This document shows, in pieces, positions 1 through 64,000 of a stretch of DNA of 64,000 nucleotides. Position 1 is the stretch's first letter; the number at the start of each line of letters is the position of its first letter. Both the position numbers and the translations under genes were made by a program. The notes under the pieces were generated by a model that was given only the letters and a program-made list of their open reading frames with translations, had not been told where the DNA came from and did not search any database. The stretch is taken from the NCBI RefSeq assembly GCF_014637725.1, contig NZ_BMFC01000006.1:1-64000 (forward strand), given 5' to 3'. This DNA is from Marivita lacus. GTDB taxonomy: Bacteria > Pseudomonadota > Alphaproteobacteria > Rhodobacterales > Rhodobacteraceae.

Positions 1-1
1 C

Positions 2-97
2 GACTACATCGAGCGCTTCTACAATCCCAGGCGACGCCATTCCAAACTGGGCTACCTAAGCCCCATGGCGTTCGAGGACCGAGCTATGCAAACCTAA
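2..97 (+). mobile_element. IS3-family transposase OrfB, C-terminal end
   Basis: The window opens inside a reading frame that ends in TAA at 95-97. Its 31 residues contain YIERFYNPRRRHSKLGY followed by a SPMAFE-like tail. This is the characteristic end of the DDE integrase (OrfB) of IS3-family elements. Only the C-terminus is visible; the catalytic DDE residues lie upstream of the window, so intactness cannot be judged. The sequence after the stop (about 98-131) looks like the right terminal region of the element and abuts a fragment of a different transposase, so this IS probably inserted into an older one. Confidence 0.8.
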
Positions 98-134
98 CCC
101 TGTGTCCACGAAATCGGCAGCAGGCCATTCCATG

Positions 135-278
135 CGGTTTCAGAATCAGCGGAGGCTTACGCCTTACGAATACATCTGCAAGATCTGGACTTCAGAACCA
201 GATCGATTCATCCTAAATCCGACCCACCAAATGCCGGGACTGAACACCGACGTAAGCTCTACGGATGCACCCCGTTAA
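135..278 (+). pseudogene. IS481-type transposase, C-terminal remnant
   Basis: In the frame starting at 135 the translation reads RRLTPYEYICKIWTSEPDRF and ends HQMPGLNT plus nine extra residues before TAA at 276-278. The LTPYEYI, WTSEPDRF and HQMPGLNT strings are typical of the C-terminal end of IS481/IS3-like integrases. There is no start codon and no catalytic domain, so this is a remnant. Its 5' side is cut by the end of the IS3-type element just upstream, suggesting a nested insertion. The usual stop directly after LNT is missing, a further sign of decay. Confidence 0.6.
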
Positions 279-316
279 AGAGGGGCGGGTTACCATCGGG
301 ACTGTATGGCGGCAGG

Positions 317-373
317 GGCTTTGTTGATGGCGTGGATGCCGCTGGGAGGGGCATCCACGCCATCAACAAAGCC
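317..373. repeat. Perfect 24-bp inverted repeat with 9-nt spacer
   Basis: Arms 317-340 and 350-373 are exact reverse complements (GGCTTTGTTGATGGCGTGGA plus TGCC at the left arm), separated by 341-349. The repeat lies 24 bp beyond the stop codon of the minus-strand operon. Neither side carries a T-run, so it is not a standard intrinsic terminator. It could be a pair of abutted IS ends, a transcript-stabilising hairpin or a Rho-independent-like end without a U-tract. Confidence 0.85.
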
Positions 374-396
374 GTTCGGATTGACCAGAGCCAGAG

Positions 397-1275
397 TCAC
401 GTGGCAGCGATCCAAGCGCGCGCGATGTCCTCGCGTGTGGCGATCCAGATGCGCTCGCGCCGCGCCGCCAGATCGGCCAGCACCCCGTCGAATGCGCCGA
501 AGCGCCCCGGACGCCCGACGATACGCAGGTGAAAGCCGATATTCAGCATGCGCGCCTGCCCCCGTGCAGCTTCGGCCTCAAGCACATCCAGCGCGTCCGA
601 TACATAGTCGGTCATGTCGCGTGCCCGTACGAAACCGTTGGGATGAAAGAACTTCATGTCATTGCTGTCCAGCGCGTAGGGTACGACCAGAAGAGGGCCG
701 TCGCGATAGGGCAGGTCGTCGTCGAACCCGTTGGATGTATAAAGATATCCGCGTTCGGACAACAGCGCGCGGGTCCAGGGGCTTTCGGCGCCGCGACAGA
801 AAAAGCCAACGGGTCGCCGACCCACCGTGGTGGCGATGGCATCGGCAGCGCGGTCTAGGTCGACCCCTTCGGCCTCGGGCGTGTCGTAATCGGCATGGGG
901 CCGCCAGAGCCAGCCATGGCAGGCCACTTCATGCCCGTCATCGGCGAGCATGCGCAGCACAGGCGCCGAACGTTCGGCGGCGCGCCCACAGGCGAACAGC
1001 GTCGCCCGGATATCGTGCCGGCGCAGCGCATCGGCCATCCGCCAGGCCCCGGCCCGCGTGCCGTAGGCAAAGATCTGAGCCTGCCCTGGATCAGGCCGCC
1101 CCTCGGGCACGACCGAGATCACTTCGCCCATCCGCTCGCTCGTCGCGTCGCCGTCGATCACCTGCTGTTCGGCGCCTTCTTCGACATTGACCACCACGGA
1201 TACGGCAAGCCGCGCTCCGTTCGGCCAGGTGACATCGGGCCATTTGCCACCGTATCCGACCAGATCCCGTGTCAT
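397..1275 (-). CDS. PuuE-type polysaccharide-deacetylase-fold hydrolase, paralogue 1
   Basis: The 292-residue protein belongs to the PuuE (metal-independent allantoinase) branch of the NodB/polysaccharide deacetylase fold. Family blocks seen in order are a WPNGARLAV start, VVNVEEGAE, YGTRAGAWR, HEVACHGW, FFCRGAESPWTRAL, LYTSNGFDDDLPY, YALDSNDMKFF and GFHLRIVGRPGR. The start is the ATG at 1275, which overlaps the preceding gene's TGA as ATGA; upstream in-frame codons lie inside that gene. It is the last gene of an eight-gene operon. Compared with the PuuE-like paralogue at 3699-4610 it is shorter in the middle and lacks the RYGPSVNTR motif, so the substrate is probably not the same. Hydrolysis of an amide or cyclic amide is inferred. 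Confidence 0.75.
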   Translation of the reverse strand: MTRDLVGYGGKWPDVTWPNGARLAVSVVVNVEEGAEQQVIDGDATSERMGEVISVVPEGRPDPGQAQIFAYGTRAGAWRMADALRRHDIRATLFACGRAAERSAPVLRMLADDGHEVACHGWLWRPHADYDTPEAEGVDLDRAADAIATTVGRRPVGFFCRGAESPWTRALLSERGYLYTSNGFDDDLPYRDGPLLVVPYALDSNDMKFFHPNGFVRARDMTDYVSDALDVLEAEAARGQARMLNIGFHLRIVGRPGRFGAFDGVLADLAARRERIWIATREDIARAWIAAT

Positions 1276-2831
1276 GCGCCGAAACCGGGCGGAATGGCAC
1301 GCGGCTCCCATGCGGGAAGACCGACCGCCGCGCGCCAGTGGGTGGCAATCTGCGCCCGCGTCGCGAACCAGACATCGCCCCGTGACAGCGCATGGTCCAG
1401 AAACGCCTCAAGCCCGCCGATCCGGGCCGGGCGCCCGATCATCCGGGGATGCAGGCCCACCGATAGCATCCGCGATGCCTGAGCGGCTTCGTGATGCAGC
1501 CGGTCAAAGGCGTCGATGCAATAGCTCCAAAAATCGGCGCCGGAGACAAAACCGCCCCGGTTGAAGAACCGCATGTCGTTGGTGTCAAAGGCATAGGGCA
1601 GGACGACATGCGGCCCGGCACCGGTTTCGACCACATAGGGCACATCGTCGGTGTAGGCATTGCTGTCATACAGGAACCCGCCCTGTTCGATTAGCAGGTC
1701 GCGCGTGCGTTCAGATATCGCAGAACGCGTGTGCCTGCCCATGGGCTGGGTGCCTGCGGTCCGGGAAATTGCTGCGACGGTGCGGGCGATAGCGCTGCGC
1801 TCTTGGGCTTCGCTCATGTGGACGTGACGTTCCCACCGCCATCTATGGGCCGCAACCTCTTGGCCATCCGGGAAGGGCTCGGAGGCGATCCAAGGCGAGC
1901 GCTCCAGCGCACGGCCACACGCGTTGAGAGTGGCCGCCAGCCGTCGCGATCGCAGGGCCGCCCGGATCCGTGGCCAAGCAGCGCGGGGGCCATATTCGAA
2001 ATGGCTTTCCATGCAGAGATCGCACAGGCCGTCCACACGCTCGACCGCCTCGTAGATGCTCTCGTTGCTTTCGTCGCCATCGCCAAGGGACAGTTCCGCC
2101 CCTTCCTCGATATTGACGACAATCGATACGGCCAGACCAGCACCGCCTGGCCATCGGACATCCGGCGTTCCGTCACGATAGTCGACAAAATCGCGTTCGG
2201 TCATGCCAGGATACGCGCGCGCAACGTCCATGAAACCTGCGCAGGCATCCGCGTCCCAGCGGACCAGATCGTCAGCGCCACCGCGCATCAAGGCCGAACC
2301 GACAACGACGCCCTGTGTAGCATCCAGTGCCGTACCGAAATTTTCCGTTGTGACCCCGCCGCCCACAAGGATCAGCAGCCGAACACCCGCAGCACGCACC
2401 GCCTCTGTCCGCGCCAGGGTATCGTCAAGGCTGTTGCCCGTGATCACGAGACCGTCGGCCCCGGCTTTGTCGGCCCAGCCCGCGGCAACGGGCTGCGTCT
2501 CTCCCGAAAGGGGCACGCTGGTGCGATCGTGGACATCCGCCAGAATCGCGATGTCGGTCCTGCCGATCCGGGCACGGTGCGCCTCCGCCTGCGGGGCAAG
2601 CGCATGACGCGGCCCGAAAGCTGCCATCGTGGCGATCGTGTGGCTGGCCGCCGGTCGGTCGGTGCGCGTCTGGTCCTGCACCTTTACCCAGGGCATCCCT
2701 GCCGCGGCAAAGACGCGGGAATTGGCAATCGCATAATCCTCAAGCCATGAGAGCGAGCGTCCTTCTTCGGGTTGCGGCAGATGCAGGGCCGCGATTATCG
2801 CGGGGCCTTTGGCGAACAATGCGTGTGTCAT
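1272..2831 (-). CDS. BtpA-like TIM barrel fused to a PuuE-type hydrolase
   Basis: A 519-residue protein with two complete domains. Residues about 10-205 match the BtpA/SgcQ TIM-barrel family: AALHLP, NSRVFAAAGMPWVKVQDQT, IAILADVHDRTSVPL, GADGLVITG, LILVGGGVTTENF and GVVVGSALM. Residues about 210-505 are a PuuE-type deacetylase-fold domain with VVNIEEGAE, MESHFEYGPRA, GGFLYDSNAY, YAFDTNDMRFF and SVGLHPRMIGRPAR. The expected CHGWRW block is AHRWRW here. Met-210 starts a stretch resembling the normal N-terminus of PuuE proteins, so the fusion looks like two former genes that lost the stop between them. The start chosen (2831) follows the upstream stop by 16 bp with a GGAGA sequence; more upstream codons lie inside that gene. 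BtpA-family chemistry is poorly known. Confidence 0.75.
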   Translation of the reverse strand: MTHALFAKGPAIIAALHLPQPEEGRSLSWLEDYAIANSRVFAAAGMPWVKVQDQTRTDRPAASHTIATMAAFGPRHALAPQAEAHRARIGRTDIAILADVHDRTSVPLSGETQPVAAGWADKAGADGLVITGNSLDDTLARTEAVRAAGVRLLILVGGGVTTENFGTALDATQGVVVGSALMRGGADDLVRWDADACAGFMDVARAYPGMTERDFVDYRDGTPDVRWPGGAGLAVSIVVNIEEGAELSLGDGDESNESIYEAVERVDGLCDLCMESHFEYGPRAAWPRIRAALRSRRLAATLNACGRALERSPWIASEPFPDGQEVAAHRWRWERHVHMSEAQERSAIARTVAAISRTAGTQPMGRHTRSAISERTRDLLIEQGGFLYDSNAYTDDVPYVVETGAGPHVVLPYAFDTNDMRFFNRGGFVSGADFWSYCIDAFDRLHHEAAQASRMLSVGLHPRMIGRPARIGGLEAFLDHALSRGDVWFATRAQIATHWRAAVGLPAWEPRAIPPGFGA

Positions 2832-2847
2832 GCAGGGGAAGTCTCCG

Positions 2848-3702
2848 TCAGATGGGGGTAAGACGAGACACCCTGCTTGGATTGGCTTCCGCAAGGTACA
2901 GTGTGCCATCCGGCGTTCCGAAAATCCCGTGGGCTCCGTTCAACATCGGCCGAGCGCGCCCCAAGCGCGTTCCATCCTGTGACATGCGATGAAGGCTTGG
3001 CACTTCATCGCTGACGAAGACATCACCTGCGGCATTGCCCCAGATGCCCACGGGCCGACGGAAACCGGTCCACTCATCAAGGAACGTGCCCTCAGCGTCG
3101 AACACCTGGAGCCGGTGATTGCACCGATCCACAACCACGACCCGCCCATCCGGCAGACACCAAAGAGAATGCGGTTCACGGAACGCGCCGGGCCCGTCGC
3201 CGAACGTGCCCCAGGTGCCCAGATGTGTGCCATCGGCGGCAAATCGGTGGACATGCCACCCGGCATAGCCGTCGGACACGTAGATATCGCCGCCGGGGGC
3301 AATCGTGACATCGGTCGGGTGATTGAACGGCGCGCCCGGACCTCCGCGTGTGCCGATCCCGCCGATGCGCTGTCCATCGGCAGAAAAGATGATGATTTCA
3401 TGCATGTCGCGGTCAACGACGAATATCCGCCCGTCAGGCGCGGGCGTCAACAGATGCGCGTCCGCAATCTCGAGATCACCCCACGCCCCCAGAAAGTCGC
3501 CATCAGGGGAGAGCACGATCACGCACGGATTATCGGGGTCCACGTAAGGGTCGCTGCGCAGCAGCACGAGGATGCGCCCGTCAGGCGTTACAACAACATC
3601 CGACACCTTCCCGGCGTACTGTGGCCAGCTGCCAAAAGGGCGATCAATACGATAGCGCGTGTCGCCCAGGGCCACGACAACCTGGTGGCGTGATCCGCTC
3701 AT
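2848..3702 (-). CDS. NHL-repeat beta-propeller protein
   Basis: The 284-residue protein has repeated NHL-type blades, seen as VSDVVVTPDGRILVL, DAHLLTPAPDGRIFVVDR, FNHPTDVTIAPGGDIYVSDG, FREPHSLWCLPDGRVVVVDR and AHGIFGTPDGTLYLAE. This pattern is typical of six-bladed propellers related to peptidylglycine amidating lyases and SMP-30-like proteins. No signal peptide or membrane segment is visible, so it is probably cytoplasmic. Its ATG overlaps the stop of the PuuE-like gene as ATGA, which ties it translationally to that enzyme. A lactonase or lyase step in the same pathway is plausible, but catalytic residues cannot be assigned from the sequence alone. Confidence 0.75.
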   Translation of the reverse strand: MSGSRHQVVVALGDTRYRIDRPFGSWPQYAGKVSDVVVTPDGRILVLLRSDPYVDPDNPCVIVLSPDGDFLGAWGDLEIADAHLLTPAPDGRIFVVDRDMHEIIIFSADGQRIGGIGTRGGPGAPFNHPTDVTIAPGGDIYVSDGYAGWHVHRFAADGTHLGTWGTFGDGPGAFREPHSLWCLPDGRVVVVDRCNHRLQVFDAEGTFLDEWTGFRRPVGIWGNAAGDVFVSDEVPSLHRMSQDGTRLGRARPMLNGAHGIFGTPDGTLYLAEANPSRVSRLTPI

Positions 3703-4610
3703 GCGAGCGGGCCGGAATAGGGGTGCGTCTCGGTCCAGTGGCGCGCGATATCGATACGTCGCGTGATCCAGACGTCCTCGTGGCCCATGACGTAATCGAG
3801 AAACCGCTCCAGCCCTGCGGCCCGTGCGGGATGGCCGATCAACCTCATGTGCAGGCCCACCGACATCATCTTGGGCGCTGTTGCGCCCTCACGATAAAGC
3901 ATATCGAAGGCGTCCTTGTGCCATTCGAAGTAATCATTGGATGTCGCAAAAGACCCGCAAAATTTTGTGTCATTGTTCGTCAGCGAATAGGGCACTACGA
4001 GGTGCGCTTTCTGATCGACCTCTGTCCAATAGGGCAATTCGTCGTCGTAGGCATCGGAGTCGTACAGGAACCCTCCCTCTTCGACGACGAGTTTGCGCGT
4101 GTTGACGCTAGGGCCGTAGCGGCAATACCAGCCAAGGGGCCGTTCGCCTAAAGTCTCCTTCAACGAGGCGATTGCGCGCTGGATGTGATCCCGCTCCTCG
4201 GCTTCGCTCAGCTCGAAATGCTTGATCCAGCGCCAGCCGTGGCAGCAGCAATCGAAACCGCTTTCTCGAATGGTTTGCGCGGCTTCCCGGTTCCGCTCCA
4301 GCGCGAGCGCGCAGCCAAAGATCGTCATCGGAAGCCCACGGTTCTGAAACAGCCGCATCAACCGCCAGAACCCGACCCGGCTGCCATAGGCAAAGAGCCC
4401 TTCGCCTGCCAGATCGCGGCCATCGACCCCTTGGCCAAGCCCGTGAGCGTCGGTGAGCGCCACTTCGGTGAACCCTTCGCCGTCCTGCACGGAAGGCTCC
4501 GAGCCTTCTTCGTAATTCATCACGAAATTTATCGCGATGCGGGCGCCGTTTGGCCATTTGGGATCGGGCGGGTTTGCGCCGTAGCCGATTAGGTCGCGGG
4601 GATAGGTCAT
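3699..4610 (-). CDS. PuuE-like allantoinase family protein, paralogue 3
   Basis: The 303-residue length and the full set of family motifs make this the most canonical of three paralogues. It starts MTYPRDLIGYG and contains VMNYEEGSE, YGSRVGFWRL, CCCHGWRWIKHFE, WYCRYGPSVNTRKL, GGFLYDSDAY, HLVVPYSLTNNDTKF and MMSVGLHMRLIGHPAR. Characterised PuuE enzymes open the hydantoin ring of allantoin without a metal. The start at 4610 has GAGG about 9 nt upstream and lies 7 bp after the permease stop. Allantoin is one candidate substrate, but the two sister domains in the operon suggest another cyclic or acylated amine. No other purine catabolic gene is nearby. Confidence 0.75.
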   Translation of the reverse strand: MTYPRDLIGYGANPPDPKWPNGARIAINFVMNYEEGSEPSVQDGEGFTEVALTDAHGLGQGVDGRDLAGEGLFAYGSRVGFWRLMRLFQNRGLPMTIFGCALALERNREAAQTIRESGFDCCCHGWRWIKHFELSEAEERDHIQRAIASLKETLGERPLGWYCRYGPSVNTRKLVVEEGGFLYDSDAYDDELPYWTEVDQKAHLVVPYSLTNNDTKFCGSFATSNDYFEWHKDAFDMLYREGATAPKMMSVGLHMRLIGHPARAAGLERFLDYVMGHEDVWITRRIDIARHWTETHPYSGPLA

Positions 4611-4617
4611 TGGGGCC

Positions 4618-5439
4618 TCACATACTCATCCGGCGTGTCAGACCGGTCAAACGATCCATCACGACCATTGCAACTAGAACGGCGACGATGATGACACCGG
4701 AAATCGCGGCAATGCGGACATCAAGGGTGGTTTCCATCATGCCCCACATGCGGATCGGCAACATGTTGGTGCGTGCATTGGACAGGAAGAGCGACACGGG
4801 CACGTTGTCCATCGACGCCACAAAGGCCAGGAACGCACCTGCCACAATGCCCGGCGTGATGATCGGGAGAGTGATGCGCCGGAACGCATAAAGCCGCCCC
4901 GCCCCAAGGCTCGCCGAGCTTTCCAAAAGCGCCGGGTTGAACTGAGTAAGGCTGGCCAGCGTCGTGCGGAAGATGAATGGCGCGATCACTACGAGGTGCC
5001 CGGCAATCAGATGGTTGATCGAGGGTCGGAAGCCCAGGATCGAGAAGAACATCAACGCGGCCAGACCATAGGATAGTCCGGGCAGGATCAGCGGCGACAT
5101 GAAGCTGGCTTCGAGTGCGCGGGCGGATGCCCTGTTGCTGCGGGCCATGGCGAGGGCTGCAGCGGTCGCGACGACCACCGCGAGCGCCGTCGCGATTGCG
5201 GCCACCCAAACCGAATTGGCCAGCGCCGAGTGGATATGACCGGACCTGACCGGGTCGAACAGGTCACGATACCACTCGATAGAGAACCCGGGCGGTGGAA
5301 ACGTCAGCACCCGTGAGGACGTGAACGAGGTGAGCAGCACGATGATCACGGGTCCAACCAGGATCGCGACGCTGAGCGTCGCAAGCCCCCCCATGACGAC
5401 CGAGTACGACTGATCGGAAATCGTGTTGCGATGCGTCAT
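4618..5439 (-). CDS. ABC transporter permease, PotC-like
   Basis: The 273-residue inner-membrane protein has about six hydrophobic segments and the EAA-type cytoplasmic loop of binding-protein-dependent permeases, seen as ESSASLGAGRLYAFRRITLPIITPGI. It resembles PotC/YdcV permeases of spermidine/putrescine-type importers. The start at 5439 shares one base with the TGA of the PotB-like gene (TGATG); the open frame continues upstream only in the overlapping gene. It forms the membrane pore together with the PotB-like partner. The substrate is unknown. Confidence 0.85.
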   Translation of the reverse strand: MTHRNTISDQSYSVVMGGLATLSVAILVGPVIIVLLTSFTSSRVLTFPPPGFSIEWYRDLFDPVRSGHIHSALANSVWVAAIATALAVVVATAAALAMARSNRASARALEASFMSPLILPGLSYGLAALMFFSILGFRPSINHLIAGHLVVIAPFIFRTTLASLTQFNPALLESSASLGAGRLYAFRRITLPIITPGIVAGAFLAFVASMDNVPVSLFLSNARTNMLPIRMWGMMETTLDVRIAAISGVIIVAVLVAMVVMDRLTGLTRRMSM

Positions 5440-6290
5440 CAGGTTGTCCTCGCAAAGCGACCAAGGAGTGAAAAGAGCATCACGCCCGACAGGACCGCGA
5501 CCAGCAAGGTGACAGAGGCCACCGCGGCAAAAGGCCAGTCGAAGACGACCATGGATTGTTGCCAGATCAGTGACGGCAAATAGACAAGCCGCGCGCCGCC
5601 GATGACGGTCTGCGAAATGAAGGCGGTCGTGGCCGACGCAAAGACCAGTGTCGCACCCGCGATCCAGCCAGGCAGCGAGAGCGGCAGGATTACTCGGAAA
5701 AATGTGCGCCATTTGGACCCGCCGAGCGCACGGGAGGCATCCGACAAGCTCGGATTGATCTGCTGCATGACCGTGACGAGCGGCAGGAGCATCAGGGGCA
5801 TCTCGATCTGCGTCAGCGCAATCACAAGGCCCAATTCAGTTTGTAGCAGGTTCAGCGGCGCAGAGGTCAGTCCGAGTGCCAGCAGGGTCTGGTTGACGAC
5901 ACCCTCGCGCGCCAAGATCACTATCCAGGCGAAGGTGCGAATGACGACGGACGTCAGCAGCGGCAGAAGAATGATGAATATCAGGAGCTTGCGAACGAGT
6001 GGTCCGCTCGCGATGAACAGGAGCGCAATCGGGTATGACAGGGCCGACGTTGCCAGTACGGCGACCATACCGAGCCTGACGGTATCATAGACAACGCCTC
6101 GATAGAACGGATCGCCCCAGAATTTCACCCAGCTGTCCATGGAGAAGGATGCGAAGCGGTCATCCGCCGCGAAGGACATTGCCAGCAGGATGAGAAGGGG
6201 CGCGGCAAAGAACGCCAGATAGGTAAAACCGAGTGGCGCTGCGAGCCGCCAGTCCACACGTCCGGGTTCATTTTTTGCCGCGCCAGCCAT
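5439..6290 (-). CDS. ABC transporter permease, PotB-like
   Basis: The 283-residue protein is an inner-membrane permease with about six membrane segments and the EAA-type loop DASRALGGSKWRTFFRVILPLSLPG. It is the PotB-like half of the importer. The ATG at 6290 lies 1 bp beyond the binding-protein stop. A longer frame would need a TTG start inside that gene and adds no conserved residues. It should pair with the PotC-like permease and be energised by the ATPase at 7367-8503. Confidence 0.85.
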   Translation of the reverse strand: MAGAAKNEPGRVDWRLAAPLGFTYLAFFAAPLLILLAMSFAADDRFASFSMDSWVKFWGDPFYRGVVYDTVRLGMVAVLATSALSYPIALLFIASGPLVRKLLIFIILLPLLTSVVIRTFAWIVILAREGVVNQTLLALGLTSAPLNLLQTELGLVIALTQIEMPLMLLPLVTVMQQINPSLSDASRALGGSKWRTFFRVILPLSLPGWIAGATLVFASATTAFISQTVIGGARLVYLPSLIWQQSMVVFDWPFAAVASVTLLVAVLSGVMLFSLLGRFARTT

Positions 6291-6291
6291 A

Positions 6292-7323
6292 TTACTTGGT
6301 GATCTCTTTGTTGAAGCGCTCAATCCAAGCCGCGCGCTGCGGATTGATCACGTTCCAGTCATGGACAACCATGTCAGCCAGATCATCGATCGAGTCGATG
6401 TAGAGGGTATCGACCAGCTCGACCTGCTTGTTCACCGGGATCATGTTGTAGGGGGGCATCATCAGTTGCGATTGAGCCGCGGCCGAGATCGCGGTGTCGA
6501 TGTACTGGTGGGCGGCCTCCACGTTCTCGGAACCCTTTACGATGTGAAGGGAGGTCGAGAAGGTGATTGCACCGGTTTCCGGTGCCATGAACTCGATGTC
6601 CACGCCTTGCTTCTTCAGCGTCGCGACATTGTTGGTGTTCGTGTACATCAAGTCGATCTGACCCTGTTGGAACAGACCCGGCAAGCCTGCGGGCCCCGTG
6701 ACTGCAGCCACTTTGGGCAGCGCCTCCTGGAGCTTTGCGAAGATCGGCTCCATGTCCGTGTCCGATCCACCGAACACCTTTGCCATTTCGATCAGGGAGA
6801 CGGTGCCGAAAGTGGTCTGGAAGCCGGTCAGGCCAAGCCGCTCCACGTAGGGAGATTCGAACAATTGCTCCCAGCGGGTCGGGGGTTCTGGGAATGCGGT
6901 CGGGTTATAGCACAGGCCAACGACCTGCACGTTCACGGTAGCGGCGTCTGCGGAAATCATGCCATCAGGTAAGTTTCCTGCGTTCGACAGCATGGAGGCG
7001 TCGATGGGATCGAACAGATCGGCCTCGCGCGCCGCAGCCGTGGGGCCAGGGTCCAGAACGAAACAGTCGAACGGAGCAATCCCGCGACCGGCGCGTGCCT
7101 TGGTCACCTGATCAACGGCCCAGAGCGGATCGAAGTCCACATCGACACCGTAGTTTTCAGCAAGCAGGGGCGCGACGACTGAGCGATAGGCTTCATCCCA
7201 AGTGCCGGGATAGATGGCCGCAGCCAGAGAACCGGACGCCCTGGCCATTGAGGCCGGAAGGGCAGATGCTGCGCCGAGTGCGGCAGCACCTTGCAGGAGT
7301 TTACGACGGGAGATCTCAGGCAT
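6292..7323 (-). CDS. Periplasmic binding protein of PotD-like ABC importer
   Basis: The 343-residue protein begins MPEISRRKLLQG, a twin-arginine signal, followed by an alanine-rich hydrophobic stretch and a probable cleavage after SMARA. The mature part has the features of family 1/8 extracellular solute-binding proteins of the PotD/AfuA type, such as YPGTWDEAYRSVVAPLL and PFDCFVLDPGPT. Start 7323 is preceded by AAGGAAAAG at good spacing; the extra 27 codons upstream lack a ribosome site. Export by Tat suggests folding before secretion. It captures the operon's unknown substrate, possibly a polyamine, amide or chelate. Confidence 0.85.
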   Translation of the reverse strand: MPEISRRKLLQGAAALGAASALPASMARASGSLAAAIYPGTWDEAYRSVVAPLLAENYGVDVDFDPLWAVDQVTKARAGRGIAPFDCFVLDPGPTAAAREADLFDPIDASMLSNAGNLPDGMISADAATVNVQVVGLCYNPTAFPEPPTRWEQLFESPYVERLGLTGFQTTFGTVSLIEMAKVFGGSDTDMEPIFAKLQEALPKVAAVTGPAGLPGLFQQGQIDLMYTNTNNVATLKKQGVDIEFMAPETGAITFSTSLHIVKGSENVEAAHQYIDTAISAAAQSQLMMPPYNMIPVNKQVELVDTLYIDSIDDLADMVVHDWNVINPQRAAWIERFNKEITK

Positions 7324-7366
7324 GGTCTTTTCCTTGTTGATTTTTTTAGGTTGAATTTTGGCAGGT

Positions 7367-8503
7367 TCAGCCTGCCGACTTTGGAAACAGGATTGGTGCG
7401 GCATTTTCGGTCAGCGCGCAGTGGGTCGGGCCAAGGGGCGGTGCGGCCTCCCCTACGCGGCGCGGCGCGGCAACTTTGATCGTAGCGCCCTTTGGCGTTT
7501 CAACATCGTGGATTAGTGTGCCTCCCAAAGGCAGGCTCAGCGTACGCTCTACCGCAAACGCGCCGTCATACGGCTGATCCACCAAGACCAATTGCTCGGG
7601 CCGCGCGGTCACCAGGACCGCATCTCCGGTGGAGAAGGTTTTCGAGGTTGCGATATGCCAGATCGCGCCATTGTCGAGACGGATGACATAGCGATCCGCC
7701 TCACGGCCGAGCACTTCACCCTCAAAACGGTTGGAAGATCCTATAAAATCGTTGACGAACAGCGTCTCGGGCTGGTCGTAGATTTCGACCGGGGTGCCCA
7801 ATTGCTCGATCCTGCCCTTGCGCATGACGGCGATGCGGTCCGCAATCGCCATTGCCTCTTCCTGATCATGGGTCACAAGGATGGCCGTCAAGGCAAACTG
7901 CCTCTGCAGCCGCTTAATCTCGATTTGCATATCGAGACGGAGATTCTTGTCAAGAGCGGCAAAGGGTTCATCCAGCAAAAGAATGCGGGGCTGTACCGCG
8001 AGAGCACGCGCAAGCGCGACCCGCTGCTGCTGCCCGCCTGAAAGCTGCCCGGGCTTGCGATCCCCGAAGTCCTCCATCCGCACGGTCTTGAGCATTTTCT
8101 CGACGCGGAACCGCTGGTCCGATCTTGAATCGCCACGCGCATCGAGCCCGTAGGCGATGTTGTCGGCAACGGTCATATGAGGAAACAGCGCGTAGTTTTG
8201 AAAGACGATCCCCACCTCGCGGCGGTTCGGGGGCAGAGAGTCAACGAAGCGTTCGCCAATCTTGACGTGACCCTGCGATTGGTTGAGGAACCCAGCGACG
8301 ATCCGAAGCAAGGTCGACTTGCCACAGCCTGATGGCCCCAGCAGCGCCACCAATTCACCGCCCGCGACTTGCAGTGTGACGTCATCAACGGCCAGCCCGT
8401 CTCCGTAACTGTGCGTGATGCCATCCAGCGTGAGTGGTTCACCGACAGAACGCCGTTGTATGGCCGCGTTCGCACCTTGGTCTACTGGCAGCGGCTGGTT
8501 CAC
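7367..8503 (-). CDS. ABC transporter ATPase, PotA-like
   Basis: The 378-residue protein carries Walker A GPSGCGKST at about 56-64, the Q-loop in VFQNYALFPHMTV, signature LSGGQQQR at about 154-161, Walker B ILLLDEP at about 174-180, an H-loop in VTHDQEEAM and a C-terminal TOBE-type domain. The start is GTG at 8503 with GGAAAAG just upstream at short spacing. It is the first gene of the eight-gene minus-strand operon. Its promoter must lie in 8504-8797, next to the IS110 remnant. Confidence 0.87.
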   Translation of the reverse strand: MNQPLPVDQGANAAIQRRSVGEPLTLDGITHSYGDGLAVDDVTLQVAGGELVALLGPSGCGKSTLLRIVAGFLNQSQGHVKIGERFVDSLPPNRREVGIVFQNYALFPHMTVADNIAYGLDARGDSRSDQRFRVEKMLKTVRMEDFGDRKPGQLSGGQQQRVALARALAVQPRILLLDEPFAALDKNLRLDMQIEIKRLQRQFALTAILVTHDQEEAMAIADRIAVMRKGRIEQLGTPVEIYDQPETLFVNDFIGSSNRFEGEVLGREADRYVIRLDNGAIWHIATSKTFSTGDAVLVTARPEQLVLVDQPYDGAFAVERTLSLPLGGTLIHDVETPKGATIKVAAPRRVGEAAPPLGPTHCALTENAAPILFPKSAG

Positions 8504-8797
8504 AACTTTTCCATCTTTGTTATGATGGCCGAGGGATATTTACGCAAATCGCCAGCAGCCAGGTATTTTTCCTTTCGTGAACGCGCGTCTGTCTGTTTGC
8601 ATGTAATTTTGGCATGCCATTTGGTGAATGTGCAAAAACCAGCCCGCCAGAAAATCTTTAATCTCCGAATCCTGACCTGAAAACGCGGTTTGCGGACAAG
8701 CTGTTTTGGCGGTTGGGACGACCCGGATTGATGAGTGCGACATCAAACAAACTGGAGATCATCCAGCAGGTCCACAGTCACGCTTTGCGGCTGATTA
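8504..8797. promoter_or_regulatory. Upstream region of the PotA-like operon, no gene
   Basis: These 294 bases are more AT-rich than their surroundings. No convincing coding frame is present. The stretch must hold the promoter of the minus-strand operon starting at 8503. I cannot pick a reliable -35/-10 pair. The right edge runs into the IS110 remnant, so part of the region may be IS-derived. Confidence 0.4.
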
Positions 8798-9163
8798 TTG
8801 AACCGTTGCTCCTGTGACGGGGCTCTGTTGCGCAAAGAAGACGGGCCGCATCCCCGCACCCTTGTCGCATGGGTCGGATTGGTTCCGAGACAGACTACGA
8901 CCGGCGGAAAACCAAGGCTTGGCGGGATCACGCGACGCGGAAACAAATATCTACGCAAAAATCTGGTTCATGGCGCGCGGGCGCCGCTTCCGGTCCTGGC
9001 GCGCAGCCAGACAAATCTCGGTCGATTGCTCTCGGGTCTTTTGACGCGGGCGAATCCGAACATGGTCGTGGTCGCGCTGGCCAACAGACTGGCGTGGATC
9101 GCTTGGGCAGCTCTGACTCAGAACCGGTTATTTCAACCCGAGGTACCGGCACGAAGGAGCTAA
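8798..9163 (+). pseudogene. IS110-family transposase, C-terminal remnant
   Basis: The open frame contains LVAWVGLVPRQTTTGGKPRL, then GITRRGNKYLRKNLVHGARA and a VVALANRLAWIAWAAL tail. These are the hallmark C-terminal (transposase_20-like) blocks of IS110/IS116/IS902 elements. The N-terminal RuvC-like DEDD domain, about 200 residues, is absent, so the gene is truncated. The bases from 9164 to about 9396 carry no recognisable gene and probably include the 3' flank of the same element. The remnant sits between the ABC operon promoter and a patch of broken genes. Confidence 0.8.
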
Positions 9164-9396
9164 GAAAAGGAACATCTGCATGAAGCAGGTACGCATTCTG
9201 CGGGAGGAATGAGTGATGGCCTTGCGAGAGGATGGGCAGGAGGAAACGTCACAGCGGGCCAGATCGCCTGATCGCAATCCGGGCCTGACACAGCGACCGC
9301 GCTCACTTTGTTGCAGAAGGGTTGGTGCAAAACTGTCTTGAATGCCCCGCAGACGCCCTGTACGCGCCCCAGACTGCGATCTTGGGGCGCTCATGA

Positions 9397-9747
9397 AAGG
9401 GGCATACACCCCGCGACAACGACGTGTTCGTCTCCGGCGAGACGCTTCTGGTCTATCTCGAACCGCGCGCTTTTGGCTATGGCGACAAAGGCGATTACTG
9501 GACCGTCGACGTGGCCCTGGACCTGTTCATCTTTGACGCGGCGGGCGAGCTTGTCTTCGAGCAATACGATTTCGGGGCGATCGCGCTCGAGAGCCGTGTC
9601 AGGAACCGGGAGATCATGTTCATGGCCAGCGTCGATCTCGAGGGTCTTCCTGCCGGAACCTATTAGCTCGACATCGAGATGCGCGATCTGAACAAGGGAC
9701 AGAGCGACATCGTCGGATTGCCGTTCACGATGGCGCCGCCAAGCTGA
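9397..9747 (+). pseudogene. Conserved hypothetical gene broken by an in-frame TAG
   Basis: In one frame the translation reads RDNDVFVSGETLLVYLEPRA and continues to VDLEGLPAGTY, then hits TAG at 9664-9666. The same frame resumes with LDIEMRDLNKG and VGLPFTMAPPS before TGA at 9745-9747. A YxLDIEMRD continuation after AGTY fits the single-domain pattern well, so the TAG looks like a nonsense mutation. The 5' end is also truncated, with a stop at 9394-9396 and no start. I do not know the family's function. Confidence 0.6.
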
Positions 9748-9807
9748 ACCGAACGCGTGAGACACCGCTGCAGCAAGACACGGCGAGATCGCGACCAACC
9801 TGGCGGA

Positions 9808-10149
9808 TCAGCCCTGCAAGCGCATCATGATCATGACACCGGCCCAAGCAGAAAATCCCGTCAGCACCGCGCCCCACGTGGTGTCTGTGACGACCATCGT
9901 CCAGGACCAGTTCCTCATGATCGACATCGACGTGAACTCATATGTGCCATATGCCATCGCGCCGATGATGGCCCTCTGCAGCGCTGCCCGCTCTGGAGCA
10001 GCATCGTGCAGCGCGGGAGCCGAGTCGAGGTAAACGAGCCCGGCGATGTATGCCAGATAAAACAGGCCCGCCGGTGCCAGCAAAAGAGTATCACGCATCA
10101 TGTCGCCCAAATGGCGGGTGAAGTGAGGTTTCATCACGAGGGTCAACAT
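9808..10149 (-). CDS. DUF2177 membrane protein, N-terminus displaced
   Basis: The 113-residue product shows the DUF2177 pattern: LFYLAYIAGLVYLDSAPAL, AIIGAMAYGTYEFTSMSIM and VVTDTTWGAVLTGFSAWAGV. It is a small integral membrane protein of unknown function. The family's first membrane segment, with a DAV motif, is encoded directly upstream in the same frame (LYVITVFVFLFIDAV), but no start codon precedes it before TGA. An ATG in another frame lies at the expected distance. Either a one-base frameshift has broken the N-terminus or translation starts at the internal ATG at 10149. It may be a pseudogene. Confidence 0.65.
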   Translation of the reverse strand: MLTLVMKPHFTRHLGDMMRDTLLLAPAGLFYLAYIAGLVYLDSAPALHDAAPERAALQRAIIGAMAYGTYEFTSMSIMRNWSWTMVVTDTTWGAVLTGFSAWAGVMIMMRLQG

Positions 10150-10410
10150 GACTGCGTCGATGAAAAGGAAGACAAATACAGTGATGACGTAAAGAAGTAT
10201 TCATACTCCGAGAATGGGCTGAGGAACTCCGATCCCATGCTGTTCGTGCTTCTCGCGCTTGCGGGACGCCATGTGGTAGAAGATGAAGGCGCGTGAAGGC
10301 GATAACTTGGGAAACGCGTAATGGGACGCAGGGAACGGACCGTGCATGGCTTGATCCGTCTTCTTTTTTGGTTATCTTGAAGACACTGGAGCCAAGAGGA
10401 GACGCCTGCC

Positions 10411-10665
10411 ATGTCCCGCACAACGACCATGACCGTCCGCGTCAGCGGTACCCTGAGCGAGTTCGTTGCGACCAATGTCGGCGAGGGCGGCGCTTACGAG
10501 AACGTCAGCGAATACATCCGCGATCTCATCCGCCGCGACAAGGAGCGTGCCGAGCGCGAAGCCTTCGATCGCTTGAAGGCCGAATTGAACCGTGCCTTCG
10601 CCGCGCCCGAGGAAAGCTACAAGCCCCTGACTGCCGTTGAGGTGATCTCCCGGAACCGGGCCTGA
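10411..10665 (+). CDS. ParD/CopG-type antitoxin
   Basis: The 84-residue protein starts MSRTTTMTVRVSGTLSEFV and contains YENVSEYIRDLIRRDKERAE. This is the ribbon-helix-helix DNA-binding fold plus the toxin-binding helix of ParD-like antitoxins. AGAGGAG precedes the ATG. The toxin gene begins 4 bp after its stop. In such modules the antitoxin represses its own promoter, alone and with the toxin. It lies in a patch of IS remnants and broken genes, a common location for such modules. Confidence 0.85.
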   Translation: MSRTTTMTVRVSGTLSEFVATNVGEGGAYENVSEYIRDLIRRDKERAEREAFDRLKAELNRAFAAPEESYKPLTAVEVISRNRA

Positions 10666-10669
10666 GCCC

Positions 10670-10978
10670 ATGGCAATCCGGGTCCAGGAGGCGGCCTCGG
10701 TCCGCCTCGACGAGATCTACCGCTACACCCGCGACCGGTGGGGCGAGGCGCGGGCCGAAACCTACGTCGTCGGCCTCTTCGCCGCGTTCGAGCGCATTGA
10801 AACACGCGGCGTGATGTCGAGGCCCGTGCCGGCCGAGTTCGGGGTGGACGGGTACTTCTTCCGCGACGAGCGCCATTTCGTGTACTGGAAACGCCTTGCC
10901 GATGGCGACATCGGGATCGTCACCATCCTGCACGAGCGGATGCATCAGATCGAGCGCTACAAGGACGACTTTGAATAA
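10670..10978 (+). CDS. ParE/RelE-family toxin
   Basis: The 102-residue protein begins MAIRVQEAASVRLDEIYRYT and continues RDRWGEARAETYVVGLFAAF, then FFRDERHFVYWKR and ILHERMHQIERY. This is the compact RelE/ParE fold, with the first helix pair and C-terminal basic strand intact. Typical ParE members poison DNA gyrase while RelE members cut mRNA; ParD partnership favours the ParE type. The gene is full length and appears functional. Confidence 0.85.
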   Translation: MAIRVQEAASVRLDEIYRYTRDRWGEARAETYVVGLFAAFERIETRGVMSRPVPAEFGVDGYFFRDERHFVYWKRLADGDIGIVTILHERMHQIERYKDDFE

Positions 10979-11284
10979 AGTTTTGATTTTACTTGTGAAA
11001 GGTCTCCTTCACTTCGCTCTGTGAGGAGCTTTCCAAGGTGGAAAAAGTTCGAAGTCATACGCATCCCCTCCGCCATTTCATACAAACACCGGTGGATCCT
11101 GTTGGCCTGAGCGCAGCTTTTGTTCGATAGCCCGTCATTCCTGCATGCAGATGGCTGCCATGCTGGACAGCCTTCGATGGGCTTGCATACAGGTCGCGTC
11201 ACTCATCTCTGTCCAGTCCCGTTGTCTGTGAAAGACACACCTCCCACGATCTGATTGACACCGTCTGCGCTTTGCGAGACGGTC
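10979..11284. other. Intergenic region between parE and the thiamine riboswitch
   Basis: No coding frame with family features is visible. An imperfect inverted repeat (CTCCTTCAC and GTGAGGAG, about 11006-11031) lies just after parE and may help end its transcript. The promoter of the thiamine operon should lie in the right half, before 11285. Confidence 0.4.
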
Positions 11285-11290
11285 ATGACC

Positions 11291-11359
11291 ACGCCGGGGG
11301 CGCCGCAAGGCTGAGATGCACCCTTTGAACCTGAACCAGATAATGCTGGCGGAGGGAGG
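11291..11359 (+). promoter_or_regulatory. TPP riboswitch (THI element)
   Basis: The leader carries the conserved THI-box strings in order: CGGGGGCGCC, GGCTGAGATGCACCC, TTGAACCTGAACCAGATAAT and GCTGGCGGAGGGA. These form the thiamine pyrophosphate sensor arms. It lies about 60 bp before the thiM start, on the same strand as thiMED, so it should lower expression of the salvage operon when TPP is abundant. Confidence 0.92.
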
Positions 11360-11386
11360 CAGGATCGGACCCTGGTGGTTTGGTGC

Positions 11387-11418
11387 GTCTCTCCGTCCTC
11401 GCACAGGATAGGAGAGAC
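11387..11418 (+). promoter_or_regulatory. Hairpin sequestering the thiM Shine-Dalgarno sequence
   Basis: GTCTCTCC at 11387-11394 is the exact complement of GGAGAGAC at 11411-11418, and an inner TCCT/AGGA pair extends the stem. The right arm contains the GGAG ribosome-binding site of thiM (ATG 11422). The arrangement fits an expression platform that blocks translation when TPP is bound. No U-tract follows, so termination is unlikely. Confidence 0.75.
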
Positions 11419-11421
11419 CGA

Positions 11422-12204
11422 ATGACGCCCAAAGCTGCTCTTGAGGCGCTGCGCGCGCAGGCACCGCTGGTGCATTGCATCACGAATTACGTTGCCATGA
11501 ACATCGCGGCCAATGTGACCCTCGCGGCGGGTGCCTCGCCCGCGATGATCCACGCTCCGCAGGAGGTTGCCGATTTCACCCCGGTCGCCGGGGCGTTGAC
11601 GATCAATATCGGAACCCTGTCAGAGCCATGGGTCGAGGGCATGCGCCTTGCCGCCAAGACCGCGACGGCACAGTCGGTGCCTTGGGTGCTGGACCCGGTG
11701 GCGCATTTTGCGACCCCGTACCGTGCGAAAGCAGCCCAGGATCTTCTGGCGCTGAAGCCGACCATCCTGCGCGGTAATGCCTCCGAGATCATTGCACTGG
11801 CCGGTGGCGGAGGCGCGGGAAAGGGGGCGGATAGCGGGGACAGCGTGACCGACGCCCAGTCCGCCGCAATCGACCTTGCAAAACGCATGGGATGTGTCGT
11901 TGCGGTCACGGGCGAAACGGATTTCGTCACCGACGGGACGCGGCATGTCACCATTCATGGCGGGGCTGCGATCATGCCGAAGGTCACGGCGCTGGGCTGT
12001 TCGTTGACGGCCCTTGTGGGCGCTTATGCGGCTGTTGCCCCGGCGCTGGATGCCACTGTTGCGGCCTTGCTGCACTTTGCGGTCGCCGGGGAACGGGCGG
12101 CACTCATGTCTGACGGGCCGGGGAGCTTTTCTGTCCGGTTCCTCGATCAGCTGTACCTGGTCCAGCCGGACGATCTGGGTGAGAGCCATCTGACATGGCA
12201 GTGA
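11422..12204 (+). CDS. thiM: Hydroxyethylthiazole kinase
   Basis: The 260-residue enzyme phosphorylates 4-methyl-5-(2-hydroxyethyl)thiazole, recycling the thiazole half of thiamine. Family blocks are PLVHCITNYVAMNIAANVTL, GASPAMIHAPQEV, LDPVAHFATPYR, ILRGNASEI, VAVTGETDFVTDG and the nucleotide-binding ALGCSLTALVGAY with its conserved cysteine. The ATG at 11422 has GGAG upstream within the regulatory hairpin; a longer open frame lies in the leader and is rejected. The stop overlaps thiE by 10 bp. The order thiM-thiE-thiD gives all steps from salvaged thiazole and pyrimidine to thiamine phosphate. Confidence 0.93.
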   Translation: MTPKAALEALRAQAPLVHCITNYVAMNIAANVTLAAGASPAMIHAPQEVADFTPVAGALTINIGTLSEPWVEGMRLAAKTATAQSVPWVLDPVAHFATPYRAKAAQDLLALKPTILRGNASEIIALAGGGGAGKGADSGDSVTDAQSAAIDLAKRMGCVVAVTGETDFVTDGTRHVTIHGGAAIMPKVTALGCSLTALVGAYAAVAPALDATVAALLHFAVAGERAALMSDGPGSFSVRFLDQLYLVQPDDLGESHLTWQ

Positions 12205-12842
12205 TCCGGGACAGCCTGCGGCTCTATCTTGTCACCGACCCGGTGCTGTGCCCGGGTGCGGGCATCGTCGGACTGGTCCGTGACGCGGTGCGCGGCGGAG
12301 TCAGCTTTGTTCAGCTGCGCGACAAGACCGCCTCGACCGATGAGTTGATCAAGACGGCGCTTGCGGTGAAGGCGGCACTGGCTGGCAGCAGCGTGCCCTT
12401 GGTCATCAACGATGATCTGGACGCGGCTATCGCTGCGGATGTGGACGGGGTGCATCTTGGTCAGAATGACATAACAGCTGCCGAGGCGCGGGCGCGGCTT
12501 GGTCGCGACAAGATCATCGGCCTGTCGTGCGAAACGGTGGCGCAGGTGCAGGGCGCGGACCCGGCGCTGGTGGATTATCTCGGGCTGGGAACGGTGTTTC
12601 CGACAGCCACGAAAGCGGATCACAAACCGGCCATCGGGTTTTCCGGATTGGCGGAGCTGGTCAAAGCCTCTGCCTTGCCGAGCGTCGCCATCGGCGGTCT
12701 GAAGCGGGACCACGCGGTGGATGTGATGGCGACCGGATGCGATGGCATGGCGGTCGTGTCGGCCATCTGCGGCCAGCCGGACCCGGAGACCGCAGCACGC
12801 GCTCTGCGCAGCGCGCTTGACGCGGCCAGAGGAGACACATGA
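12195..12842 (+). CDS. thiE: Thiamine-phosphate synthase
   Basis: The 215-residue TIM-barrel enzyme joins hydroxymethylpyrimidine diphosphate and thiazole phosphate to make thiamine monophosphate. Motifs include LYLVTDPVLC, GVSFVQLRDKTAS, VPLVINDDLDAAI, DGVHLGQNDI, IGLSCETVAQ, DYLGLGTVFPTATKAD and VAIGGL. The start overlaps thiM and the stop forms ATGA with thiD, so the three genes are translationally coupled under the TPP riboswitch. Confidence 0.93.
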   Translation: MAVIRDSLRLYLVTDPVLCPGAGIVGLVRDAVRGGVSFVQLRDKTASTDELIKTALAVKAALAGSSVPLVINDDLDAAIAADVDGVHLGQNDITAAEARARLGRDKIIGLSCETVAQVQGADPALVDYLGLGTVFPTATKADHKPAIGFSGLAELVKASALPSVAIGGLKRDHAVDVMATGCDGMAVVSAICGQPDPETAARALRSALDAARGDT

Positions 12843-13645
12843 TGATCAGAAACGTCCTGACGATTGCAGGCTCCGACCCCTCTGGCGGTGCGGGCATCCA
12901 AGCCGACCTGAAAACCTTTGCGGCCAATGGCACCTACGGCATGGCCGCGTTGACGGCGCTCACGGCCCAGAACACCCAAGGAGTCACCGGTGTCGAACTG
13001 GTGCCACCCGCCTTTGTGCGGGCGCAGATCGCGGCGGTTTTTGCAGATGTCCGCGTGGACGCGGTCAAGATCGGCATGATTGCAACGGCGGAGATCGCCA
13101 TGGCCGTGGCCGAAGTGTTGTCGGATCACCCCGATGTCCCGATTGTCCTCGACCCGGTGATGGTGGCCAAGGGCGGCGCGTCCTTGCTGGCGGATGATGC
13201 GATGGAGGCGCTGCGCACGGTGCTGGTGCCGCTGGCGACGGTTGTGACCCCCAACCTGCCCGAGGCGGGACGGCTTCTCGATCTGCCCGAGGCGCGGGAT
13301 CGCGAGGCTATGACAAATCAGGCTCGGGCCTTGACGGCGCTTGGCCCAAAGGCCGCGCTGGTGAAAGGCGGGCATCTTGATCAGCCCGACAGCCCGGATG
13401 TGCTGTGTGCGGGCGGCACGCTGCATTGGTTGGAAGCCCCGCGCACGGTCACCCGGAACACCCATGGGACAGGCTGCACGCTGTCCTCTGCACTGGCTGC
13501 GCATCTGGCCAGGGGCGTGTCGCCACTTGAGGCCGCGCAGGCTGCCAAACGCTTTGTCGCCGGTGCGATCGCGGCGGCGGACGCCCTGTCGGTCGGCCAC
13601 GGTCACGGGCCGGTGCACCATTTTCACGACTACTGGAGAGATTGA
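12839..13645 (+). CDS. thiD: Hydroxymethylpyrimidine (phosphate) kinase
   Basis: The 268-residue ribokinase-family enzyme phosphorylates HMP and HMP phosphate. Motifs are LTIAGSDPSGGAGIQADLKT at the N-terminus, VKIGMIATAEI, VLDPVMVAKGG, VTPNLPEAGRLL, ALVKGGH and the anion-hole block NTHGTGCTLSSALAAHLA. Tandem ATGs at 12839 and 12842 make the exact start uncertain by one residue. GGAGA precedes. It supplies the pyrimidine substrate of ThiE. Confidence 0.93.
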   Translation: MMIRNVLTIAGSDPSGGAGIQADLKTFAANGTYGMAALTALTAQNTQGVTGVELVPPAFVRAQIAAVFADVRVDAVKIGMIATAEIAMAVAEVLSDHPDVPIVLDPVMVAKGGASLLADDAMEALRTVLVPLATVVTPNLPEAGRLLDLPEARDREAMTNQARALTALGPKAALVKGGHLDQPDSPDVLCAGGTLHWLEAPRTVTRNTHGTGCTLSSALAAHLARGVSPLEAAQAAKRFVAGAIAAADALSVGHGHGPVHHFHDYWRD

Positions 13646-13646
13646 A

Positions 13647-14411
13647 ATGACGAAATCCCTGAAGGACCAGACGGTGCTGGTGACCGGCGCGGGTCGTGGA
13701 CTGGGCGCTGCCATCGCAACGGCCTTTGCCCGCGAGGGCGCGCAGGTGGTGATCAACTACCGCAAGAGCAAGGCGTCGGCAGAGGCGCTTGCGCATGCGC
13801 TGGGCGACCGGGCCATCGCGGTGCAGGCCGATGTGCTGGAGGCGCAGGCCGTTGCGTCGATGATCGAGACCGCGACAGAGCGCATGGGGCCAATCACCAC
13901 CGTCGTGCACAATGCGCTGGCCGATTACAGCTTCAACGGCGACGCGCGGCACACGCTTGATCGCATCCCGGCGGCTGATCTGGTGGCGCAGCATGCCACC
14001 GCCGTGCTGGGCGCGCTCAACGTGTTTCAGGCCACGATCCCCGCAATGGAGGCCGAGGGGTTCGGACGGATCGTGACAATCGGCACGAACCTGTTTCAGA
14101 ACCCGGTTGTGCCCTATCACGACTACACCTCCGCAAAGGCGGCCCTTCTGGCCCTGACCCGCACATCTGCCGCAGAGCTTGGGCCCAAGGGGATCACCGT
14201 CAACATGGTGTCGGGTGGTCTGTTGCGCACCACCGATGCCAGCGCAGGCACGCCCGACGCGGTATTTGACCTGATCGCGGATAATACCCCGCTGCGATCC
14301 GTCACCACACCCGAAGAGGCCGCGGATGCGGTGCTGTTTTTCGCCAGCCCCTGGGCGCGCGCAGTGACGGGGCAAAACCTGATCGTCGACGGCGGGCTTG
14401 TTTACGGCTGA
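13647..14411 (+). CDS. Short-chain dehydrogenase/reductase, FabG-like
   Basis: The 254-residue protein has the classical SDR layout: VLVTGAGRGLGAAIA for NAD(P)H binding, INYRKSKASAEAL, VQADV, a VVHNA block in place of NNAG, and an active-site tyrosine and lysine in YHDYTSAKAALLALTR. The C-terminus ends LIVDGGLVYG. It starts 1 bp after thiD and so belongs to the thiamine operon. FabG is the nearest named relative, but the position suggests a role in salvage of a thiamine breakdown product. The catalytic serine of the usual triad is not evident; the segment IGTNLFQNPVVPYHDY has no clear equivalent. Confidence 0.8.
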   Translation: MTKSLKDQTVLVTGAGRGLGAAIATAFAREGAQVVINYRKSKASAEALAHALGDRAIAVQADVLEAQAVASMIETATERMGPITTVVHNALADYSFNGDARHTLDRIPAADLVAQHATAVLGALNVFQATIPAMEAEGFGRIVTIGTNLFQNPVVPYHDYTSAKAALLALTRTSAAELGPKGITVNMVSGGLLRTTDASAGTPDAVFDLIADNTPLRSVTTPEEAADAVLFFASPWARAVTGQNLIVDGGLVYG

Positions 14412-14497
14412 GGAGAATGCGCGTTTTTCGGCGCCGACTTCAGAAAGAAGGTGCGCCCAGATCAGGGCAGGCACATTCCAGACACGGCACGAATGCG

Positions 14498-14521
14498 CGG
14501 CGGAACCCGCCGTCTCTCTTT
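14498..14521 (+). terminator. Weak hairpin after the thiamine operon
   Basis: CGGCGG at 14498-14503 pairs with CCGCCG at 14507-14512 across a 3-nt loop, followed by TCTCTCTTT. The tail is pyrimidine-rich but not a full U-tract, so termination efficiency is uncertain. The remaining bases between 14412 and 14604 show no gene. Confidence 0.4.
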
Positions 14522-14604
14522 GTCTGGGGGCAACGCCGAACAGCCCGACGTCTCATCTTGGGTGAGTGGGACCGGGCACAAGGATTGATCGTTGCCCGCG
14601 CGTC

Positions 14605-14772
14605 ATGACAAAGCAGATCTGCATCGCGCTGGCACAGGTTGCACTTTTGGCGGGCGGTCTCTCCGCTGCGTATTTCGCACGGACCCCAGACCAGACTAAG
14701 CCCGCGCAACCGCCCGCAGCACCGCTTGAGGCAGTTGCCTATCCCGAACCGACGTCGGCGCTCCGGTCCTAA
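14605..14772 (+). CDS. Small putative secreted or membrane peptide
   Basis: The 55-residue frame starts MTKQICIALAQVALLAGGLS, a basic residue followed by a hydrophobic segment. It then has a proline-rich polar tail with PAQPPAAPLEAVAYPEP. This could be a signal anchor or small lipoprotein-like peptide without a lipobox. No clear ribosome site is present. Its stop overlaps the 3' end of the convergent MFS gene. I do not recognise a family; it may not be real. Confidence 0.35.
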   Translation: MTKQICIALAQVALLAGGLSAAYFARTPDQTKPAQPPAAPLEAVAYPEPTSALRS

Positions 14773-15986
14773 AGCGCAGGCGATTGGTCCGGCGTGGCAG
14801 CAGCCTCTAGTCTCGGGTCGGGGATCAGCCGGAACGTGGCAATTGCGCCACAGAGGCACAGGGCCATGACCATGAAGGACCACCAGCCGCCAAAGCTCTG
14901 CGTGATCCACGCAAAGGCAAAGGGGGCGGACGCATTGATCCCCATCTGGACAAAGGAAATCCAGCCAAGCCGCGTGCCGTATCCCTTGGCCCCGAACAGC
15001 GCCAGTGGCAGGGTCCCCCGCGCGATGGTCTTGATCCCGTCCCCCATTCCGTAAAGGGCCGCCGCCAGCATCAGGCCGGGCAGGGTGAAGCCCACGACCA
15101 GCAGCACTGCGAAGCCCGCGAGCATCAGCCCGAGGCTGAGTGCATAGGTGACGCGCGGATACATGTTGCGGCTGACCAGCATCTCGAAGAACCGGCCCAC
15201 GGTCTTGAACGGTCCGATCACCGCACCGGCAAGCGCTGCCATTGCAGCGGAATGGCCGATATCCTGCACGTTGGTGACCCAGAGCGTCATGACCGCGCCC
15301 ATGATGTAGCCCGAGCAGACGAACGAAATCACCATCCACAGCATTCCCTGCCGTCGCATCGCGCCGGTCAGTTCCGGCCAGTTCGGGCGTGGGCTTTTCG
15401 GCGGGCTTCCGGGCAGGGTCTCGGCACCCCGCAGCGTGAAGAAATGGATCGGCGTGCAGATCAGCAGGAGGGCGATACCCAGCACCGTCCACGTGCTCTG
15501 CCAGCCCATCGCAGTATAAAGTGCGAGGGTCAGCGGCCAGAAGATGGTCGAGGCCACACCGCCAAAGAGGGTGATGATCGAGATCGACGTTTGCGGCGGC
15601 AGGCTCAAATCGAGCCGCGCCACCGACGCAAAGGCCACGTTGTAGAGCACGAACATGCCCGCGCCCTCGGCCAGCAGGATGGCGATCAGCAGCCCGGTGG
15701 TGGTCTGGACATGGCCCAGCGACATCACCGATCCGGCCGCCACGACCGACCCCAGCGTCATGACCCACCTGCCGCCGAACCGGTCCACCAGCTTGCCCGC
15801 GACCGGCGACAGCATGCCGCCAAAGAAAAGACCCAGCGACAGGATGCCGAACACTCCGGACAGGCTCAGGCCCAGATCCTCGGCCATGTGTGGCAACAGG
15901 ATCGCGTAGGCGTACATCAGCGTGCCGTAACCGACGATCTGGCTGATCCCCAGACCGATGGCAGGCCAGTGGTCGCGGGTGATCAT
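14769..15986 (-). CDS. MFS transporter
   Basis: The 405-residue protein has about twelve hydrophobic segments and the MFS loop signature LVDRFGGRWVMTLG between segments 2 and 3. The start ATG at 15986 overlaps the TGA of the upstream amidohydrolase as ATGA; the longer frame would lie wholly inside that gene. It resembles oxalate/formate-antiporter-type and monocarboxylate MFS members. Its coupling to a phnM-type gene suggests transport of a phosphonate-related compound or product, but the substrate is unknown. Confidence 0.8.
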   Translation of the reverse strand: MITRDHWPAIGLGISQIVGYGTLMYAYAILLPHMAEDLGLSLSGVFGILSLGLFFGGMLSPVAGKLVDRFGGRWVMTLGSVVAAGSVMSLGHVQTTTGLLIAILLAEGAGMFVLYNVAFASVARLDLSLPPQTSISIITLFGGVASTIFWPLTLALYTAMGWQSTWTVLGIALLLICTPIHFFTLRGAETLPGSPPKSPRPNWPELTGAMRRQGMLWMVISFVCSGYIMGAVMTLWVTNVQDIGHSAAMAALAGAVIGPFKTVGRFFEMLVSRNMYPRVTYALSLGLMLAGFAVLLVVGFTLPGLMLAAALYGMGDGIKTIARGTLPLALFGAKGYGTRLGWISFVQMGINASAPFAFAWITQSFGGWWSFMVMALCLCGAIATFRLIPDPRLEAAATPDQSPAL

Positions 15987-17194
15987 CCGGCGGGCTGCGC
16001 GCGATAGGCAGGGCGACCCGCGACCCATGTGCCGCAGATCGCGGGCGGTTGCCCGTCGGGCCAGTCGACCAGCACCAGATCGGCGCGTTTGCCGACGGCG
16101 ATCTCTCCGCGATCGGACAGGTTCATGGCCTGCGCCGGTCCCGACGACACCAGCGCCCACAGGCGCAGGCGGTCCGCGCGCCGTTCTGCATCCAGCCGGG
16201 CGATGGCGGCGAGCATGGCCGGGTAGAAGTAATCCGACGCGAGTGCGTCACACAGTCCGGCCTCGACCATGTCGCCCGCGCCAAGCGATCCGATATGGCT
16301 GCCGCCCCGCGTCGCGTTCGGAGCGCCGAAGATGATCGTGTCGCCATGCGCGCGCGCTGCCTCGACCGCTTCGAGGACCATTGGAAACTCGGCCACCTTT
16401 GCACCCCGGTCGCGGAACCATGTCCGTGTCTCGGCGCGCGTATCGTCATGGCTCAGCATCGGTGCCCCCTTGGCGCGGGCCTGTGCGGCGACCCGGTCGA
16501 TGGCGGCGGGCACATCGCCGCGGCGCGCCCAGACCTCTGCCAGCAGCGCCATGTACTCACCTTCGGGCAGGCCCGAGCGGCGCATGTTCGACTCGTTGCG
16601 CTTGCGCATGCGGGCATCGTTGATGTCACCGACAACGAAGTCGGGGCTGAATTCGAACACGCGATCCTGAATCGGAATGTCGAACCCCCGCATGGTCATC
16701 GAAGTGTGATCGTTGAAAGCGACCGAGGGCAGCAGCGGTGCGTCGAGCGCCCATTCGATGATGTCCAGCGCCTCGAAGGCAAAGGTTTCCCAGCGCAGCT
16801 GGATGCGATTCTCGACCAGCAACCGTGGCGCCAGATCGCGGATCGCCTGCATCAGGGTGCGCCCGCGTGCGACGTCGCGCAGACCCGGCTCCCACCCGAG
16901 GGTCAGCGCGTGATAGGCGGTGGCGATGCCGTTCGAGGCAAGCTGGCGGTCGGTGTCGATCACCGCCGTTTCGATGGGAAAGAACACACCGGGGCGCGGC
17001 ATGACCTGACGCTCGAACGCATCGCCATGCACGTCGATCAGCGCCGGTGCGAGGATCAGGCCGCGCGCGTCGATCACATCGCCCTGCGCCGGGCCTCCGA
17101 TCTCGACGATCCGGCCCTGTTCAACCGTGACGCTGGTGTGGTGCATGCCGTCCGGCAGGTAGACGCAAGCGCCTTCAAAGGTGGTGGCGGTCAT
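15983..17194 (-). CDS. PhnM-type amidohydrolase, second copy
   Basis: The 403-residue protein belongs to the PhnM branch of the amidohydrolase superfamily. It shows DARGLILAPALIDVHGDAFE, DTDRQLASNGIATAYHALTL, AFNDHTS, MLSHDDTRAET and IIFGAPNATRGGSHIGSL, with a C-terminal KRADLVLVDW. PhnM hydrolyses 5-triphospho-ribosyl phosphonate to PRPP-like monophosphate and pyrophosphate. This copy diverges from the more canonical phnM at 17255-18397, for example NATRGGS in place of NLVRGGS and a DVHGDAFERQ metal region instead of ELHTDNLERH. It may act on a variant substrate. Several ATG choices exist (17194, 17206); 17194 has GGGA 6 nt upstream. It is coupled to the MFS gene. Confidence 0.75.
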   Translation of the reverse strand: MTATTFEGACVYLPDGMHHTSVTVEQGRIVEIGGPAQGDVIDARGLILAPALIDVHGDAFERQVMPRPGVFFPIETAVIDTDRQLASNGIATAYHALTLGWEPGLRDVARGRTLMQAIRDLAPRLLVENRIQLRWETFAFEALDIIEWALDAPLLPSVAFNDHTSMTMRGFDIPIQDRVFEFSPDFVVGDINDARMRKRNESNMRRSGLPEGEYMALLAEVWARRGDVPAAIDRVAAQARAKGAPMLSHDDTRAETRTWFRDRGAKVAEFPMVLEAVEAARAHGDTIIFGAPNATRGGSHIGSLGAGDMVEAGLCDALASDYFYPAMLAAIARLDAERRADRLRLWALVSSGPAQAMNLSDRGEIAVGKRADLVLVDWPDGQPPAICGTWVAGRPAYRAQPAG

Positions 17195-17254
17195 TCGAGT
17201 TCCCATTGCAGTCAAGTGATTGTCCCGATGCCGCGTCCCGCGATGCAGGAAAGG

Positions 17255-18397
17255 TCAGGCGACGCGCTCTCCCCGGCTCCAGACGCCGCGGACCAGCGGT
17301 GTGCTGCCCGCCGTTCTGACCCGGATCACGTCACCGCGCAGACCTGCGGCCAGACGCCCGCGATCGCTCAGTCCCGCCGCCTTGGCGGAATTGTGGGTGA
17401 CGCAGGCGATGGCGGCGGGCAGGTTGTCCCAGAGATCGGCCAGTTGGAACGCCGACAAGAGAAGCGCGGCGGGCACGTAATCCGACGAGATGATGTTGAG
17501 CATCTCCGCTTCGGCCAGTTCGCGCGCCGCCACGTTGCCCGAATGCGACCCACCCCGCACGAGGTTGGGCGCGCCCATCATCACCGCGATGCCATGTGCG
17601 CGGCAGGCCGCCGCCGCTTCGCGGGTCGTGGGAAATTCGGCAAAGCCCACGCCGTTGAGCGCGGATTTGTCGACCTGATCGGCGGTGGTGTCGTCATGGC
17701 TGGCCAGCACCGCGCCGTAGCGACGGGCTTCGGCCACGGCACCTGCTTCATGCGCCGCGCCGTATTTTGCCTGCATCTGCTTGAGGTTGGCCACGTGTTC
17801 GGCAAAGTCGGCATCGTTCATGCCGCGCTTTTTCGTGACATAGGCCTTGAGCGAGGTAAGGTCGCGGAACTGGCGCTCACCGGGGGTGTGATCCATCAGG
17901 CTGACGATGCCGACGCGATCCTCGGGGCCGAAGGCGGCCATTTCCTCGAGCAGGGTTTCCGAACAGATCTCGGCGCGCAGGTGCAGGAAATGGCTGATCT
18001 TGAACAATCCTTCGGCACGGGTGGCCAGCAATTCGTCCGCCAGCTTGCGGGCATATTCACCGTAACCGGTTTTCGAACTGTGGATCGACCCCACGCGCAA
18101 CGCGTCGAACACCGTGGTGATGCCGGTCGAGGCCAGTTCGGCGTCATGCGCGAGAAGGGCCGGAAGATGCGGCCAGTTCACGTCGGGTCTGGGTTCGATA
18201 TGGCGTTCGAGGTTGTCGGTGTGCAGTTCCACCAGACCGGGCATGACATAGTCGCCCTGACAGTTCACCGCACCGCGCGGCACGGCGTCGCCTTCTTCGA
18301 TCCGGTCGATCTGCCCGTCGATGATGACGATCTGGCCCGTCATCACCCGGTCGGACAAAACGAGGCGGGCATTGGCAAGATGCAGCACCTCTGACAT
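17255..18397 (-). CDS. phnM: Ribosyl-methylphosphonate triphosphate diphosphatase
   Basis: The 380-residue length matches known PhnM. It removes pyrophosphate from 5-triphosphoribosyl phosphonate before C-P bond cleavage. Motifs are YVMPGLVELHTDNLERHIEP, LASTGITTVFDALRVGS, VSLMDHTPGERQF, AVLASHDDTTADQV, MMGAPNLVRGGSHSGNVAAR and IISSDYVPAALL. The start at 18397 matches family N-termini (MSEVLHLANARLVLSD); an upstream ATG at 18448 would overlap the divergent DUF1045 gene's start. A 49-bp gap between the divergent genes must carry both promoters or be transcribed through. Confidence 0.9.
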   Translation of the reverse strand: MSEVLHLANARLVLSDRVMTGQIVIIDGQIDRIEEGDAVPRGAVNCQGDYVMPGLVELHTDNLERHIEPRPDVNWPHLPALLAHDAELASTGITTVFDALRVGSIHSSKTGYGEYARKLADELLATRAEGLFKISHFLHLRAEICSETLLEEMAAFGPEDRVGIVSLMDHTPGERQFRDLTSLKAYVTKKRGMNDADFAEHVANLKQMQAKYGAAHEAGAVAEARRYGAVLASHDDTTADQVDKSALNGVGFAEFPTTREAAAACRAHGIAVMMGAPNLVRGGSHSGNVAARELAEAEMLNIISSDYVPAALLLSAFQLADLWDNLPAAIACVTHNSAKAAGLSDRGRLAAGLRGDVIRVRTAGSTPLVRGVWSRGERVA

Positions 18398-18446
18398 GGA
18401 GCCGTCATGTGCCTGTGCCAGATGGGTCGAAAGGAAAGGAGAGTTC

Positions 18447-19118
18447 ATGTCATACGCTCGCTTTGCGATTTATTACCTGCCGCCCGAGGGCGCTTTGGCT
18501 GATTTCGGGGCCGGGTGGCTGGGATGGGACTGTGTCGCGGGGCGCGACTCGATTCCGCCCCATGTGCCCGGTCTTGATGACGTGACGATGACACCGCGCA
18601 AATACGGGTTCCACGGCACGTTGAAGCCCCCCTTCCGGCTGGCCGAGGGGTCCGATGCCGAGGGTCTGCGGCAGGCCGTGGCCCAGATGGCGCAGGTCTG
18701 CCCCGCTGCGCAAAGCGACGCGTTGACGCTGACCGCGCTGGGCCGGTTCCTTGCGTTGACGCCGGTTGGCGACACCTCCGGCATTGCCCGCGTCGCTGCC
18801 ACCTGCGTCGAGGCACTGGACGTGTTTCGCGCCCCGCCGGATGAGGCAGAGCTTGAACGCCGGCGCAAGGCGAGACTGTCGGACCGGCAGGAGGCGCTGC
18901 TGCAACGCTGGGGCTATCCCTACGTTATGGAGGAGTTCCGCTTTCACATGACCCTGACAGGGCCTCTGTCGGTCGAGGAGATCGACCATTGGTCCGACAT
19001 CGCCCGCGCGCATCTGCCACCCTTGCCCAGCCCCTTCGTGATGGACGAGGTGGCGCTGGTCGGAGAGCGGCAGGACGGGCGGTTCGAACTGATCCAACGC
19101 TACGCCCTCGCTGGCTGA
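18447..19118 (+). CDS. DUF1045 phosphonate-metabolism protein
   Basis: The 223-residue protein starts MSYARFAIYYLPPEGALADF and has two 2H-phosphoesterase-like blocks, YGFHGTLKPPFRL and FRFHMTLTGPL, each with the His-x-Thr signature. This is the DUF1045 family found with C-P lyase genes. The 2H motifs point to cyclic phosphodiester chemistry, consistent with opening of ribose cyclic phosphate made by PhnJ (as PhnPP does in other bacteria), though that is inference. AAGGAG precedes the ATG. It faces the phnN gene and overlaps its 3' end by 19 bp. Confidence 0.82.
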   Translation: MSYARFAIYYLPPEGALADFGAGWLGWDCVAGRDSIPPHVPGLDDVTMTPRKYGFHGTLKPPFRLAEGSDAEGLRQAVAQMAQVCPAAQSDALTLTALGRFLALTPVGDTSGIARVAATCVEALDVFRAPPDEAELERRRKARLSDRQEALLQRWGYPYVMEEFRFHMTLTGPLSVEEIDHWSDIARAHLPPLPSPFVMDEVALVGERQDGRFELIQRYALAG

Positions 19119-19663
19119 AGCGCGTCGAGCGCCTGTGCGATGGTGTCCTCGAGCGCGCCGTCATTGGCGATTGTCACGACATTCAGTCCACTGGGCAGGC
19201 ACTTGTCGGCCTGCGCCAGCCGGGCCGCGATCTCGGCTTCGGTTTCGCGTCCCCGCCCGGCAAGACGGCGGGCCAGCGTGGCGGGCGAGGCGGTGATGTT
19301 GAGCACGGTCAGGGTCGGGAAAATCCCCGACGCCTGCGCCAGTGCGCTGCGTGAGAAGTTGGCGAGGCAATCGGTGCCGGTCTGCACGTCGCGGAGCACA
19401 TCCGCCGGGATGCCATAGGACAGGCCATGCGCCGACCAGTGGACGCAGAACGCGCCGTTCCGGGCGGCCTCGGCGAAGGCGTCAGGCGTCACGGCGTCGT
19501 AGTCTTCGCCGCCCAGATCGGCCGCGCGGGTGATGGTGCGGCGCACAAGGCGCATGTCGGGACGCGCCGCGATCAGACCCGCCATGACGCTGTCCTTGCC
19601 GACACCGGACGGGCCGACCACGGCGATGAGGCGACCTCTGTTCATGTTCAAGTTCATGCTCAT
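19100..19663 (-). CDS. phnN: Ribose 1,5-bisphosphate phosphokinase
   Basis: The 187-residue P-loop kinase converts ribose 1,5-bisphosphate to PRPP, closing the C-P lyase pathway. Walker A is VVGPSGVGKDSVM near the N-terminus, with RRTITRAADLGGEDYDAVTP and HWSAHGLSYGIP as guanylate-kinase-like substrate blocks. The ATG at 19663 overlaps the phnL TGA as ATGA; later ATGs at 19657 and 19645 are possible. It ends the phnJ-to-phnN minus-strand run. Confidence 0.88.
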   Translation of the reverse strand: MSMNLNMNRGRLIAVVGPSGVGKDSVMAGLIAARPDMRLVRRTITRAADLGGEDYDAVTPDAFAEAARNGAFCVHWSAHGLSYGIPADVLRDVQTGTDCLANFSRSALAQASGIFPTLTVLNITASPATLARRLAGRGRETEAEIAARLAQADKCLPSGLNVVTIANDGALEDTIAQALDALQPARA

Positions 19664-20352
19664 GCCGCGCGCGCCGGGGTAAAACGGCTCACGTCGATTT
19701 CGCGGTCGCAAACGCGGGCGCGGGCGGCCTCGTCGTGGAAGATGCCGATGATCGCCGCTCCGCGCGCCTTGGCGTCTTCGATCAGCGACAGGACCACTTC
19801 GCGGTTGGCGGCATCGAGGCTGGCGGTGGGTTCATCCAGCAGCATCGCCGGGTAGGGATGGGCAAAGCCGCGCGCGATGTTGACGCGCTGCTGTTCGCCA
19901 CCCGAGAAAGTCGTGGGCGACAGCGACCAGAGCCGTTCGGGGATGTTGAGCTGCGCCAGAAGCTCTTTGGCCCGTGTCCGGGCCTCATCGCTGCCGACAC
20001 CCACGGCGCGCAAAGGCTCAGCCACCACGTCGAGCGTCGGCACACGCGGTACAACGCGCAGGAACTGGCTGACATAGCCCAGCACCTCGCGGCGCAGACG
20101 GATGATCTCGCGCGGCTCGGCCTGTACCAGATCGACACCGCCGATCAGGATCGCGCCGGATTGCGCCCGGTAATTGCCGTAGATCATCCGCATCAGCGTG
20201 GATTTGCCCGCCCCCGATGCGCCGGTCAGGGCCACGCATTCGCCGGGTGCGACTGTCAGGCTGACATCGCTGAGCACGTCGATCACCACACCGCCCTGGT
20301 TGTGCAGGGTGAAGGTCTTGTGCAGGCGGTCCAGTTCGATCATGGCGGTCAT
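19660..20352 (-). CDS. phnL: C-P lyase ATP-binding protein PhnL
   Basis: The 230-residue ABC-type ATPase has Walker A TGASGAGKST at about 43-52, QFLRVVPRVPTLDVVAEPL, signature TFSGGEQQRVNIARG and Walker B AMLLDEPTASLD. PhnL, with PhnK, binds the PhnGHIJ core and is not a transport ATPase. ATG 20352 overlaps the CorA-type gene's stop as ATGA, and a second ATG lies at 20343. Full conserved motifs indicate an active protein. Confidence 0.9.
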   Translation of the reverse strand: MTAMIELDRLHKTFTLHNQGGVVIDVLSDVSLTVAPGECVALTGASGAGKSTLMRMIYGNYRAQSGAILIGGVDLVQAEPREIIRLRREVLGYVSQFLRVVPRVPTLDVVAEPLRAVGVGSDEARTRAKELLAQLNIPERLWSLSPTTFSGGEQQRVNIARGFAHPYPAMLLDEPTASLDAANREVVLSLIEDAKARGAAIIGIFHDEAARARVCDREIDVSRFTPARAA

Positions 20353-21293
20353 AGCCAGCCTTTCCATTTGCAGAAGAGATATGTCGCAAGCGCGCTGCCC
20401 GCCATCAGGGCGGTGGCGATCAGGTAGCCGTGCGGATGCGCGAGCCCCGGCACGTAGGCGAAGTTCATGCCGTAGACCGAGGCAACAAGCGTTGGTGGCA
20501 GAAACAGGATCGCCACCACCGACAGCACCCGGCTGGCCGAGGTCTGCTCCAGCGTCACGAACCCCAGCGCCACATCGGTCAGCTGTGCGACGCGGCTGGA
20601 CAGGAAATCGGCATGTACCAGAAGCGACTGGATGTCCCGGTTGCGCGCCTTGACCAGCGGTTGCAGGCGGTGCTTTTCCCGGCCCAGCGAGAAACTGGTG
20701 AGCGCGCGCCCCAGCGTCAGAAGTGACAGCCGGAACTGGCCAATCGCCTCGCCGCGTTGCCCGATGTCGCGCAGCCGCTGTTCCAGCGCCCGTCCGCGCA
20801 GGCCGTCGCCTTCGAAAAGCGCGTGCGACGCCGCATCGAGCGCCCGGCCATCGGCCTCCAGAAGGTCGGCCAGTCGCGCGATGATCTCTTCGACCAGCCC
20901 AAGGAAGAGATGCAGATGCGTGCTGCACCCTGCGGTGCTGGCGGCAGCATGGCTGGCGAAGGTCTCGAAGGGACGCGGCGTGTGATAGCGCACCGTGACC
21001 ATCCGCTGCGGCGTCAGGATAAAGGCGACCGGTCCTGTGCTGCGGCGCTTTTCCACGTCCAGACCCGGCAGGGTGACGGTCAGAACCTCGGTCTCACCCG
21101 CACGATAGAGCCGGTTCGAGAGTTCGATCTCTTCCATGTCCTCGAGCGTCGGCACATCGATTCCAAGCGCGGTCACCCGGTCGACCTGCGCCGGTTGCGG
21201 GCGGTAGAGGTCGATCCACTGGGCGTCCGCGAGGTCGTCTTCAGGCGCGCGCTGCCGCAGGGTCCGGCCGTCGATCTGGTAGGCAAAGAGCAT
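20349..21293 (-). CDS. CorA-type divalent-cation transporter inside the phn operon
   Basis: The 314-residue protein has a long soluble N-terminal domain with helical segments, then two C-terminal membrane helices. The first ends in the hallmark YGMNF (GMN at about 275-277). This is the CorA magnesium/cobalt or ZntB channel architecture. The C-terminal KWKGWL is basic, as usual. It is coupled to phnL by ATGA and lies 3 bp from phnK, so it is cotranscribed with C-P lyase genes. CorA genes are normally stand-alone. Supply of Mg2+ for the triphosphate-handling enzymes is a guess. Confidence 0.88.
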   Translation of the reverse strand: MLFAYQIDGRTLRQRAPEDDLADAQWIDLYRPQPAQVDRVTALGIDVPTLEDMEEIELSNRLYRAGETEVLTVTLPGLDVEKRRSTGPVAFILTPQRMVTVRYHTPRPFETFASHAAASTAGCSTHLHLFLGLVEEIIARLADLLEADGRALDAASHALFEGDGLRGRALEQRLRDIGQRGEAIGQFRLSLLTLGRALTSFSLGREKHRLQPLVKARNRDIQSLLVHADFLSSRVAQLTDVALGFVTLEQTSASRVLSVVAILFLPPTLVASVYGMNFAYVPGLAHPHGYLIATALMAGSALATYLFCKWKGWL

Positions 21294-21296
21294 CCG

Positions 21297-22067
21297 TCAC
21301 ACCTGCAGGACAGAGCTGACAAGCAGCTGGGTATAGGCGTGCTGCGGATCGTCCAGCACCTGATCGGTCAGGCCCGCCTCGACCACATGGCCGTCCTTCA
21401 TCACCATAAGCCGGTCGGCCAGAAGCCGGACGACGGCAAGATCATGGGTGACGATGATCGCCGACAGCCCCATGTCGCGCACCAGACCGCGCAGAAGATC
21501 GAGAAGCCGCGCCTGCACCGACACGTCGAGCCCGCCGGTGGGTTCGTCCATGAAGACCAGCCGTGGCCCGGTGACCAGATTGCGCGCGATCTGGAGGCGC
21601 TGCTGCATGCCGCCGGAAAATGTGGTGGGGCGATCATCGACACGGCCCGCGTCGATCTCGACCCGGTCCAGCCAATCCACTGCCTTGCCGCGAATGTCGC
21701 CGTAATGCCGCGCGCCCACGGCCATCAGCCGTTCGCCCACATTGCCCCCCGCCGATACACCCATGCGCAGCCCGTCGCGCGCGTGCTGGTGGACAAAGGC
21801 CCAGTCGGTGCGGCTCAGCATCCGTCGTTCGGGTTCGCTCATGGTGACCGTGTCGCGGGGGCCATGGCCCCGCGTGTCGAACACCACCGCGCCCGCATCG
21901 GGGGGCAGATGCCCCGCCATGCAATTGAGCAGCGTGGATTTGCCGGAGCCAGACTCGCCGACGATGCCCATGACTTCGCCGGGATAAAGATCGAAGGACA
22001 CGTCGGCACAGCCGATATGCGCGCCGTAATGTTTGCTCAGGCCCTGAACGGACAGCAGAGGGGTCAT
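21297..22067 (-). CDS. phnK: C-P lyase ATP-binding protein PhnK
   Basis: The 256-residue ABC-family protein has Walker A GESGSGKST at about 37-45, SRTDWAFVHQHARDGLRMGV as a PhnK-typical block, signature FSGGMQQRLQIARNL and Walker B LVFMDEPTGGLDVSVQ. PhnK docks on the PhnJ subunit of the C-P lyase core. Its start overlaps the upstream hydrolase as ATGA. The C-terminal block DDPQHAYTQLL resembles the oligopeptide-type ATPases from which PhnK derives. Confidence 0.92.
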   Translation of the reverse strand: MTPLLSVQGLSKHYGAHIGCADVSFDLYPGEVMGIVGESGSGKSTLLNCMAGHLPPDAGAVVFDTRGHGPRDTVTMSEPERRMLSRTDWAFVHQHARDGLRMGVSAGGNVGERLMAVGARHYGDIRGKAVDWLDRVEIDAGRVDDRPTTFSGGMQQRLQIARNLVTGPRLVFMDEPTGGLDVSVQARLLDLLRGLVRDMGLSAIIVTHDLAVVRLLADRLMVMKDGHVVEAGLTDQVLDDPQHAYTQLLVSSVLQV

Positions 22068-22750
22068 GAATGGGACTCCAGAAAACGGTTGATTGCGACC
22101 TGCATTTCGACCGGTCGGTCCTGCGGGATCATGTGGCCGGTGTCGAAGGTCACACAGTCGAGCTGCGGGCAGGCGGCTTTCATGTCGGCGCAGCTGGGCG
22201 GGCGTGTCAGGAAGCTTGTCTTTCCGAAAATCGCCAGCACGGGAATCTTTGCCCCGCTGATCCGGTGCATGAGGTCCTCGCCGTCAAAGAGCGCCGCTGC
22301 AACCATGGCGTCGCTCAGGGATGCGGGATCGTTCGCCGCGATCCAGTGCTGGAACTCCCGCCGTTTGGCCACGGTCTCGACCCGGTAGGACACCAGCTTG
22401 CCGATCGTTCGGGGACCAAGCGCGCGCACGATCCACGGCGCGAGTTTCGGACCGAGGGTCTTCACCCCCAATGCCCGGATGGTGAGCGGAGTGTCGACCA
22501 GAACCAGCGCCCTGATGTTCAAGGACGGGCGCGCGGCCAGATCCATCGCGACCATGCCGCCAAGGCTGTGGCCCACAAGCGCCGCGTTTGCCGGGATCTC
22601 GGGTGCCAACGCATCGGCCATGGCGGCCACGCGCGGGCGCGCCGCCCTTGGACGGTCGCCATGGCCGGGCAGGTTCAGCGGGTGACCGGGAATGTCCTCC
22701 CAGCTTTGCGCGTTCAGCCCGGCACCGTGCAGATAGATCGTGCCGGTCAC
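22064..22750 (-). CDS. Alpha/beta hydrolase embedded in the phn operon
   Basis: The 228-residue protein shows the fold's strand-nucleophile elbow ALVGHSLGGMVAMDLA, an early YLHGAGLNAQSW oxyanion block, a late VLAIFGKTSFLTRP strand with an acid position, and the catalytic histidine in FDTGHMIPQDRP. It lacks a signal peptide. It overlaps phnJ and phnK at both ends by ATGA, so it is expressed with the C-P lyase core. It could hydrolyse an ester-linked phosphonate or a lactone. No phn-specific family is recognised. Confidence 0.82.
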   Translation of the reverse strand: MTGTIYLHGAGLNAQSWEDIPGHPLNLPGHGDRPRAARPRVAAMADALAPEIPANAALVGHSLGGMVAMDLAARPSLNIRALVLVDTPLTIRALGVKTLGPKLAPWIVRALGPRTIGKLVSYRVETVAKRREFQHWIAANDPASLSDAMVAAALFDGEDLMHRISGAKIPVLAIFGKTSFLTRPPSCADMKAACPQLDCVTFDTGHMIPQDRPVEMQVAINRFLESHS

Positions 22751-23607
22751 GCTGCATCCTTTCCGCGATGTCCTGCGGTTTGCCGCGCCTCGCAGTAATC
22801 GGTGTCGGAACAGACGAACATCCGCCCGCCCGCGTCATCGATAATCACCTCGTCAAGATAGCTGTCGGTCGCGCCGCACATGCCGCAGGGGTGATCGGCC
22901 TTGGTGGCCTCGAACGGGTGATCCTCGAAATCGAGGCTGACCACCTGCGTGTAGGGTGGCAGGGCATAGATGCGCTGTTCGCGGCCCGCACCGAAAAGCT
23001 GGATCGCAGGGCAATCGCCCAGCTTGGGATTGTCGAATTTCGGGATCGGGGACGGGTCCATGACGTAGCGCGCCTCGACCTTGACCGGGTAGGCATAGGA
23101 GGTGGCAATATGACCGTGGCGGCTGATGTCCTCGTACAGCTTCACATGCATCAGCCCGTATTCCTCGAGGCTGTGCATCTTGCGGGTCTCGCTTTCGCGC
23201 GGTTCGAGAAAGCGCAGAGGTTCCGGGATCGGCACCTGGTAGACGAGGATCTGACCCTCGCTCAGCGGCACTTCGGGGATGCGGTGGCGCGTCTGGATCA
23301 CCGTCGCTTCGGTTGTGATGGTGGTGGTGGCGACGCCTGCGGTGCGTTCAAAGAAGCTGCGGATCGACACGGCGTTGGTGGTGTCATCCGCGCCCTGATC
23401 GATGACCTTGAACCGGTCCTCGGGTGTGAGCACGGCGGCGGAGACCTGGACGCCGCCAGTACCCCAACCGTACGGCATGGGCATCTCGCGGCTGGCAAAG
23501 GGCACCTGGTAGCCGGGGATCGCCAGACCCTTGAGGATCGCACGGCGGATCATGCGCTTTGTTTGCTCGTCCAGATAGGCAAAATTGTATTCCGAGGAGG
23601 GTGTCAC
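22747..23607 (-). CDS. phnJ: C-P lyase catalytic subunit PhnJ
   Basis: The 286-residue radical-SAM enzyme cleaves the carbon-phosphorus bond. The cysteines C241, C244, C266 and C272 (CGMCGATDSY and CSDTDYC) match the published E. coli positions, and Gly32 in AIPGYQVPFASREMP matches the radical glycine. MPYGWGTGG is conserved. The gene is intact and full length. It is detached from phnGHI by about 1.1 kb holding three unrelated genes, so it may have its own promoter in 23608-23672. Confidence 0.95.
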   Translation of the reverse strand: MTPSSEYNFAYLDEQTKRMIRRAILKGLAIPGYQVPFASREMPMPYGWGTGGVQVSAAVLTPEDRFKVIDQGADDTTNAVSIRSFFERTAGVATTTITTEATVIQTRHRIPEVPLSEGQILVYQVPIPEPLRFLEPRESETRKMHSLEEYGLMHVKLYEDISRHGHIATSYAYPVKVEARYVMDPSPIPKFDNPKLGDCPAIQLFGAGREQRIYALPPYTQVVSLDFEDHPFEATKADHPCGMCGATDSYLDEVIIDDAGGRMFVCSDTDYCEARQTAGHRGKDAA

Positions 23608-23672
23608 AAGACTGTCTCACTGCTGTGGTTAATGCGACGAAACGAGTCGCTGTCCGAAAACCCGGGGGTGTT

Positions 23673-23876
23673 ATGGTCGCGTTGATGATTACTTTTCTTT
23701 GGTGGGTGGGCGTTGCCCTCGTGGCGTGGCTTGCGCTGGAACCCGTGCTGTTCCGCCTGCTGCCGCGTCTCGAACGTCTGTTGCCCAGCGACATCATCGG
23801 GCCGGATGGCTGGTTCGCCGACACGACCAACCAGAGCGGCATTTTCGACCTGCCGCTCAAGCGCCGTCGCGGCTGA
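23673..23876 (+). CDS. Small membrane protein upstream of phnJ
   Basis: The 67-residue product has one strong hydrophobic segment (MVALMITFLWWVGVALVAWL) followed by an amphipathic stretch and a basic C-terminus KRRRG. There is no strong ribosome site. It is divergent from phnJ and convergent with the HAD gene. I recognise no family. The hydrophobic pattern and length make a real membrane peptide plausible. Confidence 0.5.
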   Translation: MVALMITFLWWVGVALVAWLALEPVLFRLLPRLERLLPSDIIGPDGWFADTTNQSGIFDLPLKRRRG

Positions 23877-23893
23877 AGCTTTTGCTGCACCGA

Positions 23894-24496
23894 TCATAGC
23901 ACGGACCGGTCTGTCAGGGCAGCGTCCAGCGCTTCGGGCGATGTGAAGTGGATGCCATCCATCCCGACAGCGCGGGCACCTTCGACATTGTGCAGCCCGT
24001 CGTCGATGAAGATGCAATCGCCGGGCGCAACACCGGCGCGGTCGCAGAGCAGGCGAAAGATGCGCGGGTCGGGTTTGATCATGCCTTCCTCGCCTGACAC
24101 CACCAGCGCCTCGAACACCTCTGCCAGACGGGGATGCACCTTGAGCCCCTCGGGCCAGGTTTCCGCCGACCAGTTGGTGATCGCATGCACGGGCGTGCCC
24201 TGCGCCTTGAGCCGGTCCAGAATCGCCCATGTGCCATGGATCGGATCGGCCACGGTGCGGGTATAGAGCGCCACGTAATCGACGAAATGCGCGCGGTCGT
24301 CCGGGTCTTCGATTTCGAGCGACAGATCGGCAAAGCGTTCGCCGCCATCGGCCCGCAGGTTCAGCGCCCTGAAGTCGATCCGGTCGATAAAGGCCTGCGA
24401 TGCCTCGGCCGAGCCGAACCGGTCAAGCCATGCCAGATGCGGTTGCCAGTCCACCAGCACACCGCCGATGTCGAAGACGACGTGTTTCGTGGTCAT
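23894..24496 (-). CDS. HAD-superfamily hydrolase between phnI and phnJ
   Basis: The 200-residue protein has HAD motif I VVFDIGGVLVDWQPH, motif II TNWSAETW, a lysine at GMIKPDPRIFRLL (motif III) and motif IV FIDDGLHNVEGA. The DxGGVL variant of motif I and the size match YihX/epoxide-hydrolase-N-type phosphatases. It is not the phosphonatase PhnX type. It could dephosphorylate a sugar phosphate arising from C-P lyase, but the location inside the phn block is the only hint. Confidence 0.8.
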   Translation of the reverse strand: MTTKHVVFDIGGVLVDWQPHLAWLDRFGSAEASQAFIDRIDFRALNLRADGGERFADLSLEIEDPDDRAHFVDYVALYTRTVADPIHGTWAILDRLKAQGTPVHAITNWSAETWPEGLKVHPRLAEVFEALVVSGEEGMIKPDPRIFRLLCDRAGVAPGDCIFIDDGLHNVEGARAVGMDGIHFTSPEALDAALTDRSVL

Positions 24497-24576
24497 GCGA
24501 GACTCCCTGTCCGAGACGCCACAAGTGGGCCGTAATTCTGCGCTACACACGCCCCGCGAAAGATGTGCGAGGTGCT

Positions 24577-24741
24577 ATGGACTGGACTGTGATCCTGATT
24601 GCGTTGGGCTTTGCAGCCCTGCTGGCCGGTCGGACCTTCGTCGGCATCTGCTTTGAGAGCAGTTGGCTGAATTCGACCCTGGAAGGATCGTCCGACAGCG
24701 ACGGCGACGGCGGATGTGACGGCGGGGATGGCGGCGACTAG
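24577..24741 (+). CDS. Small membrane protein with Asp/Gly/Ser-rich tail
   Basis: The 54-residue ORF begins MDWTVILIALGFAALLAGRT, a membrane segment, and ends in an acidic, Gly-rich stretch SSDSDGDGGCDGGDGGD. No close ribosome site is visible (GCGAGGTGCT precedes). It lies convergent with the end of phnI (3 bp apart) and divergent from the HAD gene. No family is recognised; the acidic Asp-Gly tail could bind divalent cations. Confidence 0.45.
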   Translation: MDWTVILIALGFAALLAGRTFVGICFESSWLNSTLEGSSDSDGDGGCDGGDGGD

Positions 24742-24743
24742 GG

Positions 24744-25832
24744 TCATTCCGCAGCCTCCTGATGCTGGCTTTTCTCGACTGAACGGCGCAGCTTGCGCAC
24801 CAGTTCCAGTTCGGACTGGAAATCGACGTAATGCGGCAGCTTGATATGTTCGAGGAAGCCTGTCGCCTGAATGTTGTCGGCATGGTACAGCACGAATTCC
24901 GCGTCCTGCGCCGGTGCGCCGACATTGTCCTCGCCCAACTCCTCCCAACGCAGCGCCCGGTCGACCAGCGCCATCGAGATCGCCTTGCGTTCGGTCTGGC
25001 CAAAGACCAGCCCGTAGCCGCGCGTGAATTGCGGCGGCTCGGTTTTCGACCCTTTGAACTGGTTGACTGTTTCGCATTCGGTCAGGGTGATCTCGCCGAT
25101 TTCGATGGCAAAGCCCAGCTCGGGGATGTCCATCTCTACGGGTACGGTGCCTATGCGCAATTCGCCGACGAAGGCATGGTTGCGGCCATAGCCGCGCTGC
25201 GTGGAATAGGCCATCGACAGTGTAAAGCCTTCGTCGGCGCGGGTGAGGGCTTGCAAGCGCAACGCGCGGTCGGCGGGCATTTCCAGCGGTTCGCGTGTGA
25301 GATCCGGCGGCGGTGTGTCGTCTGGCTGGGCTTCTTCGATCAGGCCTTCGCGGTTCAGGAACCCGGTCACATGCGGCACCGGGGCGGGATCGGCCTCGCG
25401 CATGGGCGCTTGCGGCACCTCGCCGTCGGCAGCGAGCTTGAAATCCAGAAGGCGGTGCGTGTAGTCGAAAGTCGGGCCAAGCACCTGCCCGCCGGGCAGA
25501 TCCTTGAACGTGGCCGAGATGCGCCGGTCACAGGCCATGTCGCCCGTATCGACCGGGGAGGACGCACCGAAACGGGGCAGGGTGGTGCGATAGGCGCGGA
25601 TGAGGAAGATCGCCTCGATCAGGTCGCCGCGCGCCTGCTTGATCGCCAGTGCCGCCAAATCCGGATCGTAGAGCGAGCCTTCGGCCATCACGCGGTTGAC
25701 GGCAAGGCTGAGCTGTTCGCGGATCTGCGCGATGGACAGCTCGGCAACCGAAGCGTCGCCGCGCCGTTCTTCGGCCAGCCAGGCGTGGGCGTTCTGGATG
25801 GCGCGTTCGCCGCCTTTGACTGCAACGTACAT
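24744..25832 (-). CDS. phnI: C-P lyase core subunit PhnI
   Basis: The 362-residue protein is the nucleosidase-type subunit of the PhnGHIJ core and takes part in forming ribosyl phosphonate triphosphate from ATP. It starts MYVAVKGGERAIQNAHAWLA, a conserved PhnI N-terminus. Other conserved blocks are QIREQLSLAVNRVMAEGSLYD, QARGDLIEAIFLIRAYRTTLPR, TLSMAYSTQRGYGRNHAF and QFTRGYGLVFGQTERKAISM. Start TGATG overlap with phnH. Confidence 0.94.
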   Translation of the reverse strand: MYVAVKGGERAIQNAHAWLAEERRGDASVAELSIAQIREQLSLAVNRVMAEGSLYDPDLAALAIKQARGDLIEAIFLIRAYRTTLPRFGASSPVDTGDMACDRRISATFKDLPGGQVLGPTFDYTHRLLDFKLAADGEVPQAPMREADPAPVPHVTGFLNREGLIEEAQPDDTPPPDLTREPLEMPADRALRLQALTRADEGFTLSMAYSTQRGYGRNHAFVGELRIGTVPVEMDIPELGFAIEIGEITLTECETVNQFKGSKTEPPQFTRGYGLVFGQTERKAISMALVDRALRWEELGEDNVGAPAQDAEFVLYHADNIQATGFLEHIKLPHYVDFQSELELVRKLRRSVEKSQHQEAAE

Positions 25833-26395
25833 TATGAGACCTTGGTTGAGCGGGGCAGCGCCGCGATGCGGTCACCGCTTGTGAAGAAGAAATCCAGACC
25901 GAGCGGGAAGAGGGCTGCGTTATCCTGAAACGCCTGTGTCTCGGGTAGGGACAGCGCGGCGGTGTCGCGGATGCCGGGGCCAGTCAGGGTGGTGCCGCTT
26001 TGAGCAAGATCGGCGCTTTCCACGATCAACGTCGCCGACCGATCCGGGTATTCCGATGTCCCGACGGGATAGACGGAAAGCGGGTTCAGCGCGTCCCATG
26101 TGCCAAGCGCGAACATGCAGGTCGCAGGCCCTGTGAGCGGCGCGCCGGTGTGGAACGCGACCCACGCGCGCACGGCGTCGCAATCAGCGTTGCCCGCGAG
26201 GTACACCGGGGTTTCCGTGTCACAGAGTGTCAAAAGCGCAACGCCTGCGGCGACGGAGAGCGGCGCGGGGGGCTTTGCGCCCTTGAGTGCGTGAATCGTG
26301 CCGGGGCGAGCCATCGCCTCCATCACGCCGCGAAACGCGTGTGCGGCATCGGTGGCGGGGCTTGTGAATCCGCCTTCAAGCGTTTGCGCCTGCAT
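25832..26395 (-). CDS. phnH: C-P lyase core subunit PhnH
   Basis: The 187-residue protein is the PLP-transferase-like PhnH subunit of the core complex. Conserved parts include AFRGVMEAMARPGTIHAL, LTLCDTETPVYL, FALGTWDALNPLSVYPVGTS and LTGPGIRDTAAL. Both ends overlap neighbours by a single base (TGATG), typical for phnGHI. Confidence 0.92.
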   Translation of the reverse strand: MQAQTLEGGFTSPATDAAHAFRGVMEAMARPGTIHALKGAKPPAPLSVAAGVALLTLCDTETPVYLAGNADCDAVRAWVAFHTGAPLTGPATCMFALGTWDALNPLSVYPVGTSEYPDRSATLIVESADLAQSGTTLTGPGIRDTAALSLPETQAFQDNAALFPLGLDFFFTSGDRIAALPRSTKVS

Positions 26396-26850
26396 CAGTC
26401 TTCCCCCCGGACCATGGTAAAGAAATCCACCTTGGTGGCGGCGGCCTTTTGTGCGCGCGTGGTGCGTCGTGCGGTCTGCTCCTGCTCCAGAGGCTCCAGC
26501 ACCCTTGCGCGCAGGGTGGCGGCGGCATCGGTGAACATCAGCGCATCGACCAGTGCCGCCGCTTCGGCGTCAGGCTTGCTTCGGCCCTGGATATAGGCAT
26601 GCCCGACTTCGCCGGTTGTCAGTGTCAGTGCGCAGCGCGTGACGGTCATTTCGCCGAGGTTGAACGGCGCGCCGGTGCCGCCCGCACGACCGCGCACCAT
26701 GACGCTGCCGATCTCGGGCGCGCGCAGCCATGTGAAAGTGGGGCGCGTCAGGGCGGCATCCAGAAGGGCGGCGACGCGTCCCTCTCGGGCCTTGGCCATC
26801 AGGCTCATCCAGGCCTTGCGATCCGGGGTCTGGTCGGTGGTGTCTTTCAT
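26395..26850 (-). CDS. phnG: C-P lyase core subunit PhnG
   Basis: The 151-residue protein is the small PhnG subunit. It shows RKAWMSLMAKAREGRVAALL, TWLRAPEIGSVMVRGRAGGT and FNLGEMTVTRCALTL, the diagnostic PhnG blocks. The start at 26850 is the first ATG of the family-length frame; a much longer open frame continues through the divergent phnF gene and is rejected. It is the first gene of the phnGHI run and faces phnF across an 81-bp gap. Confidence 0.92.
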   Translation of the reverse strand: MKDTTDQTPDRKAWMSLMAKAREGRVAALLDAALTRPTFTWLRAPEIGSVMVRGRAGGTGAPFNLGEMTVTRCALTLTTGEVGHAYIQGRSKPDAEAAALVDALMFTDAAATLRARVLEPLEQEQTARRTTRAQKAAATKVDFFTMVRGED

Positions 26851-26931
26851 CTCGACAACTTTGCGATTTCCTATACAACTAGACATATCATAGCAGGTTC
26901 GCCGGGACGAGACAGGGGAGATTTGTGAAAT
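26851..26931. promoter_or_regulatory. Divergent phnG/phnF promoter with a candidate PhnF site
   Basis: The 81-bp gap is AT-rich around 26868-26892 (TATACAACTAGACATATC). GntR/HutC-family regulators usually bind near-palindromic GT-N-TA-N-AC sites, and PhnF proteins do so upstream of phn operons. The TAGACA/ TTGTATA halves here are consistent but imperfect, so the operator is a guess. No clear Pho box was found in this gap. Confidence 0.45.
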
Positions 26932-27663
26932 TTGAGTGACATGGCCCCAATGAACCGCAAGCGCACCCCGGTCTGGCAGGCCATCGCCACGGCCCTGCGC
27001 GCCGATATATCCGAAGGTCGCTACCAGCCCGGAGACCAGTTGCCGACCGAGGTGCAACTGGCGGCGCGGTTCGGTGTCAACCGGCACACGGTGCGCCATG
27101 CGCTGTCGCATCTGGTGGAGGGCGGGCTGGTGCGGACCCGGCGCGGTTCGGGGGCCTTTGTCGCGTCCACGCCGACCGACTATCCGATCGGCGAACGTGT
27201 GCGGTTCCACGAAAACCTGCTTGCCGCCGGGCGCAGGCCGGAGAAGCGTGTGCTTGACGTAGACTGTCGGGCAGCAACGTCGGGCGAGGCGCGGGCTTTG
27301 GAGATCGACGAGGGTGTGCCGGTCTGCGCCTATCATGGGCTGTCGCTGGCGGACGGGGCGCCGATCGCGTTGTTCGAAAGCGTCTTTCCGCTGGACCGGC
27401 TGGAGGGAATCGACCGCCACCTGACCGAGACCAGCAGCGTGACCGAGGCATTGGCGCGCGCCGGCGTCGCCGACTATACCCGTGCCTCGACCCGGCTGAC
27501 GGCGGTTCTGGCGGATGTCACGCAGGCGCTGCACCTGCATCTGCGCGAAGGCGATCCGCTCTTGCGCTCCACGAGCGTCAATGTCGACGCGACGGGTCAG
27601 CCGGTGGAATACGGGCGGACGTGGTTCGCCGGGGATCGGGTTACGTTGACGCTGGAGGTCTAG
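26932..27663 (+). CDS. phnF: GntR/HutC-family phosphonate regulator
   Basis: The 243-residue protein has an N-terminal winged helix (PVWQAIATALRADISEG, LPTEVQLAARFGVNRHTVRH, RTRRGSGAFV) and a C-terminal UTRA effector domain. PhnF proteins repress phn genes until phosphonate or a metabolite is present. It is divergent from phnG. The frame can start at TTG 26932 or ATG 26941 or 26950; GGGGAG at 26915-26920 is best spaced to TTG 26932. The stop overlaps the convergent hexapeptide gene by 4 bp. Confidence 0.86.
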   Translation: MSDMAPMNRKRTPVWQAIATALRADISEGRYQPGDQLPTEVQLAARFGVNRHTVRHALSHLVEGGLVRTRRGSGAFVASTPTDYPIGERVRFHENLLAAGRRPEKRVLDVDCRAATSGEARALEIDEGVPVCAYHGLSLADGAPIALFESVFPLDRLEGIDRHLTETSSVTEALARAGVADYTRASTRLTAVLADVTQALHLHLREGDPLLRSTSVNVDATGQPVEYGRTWFAGDRVTLTLEV

Positions 27664-28277
27664 CCTCCGAACCGTTCCAGAAATTCCTCGGCGCTGAGCG
27701 ACCGAAAGTCGTCCAGCGCCATGCGCAGCGCGTCGTGCGGCCAGTTCCACCACGCGAGGTCGATGAGGCGTTCGGCGATCTCGGGCGGCTGGCGGTCGCG
27801 CAGGGGGCGGGCGGGCGTGCCGGCGACGATGGTGTAGGGGGCGACATCCTTGGTCACGACCGAGCCGCTGGCAACCACAGCCCCGTGGCCCAGCGTGACC
27901 TCGGGTTTGATCATCGCGCCGTGGCCGATCCACGTGTCATGGCCGATCACCGCGCGGCGGGTCTTGCGGTGGTTCAGGAAATCCTCGTCCGGGCGGGCAT
28001 CGTCCCAGTAATCCTGCGACCGGTACAGGAAATGGTGACAGGCCGCCGTGTCCAGCGGGTGGTCCGTGGCACCGATCCGCACGAAGCTGGCGATATTGGC
28101 GAACTTGCCTACATCCGCATTGGCAATGTCGCCGTAGCGGTCGCAATAGCTGTAATCGCCGATATGGCTGTGGGCGATGCGGCTGCCCATGCCGATCTCG
28201 GTATAGGCGCCAAAGGTGCTGTCGGTCAGGGAGCACCCCTCGTGAACGAAGGGTGCGTCATGGGTCAATCGGGTCAT
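27660..28277 (-). CDS. Hexapeptide-repeat transferase of phosphonate operons
   Basis: The 205-residue protein has left-handed beta-helix hexapeptide repeats (YTEIGMGSRIAHSHIGDYSY, AVIGHDTWIGHGAMIKPEVT, AVVASGSVVTKDVAPYTIVA) and the C-terminal DLAWWNWP typical of the phn-associated acetyltransferase-like family. Members usually acetylate or modify small hydroxylated or amino substrates; aminoalkylphosphonate N-acetylation (as PhnO does) is one idea. It is 1 bp before phnE2 in transcription order reversed, so it ends the phnCDE operon. Confidence 0.82.
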   Translation of the reverse strand: MTRLTHDAPFVHEGCSLTDSTFGAYTEIGMGSRIAHSHIGDYSYCDRYGDIANADVGKFANIASFVRIGATDHPLDTAACHHFLYRSQDYWDDARPDEDFLNHRKTRRAVIGHDTWIGHGAMIKPEVTLGHGAVVASGSVVTKDVAPYTIVAGTPARPLRDRQPPEIAERLIDLAWWNWPHDALRMALDDFRSLSAEEFLERFGG

Positions 28278-28278
28278 G

Positions 28279-29604
28279 TCAGTCCTTGCGGCCGATCAGC
28301 TTGCCGCGCAACCAGCCCGAGAAGCTGTCCATGACCATCACCATGATGACGATGAGCAGGATGTAGTATGACACCTCTTCCCAGTCCTTCTGGGTCTGGA
28401 TCGCCTGTGTCAGCATCAGGCCAATGCCGCCGCCGGTGATCGCGCCGATGATGGTGGCGGACCGGGTGTTGGATTCGAGGAAATAGAGGACCTGACTGAG
28501 CAGGATCGGCACGATCTGCGGGATCACGCCAAAGCGGTAGCGTTGCAGCGGCTTGGCCCCGGTGGAGGCGACGCCCTCGATCTGCTTTTCATCCACGTTT
28601 TCGAGCGCTTCCGAGAAGATCTTGCCGAAGGTGCCGCTGTCGGTGATGAGGATCGCCAGCGCGCCGGTCAGCGGGCCGGGGCCAAAGGCACGGGCCAGGA
28701 CGACCGTCCAGATCAGGGCATCCACGCCGCGCACGAAATCGAAGATGCGCCGCATGCCAAAGCGCAGCGCGCCGAAGGGCGAAAACCGCTTGGCTGCGAC
28801 AAAGGCCAGCGGAAGCGCCAGCATTGCGGCCCCGAAGGTGCCGAGGAACGCCATCAGGATCGTCTCGCCGATGGCCCAGGCGACGTCCTTGTGCCGCCAC
28901 ATGCCGTTGTTCCAGAAATCCGACACCGCGCCCGAGATATTGGGGCGGCCCGGGTCGATGCGGTCGCCAAGGGCGATCTCGGTAAAGCTGCGGTTGTGAT
29001 AGGGGCTGTCGAGCGTGAACCAGAACAGCTCCCAGCCGGGGAAATAGCGGAACACCTCGGTGCGGGTGCGGGTCATCGTCAGGCGGCCCGCGTCGGTGGT
29101 GACGGTCATGCGCTGGTCCGACAGGTTGATCCAGTCGGGAACCGGGTCGGACAGGTTGGTGATCAGGCTGCCATCGACAAGTTGCGCCTCGATGGTGCCG
29201 AAGCCGGGCACGTCATAGGCCACGGCGTTGTCCGGCAGAAAGCGCACCTCGTGACCGTCTTCGAGGTCGATCACCAGTGCGGTCTCTTCGTCGCCGCTGA
29301 CCCATGCGGGGCGCGTGCCTTCGGCATAGGCGCCCTTGCGTTCGCCCTCGATGGCGTAGGTTGTACCGCCCCGGCGGTTGTCGCGGGTCACGTGGGTCTT
29401 GTAGGACCAGCTGTCCGAGGCAAGGATCACCGCGTTTTCCGTGCTCGCCCGCTGGGCCAGTCCAGCCACGTCAAAGGCGATGGCGATATAGGCCAGATAT
29501 GCCACGATGATCGCCGGAACGGCAAAGGCGGTGATGCGCTTGCGCTGGAACAGCGCGTCGGCCGAGGTCTTGGCTGATCCAAGGGAAGCGGTTGCGTCGG
29601 TCAT
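28279..29604 (-). CDS. phnE: Phosphonate ABC permease PhnE, long form
   Basis: The 441-residue inner-membrane protein has the PhnE permease fold in its C-terminal half, with the EAA-type loop ENVDEKQIEGVASTGAKPLQ and several helices. Unlike the partner PhnE1, it carries an extra polar segment of about 170 residues between the first hydrophobic helix (about 28-50) and the transport core, containing SYKTHVTRDNRRGGTTYA and LTMTRTRTEVFRYFPGWEL. The insert probably lies in the periplasm. ATG 29604 has GAGGG 9 nt upstream; a GTG at 29610 is possible. Confidence 0.87.
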   Translation of the reverse strand: MTDATASLGSAKTSADALFQRKRITAFAVPAIIVAYLAYIAIAFDVAGLAQRASTENAVILASDSWSYKTHVTRDNRRGGTTYAIEGERKGAYAEGTRPAWVSGDEETALVIDLEDGHEVRFLPDNAVAYDVPGFGTIEAQLVDGSLITNLSDPVPDWINLSDQRMTVTTDAGRLTMTRTRTEVFRYFPGWELFWFTLDSPYHNRSFTEIALGDRIDPGRPNISGAVSDFWNNGMWRHKDVAWAIGETILMAFLGTFGAAMLALPLAFVAAKRFSPFGALRFGMRRIFDFVRGVDALIWTVVLARAFGPGPLTGALAILITDSGTFGKIFSEALENVDEKQIEGVASTGAKPLQRYRFGVIPQIVPILLSQVLYFLESNTRSATIIGAITGGGIGLMLTQAIQTQKDWEEVSYYILLIVIMVMVMDSFSGWLRGKLIGRKD

Positions 29605-29606
29605 GG

Positions 29607-30479
29607 TCACTGTCCCTCGGTCAGTTTGTTGCGGTAGCGGCTCGAGATCTGGTCGAAGAACACAATGGTGCCGAACAGCAGGACAAAGATCGCCGCCGCC
29701 TCGTCAAAACGCCCCGGCCCCCAGGCCATGGCATTGCGCAGCTCGAATCCGATCCCGCCCGCGCCGACAAAGCCAAGGATCGCCGATGCGCGGATGTTGA
29801 TTTCAAAGCGCAGCAGCGTGTAGCTCAGGAAGTTCGGCGCGACCTGCGGCAGAACGCCCAGCCACATGCGCTGGGTCCAGTTGGCGCCTGTGGAGGCCAA
29901 CCCCTCGACCGGCTTGAGATCGGCGTTTTCCGCCACCTCTGAATACAGCTTGCCAAGCGCGCCCGCCGTGTGCAGCGCGATGGCGATCATCGCGGGCACC
30001 GGCCCGCCGCCCAGAATGAAGATCAGCACCAGCGCGATCACGATTTCCGGCACCGCGCGCAGGATGTCCATCAAGCGGCGGAACACCGGGATCAGGCGCG
30101 GCCAGCGCGCCAGCCCGCGCGTCGACAGCAGCGACAGGATCAGGCCGACCATGGCCCCGATCAGGGTCGAGACGGCGGCAATGTTGATCGTCTCCATCAG
30201 GGCGGGAAAGTACTTGAGCAGCAGACCGGGCAGGTTGGCCCGCTTTTCCCATGCTTCTGACAAAACATCTGCCGGGAAATCCAGCATCTGCCGCCAGCCG
30301 TCCCAGAAGCCGCCGGCATTGCGCCCGTCGGCAACCATGAACCCCGACACCATCAGAAGGACGAAGATCGCAAGCGTCAGCCCGCCATACATCCGGCGGC
30401 GGCGCACCTGCGCCATGTAGCTGTCCTGAATGCGGTCGACCTCGCGGCGGGTCGGTCCTGAAAGCGTGGCATCGGTCAT
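29607..30479 (-). CDS. phnE: Phosphonate ABC permease PhnE
   Basis: The 290-residue permease has about six membrane segments, the EAA-type loop AENADLKPVEGLASTGANWT and the C-terminal GFVGAGGIGFELRNAMAWG block. It is the first of two phnE genes; together they form a heterodimeric pore for the PhnCDE importer. Its stop overlaps the start of the second phnE gene. Confidence 0.9.
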   Translation of the reverse strand: MTDATLSGPTRREVDRIQDSYMAQVRRRRMYGGLTLAIFVLLMVSGFMVADGRNAGGFWDGWRQMLDFPADVLSEAWEKRANLPGLLLKYFPALMETINIAAVSTLIGAMVGLILSLLSTRGLARWPRLIPVFRRLMDILRAVPEIVIALVLIFILGGGPVPAMIAIALHTAGALGKLYSEVAENADLKPVEGLASTGANWTQRMWLGVLPQVAPNFLSYTLLRFEINIRASAILGFVGAGGIGFELRNAMAWGPGRFDEAAAIFVLLFGTIVFFDQISSRYRNKLTEGQ

Positions 30480-30539
30480 GGGTCACTCCAAAAAAGACGG
30501 GGCAGCGGTATGCGCTGCCCCGGTCCGTGTTCGTGTCGA

Positions 30540-31448
30540 TCAGTTGCCCTGAACGGCCTGACGCACTGCGATGATGCCCTTGTAGGCGTCATGGGTGATC
30601 GGCATGAAACCCGAGGTTTCGCCAGCGGCCATGTTGTAGGCGCACTGTTCGTCCTTGCCGTGCAGCTCGTTGAGGAACTGGGTCACGTCTGCCTTGACCT
30701 GCTCGGGCAGGGCGCGGCGCAGAACGATCGGGCCTTCCGGGATCACTTCGGATTTCCAGATCTCGACCAGGTCGTTCATGTCGACGAGGCCCGAGTCGGA
30801 CGCCTTGCGCAGCGCGCCGGAGTTGTAGCCGTCCAGCCATTCGCCCTGACCGTCGGCCCATGTCACGCCGGCATCCACATCACCGTTGGCCACTGCGACG
30901 ATGGTCTGCTCGTGACCGCCGACAAAGCGGACTTCACCGAAGTAGTCGCCCGACTCCATCGTGGCACCGATCGCCGTCGGGATTTCGACGGACGGAATCA
31001 GGTAGCCGGATGTGGAGTTCGGATCACCGAAGGCAAAGACCTTGCCCTTCATGTCGTCGAGCGAGGCGATGCCGCTGTCTGCGCGGGCAAAACCGATGGA
31101 GTGATAGCCGTAGGAGCCGTCGAGGTTGGTCTTGACCAGAACCACGTCAACCGCTTCGGGGTCGGTCATGTAGGTCTTGGCATAGGCCGATGCACCCAGC
31201 CACGCCATGTCGATGGTGCCGCCCAGCAGGCCCTGGATCACGCCGTCATAATCGGCCGGGGTGAAGATCTTGGTTTCTACGCCAAGCAGGTCTTCGACAT
31301 AGGCGCGCACGCATTCGTTCGAGTTCAGACGGTCCTGGGCGTTTTCTCCACCAAGGATGCCGATGCGAAATTCGGTGATTTCCTGCGCAAAAGCTGCGCT
31401 GCTAAGGGCTGTGGATGCGGCAAGCGCAAGTGCGATGGTCTTTTTCAT
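30540..31448 (-). CDS. phnD: Phosphonate-binding periplasmic protein
   Basis: The 302-residue protein starts MKKTIALALAASTALSSAAF, a Sec signal peptide with cleavage near AFA|QE. The mature part has EFRIGILGGENAQDRLN, the tyrosine/serine-rich ligand region DPNSTSGYLIPSVE, and GDVDAGVTWADGQ, as in PhnD. GGAGA precedes the ATG by 6 nt. It captures phosphonates for PhnE1E2 and PhnC. Confidence 0.93.
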   Translation of the reverse strand: MKKTIALALAASTALSSAAFAQEITEFRIGILGGENAQDRLNSNECVRAYVEDLLGVETKIFTPADYDGVIQGLLGGTIDMAWLGASAYAKTYMTDPEAVDVVLVKTNLDGSYGYHSIGFARADSGIASLDDMKGKVFAFGDPNSTSGYLIPSVEIPTAIGATMESGDYFGEVRFVGGHEQTIVAVANGDVDAGVTWADGQGEWLDGYNSGALRKASDSGLVDMNDLVEIWKSEVIPEGPIVLRRALPEQVKADVTQFLNELHGKDEQCAYNMAAGETSGFMPITHDAYKGIIAVRQAVQGN

Positions 31449-31507
31449 CTGTCTCTCCATTGGATACGATGAGGGAAAGGGCCCGCAAGAGCGGGGTGGA
31501 AACTGGC

Positions 31508-32317
31508 TCAGGCCGGAACAGGCTGTGCGGTGGTCCTGTCCAGTGTTTCGATGGCGGTGGAGGTGGCGGCTTCGGAGAAATCCGCGCCCGCGCCGTAGAT
31601 GTCGCGGGCCACTCCGGTTGTCAGTTGCTCGGGGCTTCCGTCAAAGACGATGCGACCGTCGCGCATGCCGATCACCCGGTCGCAATAGCGGCGCGCGGTG
31701 TCGAGCGTGTGCAGGTTGGCGATGACCATGCGCCCGTCTTCCTCGTGGATGCGGCGCAGCGCGTCCATCACGATCTGGGCGTTCATCGGGTCAAGGCTGG
31801 CAATCGGTTCATCGGCAAGGATGATGCTGGGGTCCTGCATCAGTGCGCGCGCAATGGCGACGCGCTGCTGCTGGCCACCCGAAAGCGCCTCGGCGCGTTT
31901 TGGGGCCTGTTCGGCAATGCCCAGACGGTCGAGGATCTCGATCGCCTTGTGGATGTCATCCTGCGGATAGAGGTTGAACATCGTCGCGAAGGTGGAGCGA
32001 CGGTTCAGCGTGCCGTGCAGCACGTTCGACACCACGTCCATGCGCGGAACAAGGTTGAACTGCTGGAAGATCATCGCGCAGCGCGATTGCCATTCCCGGC
32101 GCGCGGCACCCTTGAGGGACGAGATTTCGCGCCCTTCGAACAGGATTTCGCCTTCGCTGGCATCGCTGAGGCGGTTGAGCATACGCAGAAGGGTTGATTT
32201 GCCCGCACCAGACCGACCGATGATCCCGATCATCATGGGCCGGTCCACGGTGAACGTCGCGGCATCAACAGCAGTCTTGTCGCCAAACCGTTTTGTCAGT
32301 GACTTCAGCTCAAGCAT
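31508..32317 (-). CDS. phnC: Phosphonate ABC transporter ATPase
   Basis: The 269-residue ATPase has Walker [29 protein letters not shown] (Q-loop), signature [15 protein letters not shown] and Walker [14 protein letters not shown], with [17 protein letters not shown] as the PhnC H-loop block. ATG 32317 ([12 protein letters not shown]) matches family starts; a longer frame upstream is rejected. It is the first gene of phnCDE1E2 plus the hexapeptide gene; Pho-box-like repeats lie about 55-105 bp upstream. Confidence 0.92.
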
Positions 32318-32371
32318 CGTAACCCCCAGTGCTCTTTGAGGGGGCGGATACGGGGTCACTGCGACGCCATC

Positions 32372-32422
32372 ACGACAGTTTTGAATCTGATTTGCGAAGT
32401 TCAGGAATCTGTTTTGTAACAG
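32372..32422 (-). promoter_or_regulatory. Two Pho-box-like sites upstream of phnC
   Basis: On the minus strand, 32389-32372 reads CAGATTCAAAACTGTCGT and 32422-32405 reads CTGTTACAAAACAGATTC. Each matches about 11-12 of 18 positions of the PhoB consensus CTGTCATAWAWCTGTCAY. The sites start 33 bp apart, three 11-bp units, the usual Pho-box period. PhoB control under phosphate limitation is therefore plausible for phnCDE. Confidence 0.5.
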
Positions 32423-32493
32423 GAAGCGTCTTGCTGGCGGCTACGCCGGATTGCGGCAGGGGACACACACCTTCATCAAAAGTTATCCACAAT

Positions 32494-32511
32494 GTGTCAT
32501 GAAACCGTTAC
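32494..32511 (+). promoter_or_regulatory. Pho-box-like site upstream of a secreted-protein gene
   Basis: GTGTCATGAAACCGTTAC matches 14 of 18 positions of the PhoB-box consensus CTGTCATAWAWCTGTCAY on the plus strand. It ends 29 bp before the ATG at 32541. It could govern this gene or the whole divergent region with phnC. Confidence 0.5.
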
Positions 32512-32537
32512 ATTTGAAAATTGCGTGCTACATTTGA
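32509..32537 (+). repeat. Direct repeat TACATTTGA
   Basis: TACATTTGA occurs at 32509-32517 and again at 32529-32537, 20 bp apart, between the Pho-box-like site and the ATG at 32541. Two copies on about the same helix face suggest a transcription factor site or a promoter duplication. Confidence 0.6.
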
Positions 32538-32540
32538 GCC

Positions 32541-32840
32541 ATGAAACAAGCTCTTGCCCTTGCTTTATGCACTCTTGCCTTAGCTCCGCAGGCTCAGGCG
32601 TCGACGATTTCCGATCTGTTCTGCGATGACAGCGCGCGGCTGGAGCGACAGCTTTTGACAATCCACGGTGCGCAGAAGCAGGGCTACGGGATGCGCGGGC
32701 CAAATACGCTTCTGGAAATGTGGATCGCGCCGTCCAGCGGCGACTGGACGCTGGTTCAGAACTACGCAGATGGCCGGTCCTGCATCGTCGCCATTGGCGA
32801 GCATTGGGAACAGATCCCGCCCGAGGCCGATCCCGCCTGA
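32541..32840 (+). CDS. Small secreted protein of unknown function
   Basis: The 99-residue protein has a Sec signal (MKQALALALCTLALAPQAQA) and a mature domain with two cysteines (FCDDSARLERQLLT and DGRSCIVAIGEHW). It includes LLEMWIAPSSGDWTLVQNYA. I recognise no named family. It is divergent from phnC across a region with Pho-box-like sites, so it may be phosphate-regulated. Confidence 0.75.
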   Translation: MKQALALALCTLALAPQAQASTISDLFCDDSARLERQLLTIHGAQKQGYGMRGPNTLLEMWIAPSSGDWTLVQNYADGRSCIVAIGEHWEQIPPEADPA

Positions 32841-32997
32841 TCGCCTCCTGACCTGCGCAGCAATGCGGCGCTTTTGCCGCCGATGCCCAAGAACTGGTCG
32901 CAAAACCAGCGCTTTTTCCGCCACATCCACGCTATCTAGACTTTGGGGCGGTTTGTGTCTGGCCGCCCGCGATCTGTTCAGGCGAGGGGGCAATGGC

Positions 32998-33489
32998 ATG
33001 AGACGGATAGGCCTCGATGCGGCGGATATCCGCATTCTCAGCGCGGTGCAGCAGCATGGCCAACTCAGCAAGACGCGGCTCGCCGAGATCGTCAACATCT
33101 CTGCCACACCCTGCTGGGTGCGGCTGGACCGGCTCAAGGCAGCGGGGTTCATTCGCAGCTTTCACGCCGATATTGCGCTGGAACGGGTCTGCGATTTCAC
33201 GCAGGTGGTCGTCACCGTGTCGCTGACCCATCACCGCAAGGCCGATTTCGACCGGTTCGAGACATTCGTCCGCGATCAGGACGAGATCATCGACTGCATC
33301 GCCACGGGCGGTGGGATGGATTACGTCTTGAAGGCAGTCTGCCCGAACCTGACCCAGTTCCAGGAGTTGATGCAGAAGATGCTCGATGCCGAACTGGGGG
33401 TCGATCGCTACATGACCTATATCGTCACGCGCAGCATCAAATCGACTCGCCCAAATATCTCCAAGCTGCTCGCCGCATCGGTGCGTTAG
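32998..33489 (+). CDS. Lrp/AsnC-family transcriptional regulator
   Basis: The 163-residue protein has an AsnC-type N-terminal HTH (LDAADIRILSAVQQHGQLSK, LAEIVNISATPCWVRLDRLK, AAGFIRSFHADI) and a C-terminal ligand/oligomer domain with GGGMDYVLKAVCPNLTQFQE. It lies upstream of, and on the same strand as, the DmdA-like gene (163-bp gap), so it probably controls that operon. Its effector is unknown. The ATG at 32998 is 3 bp after another ATG in a different frame. Confidence 0.82.
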   Translation: MRRIGLDAADIRILSAVQQHGQLSKTRLAEIVNISATPCWVRLDRLKAAGFIRSFHADIALERVCDFTQVVVTVSLTHHRKADFDRFETFVRDQDEIIDCIATGGGMDYVLKAVCPNLTQFQELMQKMLDAELGVDRYMTYIVTRSIKSTRPNISKLLAASVR

Positions 33490-33652
33490 CGCTGTCGGTC
33501 CGAACGGTCCGGGCGGGATCGAAAAATCGGGCTGTTCAGACCTCCCAGACGATATTTTTTGGTCCGCGCACCTGCACGTTCCGCGTCTAGATAAGCGCCA
33601 GGTTCAATCCATCCGGACGCGATGCGACGGGGGGCGTAAAGGGGAGATTACG

Positions 33653-34792
33653 ATGCACTCAGATGACTTCGGCTTTGGCACACAGATCCGCAAATCACCT
33701 TATTTCGATGCAACCGTGCGTTGGGGCGCCAAGGGATTTTCGGTCTACAACCACATGTATATTCCGCGTGATTTCGGCGATCCGGAACAGAACTTCTGGA
33801 CCCTCGTGAATGACGCCATCCTGTGTGACGTGGCGGTCGAGCGCCAGGTGGAAATCACCGGGCCGGACGCGGCGGCGTTCGTGCAGATGTTGACCCCGCG
33901 CGATCTGTCGACGATGGCGGTCGGCCAGTGCAAATACGTGCTCATCACCAATGCCGAGGGTGGCATCCTGAACGACCCGATCCTGCTGCGGCTGGCGGAA
34001 AACCATTTCTGGATCTCGCTGGCGGACAGCGACATTCTGCTCTGGACCCAAGGCGTCGCCGTGCATTCGGGCATGGATGTCACGATCTGCGAACCCGACG
34101 TCTCCCCGCTCCAGTTGCAGGGTCCGAAATCGGGCGAGATCATGCGCGCGCTGTTTGGCGACGACATCATGGACCTGAAATACTACTGGCTGCGCGAGGT
34201 CGATCTGGACGGGATCCCGCTCATCGTGTCGCGCACCGGCTGGTCAAGCGAACTGGGCTACGAGCTTTACCTGCGCGACGGATCACAGGGCGATGTGTTG
34301 TGGGAACGGATCATGGCGACCGGCATGGCCTACGGTCTCAAGCCCGGGCACACCTCGTCGATCCGGCGGATCGAAGGTAGCATGCTGTCCTACCATGCGG
34401 ATGCGGATATCAACACCAACCCCTACGAGCTGGGCCTTGATCGGCTGGTGAACCTTGACATGGACGCCGAATTCATCGGCAAGGCGGCATTGCGCCGGAT
34501 CAAGGACGAGGGTGTCACCCGCAAGCAGGTCGGTCTGATCATCGATTGTGACCCGATGAAGGGGCCTAACACGACCTTCTGGGCGATCAACAAGGACGGC
34601 ACCAATGTGGGCAAGGTCACATCGGCGGTCTATTCGCCTCGGCTGGAATGCAACATCGCGCTGGCGATGGTGGCGGTGGACTGCGCCGTGATCGGTGCAG
34701 AGGTCGAGGTTGTGACCCCTTCCGGCCCGACCCGCGCGACCGTTGTCGAACGTCCGTTCTACGATCCCAAGAAAAAGCTTGCCGCTGCCTGA
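33653..34792 (+). CDS. DmdA/GcvT-like tetrahydrofolate aminomethyltransferase
   Basis: The 379-residue protein resembles DMSP demethylase (DmdA), a GcvT-fold THF-dependent enzyme. Shared blocks are VYNHMYIPRDF, CDVAVERQVEITGPDAAAF, VQMLTPRDLS, GGILNDPILLRL, FWISLADSDILLW, EPDVSPLQLQGPKS and ELGLDRLVNL. However, the C-terminal half (SRTGWSSELGYELYLRDGS, IRRIEGSMLSYHADADINTN) is different from the best-known DmdA. It could demethylate DMSP or another O-, N- or S-methylated compound, transferring the methyl to THF. AGGGGAG precedes the ATG. Confidence 0.7.
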   Translation: MHSDDFGFGTQIRKSPYFDATVRWGAKGFSVYNHMYIPRDFGDPEQNFWTLVNDAILCDVAVERQVEITGPDAAAFVQMLTPRDLSTMAVGQCKYVLITNAEGGILNDPILLRLAENHFWISLADSDILLWTQGVAVHSGMDVTICEPDVSPLQLQGPKSGEIMRALFGDDIMDLKYYWLREVDLDGIPLIVSRTGWSSELGYELYLRDGSQGDVLWERIMATGMAYGLKPGHTSSIRRIEGSMLSYHADADINTNPYELGLDRLVNLDMDAEFIGKAALRRIKDEGVTRKQVGLIIDCDPMKGPNTTFWAINKDGTNVGKVTSAVYSPRLECNIALAMVAVDCAVIGAEVEVVTPSGPTRATVVERPFYDPKKKLAAA

Positions 34793-34821
34793 GCACGCTG
34801 GCCCGAAGAAAGACCTGACCC

Positions 34822-35271
34822 ATGTCCGACCTGTCGATCGAGCTGCACTGGCAGCGCGCCGAACCCGTCTTGCTGACCGGCAAGTATTCCAACGCACATA
34901 AAGTGCAGTTCAACGATACGTATGACGTGACCGTGGACGCCGCCCCCGATTGGGGCGGCGATCCGTCCAACACCAACCCCGAACAGGCCCTCGCCTCGGC
35001 GCTGTCATCCTGCCACATGATGACCTTCCTCGCACTTGCGGCAAAGGCCGGTTGGCCGGTGGTGGGCTATAGCGATCGCGCCGTCGCGCATCTGGGCAAG
35101 AACGCCAAGGGCCAGATGTCGGTCACGCGCATCGACCTGCACCCGGTGGTGCGGTTCGACACCGGGTTTGCCCCCGACGAAGGTGAAATGGACAAGATGC
35201 AGCACCGCGCGCACCGCTATTGCTTCATCGCCAACACGCTGGCCGACAGCGTCGAGATCAACATCCTCTGA
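34822..35271 (+). CDS. OsmC-family peroxiredoxin-like protein
   Basis: The 149-residue protein has the OsmC/Ohr fold with two redox cysteines, C64 in SSCHMMTFLALAAKAGW and C134 in HRYCFIAN. Such enzymes reduce organic hydroperoxides. It follows the DmdA-like gene by 29 bp and should be cotranscribed. A protective role against a reactive intermediate is inferred. Confidence 0.85.
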   Translation: MSDLSIELHWQRAEPVLLTGKYSNAHKVQFNDTYDVTVDAAPDWGGDPSNTNPEQALASALSSCHMMTFLALAAKAGWPVVGYSDRAVAHLGKNAKGQMSVTRIDLHPVVRFDTGFAPDEGEMDKMQHRAHRYCFIANTLADSVEINIL

Positions 35272-35289
35272 CCTGACGGAGCCTTTCCG

Positions 35290-36090
35290 ATGACCCAAAG
35301 CGACATCCTTTTGCGGGAGCTTGATGACAGCGGCATCCTGCGCCTGACGCTCAACGACGTGGGGCGGCGCAATGCCTTGTCAGAGGCGATGCTGACCGCG
35401 CTGGGCGGGGCCTTTACCGAGGCGGGTCGCGATCCGTTGGTGCGGGTGATCGTGCTGGCCGCCAATGGCCCGGCGTATTGCGCGGGGCACGACCTCAAGG
35501 AAATGACCGCCGGTCGCGACGGGCCAGACGGCGGGTGGGCCTATTTCACGCGCATCATGACGCAATGTTCCGGCGTGATGCAGGGCATCGTGAATTGCCC
35601 CAAGCCGGTGATCGCCGAAGTGACGGGCGTGGCCACGGCGGCGGGGTGTCAGCTGGTGGCAAGCTGCGATCTGGCGATTGCCGCCGACACCGCACGGTTC
35701 AGCACGCCGGGGGTTCATATCGGGCTCTTCTGTTCGACCCCGATGGTGGCGCTGTCGCGCAACGTGGCGAACAAGCACGCGATGGAGATGTTGCTGACGG
35801 GTGACATGACGCCCGCCGACCGCGCCGCAGAGATCGGGCTGGTCAACCGCACCGTCGGGACAGATGACCTGCGCGATGCGGTGATGGAGATGGCCCGAAA
35901 GATCGCGTCGAAATCCAGCATGACACTGGCCACCGGCAAGCGGGCGTTCTACGCTCAGCGCGAGATGCCGCTGGCCGAGGCTTATGCCTATGCCAGCCAG
36001 GTGATGGTGGACAACATGCTGGCGCGTGACGCAGAAGAGGGCATAGGCGCCTTCATCGAAAAGCGCGCGCCCCAATGGCAGGATGCCTGA
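35290..36090 (+). CDS. Crotonase-superfamily protein, ECHDC3-like
   Basis: The 266-residue protein has the crotonase fold (LRLTLNDVGRRNALSEAML, AANGPAYCAGHDLKEM oxyanion block, ATAAGCQLVASCDLAIA, FSTPGVHIGLFCSTPM). Where enoyl-CoA hydratases have two catalytic glutamates (in GGxELA and xPExxxG), it has Gln in GCQLVAS and Gly in TPGVHIG. It is thus not a standard hydratase and resembles ECHDC3-type members. Its end overlaps the acyl-CoA synthetase gene by 8 bp. Confidence 0.83.
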   Translation: MTQSDILLRELDDSGILRLTLNDVGRRNALSEAMLTALGGAFTEAGRDPLVRVIVLAANGPAYCAGHDLKEMTAGRDGPDGGWAYFTRIMTQCSGVMQGIVNCPKPVIAEVTGVATAAGCQLVASCDLAIAADTARFSTPGVHIGLFCSTPMVALSRNVANKHAMEMLLTGDMTPADRAAEIGLVNRTVGTDDLRDAVMEMARKIASKSSMTLATGKRAFYAQREMPLAEAYAYASQVMVDNMLARDAEEGIGAFIEKRAPQWQDA

Positions 36091-37726
36091 ATTGACGCAA
36101 CAGAACCCCTACAACACCGGTCTTGATCGCAACCCCGCGAATTATCAGCCGCTGACCCCGCTGACCTTTCTCGAACGTGCGGCGACGGTGTTTCCCGACC
36201 ACATCGCGATGGTGCATGGCGCGTTGCGGCGCAACTATGCCGAGTTCTACAGCCGGTCGCGGCAGTTGGCCTCGGCACTGGCGGAACGCGGGATCGGGCG
36301 GGGGGATACCGTGTCGGCCATGTTGCCCAACACACCCGCGATGCTGGAATGTCACTATGGCGTCCCCATGACCGGCGGTGTGTTGCATTCGATCAACACC
36401 CGTCTGGACGCTGCGATCATCGCGTTCCAGCTGGATCACGCGCTGGCCAGGATCGTCATCGTGGACCGCGAGTTCATGCCGCTGATGCAGGAGGCGCTGG
36501 CGCTGGCGACGGTGGAACCGCTGGTGATCCAGTATGACGATCCTGAATTCACCGATCCGACGCCCGCGTGCGAGGTCATCGACTATGACGCCTTTGTCGC
36601 CGGGGGCGATCCTGATTTCGCATGGCTGATGCCCGAGGACGAATGGGACGCGATCTCGATCAACTACACTTCCGGCACCACCGGTGATCCCAAGGGTGTG
36701 GTCTCGCATCACCGGGGCGCGTACCTTTTGGCGCAGGGCAACGCGCTGACCACGTCGATGCGCAAACACGCGGTCTACCTGTGGACGCTGCCGATGTTCC
36801 ATTGCAACGGCTGGTGTTTCCCCTGGACGCTGTCGGCGATCATCGGCACCCATGTCTGCCTGCGGCAGGTGCGGGCCGAGCCGATCTGGGCGGCACTGGC
36901 GGACGAGGGTGTGACCCATCTGTGCGGCGCGCCCATCGTGATGTCGCTGATGATCTCGGCACCGGGCGAAGTGAAACGCGACCTCGACCAGACAGTACAG
37001 TTCTTCACCGCCGCAGCACCGCCGCCCGAAAAGCTGTTGGCGGACATGAAAACCGCAGGGTTCGACGTGACGCATCTCTACGGGCTGACCGAAACCTATG
37101 GTCCGGCCGTTGTGAACGACTGGCACGCCGATTGGTCCGATCTGCCGCTCGCCGAACAGGCCCGGCTGAAGTCGCGGCAGGGTGTGCGGTATCTGCCACT
37201 CGAAGGGCTCGATGTACTGGACCCCGAAACCATGCAACCGGTGCCTCGCGATGGCAGCACGATGGGCGAGGTGATGTTTCGCGGCAACGTCGTGATGAAG
37301 GGGTATTTCCGCAACACCAAGGCCACCGAGGAGGCGTTTGCCGGGGGCTGGTTCCATTCTGGCGATCTGGGGGTGCGGCACCCGGATGGATATATCCAGC
37401 TCAAGGATCGGTCCAAGGACATCATCATCTCGGGCGGCGAGAACATCTCGTCTATCGAGGTGGAAGAGGTGCTGTATCGGCATGACGCTGTTGCGGTGGT
37501 GGCGGTGGTTGCCATGCCGCATGACCGCTGGGGCGAAACGCCCTGTGCCTTTGTCGAGCTGGCCTCGGGCCAGCAGGCGGATGCGGATGCGCTGCGCGAT
37601 TGGTGCCGGGAGCATCTGGCGCATTACAAGGTGCCGGGGCGGTTCGTCTTTGCCGAGATCCCGCGCACATCGACGGGCAAGATCCAGAAATTCGCCCTGC
37701 GCGAACAGGCGCGAGCGCCGGCCTGA
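36083..37726 (+). CDS. AMP-dependent acyl-CoA synthetase/ligase
   Basis: The 547-residue adenylate-forming enzyme has the P-loop-like INYTSGTTGDPKGVVSHHRG, aromatic block AAAPPPEKLLADM, LYGLTETYGPAV, WFHSGDLGVRHPDGYIQLKD and the C-terminal catalytic lysine in PRTSTGKIQKFALRE. It activates a carboxylic acid as a CoA thioester. It starts inside the crotonase gene. With the DmdA-like and crotonase proteins this suggests a route like the DMSP demethylation pathway (DmdA, DmdB-type ligase), but the acid substrate is not evident. Confidence 0.86.
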   Translation: MPELTQQNPYNTGLDRNPANYQPLTPLTFLERAATVFPDHIAMVHGALRRNYAEFYSRSRQLASALAERGIGRGDTVSAMLPNTPAMLECHYGVPMTGGVLHSINTRLDAAIIAFQLDHALARIVIVDREFMPLMQEALALATVEPLVIQYDDPEFTDPTPACEVIDYDAFVAGGDPDFAWLMPEDEWDAISINYTSGTTGDPKGVVSHHRGAYLLAQGNALTTSMRKHAVYLWTLPMFHCNGWCFPWTLSAIIGTHVCLRQVRAEPIWAALADEGVTHLCGAPIVMSLMISAPGEVKRDLDQTVQFFTAAAPPPEKLLADMKTAGFDVTHLYGLTETYGPAVVNDWHADWSDLPLAEQARLKSRQGVRYLPLEGLDVLDPETMQPVPRDGSTMGEVMFRGNVVMKGYFRNTKATEEAFAGGWFHSGDLGVRHPDGYIQLKDRSKDIIISGGENISSIEVEEVLYRHDAVAVVAVVAMPHDRWGETPCAFVELASGQQADADALRDWCREHLAHYKVPGRFVFAEIPRTSTGKIQKFALREQARAPA

Positions 37727-37742
37727 GGCTACAGGCCAGCCG

Positions 37743-39365
37743 TCACGCGATCCGGTCGTAGACGCCCGCCTTGAGGTCTTCGAGGATCATGTCGGAGGCT
37801 TTCTCTCCGATCATGATGGCGGGTGCGTTGGTGTTGCCCGACACGATTTCCGGCATGATCGAACAATCGACCACCCGCAGCCCGGCGATGCCGTGCACTC
37901 GCAGGCGCGCATCGACCACGGCATCGCCGCCCGGGCCCATCTTGCAGGTGCCCGTGGGGTGGTAGATCGTTGTCGAATTGTTGCGCGCCCAGTTCAGCGT
38001 GCCGTCGTAGTCGTCTAGGGCAAGGGTGCTGTCGGGGCGGTATTCCTCGGAGATCTTGTGTGTCAGCGGCGCGTGACGCGCGATGCGGCGAGCAATCCTG
38101 ATGCCTTCGACAATCGTGCGGCAATCGGTGTCCGTGGAGAGGTAATTCGGGTGGATTTTCGGATAGACCGCCGCGTCGGATGAGGCGAGCCGGATGGTGC
38201 CGCGGCTTTCGGGACGCAACTGGCAGACCGACATGGTGAAGGCCGAAAACGGGTGAACGCCCGCGCCAGGGCTGTCGGCGGACCACGGTTGCACATGGAA
38301 CTGGATGTCGGGCGTGTCGACATGGTCGCCGCTGCGCATGAAGCCCGTGGCAAGGCTGGCCGCCATCGCCATCGGCCCGGTGCGGAACAGCGCGTATTTC
38401 ACCGCGATGCGGGCCTGATCGACGATGCTGCGCACCTCGTCGTTCAGGGTTGGGTCCTTGCATTTGAAGACAAGCCGCGCCTGCAGATGGTCCTGCATGT
38501 TCCGGCCAACACCGCGCAGATCGTGGCGCACGGTGATGCCGTGATCGCGCAGGTGGTCCGCCTCTCCGATGCCCGAGACCATGAGCAGTTGCGGAGATCC
38601 GATGGCGCCCGAGGACAGGATCACCTCGGCGCGGGCCTTGACCGTGTGCTCGATGCCGCCGGCGTCGCGATAGGCCACACCTGTGGCGCGTTTGCCGTCA
38701 AAGAGGATGCGGCTGGCCGCGGCCCGTGTGACGATGGTGAGGTTCGGGCGGGACCGCGCGGGATTGAGGAACGCCACCGCGCTGGAGCATCGCCGCCCGT
38801 TGCGGGTGGTCAGTTGGAAATAACCGACGCCTTCCTGCGAGGCGCCATTGTAATCGGGGTTGAACGGGTATCCGGCCTCTTGCGCGGCAGCGACCCAGGC
38901 GTCGCAAATGGGACGTTGCAGGCGCATGTTGGACACGGAAAGCGGGCCTTGGTCGCCGTGAAACTCATCGGCCCCGCGTTCCTGGTTTTCCGAGCGTTTG
39001 AACAGCGGCAAAACATCGTCCCAAGCCCAGCCCGGATTGCCCATCTGCGCCCAGCGGTCGTAATCCTGCGGCTGTCCGCGCACGTAGAGCAGACCGTTGA
39101 GCGAGGACGATCCCCCCAGAACCTTGCCGCGCGGCCAGTCGAGCTGCCGCCCGTTCAGACCGGGGTCGGGTTCGGTGCGGTAACACCAGTCCACCGACGG
39201 ATTGTGCATCGTCTTGAAGTAGCCGACGGGGATGTGAATCCACGGATTCCAGTCGCGCCCACCGGCTTCGAGCAGGATCACCTTGACGTCCGGCCGGGCG
39301 CTGAGGCGGTTTGCCAGAACGCATCCGGCCGAGCCTCCGCCAACGATTACATAATCTGCTTCCAC
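37743..39365 (-). CDS. GMC-family choline-dehydrogenase-like oxidoreductase
   Basis: The 540-residue FAD enzyme has [19 protein letters not shown] at the N-terminus, the GMC signature [38 protein letters not shown], and C-terminal [12 protein letters not shown] and [16 protein letters not shown] with the catalytic His and Asn. It oxidises an alcohol. GTG 39365 has AAGGAAA upstream at good spacing; the ATG used by the longest frame adds 27 residues without homology and has no ribosome site. It is divergent from the TRAP genes. Choline is possible but BetB/BetC partners are absent. Confidence 0.87.
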
Positions 39366-39472
39366 GACGGTTTCCTTGAGGTGATCAAAAAACTCTATGC
39401 AAAACGAAAATACCAGTCTAGCCTTTTTTGAAAGCATAAGTCTCAATAATTGCTAAAACGGGAGGATAAGCA
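39366..39472. promoter_or_regulatory. Divergent promoter between GMC and TRAP genes
   Basis: The 107-bp gap is AT-rich (AAACGAAAATACCAGT and AGCATAAGTCTCAATAATTG) compared with the coding DNA. GGGAGGA is 8 nt before the TRAP binding-protein ATG. It must contain the promoters of both genes. A -10/-35 pair is not confidently assigned. The IclR gene at 42850 is the likely local regulator. Confidence 0.5.
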
Positions 39473-40702
39473 ATGAAGATCGGAGATCGTATCAAGGGAG
39501 TCTCGCGTCGGGATTTCTTCAGAATTGCGGGAACTTACGGGATGAGTTCAACGCTTCTGGCGGCGGGCACATTCGGCGGCGTCATGACCGCAGCCAGCCT
39601 CGCAAAAGCGGCGGAATCAACCTACAACAAGCGCTTTGGCAAGGAAGCCAAGCACACGCTGAAATTCGGCGCAGCGGGTTTCAACCCGCAGAACCTGCTG
39701 ATCGAACGGGCCGGCTGTCTCGAGTTCGCGCGCGATCTCGAAGAGCGCACGGATGGCGAGATCCGCATCGAGTTCATCGGCAACAACCAGATCTGCAGCC
39801 AGCTGTCCTGCGTCGAGAAAACCCAGCAGGGCATCATCGACATCTACGCGGCGTCCACGCAGAACTCTGCTGGCGGCGCGCCCTATCTGAACGTTCTGGA
39901 TTACGCGTACATGTTCCGCAGCCGCGCGGACCAGTATTACTTCATGTATTCGCCTGAATCGCAGCGCATCCTGCGCGATCCGTTCGAAAAGCGTCACGGT
40001 CTGAAGTTCCTCTTCACCCATGCGGAACTGCGCGGCATCCAGTTGGGCCAGAGCTTTGCCGACAAGCCGACCGTGACGACGCTTGAAGAGATGATGGGCA
40101 CCAAGAACCGTGTGACGGGCACGCAGCTTGGCCGGATCGCGATGGAAGCGCTGAACCTGAACCCGGTTCCGATCGCCTGGGAGGAAACGCTGGACGGTCT
40201 GAAGCAGGGCCTGATCGACGGTGCGGAAACATGGGCATCCGCCGTGGCTTATGCCAACATGTCGCCCGTCGTCAGCCAGAGCGTCGATCTGCGCTTCTTC
40301 TGCGGCACCGAGCACACCGCCATGCGGTCCGAGACCTTTGACGGGCTGTCGGGCGAGTTGCAGGACGCGGTGATGGAATCCTCGTATCTGACGCAGGTGC
40401 ATGTGCAGGCCGCCAACGAAGCAGCGCTGGTCAACACCGTCGGGTTCACCGATCCACCGATGCCCGGCACGATCTTTGCGGAAAACAACGTGCGCGTGGC
40501 GAAACTGCCCGAAGCAGAAATTCGCAAGGCCGAAGAGATGTGTTCGCCGGAGTTCCATCCCCAGCTTTGGGAGCAGTGGCGCGAGCGGATCAACGGCTGG
40601 GCCGATGGCATCGACACGTATCAGGACATCTACACCGAAGTGCGCAACAACCCGCACACGCTGGCCGAAAACGTCGAACCGCGTCGTTGGTGGAGAACCT
40701 GA
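39473..40702 (+). CDS. TRAP transporter solute-binding protein (DctP type)
   Basis: The 409-residue protein starts with a twin-arginine signal (GVSRRDFFRIAGTYGMSSTL) and an Ala-rich cleavage region. The mature part has the DctP fold: HTLKFGAAGFNPQNLLIERAG, DGEIRIEFIGNNQICSQLSC, FLFTHAELRGIQLGQ and GLIDGAETWASAV. It binds a carboxylate ligand in the periplasm for the DctQM membrane pair encoded 112 bp downstream. A hairpin follows the stop, so SBP may be made in excess. GMC enzyme divergence suggests the substrate is an alcohol-derived acid. Confidence 0.87.
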   Translation: MKIGDRIKGVSRRDFFRIAGTYGMSSTLLAAGTFGGVMTAASLAKAAESTYNKRFGKEAKHTLKFGAAGFNPQNLLIERAGCLEFARDLEERTDGEIRIEFIGNNQICSQLSCVEKTQQGIIDIYAASTQNSAGGAPYLNVLDYAYMFRSRADQYYFMYSPESQRILRDPFEKRHGLKFLFTHAELRGIQLGQSFADKPTVTTLEEMMGTKNRVTGTQLGRIAMEALNLNPVPIAWEETLDGLKQGLIDGAETWASAVAYANMSPVVSQSVDLRFFCGTEHTAMRSETFDGLSGELQDAVMESSYLTQVHVQAANEAALVNTVGFTDPPMPGTIFAENNVRVAKLPEAEIRKAEEMCSPEFHPQLWEQWRERINGWADGIDTYQDIYTEVRNNPHTLAENVEPRRWWRT

Positions 40703-40724
40703 TCCGCATGGCCGGATGAGACCG

Positions 40725-40752
40725 AAACAGCCCCGCATCGACGGGGCTGTTT
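40725..40752 (+). terminator. Hairpin between TRAP binding-protein and DctQ genes
   Basis: AAACAGCCCCG (40725-40735) is exactly complementary to CGGGGCTGTTT (40742-40752), with a 6-nt loop. The arm's AAA/TTT ends make an attenuator-like stem. It may partly terminate or stabilise the mRNA so that the binding protein exceeds the membrane subunits. Confidence 0.7.
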
Positions 40753-40813
40753 CACCTAAAGACGCACAGACCGGATCAATCCGGCACAGTCTTCACTTGG
40801 GAGGAAGGGACAG

Positions 40814-41482
40814 ATGGAACTCTGGTCCGATTTCAGCGCACTGGTCAGCGCGCTAGCCAGTCAGGATTCCTGGACGATCCGGCAGGCTTTGGCACCGAAT
40901 TCGGTGTATGTGTTCAGCGCAATTTTTCTGCTTCTGGCGGGATTGGCCCTGTCCTGGGTCTATCACAGCGTGCCGATAGTCGAGCGGTACTTTGAACGCT
41001 CAGTGATGATCATCTGCTATCTCGGAACCGCCGGGATCATCTTTTGGGGGGTGATCGACCGGTTCGTCTTTTCCAACCAACAACCCTGGTCGACAACCAT
41101 TCCGCCCTTCCTGTTCATGGTGATGGCGTGGTTCGGCGCGGCCTACAACATTCGCGTCCGCACCCATCTGAGCTTTTCGGAGTTCCGCAGCCGCATGCCG
41201 CGCGGGGGCCAACTGGCGTGCCTCTGGCTCGATTTTGTCCTGTGGTACGGGTTTGCGCTGATCTTCCTTGTGACCACGATGCGCGTGGTTGCCCTGTCTG
41301 CCTCGAACTTCCAGATCGTTCTGGGAACCGACGACACAATGCAGTGGTGGTTCCTTCTGAGCGCGCCCTTTGCTGCGACGCTGATGGCCGCGCGTGCCAT
41401 CGAGAACATTCAGGATGACATGAAGAATTTCCGGTCGGGCGAACCACTGATCCGGCAGGGCGTCATCGGGGGAGACACATAA
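40814..41482 (+). CDS. TRAP transporter small membrane subunit (DctQ type)
   Basis: The 222-residue protein has about four membrane segments, including YVFSAIFLLLAGLALSWVYH, ICYLGTAGIIFWGVIDRFVF and ALIFLVTTMRVVAL, with the conserved HLSF/R loop. It is the 4TM subunit that pairs with DctM. A longer N-terminus than common DctQ is seen (about 50 residues before the first segment). GGGAGGAAGG precedes the ATG. Its TAA (41480-41482) overlaps the DctM ATG. Confidence 0.86.
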   Translation: MELWSDFSALVSALASQDSWTIRQALAPNSVYVFSAIFLLLAGLALSWVYHSVPIVERYFERSVMIICYLGTAGIIFWGVIDRFVFSNQQPWSTTIPPFLFMVMAWFGAAYNIRVRTHLSFSEFRSRMPRGGQLACLWLDFVLWYGFALIFLVTTMRVVALSASNFQIVLGTDDTMQWWFLLSAPFAATLMAARAIENIQDDMKNFRSGEPLIRQGVIGGDT

Positions 41483-42840
41483 TGACCGACGGAACCATCA
41501 TCACACTGATCTCCTTGGGCGTGACGTTCCTGTTCATGCTGGGCGTGCCGGTCCTTCTGGTCATCGCGTATTGGGTCATCGGGTGTTCCTTCGTGCTGGG
41601 GCTGACGCTCGACAACATGGGGGCGGAACTCCTCAACGTGTTCAACAAGGGCTTTGCCCTCTTGGCGATGCCGCTGTTCATTCTGACGGGCGACCTGATC
41701 AACAAATCGGGCATCGCACGACGATTGTCGGATTTCGCCTATGCCTGCCTGGGCTGGATGCGGGGCGGGCTGGCGATGGCGTCGCTCGGTGCCTGCGGAT
41801 TGTTCGCGGCCATTTCGGGCTCCAACTCGGCCACAACGGCCACCATCGGGTCGATGCTGCACCCCGAGATGGTCAAGGGCGGGTATGACGAACGCTTCTC
41901 GGCAGCGACCGCGGCGGCGGGCGGCACGGTGGGGATCATCATTCCGCCGTCGATCATCTTTATCGTCTACGGGTTCCTGATGAACCTGCCGATCTCCGAT
42001 CTTTTCGTGGCGGGAATCATCCCCGGCGCGCTGATGGTGATCGGGATGCAATTCGCCTGCTGGATCATCTGCCGTTTGAACGGTTGGGGCTACCTAATCC
42101 CGCTGCAACTGAACCGGGTTCTGAAAACCGCATTTGGCGCATGGCTTGGCTTTTTCGCCATCGGGCTGGTGCTTTGGGGCATCTACACCGGCAAGTTTTC
42201 CCCGACCGAGGCGGCGGGGGTCACGGTGGGCTTCTGCATCATCGCGGGGCTTGTGTCCTGGGTCGTCAGCCGCCTGATGCGTCAGGACCCGGCCAAGACC
42301 TGGGAGGACAAGAGCTATGGCGAGATGCTGGTCGTCGAAGGGTTCACCCTGTGGCAGATCCCCGGCATCACCATGCGGTCGGCCGAGATCACCGGCATCC
42401 TTGCGCCGCTGATCGCGATTTCCGTTGTGATGCAGCAGATCCTGTCGCTCTTGGGGGCGCAGCAGGTGATCGGAGATTTCGTGACCGCGATGGGGGGGTA
42501 TTACGCGGTGCTGTTCACGGCAATGATCATCGTCTTCGTGTCGGGCATGGTGCTTGAATCGCTGCCGGTGACGATCATCCTCGCGCCCATTCTTGCGCCG
42601 ATTGCCGCAACCGTCGGTGTCGATCCGATCCATTTCTCGGTGGTCTTCCTGGTGGGAGCGTCGATCGGGTTCATCACGCCGCCTTACGGGCTTAACCTTT
42701 ACGTGGCGTCGGGGGTGACGGGTGTTCCGTATTTCCGTCTGCTCAAGTACACGGTGCCCTATCTTGTCGCTTTGATCAGTGTTTGGGTTCTTGTCGCCCT
42801 AACGCCTCAGCTGGCGTTGTCCCTACTGCCGAACAGGTGA
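41482..42840 (+). CDS. TRAP transporter large permease (DctM type)
   Basis: The 452-residue protein has about 11-13 membrane helices and the family block AAISGSNSATTATIGSMLHPEMVKGGYD, then IIPPSIIFIVYGFLMN and SVVFLVGASIGFITPPYGLNLYVASG. It is the DctM transport subunit. Overlap with DctQ by one base implies coupling. It forms the complete TRAP system with the SBP and DctQ. Confidence 0.9.
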   Translation: MTDGTIITLISLGVTFLFMLGVPVLLVIAYWVIGCSFVLGLTLDNMGAELLNVFNKGFALLAMPLFILTGDLINKSGIARRLSDFAYACLGWMRGGLAMASLGACGLFAAISGSNSATTATIGSMLHPEMVKGGYDERFSAATAAAGGTVGIIIPPSIIFIVYGFLMNLPISDLFVAGIIPGALMVIGMQFACWIICRLNGWGYLIPLQLNRVLKTAFGAWLGFFAIGLVLWGIYTGKFSPTEAAGVTVGFCIIAGLVSWVVSRLMRQDPAKTWEDKSYGEMLVVEGFTLWQIPGITMRSAEITGILAPLIAISVVMQQILSLLGAQQVIGDFVTAMGGYYAVLFTAMIIVFVSGMVLESLPVTIILAPILAPIAATVGVDPIHFSVVFLVGASIGFITPPYGLNLYVASGVTGVPYFRLLKYTVPYLVALISVWVLVALTPQLALSLLPNR

Positions 42841-42849
42841 GATCAATGC

Positions 42850-43629
42850 ATGCCCGACGCTTCTGCTTCTGAGACCAAAGGGCAGATCCCGACAAATCTG
42901 CGGCTTCTTCTGATCCTGGAAGAAGTCGCACGGGCAGGGGTGCCGGTTGCCCCGTCCACCTTGGCCGATGCGCTGGGTCTGCCGAAACCGACCATCCACC
43001 GCCTGCTGGCCACCGCCGAGGAAGAGGGGTTTCTGCAGCGCGATATCGACGGGCGGTCCTATGGACCGGGCAGGCGGCTGCGCAAACTGGCGGGCAATGC
43101 CCTGTCCTCGCAACGGCTGCGCACCGAACGGTTGACCATCATGCAGGCCCTCGAAAGCGAGGTGGGCGAGACCTGCAACCTTGCTGCGCCGGGGCGTCAC
43201 GGGATGGTGTACCTCGACCGGGTCGAAACGCATTGGCCGCTGCGCATCCAGCTGCCGGTGGGAACGCAGGTGCCGTTCCATTGCACGGCAAGCGGCAAGA
43301 TGTACCTGTCTTCGCTCCGTATCGACAAGCTCAAGCGGGTGCTGACATGGCTTGAACTGGAGCCCAGTACCGAAAGGTCCATCACGGGGGTCGCGGAATT
43401 GCTTGAGGAACTTGCGATCACGCGGAACCGCGGGTTTTCCACCGACAACGGCGAATTCATGGAAAACATGGTGGCGGTTGCCGTGCCCATTCGGGACAGT
43501 GAGGGACGCCTGTTGACCACCTTGTCGATCCATGCGCCACGCCAGCGCTATGATCTGGACAGCCTCATCGCGATGGTGCCGCAGGTGCAGGAAGCCGCGG
43601 GACGGCTGGAGATGCTGGCGCGGAGCTAG
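42850..43629 (+). CDS. IclR-family transcriptional regulator
   Basis: The 259-residue protein has an IclR winged-helix N-terminus (LLLILEEVARAGVPVAPSTL, ADALGLPKPTIHRLLATAEE, FLQRDI) and an effector domain with YLDRVETHWPLRIQLPVGTQ, PFHCTASGKMYL and VAVAVPIRDSEG. It lies 9 bp after the TRAP permease on the same strand, so it probably regulates its own uptake operon and the divergent GMC gene. Confidence 0.88.
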   Translation: MPDASASETKGQIPTNLRLLLILEEVARAGVPVAPSTLADALGLPKPTIHRLLATAEEEGFLQRDIDGRSYGPGRRLRKLAGNALSSQRLRTERLTIMQALESEVGETCNLAAPGRHGMVYLDRVETHWPLRIQLPVGTQVPFHCTASGKMYLSSLRIDKLKRVLTWLELEPSTERSITGVAELLEELAITRNRGFSTDNGEFMENMVAVAVPIRDSEGRLLTTLSIHAPRQRYDLDSLIAMVPQVQEAAGRLEMLARS

Positions 43630-43642
43630 TCTTCCGTCTGCG

Positions 43643-45154
43643 TCATTCGCAGCCGCCGACCGCCCATTGACGCAGGTTGCGTTTGAAGATGCCACCGAAC
43701 GGATGCGGTTTTTCCAGTGATTTCTGACCACTGAGCGTCAGGTATACATTGGCCTGATCGCAAAGCCGTTCCTTGTTCCACTCGTGGCAGTTGGTGCAGG
43801 TCTCTGCTTTCCAGAACTCGTCTGGCAGCCCTTCGACGGGTGGAAAAAGCGGCGAAAGGTTCGTGATCTCGGACAGCACAATCCCGTCGATCACCGAACC
43901 CGGCGCGACCAGTGGCAGATCGAACTTGACCACATTGGGAACGCTCGATCGTTCCTGTTCGATGGCGGCCAGTGCCAGTTCGGTCTCTTCGGTCACTTGT
44001 GTCACGCCTTCACCGACAGGATCGACGCTGGCATCTGCCTGAAGCGCCTCAATCTCGCCGCGGGCGAATTCGGAGAAGGTGCCATCCGGGAAGGCGTCAA
44101 GATATTGGCGATAGGCGTCAATGGTGGGGTTGGCTTGCGCCGCCTCGAACATCGCCTGTTCGTCTGCTGAAGGCCCGGCAGGGGCAGGACGTTCGACCGC
44201 AACCGTGCCGTTTGTCAGTTCCGCCTCGATCGCTGCGGACAGCAGGGCGCGGGCCTCGTCAGCATAGGCGCTGTCAGGATAGCCGCGCAGGAAGAGCATG
44301 ATCTGCACCGGGTCCTTGGTGGCCTGCACCGACTCCCACAATTGGCGGGCAGCAAGGTCTTCGGGGTCTTCAATCGGCGCAGTCACGAAGGTGAAATCAT
44401 TGGTCAGCGAGGACGTGTCCCAAGGGGTCTGCTGGCCGTTTGTCTTTTCGAGCACCGACACGCGGACCTGCTTGAACATCTGTTCTACCGGAACGCCGGG
44501 TTTCGTCATTTCGCGGGCCAGCGCGGTGGTGAAGGGGCTGTTCTGTCCAATACCGTCCAGCGCGACGGCCCCCGGAGAGGTGGCGTAGGACAGGAAGGTG
44601 CCGGTGGGCGCCTTCATCTCGGCCAGACCGGGCGAGTCGAATTCGGCCATGCTTTCGAACGGGTTGTTGCGGCAGGCATCGAGAATCACGAAATTCGTCC
44701 GATTGCGCGCTGATGCCATCTGGCGAAGCACCGACTGCGCCTCGACGCCTTCCAGGTCCAGGTCGGCCGCGTCATTCAGAGCCACGTCGACGGGCAGAAG
44801 GTAGTTGTTGCCGAAGCTTTGAACGCCGTGGCCCGCATAGTAGAAGAGACCCGTCGTGTCAGCCCCGCCATCGCGCAGGTTGCGACCGAAATCCGACAGC
44901 GCCTGCTTCATCTCGGTCTGCGTGGCGTCGATGAGAAGAGTGACCTGAAAATCGATCTGTTCCAGCGTCGCCGCGATCAGTTCCGCGTCGCGGGTCGGAT
45001 TGTCGAGGGCGGACACGGTCTCGTAGGTGGAATTGCCGATCACCAGCGCGATGCGGTCCTGTGCCATCGCAGGCACGCTGCCAGCCGCCAGAACAAGCGC
45101 GGCAAATGTTGAATGTGCAAGGAATTTTCCCAGTCGTCTTAGCCAGTCGGTCAA
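43643..45154 (-). CDS. Secreted caspase-fold protein with C-terminal CxxCH
   Basis: The 503-residue protein has a Sec signal peptide (LAHSTFAALVLAAGSVPAMA) and a C14 caspase domain: VIGNSTYETVSALDNPTRDA, catalytic His109 in YYAGHGVQ and Cys161 in ILDACRNNPF. A linker with tetratricopeptide-like segments (FLRGYPDSAYADEARALL, AYRQYLDAFPDGTFSEFA) follows. The C-terminus has CTNCHEWNKERLC, a CxxCH haem-attachment-like motif (C453, C456, H457). The start is a TTG at 45154 directly after a strong AGGAGG; the longest frame has no ribosome site. It is convergent with IclR. Fusion of caspase and CxxCH is unusual. Confidence 0.83.
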   Translation of the reverse strand: MTDWLRRLGKFLAHSTFAALVLAAGSVPAMAQDRIALVIGNSTYETVSALDNPTRDAELIAATLEQIDFQVTLLIDATQTEMKQALSDFGRNLRDGGADTTGLFYYAGHGVQSFGNNYLLPVDVALNDAADLDLEGVEAQSVLRQMASARNRTNFVILDACRNNPFESMAEFDSPGLAEMKAPTGTFLSYATSPGAVALDGIGQNSPFTTALAREMTKPGVPVEQMFKQVRVSVLEKTNGQQTPWDTSSLTNDFTFVTAPIEDPEDLAARQLWESVQATKDPVQIMLFLRGYPDSAYADEARALLSAAIEAELTNGTVAVERPAPAGPSADEQAMFEAAQANPTIDAYRQYLDAFPDGTFSEFARGEIEALQADASVDPVGEGVTQVTEETELALAAIEQERSSVPNVVKFDLPLVAPGSVIDGIVLSEITNLSPLFPPVEGLPDEFWKAETCTNCHEWNKERLCDQANVYLTLSGQKSLEKPHPFGGIFKRNLRQWAVGGCE

Positions 45155-45322
45155 AGTTTCCTCCTGCCGTAGCCGGTCGGTACAATCTGAAATGGTTTTT
45201 CTGAGCTCAATGTCCACAATGTATCGCGTGTCCTAGGCAAGCATGCAAGGTTTATGCTAAACTCTCTTTTTATAAAGTTTGAATCTCTTCACCTGTGTAC
45301 GCAATTCATCTGCGAGGCCATC

Positions 45323-46384
45323 ATGAGACCAATTCTTAAACATTTATTCCATGCCGTCGCCCTTGTGGTTCTTTTGCCCATCGGGATGGCATCCGCCCAA
45401 AGCTCCGACCCGTTCGAGTATGGTTGGAATCTGGATGCTGACGCGTCCGAATTGAGGTTTTTGTCAGTCAAGAAGTCAAAGATTGCCGAAACAAGCTCTT
45501 TTGCAACGCTTTCCGGCCTGATCACCGAAGACGGTCAGGCGCAGGTGCGGGTGCTTCTGGACTCGGTCGATACAAAGGTCGATCTGCGCAACGTGCGGAT
45601 GCGCTTTCTGTTTTTCGAAACCTTTCGGTTCCCCGAAGCGGTGATCACGACCGAACTGTCGCCGGAACTGCTGACCGATCTGCATCTGACCCGCCGCAAG
45701 GAAATCGACCTGCCCTACACCTTCACCCTGCGCGGTGTGACGCTGGAACGGTCGACCGATGTGTCGGTGACACTGATCGACAACGACCGCGTGGTCGTGT
45801 CGTCGATCACGCCGATTGCCTTTACGCTCGAAGAGCTTGATCTCGAAGAGGGGCGCAAGAAGCTCGAAGAGGCGGCCAATGTCGACATCACGCCCGTCGG
45901 TATCGTCAGCTTCAACTTCGTGTTTGACCGGGCGCAGCAGGGAACACCGCCGGATTTACCTGAGGCCGTGTTCACACCGGCGGCCGTGGCGCTCGAGGAC
46001 AAGGGCATCATGACCGAAGAAGCCTGTCTGGGTCGTTTCGAGATCCTGTCCAAGACCGGCAATATCTTCTTTCCGTCCGGCAGCACGCGGCTGGACGACC
46101 AGAGCCTGCCGCTTCTGGAAAACATCTACGACATCGTGAATCGCTGCCCGTCTTTCCGTCTTGAAATCGCGGGCCACACGGATTCCATCGGCAGTGATCA
46201 GCAGAACCAGAGCATCAGTGAACGCCGCGCGGCGTCGGTGGTCAGCTGGCTCACTGACAAGGGCATTCCGCGCGATCGCCTGACTTCGGTGGGATATGGC
46301 GAGGCGCGGCCGATCGTGGACAACGATACGCCGGAGAACCGCGCGCGCAACCGCCGGATCGAATTTACCGTGCTGGTGGAATAG
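45323..46384 (+). CDS. YceI-like and OmpA-like outer-envelope protein
   Basis: The 353-residue protein has a signal peptide (HAVALVVLLPIGMASA) and two domains. Residues about 35-210 look like a YceI/lipocalin-like fold (DADASELRFLSVKKSKIAET, VDLRNVRMRFLFFETFRFPE, FTLRGVTLERSTDVSVTLI). Residues about 245-350 form an OmpA peptidoglycan-binding domain (NIFFPSGSTRLDDQSLPLLE, LEIAGHTDSIGSDQQNQSIS, RLTSVGYGEARPIVDND). ATG 45323 has GAGG upstream; a longer frame adds nothing. It is divergent from the caspase and convergent with the giant gene. Confidence 0.85.
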   Translation: MRPILKHLFHAVALVVLLPIGMASAQSSDPFEYGWNLDADASELRFLSVKKSKIAETSSFATLSGLITEDGQAQVRVLLDSVDTKVDLRNVRMRFLFFETFRFPEAVITTELSPELLTDLHLTRRKEIDLPYTFTLRGVTLERSTDVSVTLIDNDRVVVSSITPIAFTLEELDLEEGRKKLEEAANVDITPVGIVSFNFVFDRAQQGTPPDLPEAVFTPAAVALEDKGIMTEEACLGRFEILSKTGNIFFPSGSTRLDDQSLPLLENIYDIVNRCPSFRLEIAGHTDSIGSDQQNQSISERRAASVVSWLTDKGIPRDRLTSVGYGEARPIVDNDTPENRARNRRIEFTVLVE

Positions 46385-46420
46385 GCCGGTCGGCGAAAGC
46401 CGGATCGTTCAGACAAACAT

Positions 46421-46450
46421 AAAGGGCACCTGCGAAACAGGTGCCCTTTT
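46421..46450. terminator. Bidirectional terminator between convergent genes
   Basis: AAAGGGCACCTG (46421-46432) pairs exactly with CAGGTGCCCTTT (46438-46449), with a 5-nt loop CGAAA and flanking T/A runs. It lies between the ends of the OmpA-like gene and the giant gene and can serve both strands. Confidence 0.85.
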
Positions 46451-46470
46451 CGCTTTGTGCGATGCCGATT

Positions 46471-49400
46471 TCAGGCAAACGGATCGTCCAGCACCCCGAC
46501 AAGTGGCATCAGGAACTCTCCGGATGTGGGGTTCAAGGCGGCGTCGTAGAAGCTGTCGATTTGCGCGAGGGCGGCCGTCACGCTTTCGGCAGAACCATTG
46601 AAAACTGCCATCGCATTTGCTGCGTTGTCGACATCGGACATGCCCTTGTGAACCGCGAAATAGGCCCCGATATCGGTCTTGGTGGCAAGGTAGGCACGGT
46701 CGGCCAATTGCTGGTCGATGAAGTCCTGAGTCGCATCTGCAGGCGGGTCCGCCTTGGCGCCACCCAGTATGCCGAGGATCGCAATGTCCCTGCCGATACC
46801 GCCCGTGTCCAACGCGTTGACCCAGAAATCGAACCCGGCCTGATCGGGAATGCGACCCAGAACGTTGTCGTAAATCGTCGCCACCAATTCCGAATTACTG
46901 AGGTCGGAAGGGTATGTGGCACGTGTTTCAACCTGATCGACGAACAGTCTGGCCGAATCCGCAAGGCTCACGCCATTCGCAAAAGCGGTACCCCAGAAAT
47001 TGAGGCCCACCGCGTCCGGTGCCCGGTTGAAATAGGCGATGTAAAGCTCGATGAAGCTTTCGAAATCGGATGCCGACAGACCGGTCGGCCCGCCGAATTG
47101 CTGGAGGTTGAACGGGGTTCCCTCAAAGAAGTCCGTATCGAAATCAAGCAGTTCGATCCCGATCAGCGTGTCCAGACCATTGCCGTCGGCGCGCCGATCC
47201 TCGATCACGGTGGAACCTGCGGACAGAGTCAGCGTGTAGGCGCTTTGCGCCCCCGAGTAGACCGCCGTGTCGATGCCGGCCCCGCCATTCACGAGGTCGT
47301 TGCCGCGTCCACCTTCGAGAACGTCATTGCCGCCTTCACCGACAAGCGAGTCGTTGCCGCCCTGACCTTGGAGCGTGTCATTGTCCGCCCCACCGTTGAT
47401 CAGTTCCGCCTGATCGCCGCCGCGCACGAAATCGTCGCTCGCCCCGGTGAAAATACGGCTGTCCGTGGCTCCGCCGCCATTCGGGTTCACCCGCGCAACC
47501 GTGTCCGGCAGCGTATCGATGATGATGATGTTCTCGCCATCGATCGGGTAATTCGGCCATTGCGCCGCGATCTCGGCAATTGTGGCTGGCTCCTGCGTGT
47601 AGTCGACGCTGAACAGCAATTGCCCGTCCAGTGACGATACTTCCATGGCGTCGACCGTGCCGGACAATTGGGAAATCTCGGTTGGTGCGTTCTTCGCGAA
47701 GGTTCCGGTAAGCTCGATGTTCAGATTGGTCCCGGTGACGCCTTCAAGAAGGACAACGTTTGTACCGTTGGCGATAACGACAAGTTCGGTATTCGCGTCA
47801 TTGAGGGCAAAGCTGCCGGGGTTTTCGGACAGGATATTCGGGCGTGTGTAGATATAGGCCGCGCCGCCGGGGATACCGCTCGTATCGGCCAGGTCAACCA
47901 GCAGACGGTTCTGCGCGGTGCTTTGCGCAAGAACCGGGGCGGGTCCGTTTTCGGCAGGGTTGCTTGTGTGCCGCGACAATGCACCCGGGTCGAGCCGGAA
48001 ACCATCGGCGGCATCATAGTCCACCTGGTACCCAAGGTCCTGCATTGCCGCGATGGTCAGCGCGCTGATCGGGTTGTCGGGAACGCCGAAATTGGGTGGT
48101 CCGGCTTCGAGCCTGCGCAATTCGACGCGCGATGTCATGAGTTCCTCGTCGAGGACGGCTTCGCTCCAGTATTGGGCGGCAAGACCGCCGTCAGCACCGG
48201 TCTCGAGCACGTTCACACCGTTCAGATCGTCCGAGAGCTCCTCGATTTCCCGCAGACCGTTCGGCCCCGTATAGGTCGCGACCCCGTCGATCAGGCGAAC
48301 CAGTCCGAACTCTTCCCAAAGCGCGCCGAAGCCCAGGGCGCGCCCGATGGTGTTGGCCACGAATTCATCGAGGTTGAGAAGGGTACCGACCTCTTCGGAA
48401 TTGATCACGATGCGCGAATAGCTCGGCAGCGCAGACGCGCCATCGCGCTGATCGAGAACGCTGGAGATTGCGAGGATCGTCTGTTCCACGCCTTCAAAGC
48501 TCAGATCGATGTCCTGCACGGACACCTCGATCAGGATGTCATCGACATAGCCGTAGCCTTCGACAAAGGCATAGGGCAGATCGCCGGTGATGATCTCTTC
48601 CCAGCGTTCGACCGCGTCCTCGAAAGCGGACACATAGGCGTTCGGGATATCGTCGGAGGTGAACTCGACGGTGATGTCGAACCGGCCGTCATCAAGCGGC
48701 CCCAGATCGTTCAGTTCAACCCGGTACTGACCCGTGGCGTTGGCAAAGCCGCCAGCCGACAGGTAGAAGGTGCCGCCAACGTCGGTGACGAATTGCAATG
48801 CGCTGCTGGTGCCGGGTCCGCCATCGTCATTCGCGGTGTTCTGGATCAACACGCCGTTGGCATCGTAGACCCCGTTGAAAAACGGATCGGCCAAGGCGTT
48901 GTCACCGTCCACTGGCACCAGGCTGATTTCGTAAAGCCGGTTGGCGGCGAGGCTGACCTCGAACCAATCCTGATCCTGCGCAAAGTCAATACGGCCCGTC
49001 GCGGTACTTCCGGGCGCGATGGTGCCGGTGGTGTCGATGTCGGACGCAAAATCGTCCCGTATCCCGATGTCGATGACCTCGACCGCGTAGGTGCCAAGGC
49101 CGTCGAACCCGTCCTGCACCGCGATGAAGAAGTCGCCCGCAGATTGCGGGGTGAAATAGGAAATGCTGTCATCCTGGATCAACTGGGTGTTCAGCGTCTG
49201 GACCGAGCTGATCGGCGCGCCGGTCAGGGCGCTGGAGGAAAAGACGCCGAGCAGCGATGGATCAAGGAGCGTGCCATTGTTCGACGCCTGCCCGAGGATG
49301 TTGATCTGGTAGGTGGTGTTCGACTGCAGCGACACGCGGAACGCATCGATGTCGCCGATGGTTTCGATCTCGCCAGGTGTTCGACCGCCAACGGACACGT

Positions 49401-51228
49401 TGCCGACGCCTGCGGCGATGCCCGGCAGGAAATCATCGACGAAACCGGTGAACGTCGCGGTCAGGGTGTAATCGCCAATGCTCAGATCCTGCGCGCCTGC
49501 AACTTCGATCTGGTAGATGCCATCGGTCGGAACGGTCAGGCCCGTGACCAGAGCGTTGGTGTCGAGACCGCTGTTGTTGTCCGCGCTGCCGGGGACCAGT
49601 ATCCCGGCGCTTGAGAAGACACCGATGATCTCCGGGTTCGGGTTGGACCCGCCACCGGTCGGAAGCCCCTCGAGCGAGATGTCGTATTCCGCCCCGGCCA
49701 GCAGCGTGATGTCGAAACGGTCCCGGTCGCCCGCGCGTTCGATGCTGCCGAGAGCGGGTACATCCACGACGGCTGCGCCGAAGTCATCGGCAAACGGCCC
49801 AGGCAAGAAGTCATCCGCTGCCCCGAGAGACAGCACGCTCAGTTCGTAGCCTCCGGTTCCAAAGGGCGTGTGGCTGCCGACCTCGATCTCGTATACGCCG
49901 CTTGTCTCGACAAGGAAGGGATCGATCAGGGCATTGCGTCCGGTCCCGCTGTCGTTGTCGGATGACCCGGGCAAGGCGACGTTGAGGCTGTCGTAAATCC
50001 CGAAAATCTCGGGATCGGCCAGAGTGCCGCTGGCATTCGATGCCGAGGCCAGTCCGATCGAATACAACTGTCCCGCCTCGAGCGTGACAAGAAACCGGTC
50101 GCGGTCCTCGGCCCGTTCGACGCTGCCGATTTCCGGAAAGCCGATGGAGATGCTGCCAAGTTCCAGCGCGGTTTCGCCCGGCAGGTAGTCGTCGGCGAGT
50201 GCGCCGAACCGGATTTCCTGTTCCGAAGCGGTGGTCGCGCCGCGTTCGTCGATGACGCTGAACCGGACGATGACGGTCTGACCCGGAGTCGCGGTCGAAT
50301 CCGTGATCGAGATGTCGCCGTTTTCAAGCAATTCGCCGATGACGGTCGGGCTTTCAAAGGAAAACGGGATCGCGGTGAACGTCTCTTCGCTGCCATCTGC
50401 GAAGTTCGTCAGGACATTGCCGATGATTTCCGGGCCGGTGAACGTGTAGTCGATGATCGGGTCGGGAACACCGAAAGGGGCTGAGTTGATGGTGAAGTTT
50501 CGGGTGAAGTTGATCGGATCTATCAGCGGCTCTTCCAAGCCCGGGCCGCTCCAAGTGACGGTGCCTTGGATGTTGACCGAAACGGACTCGTCGTCTTCGA
50601 CAAGCTCATCCAGCAAAGCGGCGAAATTCAACGATTGTGTCGCGCCAAAGGAATAAGAGACCGTGAAGTCCTCACCCTCGATGGCATTCTGCGAGGTCAC
50701 CAAGACGGAAATCTGCGGGGTTAGGGTGTAATCGTCGATTGAACCCAACTCGCTCAGTATACTGGAGATTTCTGGAGGAATCTCTGTGGAGATCGACAGC
50801 GTGATGTCGTCGCCTTCGTTCAAAACCTCGGGTAGGCTGAGGTCAAAGTATTCAAGCGTATAGGTACCACCGCCGGAACTCTGACTAAACGCGTCGCCTA
50901 CTGAGAAGTAATGAACGCCAGTGTACTCGGCAGTAAAAAGCGCCTGACTATTGAGGCCTTGCCCGCCATCGTCATCACCGCTCCCTTCATACAAAATGCC
51001 TTCGTCGTCGTAGACACCTCTAAACAGAGGATCGAAGAGCGTCCCATCGCCAGTTTCCGAACCACGAAGCTGAATTTCGTACTGATGTCCGGCGATAAGG
51101 TTGACTTGAAACCAGTCTATATCGTCGCCAAAGGAACCCAAGCCGCCCAGAGACGGAATTCCCGCAGTGGCGTCGCCGTAATTCGCGCCGGGCTCGAAAA
51201 AACCGGCATAATCTGGATCTTCTTCCAT
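46471..51228 (-). CDS. Giant PPC/RTX/DUF4214 protein with dead metalloprotease domain
   Basis: The 1585-residue protein has no signal peptide. It has PPC-type beta domains at about 1-125, 345-470, 472-590, 595-720 and 720-845 (ADDYLPGETALELGSISIGF, ADDFLPGPFADDFG, DRFDITLLAGAEYDISLEG). Between them are Calx-beta-like and Ig-like segments at 130-345. At about 850-1105 is a leishmanolysin-like domain with WEEIITGDLPYAF and YWSEAVLDEELM, but the HExGHxLGFG zinc motif is NTIGRALGFG at 959-968, lacking both histidines and the glutamate. RTX-type repeats (GGADNDTLQGQGGNDSLVGE) lie at about 1255-1335 and DUF4214 at about 1375-1490. The RTX end suggests type I secretion. Confidence 0.85.
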   Translation of the reverse strand: MEEDPDYAGFFEPGANYGDATAGIPSLGGLGSFGDDIDWFQVNLIAGHQYEIQLRGSETGDGTLFDPLFRGVYDDEGILYEGSGDDDGGQGLNSQALFTAEYTGVHYFSVGDAFSQSSGGGTYTLEYFDLSLPEVLNEGDDITLSISTEIPPEISSILSELGSIDDYTLTPQISVLVTSQNAIEGEDFTVSYSFGATQSLNFAALLDELVEDDESVSVNIQGTVTWSGPGLEEPLIDPINFTRNFTINSAPFGVPDPIIDYTFTGPEIIGNVLTNFADGSEETFTAIPFSFESPTVIGELLENGDISITDSTATPGQTVIVRFSVIDERGATTASEQEIRFGALADDYLPGETALELGSISIGFPEIGSVERAEDRDRFLVTLEAGQLYSIGLASASNASGTLADPEIFGIYDSLNVALPGSSDNDSGTGRNALIDPFLVETSGVYEIEVGSHTPFGTGGYELSVLSLGAADDFLPGPFADDFGAAVVDVPALGSIERAGDRDRFDITLLAGAEYDISLEGLPTGGGSNPNPEIIGVFSSAGILVPGSADNNSGLDTNALVTGLTVPTDGIYQIEVAGAQDLSIGDYTLTATFTGFVDDFLPGIAAGVGNVSVGGRTPGEIETIGDIDAFRVSLQSNTTYQINILGQASNNGTLLDPSLLGVFSSSALTGAPISSVQTLNTQLIQDDSISYFTPQSAGDFFIAVQDGFDGLGTYAVEVIDIGIRDDFASDIDTTGTIAPGSTATGRIDFAQDQDWFEVSLAANRLYEISLVPVDGDNALADPFFNGVYDANGVLIQNTANDDGGPGTSSALQFVTDVGGTFYLSAGGFANATGQYRVELNDLGPLDDGRFDITVEFTSDDIPNAYVSAFEDAVERWEEIITGDLPYAFVEGYGYVDDILIEVSVQDIDLSFEGVEQTILAISSVLDQRDGASALPSYSRIVINSEEVGTLLNLDEFVANTIGRALGFGALWEEFGLVRLIDGVATYTGPNGLREIEELSDDLNGVNVLETGADGGLAAQYWSEAVLDEELMTSRVELRRLEAGPPNFGVPDNPISALTIAAMQDLGYQVDYDAADGFRLDPGALSRHTSNPAENGPAPVLAQSTAQNRLLVDLADTSGIPGGAAYIYTRPNILSENPGSFALNDANTELVVIANGTNVVLLEGVTGTNLNIELTGTFAKNAPTEISQLSGTVDAMEVSSLDGQLLFSVDYTQEPATIAEIAAQWPNYPIDGENIIIIDTLPDTVARVNPNGGGATDSRIFTGASDDFVRGGDQAELINGGADNDTLQGQGGNDSLVGEGGNDVLEGGRGNDLVNGGAGIDTAVYSGAQSAYTLTLSAGSTVIEDRRADGNGLDTLIGIELLDFDTDFFEGTPFNLQQFGGPTGLSASDFESFIELYIAYFNRAPDAVGLNFWGTAFANGVSLADSARLFVDQVETRATYPSDLSNSELVATIYDNVLGRIPDQAGFDFWVNALDTGGIGRDIAILGILGGAKADPPADATQDFIDQQLADRAYLATKTDIGAYFAVHKGMSDVDNAANAMAVFNGSAESVTAALAQIDSFYDAALNPTSGEFLMPLVGVLDDPFA

Positions 51229-51615
51229 GGTCGCTTCATCCGTCTGCTAAAATTCAGGCTGTTGAAAAGCCGATTGAAAACGAAGGGCGGGACCTGAAAA
51301 AGCTCAGCAGAACTAGAAGACCCCACACTGCCTAAAAACTCGATCCAAGACTTGCGGCGATGGAGCAATGATGCCCATCCTGATACGTCAGTGTTCGGCC
51401 CAAACTTACCTTAAGTCAAGCATGGCATGACCTGAACGAACAAAGCCAAAGGCGCGACGGGATGCGATGCATTTAATCGCAGCGTTTCCGTGTGCTGCCG
51501 TTGCGGTAGGCTCTCACCCTGACACAGCAGAGTTCGCAAAGATTTGAGTGAAATCCGGGCCTATAGATCCTATGCTGGGGCAAGCCTCGCAAATTTCAGC
51601 GAAAGGATCCAAGCC
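51229..51615. promoter_or_regulatory. Divergent upstream region of giant gene and caspase 2
   Basis: The 387-bp gap has no family-supported gene. It is somewhat AT-richer than coding DNA and contains TGCGATGCATTTAATCGCA (about 51462-51480), a short inverted repeat, plus possible promoters for the divergent genes. It is a good place for shared regulation. Confidence 0.4.
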
Positions 51616-53121
51616 ATGAGCTGCCTCGTCCGACTGTTTGTCCTGCCGGTCTTTCTGGTCTTGTCCACCGTCACATTTGCCATGGCCAGCCCCGACCGGG
51701 TGGCGCTGGTCATCGGAATGGCGGAGTACGAGGCCGTAACGCCCCTGACCAACACCCGCAACGATGCCGAGGCGCTGGCGGAGACGCTGACCGAAATCGG
51801 CTTCGACGTGACCCGCGTCATCGACGTGAGCCTTGCCGAGTTGCGGGCGGTCATGAAGGATTTTTCCTTCCGGTCGGAAACGGCGGATCTCGCGCTGATC
51901 TACTTTGCCGGTCACGGGATCGAAGTGCAGGGCGAGAACTTTCTCCTGCCGGTGGACGCGCGGCCGCGGTCGAATGTCGATGTGCAGAACCAGTCGGTGT
52001 CGCTCAAGGAATTGCTGGCCGTGGTGGAAAAAGCGCGCGTCATGCGGATCGTCATTCTGGACAGTTGCCGGGACAATCCGCTGGGTGGCAGCATCGACAC
52101 GAACGCCGTGGTGCAATCGGCGCTGGAGGCAACGGATCAGGCGACGCGCGGGGTAGGTGGTCTTGCGCCGGCCAATCCGGATCGCGGCACGCTTGTGGCC
52201 TTTGCCGCCAAGGACGGGCAGGTGGCGCTGGACGGGACGCGGGGCAACAGCCCCTATGCGCGGGCGTTGATGGACAAGATGTCCAAGCCCGGGCTCGAGA
52301 TCAGTCTGATGTTCCGGCAGGTGCGCGACGCAGTTCTGGCCGAAACGCAGAACCTGCAGGAGCCTTATACCTATGGGTCCCTGACCGGCCAGCCGTTCTA
52401 CCTGTCCGGGCCACCCGAAGGTGTCGCAGAGGCCGATGTGTCGGAACCAACGAAGTCTTGGTCGAAGCTGCGCCCCGATCAGGAATCGCAACTTCTGGCG
52501 CTGGCCAATCTGGGCGACACGCGGTCGATGCTTGGCCTTGCCTATATCCGCCTGAACCCCGAGGACAGCCGCTTTGATCCCGCACAGGCGGTCAGCTTTC
52601 TGGAACGTGCCGTCGAACGCGGATCACCCGAAGCGCAGATGGAATTGGCCAAGCTTTACGAGCAGGGCATCGGCGTGGACGTCAACGAGGCCCGTGCTCT
52701 CGAGCTGTACCAGGCGGCGGCAGATCAGGGGTTCGCGGATGCGATCAACGATCTGGGCTTCCTGCACTACCAGGGCGGTCTGGGTCTTCGGCCCAATCCC
52801 GAAAAGGCGCTGGAGCTGTTCGAGCAGGCGGCAGACCTGCGCCATCCCGAAGCGCAGTTCAACTTTGCCGCCCTGATCGACGACGGGCTGATCCCCGACA
52901 AGGGGCCCAAGGATGCGGCGTCGTATCTCTACGCGGCCTTGCGCAGCGGCAGCCAGGATGTGCTGAACCTGCTGCTGGAAAGGCCGACCATGTTCGCCGA
53001 GGAAACCCGCCGCGAATTGCAGGCGCAGTTGCAGGCCTTCAACTTCTACGACGGGTCCATCGACGGTGATATCGGCCCCGGTACCAAGCGGGGTATCCGG
53101 GCCGCCTATGGTCTGGAATAA
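51616..53121 (+). CDS. Secreted caspase with Sel1-like repeats
   Basis: The 501-residue protein starts with a signal peptide (LVRLFVLPVFLVLSTVTFAM) and a C14 caspase domain: ALVIGMAEYEAVTPLTNTRN, His100 in YFAGHGIEVQGENFLLPVDA and Cys151 in ILDSCRDNPLGG. Sel1-like helical repeats follow (AVERGSPEAQMELAKLYEQG, AADQGFADAINDLGFLHYQG, AADLRHPEAQFNFAALIDDG). The C-terminus has QLQAFNFYDGSIDGDIGPGT, a peptidoglycan-binding-like tail. AAGGA precedes the ATG. It is periplasmic or envelope-facing. Confidence 0.86.
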   Translation: MSCLVRLFVLPVFLVLSTVTFAMASPDRVALVIGMAEYEAVTPLTNTRNDAEALAETLTEIGFDVTRVIDVSLAELRAVMKDFSFRSETADLALIYFAGHGIEVQGENFLLPVDARPRSNVDVQNQSVSLKELLAVVEKARVMRIVILDSCRDNPLGGSIDTNAVVQSALEATDQATRGVGGLAPANPDRGTLVAFAAKDGQVALDGTRGNSPYARALMDKMSKPGLEISLMFRQVRDAVLAETQNLQEPYTYGSLTGQPFYLSGPPEGVAEADVSEPTKSWSKLRPDQESQLLALANLGDTRSMLGLAYIRLNPEDSRFDPAQAVSFLERAVERGSPEAQMELAKLYEQGIGVDVNEARALELYQAAADQGFADAINDLGFLHYQGGLGLRPNPEKALELFEQAADLRHPEAQFNFAALIDDGLIPDKGPKDAASYLYAALRSGSQDVLNLLLERPTMFAEETRRELQAQLQAFNFYDGSIDGDIGPGTKRGIRAAYGLE

Positions 53122-53124
53122 CGC

Positions 53125-53832
53125 TCAGGCCGACCGGAGCAGAACCTTGTTCGATCCGACAGCGGCGGCGATGCGCTGGTAGTGGATTGCCCGTGTCGCG
53201 TCGGAACTGGCCGAGCGCAACAAAACGGTTTCGGCCTCGGCAAGGACATCACTGGCTTGACGGTTCAACTCGGCGACGCGGGGGGCCTGAACGGCGCGCA
53301 TGGGCGGCGTCGGTTGGGACTGTCCGGTGTTGTTTCTGATCCGGGCGGTCAGGGCAGGTTTCTGGCGGTCGATATTGCTGCGCACGATATCATCGAGCTT
53401 GCGCGCCGTATCCAGAAGCACGTCGCGCGCCTCTTCGTAATCTCCGTTCGCCGGCATCTCTTTGGCCAGTTCGCGGTAGGTGACGGCAAAACAGGCAATC
53501 CGGTATTCCTCGTCCATGACGTCGCAGATCTGTTCGCTCTCGTTCAAACGGCGCACGAACAGGTTCGTCTGCTGCGTTGATGCGGCAACCGGCGGACCAC
53601 TTGGTATTCCCGACACGCGATTGCTGTCCGATGATTCATTGTCCCCGCCGCTGATATTGTCCCCGCCGACCTGAGCATATTGGGGAAAGATCAGTTCGAC
53701 GGAGCGGACCGTCATGTTCGTGTTGAGGTCTGCGCTCCCGACATCCGGCGTCGAGGCGTGGATCGGGGTCGACAACAATCCGAGAAGCACGGGAAGACCG
53801 ATAATCTGGGCGGCGGGTTTGCTTGAAATCAT
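53125..53832 (-). CDS. Secreted protein of unknown function
   Basis: The 235-residue protein has a signal peptide (SKPAAQIIGLPVLLGLLSTP) and a mostly helical mature part. It contains LFVRRLNESEQICDVMDEEY, FAVTYRELAKEMPANGDYEE and repeated LRSA/AEAETVLL segments. I recognise no family. The start at 53832 has AGGAT upstream. It ends 3 bp from the end of the caspase gene and may be the last gene of the minus-strand ExbBD operon, 187 bp away. Confidence 0.7.
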   Translation of the reverse strand: MISSKPAAQIIGLPVLLGLLSTPIHASTPDVGSADLNTNMTVRSVELIFPQYAQVGGDNISGGDNESSDSNRVSGIPSGPPVAASTQQTNLFVRRLNESEQICDVMDEEYRIACFAVTYRELAKEMPANGDYEEARDVLLDTARKLDDIVRSNIDRQKPALTARIRNNTGQSQPTPPMRAVQAPRVAELNRQASDVLAEAETVLLRSASSDATRAIHYQRIAAAVGSNKVLLRSA

Positions 53833-54019
53833 GATCCTGACTTTCGGTTTGGTGGAAACGGGCTGTGAAAAAATACTGAGACAACTCGAACAACGGCGAA
53901 AAACAGGGATGCAGTCTCCGTTCGATATGCGACCTGCACCCGGCATCGTACGTGACGCAACGGTAAGACGGGATCGGTCGCAAAGCAAGTTTGGCTTTGG
54001 AGGGTCGCTCTGCGTGGCG

Positions 54020-55624
54020 TCACTCGGCGGCTGTCGTCACGAAGAAGTAGACCCATTCGCCTTTGAATGCGGGATCACGGGCGCGGGCGTCACTGACCCG
54101 GTCCCGCAGCCAGTCGAGGTAGGGACCGGCGGGTTCGACCAAGGGGCGCACACCGTCATAGAGCGGCACAGAGGACGCAAAGGCAACCGCGATCTCCTGA
54201 CCGAACGGCGGCCCGATCTCGATATAAAGGCCGGGCTCGCCCGCAGGCAGTGCCGTTTCAGAGCCGATCTGCAGCGCAGATTCGGCAGGTGTCAGCGTCA
54301 GGGGCGTGAATTCGTTGGGCAAGAGGTGCACCACATTGCCGTCCGCATCGAAGTAATCGACATAGACATAGGCGTCGTAATCCGCGCCTTGCAGCTCCAT
54401 GACCAGCGGGTTTCCCGCAGTGTACCGAAACTCGCGCGCATGGGTGCTTTCGCCCAAGAGCAGAGGATTGGTGATCTGGTCCGTCGATTGCGGCAGGCCG
54501 ACATTGGCGATGCCGGTCAGCGCGCCGCATTGCGGGCGTGGCAGGATCAGAAGGGTGTCGCGGACCAGGATATCCGCGCCCATCTTTGCCTGCATGGCCG
54601 CAACGACATCAGCGCGCAGTTCGGGTTCCGGCACGTGGCCGGAGACCTGCAGAGTGTTGTCGGTCGGGTCGAACGCAACCTGCAGGCGCGCGCAGGGAAT
54701 GGCGCTGAGGGCGCCGGTGATGCCATCGCGCACGTCTGCCGCCGCGCCGCCAAGGTCGCCCGGTTCCATGAAGCTTTGAAAGGCGGACAGCGATACCGGG
54801 TCGATGGACCCGTCGCCCGATCCTTCGAAAGCGAGCGCGGCCTTGGCGCGGTCTGCCTTGGGCTGAAGGGGGGGTGTCGTTTCCGTGCCGAGCGGCCTCT
54901 GGGCGATGCTCAGGGTCTCGGGGGTTGTCGGGGATGCCACGTCGCTCATCGGTGCAAGTGTTTGCGCTGTTGGTGTTGCGGGCCGGGTCTCGGTCTGGCG
55001 CAGCATGGTCGGTTGTTCCGCGTCGAGCGTGGTCGATATGGGCAGAGCGGCAGGGGTGACCGTGGTGATCTGGTCGGTCGGGGCGATCCCGAGCGCCGTG
55101 GTTGGCAGAGCGATCCGGGCCTGGGTTACTTCCGCAAGCAGGGATGCCGCTGCGATGGGTTGCGCCGCAATCGCCGCTTGCGGTGCGGCGTCGGCCACGG
55201 GTTGTGCGACTGCGGCGCTGCTCTGCGGCGCGGTGACGGCTTGCAGCGCGTCTGCGCTCTCCGTGACGAGCGTAGCCTCTGACCCTTGCGGTGACGCGGC
55301 CGCGATGCTCTCGCCTTCTGGCGCACGCGTCGAGGTATCGATGCCGTCGGTCCGGAGGGCTGTGGCGCGGGACGTGGCGATCTGGCCCTGACCCAGTGCC
55401 GAGCCGCTTGTGTCTCCGGCCAAGGCCTGATCTGGCTCGGGCGCCGTTTCCCGCGCCGTGCTGCGGTCGACCTGATAGGCGGTCAGTTCAAGCCGGGTTT
55501 CGGGAACGGGCTGGTCGGGAATGTCACCTGGACGGGTGGCGAGGTAGATCGCAACGGCCCCGGCACCATGTGCGCTGACCGACGCGCCAAGGGCGAGGGC
55601 CCATGTCAGCGCCGGGCGTATCAT
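54020..55624 (-). CDS. Membrane-anchored TonB-position protein with DUF4384
   Basis: The 534-residue protein has an N-terminal hydrophobic helix with a histidine (TWALALGASVSAHGAGAVAI), as TonB proteins often do. A long Ala/Thr/Pro/Gln-rich linker (about 60-285) follows. A BON-like segment (LQVAFDPTDNTLQVSGHVPE) precedes LILPRPQCGALTGIANVGLP and a DUF4384-like domain (DAYVYVDYFDADGNVVHLLP, GQEIAVAFASSVPLYDG). ATGA overlap with exbD puts it at the tonB position. The DUF4384 family is usually linked to caspases and protein kinases. Confidence 0.8.
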   Translation of the reverse strand: MIRPALTWALALGASVSAHGAGAVAIYLATRPGDIPDQPVPETRLELTAYQVDRSTARETAPEPDQALAGDTSGSALGQGQIATSRATALRTDGIDTSTRAPEGESIAAASPQGSEATLVTESADALQAVTAPQSSAAVAQPVADAAPQAAIAAQPIAAASLLAEVTQARIALPTTALGIAPTDQITTVTPAALPISTTLDAEQPTMLRQTETRPATPTAQTLAPMSDVASPTTPETLSIAQRPLGTETTPPLQPKADRAKAALAFEGSGDGSIDPVSLSAFQSFMEPGDLGGAAADVRDGITGALSAIPCARLQVAFDPTDNTLQVSGHVPEPELRADVVAAMQAKMGADILVRDTLLILPRPQCGALTGIANVGLPQSTDQITNPLLLGESTHAREFRYTAGNPLVMELQGADYDAYVYVDYFDADGNVVHLLPNEFTPLTLTPAESALQIGSETALPAGEPGLYIEIGPPFGQEIAVAFASSVPLYDGVRPLVEPAGPYLDWLRDRVSDARARDPAFKGEWVYFFVTTAAE

Positions 55625-56037
55625 CGGGCGGGCGGTGCGGTTTCGGGCGTGACGACCAGCACGACATCCCGCGCACCCAGCGTCTCGATCCGGCTCACGA
55701 GCGGCAGCACGTGGCGCAGTTCCGTGTCGCGATGCGCGTTGATCCGGACCAGCGTGTCGGATGTTGTGACAAGGCGCGCCGTGATGGCTTGGTCAAGCGC
55801 GGCGTCGTCCACGACCAATCCATCCACCGCCAGATCGCCACTGGCCGAGACCGAGACCGTGATCCCGCCCGACGGCATGTCAGCCCCGGTTTCCGTGGTA
55901 GGCGGGGTGACGTCAAACGGGGCCGTGGCGTCCATGCGTCCGATCAGCATGAAGAAGACCAGCAGAAAGAAGACCACGTCGATCAGCGCGACGATGGTTT
56001 CAGGCGGTTGCCGTGTGACCGGGCGCGCCAGTCTCAT
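55621..56037 (-). CDS. ExbD/TolR-family protein 2
   Basis: The 138-residue protein has a single membrane helix (IVALIDVVFFLLVFFMLIGR) carrying the conserved aspartate (ALIDV) that conducts protons, and a periplasmic domain (VDGLVVDDAALDQAITARLV, RINAHRDTELRHVLPLVSRI). Its start overlaps the first exbD as ATGA. It is paired with the ExbB at 56484. Confidence 0.87.
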   Translation of the reverse strand: MRLARPVTRQPPETIVALIDVVFFLLVFFMLIGRMDATAPFDVTPPTTETGADMPSGGITVSVSASGDLAVDGLVVDDAALDQAITARLVTTSDTLVRINAHRDTELRHVLPLVSRIETLGARDVVLVVTPETAPPAR

Positions 56038-56474
56038 TGCGCCACCTCGAGCCGGACGACGCGCAGGCCGGTCACGCCCGCACGGGTGGCCGCGTCCATG
56101 ACCGAAACGAGCGCCTGCATGTCCGCGGCACCCGAAGGCAGGACCAGAACGCGCAAAGCGGGCGTGTTTTGCAGCCGGTCGCGGAACATCGCCTCGAGCG
56201 CTGGCAGGTCCATCCCGACGCCGCGCAGGGTGGGCACACCGTCTGCACCGATCCGGATCAACAGGGGCGCGCCGGTGTCCTGTGTCGTCACGGGTGCTGC
56301 GTCCAGCGGATCATCCGCCCGTTTGACCGCCGGGATCATGTCGAGGTTCAGATAGGTCGAGGTCACCATGAAAAAGACCAGCAGGATCAGCATCACGTCG
56401 ATCAGCGGCACAAGCGAAATCAGCGCCTTGGACGGGGCGGGTCGCCGGATGCCGAATGTGCCGGGGTCCTGCAT
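56034..56474 (-). CDS. ExbD/TolR-family protein 1
   Basis: The 146-residue protein has the ExbD helix (ISLVPLIDVMLILLVFFMVT) with the proton-path aspartate in PLIDV, and a periplasmic domain (LIRIGADGVPTLRGVGMDLP, RVLVLPSGAADMQALVSVMD). It lies 9 bp after exbB. Two different ExbD proteins with one ExbB indicate a specialised energiser. Confidence 0.87.
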   Translation of the reverse strand: MQDPGTFGIRRPAPSKALISLVPLIDVMLILLVFFMVTSTYLNLDMIPAVKRADDPLDAAPVTTQDTGAPLLIRIGADGVPTLRGVGMDLPALEAMFRDRLQNTPALRVLVLPSGAADMQALVSVMDAATRAGVTGLRVVRLEVAQ

Positions 56475-56483
56475 GCTCCGCCC

Positions 56484-57107
56484 CTATTTTGACGGCTGAT
56501 CCGCGATCAGCATGAGTTGCGCAATGGCACCTTCGATCAGCTGCGCGCCGCGTTCCGCGCGTCCCGCCAGAAGCGATGCGCCAACCGCTGCGGGGATCGC
56601 GACCAGAAGCCCAGCCGCCGTGGTCAGCAGCGCCTGCCAGATGCCGCCCGCCAGAACCGAGGCGTTGGCCGCGCCTTCTGCCATTTCAAGTTCCTGAAAC
56701 GATTGTATCATTCCCAGAACCGTGCCCAGAAGCCCCAGCAAGGGCGAGGTCATCGCGATCAGTTCCAGCAGGCGGATATGCCGGGTCATGCGGCTGAGTT
56801 CCTCGTTGCCGCGCCGCATCAGTTCGGCCATCAGGGCGCTGCCGGACCGTCCGTTGCCAAGCGCCTTGATCGCAAAGGCCAAAACGCGGTCAGCAGGGGC
56901 AGGGCCGCTTTCGGCTGCCCGGCGCGCGTCGTCGATCTTGCCCGCCTCGAAACTGGCCAGCGCCGCGTCCCGGTTGGCCTCACCCTTGGTGACCGGCGAC
57001 AATTGCACGATCTTGTAAACGATCAGGGCCAGCGAAAACACCGACAGGATCGCCAGCAGAAGAATGATCGGCCCGCCGGTCCCGATATCGGAAAATGCGT
57101 CCGGCAC
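56484..57107 (-). CDS. MotA/TolQ/ExbB-family proton channel
   Basis: The 207-residue protein has three membrane helices: IILLLAILSVFSLALIVYKI, a middle one after LIAMTSPLLGLLGTVLGMIQ, and GIWQALLTTAAGLLVAIPAA. Conserved ExbB motifs AMTSPLLGLLGTVLGM and QALLTTAAGLLVAIP are present. It forms the pentameric channel for the ExbD proteins. It starts 1 bp after the stop of the secreted protein gene. Confidence 0.9.
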   Translation of the reverse strand: MPDAFSDIGTGGPIILLLAILSVFSLALIVYKIVQLSPVTKGEANRDAALASFEAGKIDDARRAAESGPAPADRVLAFAIKALGNGRSGSALMAELMRRGNEELSRMTRHIRLLELIAMTSPLLGLLGTVLGMIQSFQELEMAEGAANASVLAGGIWQALLTTAAGLLVAIPAAVGASLLAGRAERGAQLIEGAIAQLMLIADQPSK

Positions 57108-57108
57108 G

Positions 57109-57531
57109 TCACTTCACCAGTGCGGCGTCGGTCTTGCTGCCCAGTTCGAGGAAGGCGAAGCAGTCGGTGTTCTCTTCGTTTTGCGGTTTGCAGACCGGCA
57201 TGTCGTGCAGAACGATCTCGGAAATGTCCGAACAGGCGATCTCGGGAATGGCGAACAGCTTGAGCGTGGTGCGTTGCACGGGCAGGGGGGCCGCGTCGAT
57301 GGACAGCAGGCGGTCTATCACGCCGTTGCTGTCGAAAATGGCGAGGCTCATCTCGAAGCCTTCGAAACTCTTGCCTGTGTCGTTGCGAAACAGGAAATAG
57401 GCCTGGCATCCGCTTGGCTCGCCCGGTTCGACCTTGTTCAGTTCGACCGACAAGGTACCGGATTGCGCCCATGCACCCGATGTCATCAGGCACAGCGCCA
57501 CGGCCGAGAGCCTGCTTGGGGTTTTCTTCAC
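57109..57531 (-). CDS. Small secreted protein, first gene of ExbBD operon
   Basis: The 140-residue protein has a signal peptide (SRLSAVALCLMTSGAWA) and a beta-rich mature part (LSVELNKVEPGEPSGCQAYF, LFRNDTGKSFEGFEMSLAIF, LKLFAIPEIACSDISEIVLH). Four cysteines lie in the mature protein (GCQAY, IACSD, PVCKP, TDCFA) and may form disulfides. I recognise no named family. Its position suggests it is a periplasmic partner of the ExbBD system. Confidence 0.72.
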   Translation of the reverse strand: MKKTPSRLSAVALCLMTSGAWAQSGTLSVELNKVEPGEPSGCQAYFLFRNDTGKSFEGFEMSLAIFDSNGVIDRLLSIDAAPLPVQRTTLKLFAIPEIACSDISEIVLHDMPVCKPQNEENTDCFAFLELGSKTDAALVK

Positions 57532-57905
57532 ATCGACCTCCTGAAATGTCGCCTGTTCTTTCCAGGCGTTCCAATCTGCTGGGTTTGTGTCAGCGTGCTG
57601 ACGTAAAACGTTGATTCAAAAATACTAAACGTAGTGGGCAAGGGCGGTTGCCGCTGCCCGGAAGTGTCTTCTGTCCTGCCAAGGAAACGCCGAGTCGGTG
57701 TTTCGGTCAAGCCCGCTCACCCCTGTGGCACGCATTCAGGACGGATGGATCACAGCCTCATCGACCGCGGCGGGTTTCGAAAAATCTTTGTCCGGCAGTG
57801 CGTTTGTGCGAAGGATACATCAGTGCAGGGTGTCGTCGGGCGCACCTGCGCGCCTCGATTTTGAACGCCAAGTCTTTGTTATGATCACTTTTATTGGAGG
57901 GTCTT
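57532..57905. promoter_or_regulatory. Divergent region between ExbBD operon and methyltransferase gene
   Basis: The 374-bp stretch shows no family-supported gene. It is AT-richer near both ends (TTGATTCAAAAATACTAAAC at about 57609-57628 and TTATGATCACTTTTATT near 57878-57894), as expected for divergent promoters. It separates the ExbBD operon from the methyltransferase and T6SS genes. Confidence 0.4.
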
Positions 57906-59030
57906 ATGCTTGATCGGGTCAAGGGTCCGCACGACGCGCTTGCCGAGTTGCAGGTGTTCCGCGAGACGCTCCGGACGCATGTCGCAGAGGTGACGAAAGA
58001 AATCGTCCTGCGGGACAAGATGAACCAAAAGGCTGTCGAAACGCTTTGCGCCCGGATCGACCTCGTGGTCCGCGACTATTCCGGATTTCTCAGGCGGCTC
58101 AACACACTGCGCGGCGCCGAGGAGGCCGAGGCCCAAGACCGCGATGCAGTCGTCGACCTGCGCCGGGAATGGGGCATCGCCCATGCGAGAACCAACCTGT
58201 TCCAAGTCGAGTTGAACCAGTGGTCGCTGATGAAAGCGCTTGTCGCCAAGCAGGTCGCATCGCGGAAAAAACGTGTGCCGCTATACGAGGCGCGACCCTC
58301 GGGTCTTGGCGTGGCGCAATCATCGGCGAGCGACGACGTGTTCGACTGGGTGCATGCCATCCTCAACCCGGAAAGCCAGTCGGATGACGCGTTCCAAAGC
58401 GGGTGTTTTCCCGATATCGCCCTGCCCAACAGCCGGTTTCACGAGCATTTGCACGCGGGCTACCGGGTGGTGCTGGCGCAGGGCCGAACCCAGCCGATGC
58501 GGTTTCTGGATGTCGGATGCGGCGGCGGGCTCAAGGTGCTGTCGGCGCGGCGCTATTTCACGCGATCCGAGGGGCTGGATTACCAAGACAGCTATGTCGA
58601 CACGGCGCGCAGTCTGCTCGAACGGGCCAAGGCCGATGACGCGAAGGCGTTCCAGGCAGATGCGCTGACATTCGATGGCTATGGCGATTATGATGTCATC
58701 TATTTCTACAGGCCGATCCGGGACGATCAGAAGCTTGTCGAAATGGAGCAGAGGATCGTCGAACTGGTGCGGCCCGGCACGGTTCTGATCGCGCCCTATG
58801 TCGGGTTTGAAGCGCGGTTTGCAGGCTTGGGCTGCGGCCGGGTTGCCGGGTCAGTCTATCTGGCCAAGACCTCTCAGAAAGACGCTGACCGGTGGCGGCG
58901 CAAGGCCGAACAGACCGGTGTCGCTGTGGTGCATGCCGAAGACGAACGGGTCGCAACCATCTGGACGCCGCTGCTCGAGGCATCGCGCAACTCGGGCTAC
59001 GATGTCGAACGGTTCAAGCCGCTCATCTGA
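57906..59030 (+). CDS. SAM-dependent methyltransferase with coiled-coil N-terminus
   Basis: The 374-residue protein has an N-terminal 130 residues rich in heptad-like helix (LQVFRETLRTHVAEVTKEIV, LCARIDLVVRDYSGFLRRLN) and a class I methyltransferase domain with motif I FLDVGCGGGLKVLS at about 200-213, YQDSYVDTARSLLERAKADD and DVIYFYRPIRDDQ. The ATG follows GGAGGG. It lies just upstream of tssA. It has no obvious T6SS homologue; it might modify a T6SS part, be an effector or be unrelated. No signal peptide is present. Confidence 0.75.
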   Translation: MLDRVKGPHDALAELQVFRETLRTHVAEVTKEIVLRDKMNQKAVETLCARIDLVVRDYSGFLRRLNTLRGAEEAEAQDRDAVVDLRREWGIAHARTNLFQVELNQWSLMKALVAKQVASRKKRVPLYEARPSGLGVAQSSASDDVFDWVHAILNPESQSDDAFQSGCFPDIALPNSRFHEHLHAGYRVVLAQGRTQPMRFLDVGCGGGLKVLSARRYFTRSEGLDYQDSYVDTARSLLERAKADDAKAFQADALTFDGYGDYDVIYFYRPIRDDQKLVEMEQRIVELVRPGTVLIAPYVGFEARFAGLGCGRVAGSVYLAKTSQKDADRWRRKAEQTGVAVVHAEDERVATIWTPLLEASRNSGYDVERFKPLI

Positions 59031-59130
59031 ACCGCCGGGCAGCGGACCTCTCAAAAAAGAAATTTACCCTAGGTCACATTCTAGTGCTGGATTTTTCACA
59101 AAGACTTGATAACCTTTAGATAGTTTTGTT

Positions 59131-59160
59131 GCCCGAACGCGGGCGTATTTAAACATTTTT
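59131..59160 (+). terminator. Weak hairpin with U-rich tail before tssA
   Basis: GCCCG (59131-59135) pairs with CGGGC (59140-59144) across AACG and is followed by TATTTAAACATTTTT. It could end the methyltransferase mRNA, or lie in the tssA leader. The stem is short, so evidence is weak. Confidence 0.35.
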
Positions 59161-59181
59161 ATTGTTTCGAAGGCTGCCAAG

Positions 59182-60216
59182 TTGTCAGACATCCTCAAAC
59201 CCCATGGTGAAACTGCGCCCAGTGGCGAAAATCTGGAGTATGATCCGGATTTCATCGCCATGGAGCTTGCAGGGCAACCCGAGGAAGAGAGACAGGCCGG
59301 AAAAGAGATCGTTGAGGGCAGTGATCCCGACTACAAGGATCTCGCCAAGAAAGCACGTGTCGTTCTTGAACGCAGCCATGACCTCCGCGCGGCGGTCTAC
59401 CTTGCGGACAGTGAATTGCGTCTCAAGGGACTGGTCGGGTTTGCCGAGATCACGGCTTATCTTCGCGGTTGCCTCGAAGAGTATTGGGACACCTGCCACC
59501 CGCAGCTTGACGCGGATGACGACAACGATCCGATGATGCGGATCAACGCGGTCAGCGGGTTGGGCGGACGGACGACAATCCTGCGTGGACTGCGGACTGC
59601 GGCCCCTCTGACCAACAGCCGGGCTGTCGGACGGATCACCCTGCGCGACATAGAGATCGCAAATGGCGAGGCGCAGCCACGAGAGGACGAAACGCCGAAA
59701 TCGACGAATGAGATCGACGCGGCCTTTACCGATACACCAACCGAAGACCTTGAGGAGTATTTCCGTTCAGCGACTTCGGCTCTAGAGGATGTGCGCGCCA
59801 TAGACGCGGTGTTCTATGAAAAAACACCGGGGTTCGGACCAGCGCTGGATGACCTGCAGCGTATGCTGGCCCGGATCGTGAAAGCCCTGTCCGCGCATGT
59901 CGAAGCGGACGCTCCCGCGGACACGGCCGAAGCCGAGGGTGCTGCCACGGAGGGCGATCCGCGCCCGGCTGCAAAAAGCGCTGGTGTGCCCGGAGAGATC
60001 ACGACGCGAGCGGATGTCATCGCGGCTTTGGACCGCATCATGGTCTATTACAAACGGCATGAGCCATCGAGCCCGCTGCCGATCATCCTGAAGCGCGCCA
60101 AACGTTTGGTCGGTGCGAGTTTCATGACCATTATCAACGACTTGGCCCCATCTGGCGCAGAAAGCGTCAAGCTTGTCAGCGGGGGAGTGGAGGAAGACGA
60201 AGCGACCAGCGACTGA
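59182..60216 (+). CDS. tssA: T6SS cap/chaperone protein TssA
   Basis: The 344-residue protein has the ImpA N-terminal domain of TssA: HGETAPSGENLEYDPDFIAM, GSDPDYKDLAKKARVVLERS, DLRAAVYLADSELRLKGLVG and EYWDTCHPQLDADDDNDPMM. The C-terminal part has YYKRHEPSSPLPIILKRAKR. TssA caps the growing sheath and links it to the baseplate. The TTG start at 59182 is preceded by AAGG. It is the first T6SS gene of the window's cluster. Confidence 0.9.
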   Translation: MSDILKPHGETAPSGENLEYDPDFIAMELAGQPEEERQAGKEIVEGSDPDYKDLAKKARVVLERSHDLRAAVYLADSELRLKGLVGFAEITAYLRGCLEEYWDTCHPQLDADDDNDPMMRINAVSGLGGRTTILRGLRTAAPLTNSRAVGRITLRDIEIANGEAQPREDETPKSTNEIDAAFTDTPTEDLEEYFRSATSALEDVRAIDAVFYEKTPGFGPALDDLQRMLARIVKALSAHVEADAPADTAEAEGAATEGDPRPAAKSAGVPGEITTRADVIAALDRIMVYYKRHEPSSPLPIILKRAKRLVGASFMTIINDLAPSGAESVKLVSGGVEEDEATSD

Positions 60217-60303
60217 CTTGTCGACTGGCAGACGCCGTCGAATTTTGCATCGCGGCCGTGGAGGAAAAGATTTTGAAATTCGAACAACAGACGGGGAAAT
60301 AAT

Positions 60304-60825
60304 ATGTCCAGTTCTCAGAAGTTCATTGCACGAAACCGCGCCCCAAGGGTTCAGATCGAATATGACGTCGAACTCTATGGCTCGGAAAAGAAGGTCCAGC
60401 TCCCGTTCGTGATGGGTGTGATGTCGGACCTCGCCGGCAAATCGGAAGTCCCGCAGCCCAATATCGCGGACAGGAAGTTTCTGGAAATCGATGTCGACAA
60501 TTTTGACGACCGGATGAAGTCGATGAAGCCGCGCGTGGCCTTCACGGTTCCGAACACGCTGACGGGCGAAGGCAACCTGTCGGTCGATGTCACCTTTGAA
60601 AGCATGGATGATTTTACTCCGGGTGCGATCGCCAAGCAGGTCGAACCGCTGCGCAAGCTGCTCGAAGCGCGCAACGAGCTGTCCAACCTCATGACCTACA
60701 TGGACGGCAAGCCCGGCGCGGAAGAACTGATTTCCAAGGCGATGAATGATCCGGCTCTTCTCAAGTCGCTGGCAGCCCAGGCTGCACCAACGGACGGGGA
60801 CGACGCCGCAAAGGACGAGGGATAA
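60304..60825 (+). CDS. tssB: T6SS sheath small subunit TssB
   Basis: The 173-residue protein has the TssB/VipA pattern: SQKFIARNRAPRVQIEYDVE, VQLPFVMGVMSDLAGKSEVP, KFLEIDVDNFDDRMKSMKPR and DFTPGAIAKQVEPLRKLLEA. It interlocks with TssC to form the contractile sheath. It lies 87 bp after tssA and 3 bp before tssC. Confidence 0.95.
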   Translation: MSSSQKFIARNRAPRVQIEYDVELYGSEKKVQLPFVMGVMSDLAGKSEVPQPNIADRKFLEIDVDNFDDRMKSMKPRVAFTVPNTLTGEGNLSVDVTFESMDDFTPGAIAKQVEPLRKLLEARNELSNLMTYMDGKPGAEELISKAMNDPALLKSLAAQAAPTDGDDAAKDEG

Positions 60826-60828
60826 GAG

Positions 60829-62322
60829 ATGGCTGAACAAGCAACAGAAGCACAAGTCGAAGGCGGCGCAACCGAAACCTCCGACTCCGACTTTGCAAGC
60901 CTGCTCCAGAAGGAATTCAAGCCGCGCACGGACACAGCGAAATCCGCGGTCGAATCCGCTGTCACGACGCTTGCACAGCAGGCGCTCGAGAACGCGAACC
61001 TGATTTCCGAAGACGTCTTGCAATCGCTCGAGGCGATGGTCGCCGAGATCGACCGAAAGCTGTCCGAGCAGATCAACCAGATCATTCACCACGACGAGTA
61101 CCAGCAACTCGAAAGCGCGTGGCGAGGCTTGCATTTCCTGGTGAACAACACCGAAACCGACGAGATGCTGAAGATCCGGGTGCTTAACATCTCCAAAAAG
61201 GATTTGCACAAAACGGTTCGCAAATTCAAAGGCACCGCCTGGGATCAGTCGCCGATCTTCAAAAAGCTCTATGGCGAGGAATTTGACCAGATCGGTGGAG
61301 AACCGTATGGCTGCCTGGTCGGTGACTATTACTTCGATCACACCCCCCCCGATGTCGAGCTTTTGGGGGAAATGGCAAAGATCGGTGCCGCTGCACATGC
61401 GCCTTTCCTGGCTGCTGCCGCACCGTCGCTGATGAATTTCGAAAGCTGGAGCGAGTTGGCCAATCCGCGCGATCTGACCAAGATTTTCCAGACTCCGGAA
61501 TATGCCGGTTGGCGCAGCCTGCGCGAAAGCGAAGACAGCAAGTATATCGGTCTTGCAATGCCGAAGTTCCTTGGCCGTCAACCATACGGAGCGAAATCGA
61601 ACCCGGTCGAGGAATTCGCTTTCGAAGAAGACACTGGGAATGGCGATTCCGACAAGTTTGCATGGGTGAACGCCGCCTATGGCATGGCGTTCAACATCAA
61701 CCGGTCATTCAAGAAATATGGCTGGTGTAGCCGTATCCGGGGTGTTGAATCGGGTGGCACGCTCGAAGGGTTGCCAACCCACACCTTTCCGACCGATGAC
61801 GGCGGTGTCGACATGAAGTGTCCCACCGAGGTCACGATTGGGGACCGCCGCGAGGCGGAACTGGCCAAGGCGGGGCTGATGCCGCTCTTGCACCGCAAGA
61901 ACACCGACAACGCGTCCTTCATTGGCGCGCAGTCCCTGCACAAGCCAGCGGTCTATGATGACCCGGATGCGACGGCGAACGCCAACCTGAGCGCCCGGCT
62001 TCCGTATCTGTTCGCCACATGCCGCTTTGCACATTACCTGAAATGCATGGTGCGTGACAAAGTCGGATCGTTCAAAGAGCGCGCCGACATGGAGCGGTGG
62101 TTGAACAGCTGGATTCTCCAATACGTCGATGGAAGCCCGGGCAGTTCCAGCGAACGCACCAAGTCCGAAAAACCGTTGGCGGCAGCCGAAGTCAAGGTTC
62201 AGGCGGACCCGGAAAACCCTGGGTACTACAAGTCGCAATTTTTCCTCAGACCGCATTACCAGCTGGAAGGCCTGTCCGTATCACTGCGGCTGGTGTCCAA
62301 GCTGCCTTCTGAGAAGGCGTAA
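60829..62322 (+). CDS. tssC: T6SS sheath large subunit TssC
   Basis: The 497-residue protein has the EvpB/VipB pattern: YQQLESAWRGLHFLVNNTET, LYGEEFDQIGGEPYGCLVGD, YYFDHTPPDVELLGEMAKIG, FLGRQPYGAKSNPVEEFAFE, FLRPHYQLEGLSVSLRLVSK. The conserved inner TssC core and the C-terminal sheath strand are present. It is a full-length sheath protein. Confidence 0.96.
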   Translation: MAEQATEAQVEGGATETSDSDFASLLQKEFKPRTDTAKSAVESAVTTLAQQALENANLISEDVLQSLEAMVAEIDRKLSEQINQIIHHDEYQQLESAWRGLHFLVNNTETDEMLKIRVLNISKKDLHKTVRKFKGTAWDQSPIFKKLYGEEFDQIGGEPYGCLVGDYYFDHTPPDVELLGEMAKIGAAAHAPFLAAAAPSLMNFESWSELANPRDLTKIFQTPEYAGWRSLRESEDSKYIGLAMPKFLGRQPYGAKSNPVEEFAFEEDTGNGDSDKFAWVNAAYGMAFNINRSFKKYGWCSRIRGVESGGTLEGLPTHTFPTDDGGVDMKCPTEVTIGDRREAELAKAGLMPLLHRKNTDNASFIGAQSLHKPAVYDDPDATANANLSARLPYLFATCRFAHYLKCMVRDKVGSFKERADMERWLNSWILQYVDGSPGSSSERTKSEKPLAAAEVKVQADPENPGYYKSQFFLRPHYQLEGLSVSLRLVSKLPSEKA

Positions 62323-62331
62323 ATCCATAAG

Positions 62332-62354
62332 CCGCGGCGGGTGCATCGCCGCGG
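62332..62354 (+). promoter_or_regulatory. Perfect GC-rich hairpin between tssC and hcp
   Basis: CCGCGGCG (62332-62339) is complementary to CGCCGCGG (62347-62354), with a 7-nt loop. No U-tract follows. It may partly stop transcription or protect the hcp mRNA, giving the high Hcp level usual for T6SS. Confidence 0.65.
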
Positions 62355-62411
62355 ACCATTTATCTGACCCAAGCGGCAAAAGCTGCGAAACATTAAGAAA
62401 GGAAGACCGTC

Positions 62412-62897
62412 ATGGCTGTTGACATGTTTCTCATTATCGAAGGCGAAATCGAAGGCGAATCAAAGGATAAAACCCATGCGAATGCCATTGATGTGCTTGC
62501 CTGGTCCTGGGGATTGAGTCAGTCTGGCACGTTCCACACGGGTGGTGGCGGCGGCGCCGGGAAGGCGAATTTTCAGGATATCAGCGTCACCAAATGGGTC
62601 GACAACGCGTCGGCCGAATTGATGAAGTACTGTGCTAATGGCGACCACTTCGAATCTGCCAAGCTGATCGTGCGCAAGGCTGGTAAGACCCCGCTCGAAT
62701 ACATCGTCATCGAAATGACGAAGGTCATGATCACGTCGGTCTCGACCGGTGGATCGGGCGGTGAAGAGCAGTTGACCGAGAACATTTCGCTCAATTTCGC
62801 GCAAGTCAAGTATTCCTACCAGAAACAGAAGGACGACGGCACCGGCGAGGCAGCCAAGGAATTCCCCTGGAACATCGAGGCGAACGCAGAAAGCTGA
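62412..62897 (+). CDS. hcp: T6SS tube protein Hcp
   Basis: The 161-residue protein has the Hcp pattern MAVDMFLIIEGEIEGESKDK, IDVLAWSWGLSQSG, DISVTKWVDNASAELMKYCA and the C-terminal NISLNFAQVKYSYQKQKDDG. It forms the hexameric inner tube of the T6SS. AAAGGAAGA precedes the ATG. The glycine-rich loop GGGGGAGKA is slightly extended. Confidence 0.95.
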   Translation: MAVDMFLIIEGEIEGESKDKTHANAIDVLAWSWGLSQSGTFHTGGGGGAGKANFQDISVTKWVDNASAELMKYCANGDHFESAKLIVRKAGKTPLEYIVIEMTKVMITSVSTGGSGGEEQLTENISLNFAQVKYSYQKQKDDGTGEAAKEFPWNIEANAES

Positions 62898-62969
62898 TCC
62901 GCTTGCTTCGAACGTCGTCGCAGACTTCCTGCGGCGACAGCCTGAAATCACACAAACTGGAGCTCGCCT

Positions 62970-63803
62970 GTGCAGAATACCGCGACAGACCTACTCAAGG
63001 CCGGGGACCTGTCCGGCGCATTGGCGAGCTTGCAAGACAGCGTTCGGGCCAAGCCGGACGACGCGAAACTCAGGATTTTCCTGTTCCAGTTGCTTTGCGT
63101 CATGGGCGACTGGAAACGCGCCGTGGCGCAACTCAAGTTGTCGGCACAGCTTGATGCCGCGGCCTTGCCGATGGCCCAGACCTACCGCGAGGCCATCATC
63201 TGCGAGGTGTTCCGCGAAAAGGTGTTTGCCGGTGACAAGGATCCGCTGATCTTTGGCGAACCGCAGGATTGGGTGGCGCTTCTGGCGCAGGGTCTCAAGG
63301 CGCTGGCGCAGGGCAACCCCGATCGCGCCGCCGATCTGCGCGCGCAGGCGTTCGACAAGGCGCCGACAACGTCAGGCAGTCTTGATGAACAGGATTTCGA
63401 ATGGATCGCCGATGCCGACATGCGGCTGGGTCCGGTTCTGGAAATCATCATCAACGGCAAGTATTTCTGGATGCCGTTCAACGTGTTGTCGAGCCTCAGG
63501 CTCGACCCGCCGCAGGATCTGCGCGACACGGTCTGGACCGCCGCCAACCTCACCTTGAAGAACGGTGGCGAACTGGTCGGGCTGATCCCGACCCGCTATG
63601 CCGGGACCGCCGAGCGCGGCAATGACAGCATGAAACTGTCCCGCGTCACCGAATGGGAAGACCTTGGCAGCGACACATTTGCCGGTTTGGGGCAACGTCT
63701 GCTGGCGACGGACACGAGCGAGGTGTCGTTGATGGACACGCGCAATTTCCAGTTTGCCCCGGTGTCGGCCGATACCGAAGGCGAGGTCGGGGTAGATGGC
63801 TGA
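62970..63803 (+). CDS. tagJ: T6SS accessory protein TagJ/ImpE
   Basis: The 277-residue protein has ImpE-family features: LKAGDLSGALASLQDSVRAK (TPR-like), YREAIICEVFREKVFAGDKD, FEWIADADMRLGPVLEIIIN, and WMPFNVLSSLRLDPPQDLRD. TagJ binds the N-terminus of TssB and modulates ClpV recruitment. GTG 62970 has GGAG upstream. The presence of TagJ places this T6SS in the tagJ-positive subtype. Confidence 0.85.
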   Translation: MQNTATDLLKAGDLSGALASLQDSVRAKPDDAKLRIFLFQLLCVMGDWKRAVAQLKLSAQLDAAALPMAQTYREAIICEVFREKVFAGDKDPLIFGEPQDWVALLAQGLKALAQGNPDRAADLRAQAFDKAPTTSGSLDEQDFEWIADADMRLGPVLEIIINGKYFWMPFNVLSSLRLDPPQDLRDTVWTAANLTLKNGGELVGLIPTRYAGTAERGNDSMKLSRVTEWEDLGSDTFAGLGQRLLATDTSEVSLMDTRNFQFAPVSADTEGEVGVDG

Positions 63804-64000
63804 CCGAACACTGACAGAGCGGCTGCAGCCGTCCATCCTTGACCGCCTCACCGATGACAATCCCGAGAAGACGTCGGAACATGCCTCAGACCGCGTGATC
63901 GACATTCGCAGACTCAGAGAAATCATCCAGCGCGATCTGGCCTGGCTGTTGAACACCGGCAATCTCGAGTCGACGCTGGACGCGGAACGCTATCCCAATG
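63796..64000 (+). CDS. tssE: T6SS baseplate protein TssE, 5' part
   Basis: The frame starts ATG 63796 inside the end of tagJ (overlap 8 bp) and runs off the window. It reads MADRTLTERLQPSILDRLTD and then IDIRRLREIIQRDLAWLLNT, matching the N-terminal part of TssE (gp25-like baseplate protein). Only the first 68 codons are visible. It is the sixth T6SS gene in order after tssA, tssB, tssC, hcp and tagJ. Confidence 0.9.
   Translation, partial: MADRTLTERLQPSILDRLTDDNPEKTSEHASDRVIDIRRLREIIQRDLAWLLNTGNLESTLDAERYPN

Follow-up and report, generated by a model that had tools for sequence, protein, structure and literature searches.

The window, a stretch of 64,000 nucleotides from Marivita lacus, carries on its minus strand a single open reading frame of 519 codons plus stop (1272-2831), in which a btpA-like sequence continues without interruption into a puuE-like gene. 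This fused frame is real in the assembly and is best read as gene decay, not as a new two-part enzyme; it probably arose not long ago by accident, when a decaying btpA came to be read through into puuE at an ATGA overlap. An earlier note on this DNA, which gave no strand, had described a 519-residue protein without a frame break, and the frame was indeed found to be open throughout. The view that it encodes a working bifunctional BtpA-PuuE fusion was not supported, since the barrel is incomplete and no other fused locus was seen among those examined. Coordinates of the features are collected in Table 1.

Table 1 Features of the fused frame and its neighbours (positions in the window).
Feature	Positions	Strand	Remarks
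PuuE-C	397..1275	-	Second PuuE paralog; background omega
Fused open reading frame	1272..2831	-	519 aa
PuuE-like part (PuuE-B)	1275..2204	-	Residues 210-519; W366R, G330R, H324Q and P453S at near-invariant positions
Frame-change region	2205..2222	-	Net +1, just upstream of Met-210; ATGA kept, TGA out of the btpA frame
BtpA-like remnant	2205..2831	-	Residues 1-209; lacks 50 internal residues; two further 2-residue gaps
Scar of the 150-nt in-frame gap	2615..2616	-	Between residues 72 and 73
NHL-repeat protein	2848..3702	-	Not found in 25 btpA-adjacent loci
PuuE-A	3699..4610	-	Highest of the three scores against the PuuE model (399.2 bits; cut-off 424.6)
Polyamine/aminoethylphosphonate-type ABC transporter	4621..8503	-	Genes for two permeases, a binding protein and an ATPase, with assumed start codons

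Profile matches bore out both domain identities proposed in the earlier note. The Pfam model PF03437 (BtpA) matched residues 84-186 above its gathering cut-off (38.3 bits, cut-off 30), Polysacc_deac_1 matched residues 277-364 (34.6 bits, cut-off 23.1), and the NCBIfam model TIGR03212 (PuuE) matched residues 212-501 with 277.6 bits. The last match covers profile positions 2-293 of 297, so that the PuuE homology of the second half is full-length, and the proposed beginning of the second domain at Met-210 coincides with the puuE start site in relatives. By sequence, the closest solved structures are 1z7a and 3cl6, both Pseudomonas PuuE allantoinase, the likeness again being near whole-length. The TIGR03212 equivalog cut-off of 424.6 bits was not reached by the fusion, and it was also missed by the intact PuuE-B (291.9) and PuuE-C (245.1) of the relative L016. 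As intact proteins score below the cut-off too, PuuE-B is, judging from these scores, a member of a paralog group apart from allantoinase proper.

The description of the frame as two complete domains did not hold for its BtpA part. PF03437 aligned only over profile positions 132-235 of 254 (104 positions, under half of the model), whereas the BtpA of L016 spans positions 4-252 (249 positions, 94.4 bits); a BtpA match in residues 10-205, which the earlier note had expected, was thus obtained above cut-off but confined to residues 84-186. The cut-off of TIGR00259 (BtpA/SgcQ; 153.4) was reached by neither the window (34.8) nor L016 (92.5). A subfamily profile built from 17 BtpA relatives (A1) split on the window into model positions 1-77 and 123-262, its alignment spanning residues 1-205 except for the gap. 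Alignments with relatives placed the absence of 50 residues after residue 72, and at the DNA level, in comparison with 11 relatives, this corresponds to an in-frame gap of 150 nt accompanied by two 6-nt gaps. The absent stretch equals residues 75-124 of L016 BtpA, which contain strands 86-90 and 110-115 (barrel strands 3 and 4), the helix between them and part of the preceding helix. AlphaFold predicted eight strands for the intact L016 protein (pLDDT 87.7) and, by the same procedure, six for the window part (pLDDT 77.3), with ten-residue pLDDT means of 43-60 around the scar. By profile coverage, the 50-residue gap and six strands against eight, the window part is not a complete (beta/alpha)8 BtpA domain.

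A fold search was expected to expose the broken barrel and did not do so. With Foldseek, intact L016 BtpA resembled, at the level of fold only, the phosphosugar barrels KGPDC, ribulose-phosphate epimerase, TrpA and phosphoribosylanthranilate isomerase (TM 0.51-0.62 on the query), and the shortened part matched KDPGal aldolase about as well by TM-score (E 2.1e-7, probability 1.00, TM 0.59; lower-ranked matches TM 0.36-0.57), so that fold similarity does not decide whether the barrel is broken. As to how the deletion came about, the motif GGGC, a microhomology candidate, lies at its left edge and was seen by eye in 6 of 11 aligned relatives; it is absent in L019, the closest by BtpA part (69%), and is only suggestive.

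To place the fused frame among its relatives, 84,980 species genomes were scanned with a sequence pattern; 442 candidates were confirmed and the best 80 of them analyzed. At E <= 1e-8, 25 of the 80 loci have btpA beside puuE in the same orientation and three have it on the other strand, while no btpA was found in the DNA examined around the remaining 52, some loci being truncated by contig ends. In the three opposite-strand loci (L067, L077, L078) the pairing with puuE-B is kept without operon overlap. None of the 25 adjacent loci has the two genes fused. At all 25 measured junctions (24 of the adjacent loci, L027 being left out, plus L003) btpA and puuE are separate and in different frames, overlapping by exactly 4 nt in 21; L017 and L032 overlap by 10 and 13 nt, and in L042 and L043 the two genes stand 7 nt apart. 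In L027, read separately, the genes are likewise separate with an ATGA overlap. The relatives' btpA is complete (254-274 aa) except in L025 and L027. An alignment of the whole fusion with single genes (A2) was mis-aligned and set aside.

The search for other BtpA-PuuE fusions, suggested in the earlier note, turned up none among the loci listed, and rarer ones may exist elsewhere. With the N-terminal 209 residues as query, 11 of 394 family genomes matched at 1e-5, own genome included. The PuuE half was matched in 17 of 17 genomes of the genus, and among the matches listed for the genus outside the own genome none reaches the first 188 residues. The A1 profile found 24 of 390 order genomes and 5 of 385 class genomes at 1e-20, again including the own genome. 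Long frames around BtpA matches (up to 638 aa), considered as further fusions, proved to be upstream extensions. Four of 32 BtpA loci read (L104-L107) have PuuE nearby, in a frame different from that of BtpA, and none of the four is fused; the remaining 28 had no PuuE match in the DNA read. The BtpA proteins of L104, L105, L106 and L107 are, by eye, the same as those of L022, L031, L003 and L038. Among plasmids, 490 records matched and none covered 80% of the query in one place. A functional fusion architecture does not recur in the other genomes examined.

Comparison with the relatives also located the probable origin of the read-through. From the conserved FMD codons to the puuE ATG, the window has 30 nt by eye, compared with 23 in L019 and L022 and 26 in L031. 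This net +1 change before the overlap sets the btpA stop out of frame, so that translation would enter puuE-B. The earlier proposal, loss of a stop codon where genes overlap by ATGA, is therefore right in outline, the alignment with 11 relatives indicating that the loss came through a frame change near the stop. Of the ATGA overlaps said to link the neighbouring genes, those between the fusion and PuuE-C and between PuuE-A and the NHL-repeat gene are present (4 nt each), but the NHL-repeat gene and the fusion lie 16 nt apart.

In-frame loss within btpA is not confined to the window. Both L025 (6001-6525) and L027 (6016-6165), which are metagenome-assembled, carry in-frame internal btpA deletions that leave 174 and 49 aa, with the start, the stop and the ATGA overlap with puuE kept. 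In these three remnants (n=3, window included) the start may have been retained to drive puuE translation.

Substitutions were also observed in the PuuE part. Relative to the best 80 of the 442 relatives, 6 of 133 near-invariant PuuE positions are altered in the window: G217D, G285A, H324Q, G330R, W366R and P453S. As this number is also reached in seven of the 80 relatives, the count itself is unremarkable; the kind of change is remarkable because H324, G330 and W366 are retained even in Pseudomonas PuuE (both 1z7a and 3cl6). Among the 80 relatives, W366 is conserved in all, H324 in 79 and G330 in 78. The PuuE segments HGxRW and GW(Y/H)T, named from the present alignments, are broken by G330R and W366R, respectively. 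With a smaller relative set, from which L083 (243 aa) was left out of the PuuE count and L025 out of the BtpA count, the window differs at 9 of 146 near-invariant positions, second to L077 (11 of 146, milder). In the metagenome-assembled L083 (6774-7505), the puuE-B frame stops early and the match continues in the same frame.

Rate tests on the window branch pointed weakly to mild relaxation at most for puuE-B and btpA. Omega was 0.106 against a background of 0.066 for puuE-B (2dlnL 3.98) and 0.095 against 0.056 for btpA (2dlnL 1.72), and remained at background level for PuuE-C (0.056 against 0.055, 174 codons), while the control tip L023 gave higher values, 0.142 for puuE-B and 0.173 for btpA (2dlnL 8.08 and 8.66). 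These values come from a two-ratio model run with a custom script in which all branch lengths except the tested one were fixed, with synonymous change near saturation. For these tests 18 btpA, 19 puuB and 19 puuC relatives were aligned and every column with a gap was removed, leaving 200, 296 and 174 codons, respectively; ten control tips of the 18-19 per gene were used, L028 (puuC) and L020 and L021 (btpA) being saturated and uninterpretable.

The genomic setting differs from that in the relatives, which include Rhodobacteraceae, Roseobacter, Roseibacterium, Aureimonas, Skermanella, Rubrivivax and others. There (e.g. L016, L019, L022) the shared order is btpA, puuE-B, puuE-C, with ATGA overlaps in most; the genes are separate and, unlike in the window, usually accompanied by genes for SIS, PfkB, racemase and amidohydrolase. 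Gene names being taken from Pfam and NCBIfam, the 25 btpA-adjacent loci hold SIS in 22, PfkB in 24, an Asp/Glu/hydantoin racemase in 21, an amidohydrolase in 22 and a DeoR-type regulator in 10; the corresponding numbers for the other 55 loci, which include the three with btpA on the opposite strand, are 6, 6, 27, 18 and 5. These counts refer to the best 80 of 442 relatives at E <= 1e-20 and to the DNA examined around each locus, PuuE being left out as its queries cross-match paralogs. ABC transporter genes are also present in the relatives' loci. Compared with its counterpart, the gene after puuE-B, in 19 relatives, the window's PuuE-C shows 66-81% identity.

In the own genome, no second BtpA match was found elsewhere, and the best SIS and PfkB matches are only 28% and 30% identical, compared with 75-86% (SIS) and 62-72% (PfkB) for the same queries in closer relatives (L016-L031) and 40-48% and 34-44% in more distant ones. 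BtpA's pathway partners SIS and PfkB thus appear to be missing from this genome. Because the window begins at a contig end, the racemase and amidohydrolase genes could lie beyond it. A second PuuE-like cluster, without a BtpA match, was observed at about 70-80 kb of another contig of the genome (C3); its PuuE is 58% identical to the second half of the fusion, its amidohydrolase 51% identical to that of L016, and it holds two racemases (34% and 33%). Within the window, a C-terminal fragment of an IS110-family transposase (8798-9163, profile 249-342 of 343) lies beside the ABC transporter genes. It is followed by a small gene pair (10411-10978), the second a ParE-type toxin homolog (PF05016) and the first without a Pfam match and antitoxin-like by position only, and by a hydroxyethylthiazole kinase gene (11380-12204, PF02110).

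In the read-through that we consider probable, btpA would have dropped 150 nt in frame, and the net +1 change a few codons before the overlap would have carried translation on into puuE-B. The BtpA part would be unable to form the barrel and would be inactive because strands 3 and 4 are gone. The disappearance of the partners from the genome would have removed the need for BtpA; with these sugar-handling proteins gone, its loss would be expected. PuuE-B would now be produced mainly or only as a C-terminal extension and, because of W366R and G330R, would be inactive or impaired, while the frames of the ABC transporter, PuuE-A and PuuE-C appear intact. The decay, if decay it is, is recent. Several observations weigh against this reading: the frame has no interruption and most of its sequence is conserved, omega on the window branch is raised only mildly and is exceeded, with better support, by the control tip L023, the number of changed near-invariant PuuE positions is equalled in some relatives, Foldseek gives no sign of a broken barrel, and an error in sequencing could account for the frame change.

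In an unlikely alternative, PuuE-B has kept its hydrolase activity, and the shortened BtpA is no more than a passive extension at its N-terminus that now supplies the start codon for translation. Purifying selection is indeed still seen in its omega, 127 of the 133 near-invariant positions are retained (against the best 80 of 442 relatives), L025 and L027 retain puuE behind their in-frame btpA remnants and, as a weak point, no AGG occurs within 20 bases before Met-210, a motif present by eye in about half of 11 relatives. However, W366R and G330R add charges at positions retained in Pseudomonas PuuE, and the enzyme would have to carry a foreign N-terminus of 209 residues on a relative of PuuE allantoinase, for which PMC3084791 describes a tetrameric arrangement like that of HpPgdA. 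It also seems quite improbable that the frame change stems from faulty sequencing or assembly and that btpA, with its 50-residue deletion, and puuE-B are separate as in the relatives. A base-calling error leaves the 150-nt gap unexplained. In favour of an error, the change adjoins a tract of alternating G and C (GCGCGCGCG), the search covered a single genome of this species, and the genes are separate at every measured junction in the relatives; such an error would be compatible with a btpA in decay. The functional bifunctional enzyme favoured in the earlier note is very improbable: the open frame carries both domains, btpA and puuE are conserved neighbours and the shortened part still resembles aldolase barrels by fold, but barrel strands are missing, the PuuE changes are radical, pathway partners are missing and no second instance was found among the loci examined.

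A description of a BtpA-PuuE pairing was not found in the open-access literature, most subscription journals being outside its scope, nor did the open-access literature yield anything on BtpA with hydantoin, on 'BtpA family' or on PF03437, or anything but an unrelated paper on the operon. Open-access hits for BtpA or SgcQ mostly concern an unrelated Brucella protein or chemicals; the BtpA of PMC13118557, the one paper found for BtpA together with allantoinase, is likewise the Brucella protein. The suggestion that BtpA acts near an amide- or hydantoin-hydrolysing step is upheld by the conserved operon of the relatives but draws nothing from the fusion itself: as btpA stands beside puuE in 25 of 80 loci, gene order speaks for a role of BtpA close to the hydrolysis of ureides. 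Rather doubtfully, one may picture in the relatives an undescribed pathway in which a cyclic ureide or hydantoin, taken up as its N-glycoside, would be phosphorylated by PfkB; BtpA, as a barrel of the phosphosugar type, would then cleave or rearrange the product together with SIS, and the PuuE pair, racemase and amidohydrolase would open the ring set free; in the window the sugar half would be being lost, with BtpA left only as a leader for PuuE-B translation. The fusion is no argument that both proteins form one enzyme, and what matters is the conserved set of genes, which offers a class of substrates to test for the poorly understood BtpA family.
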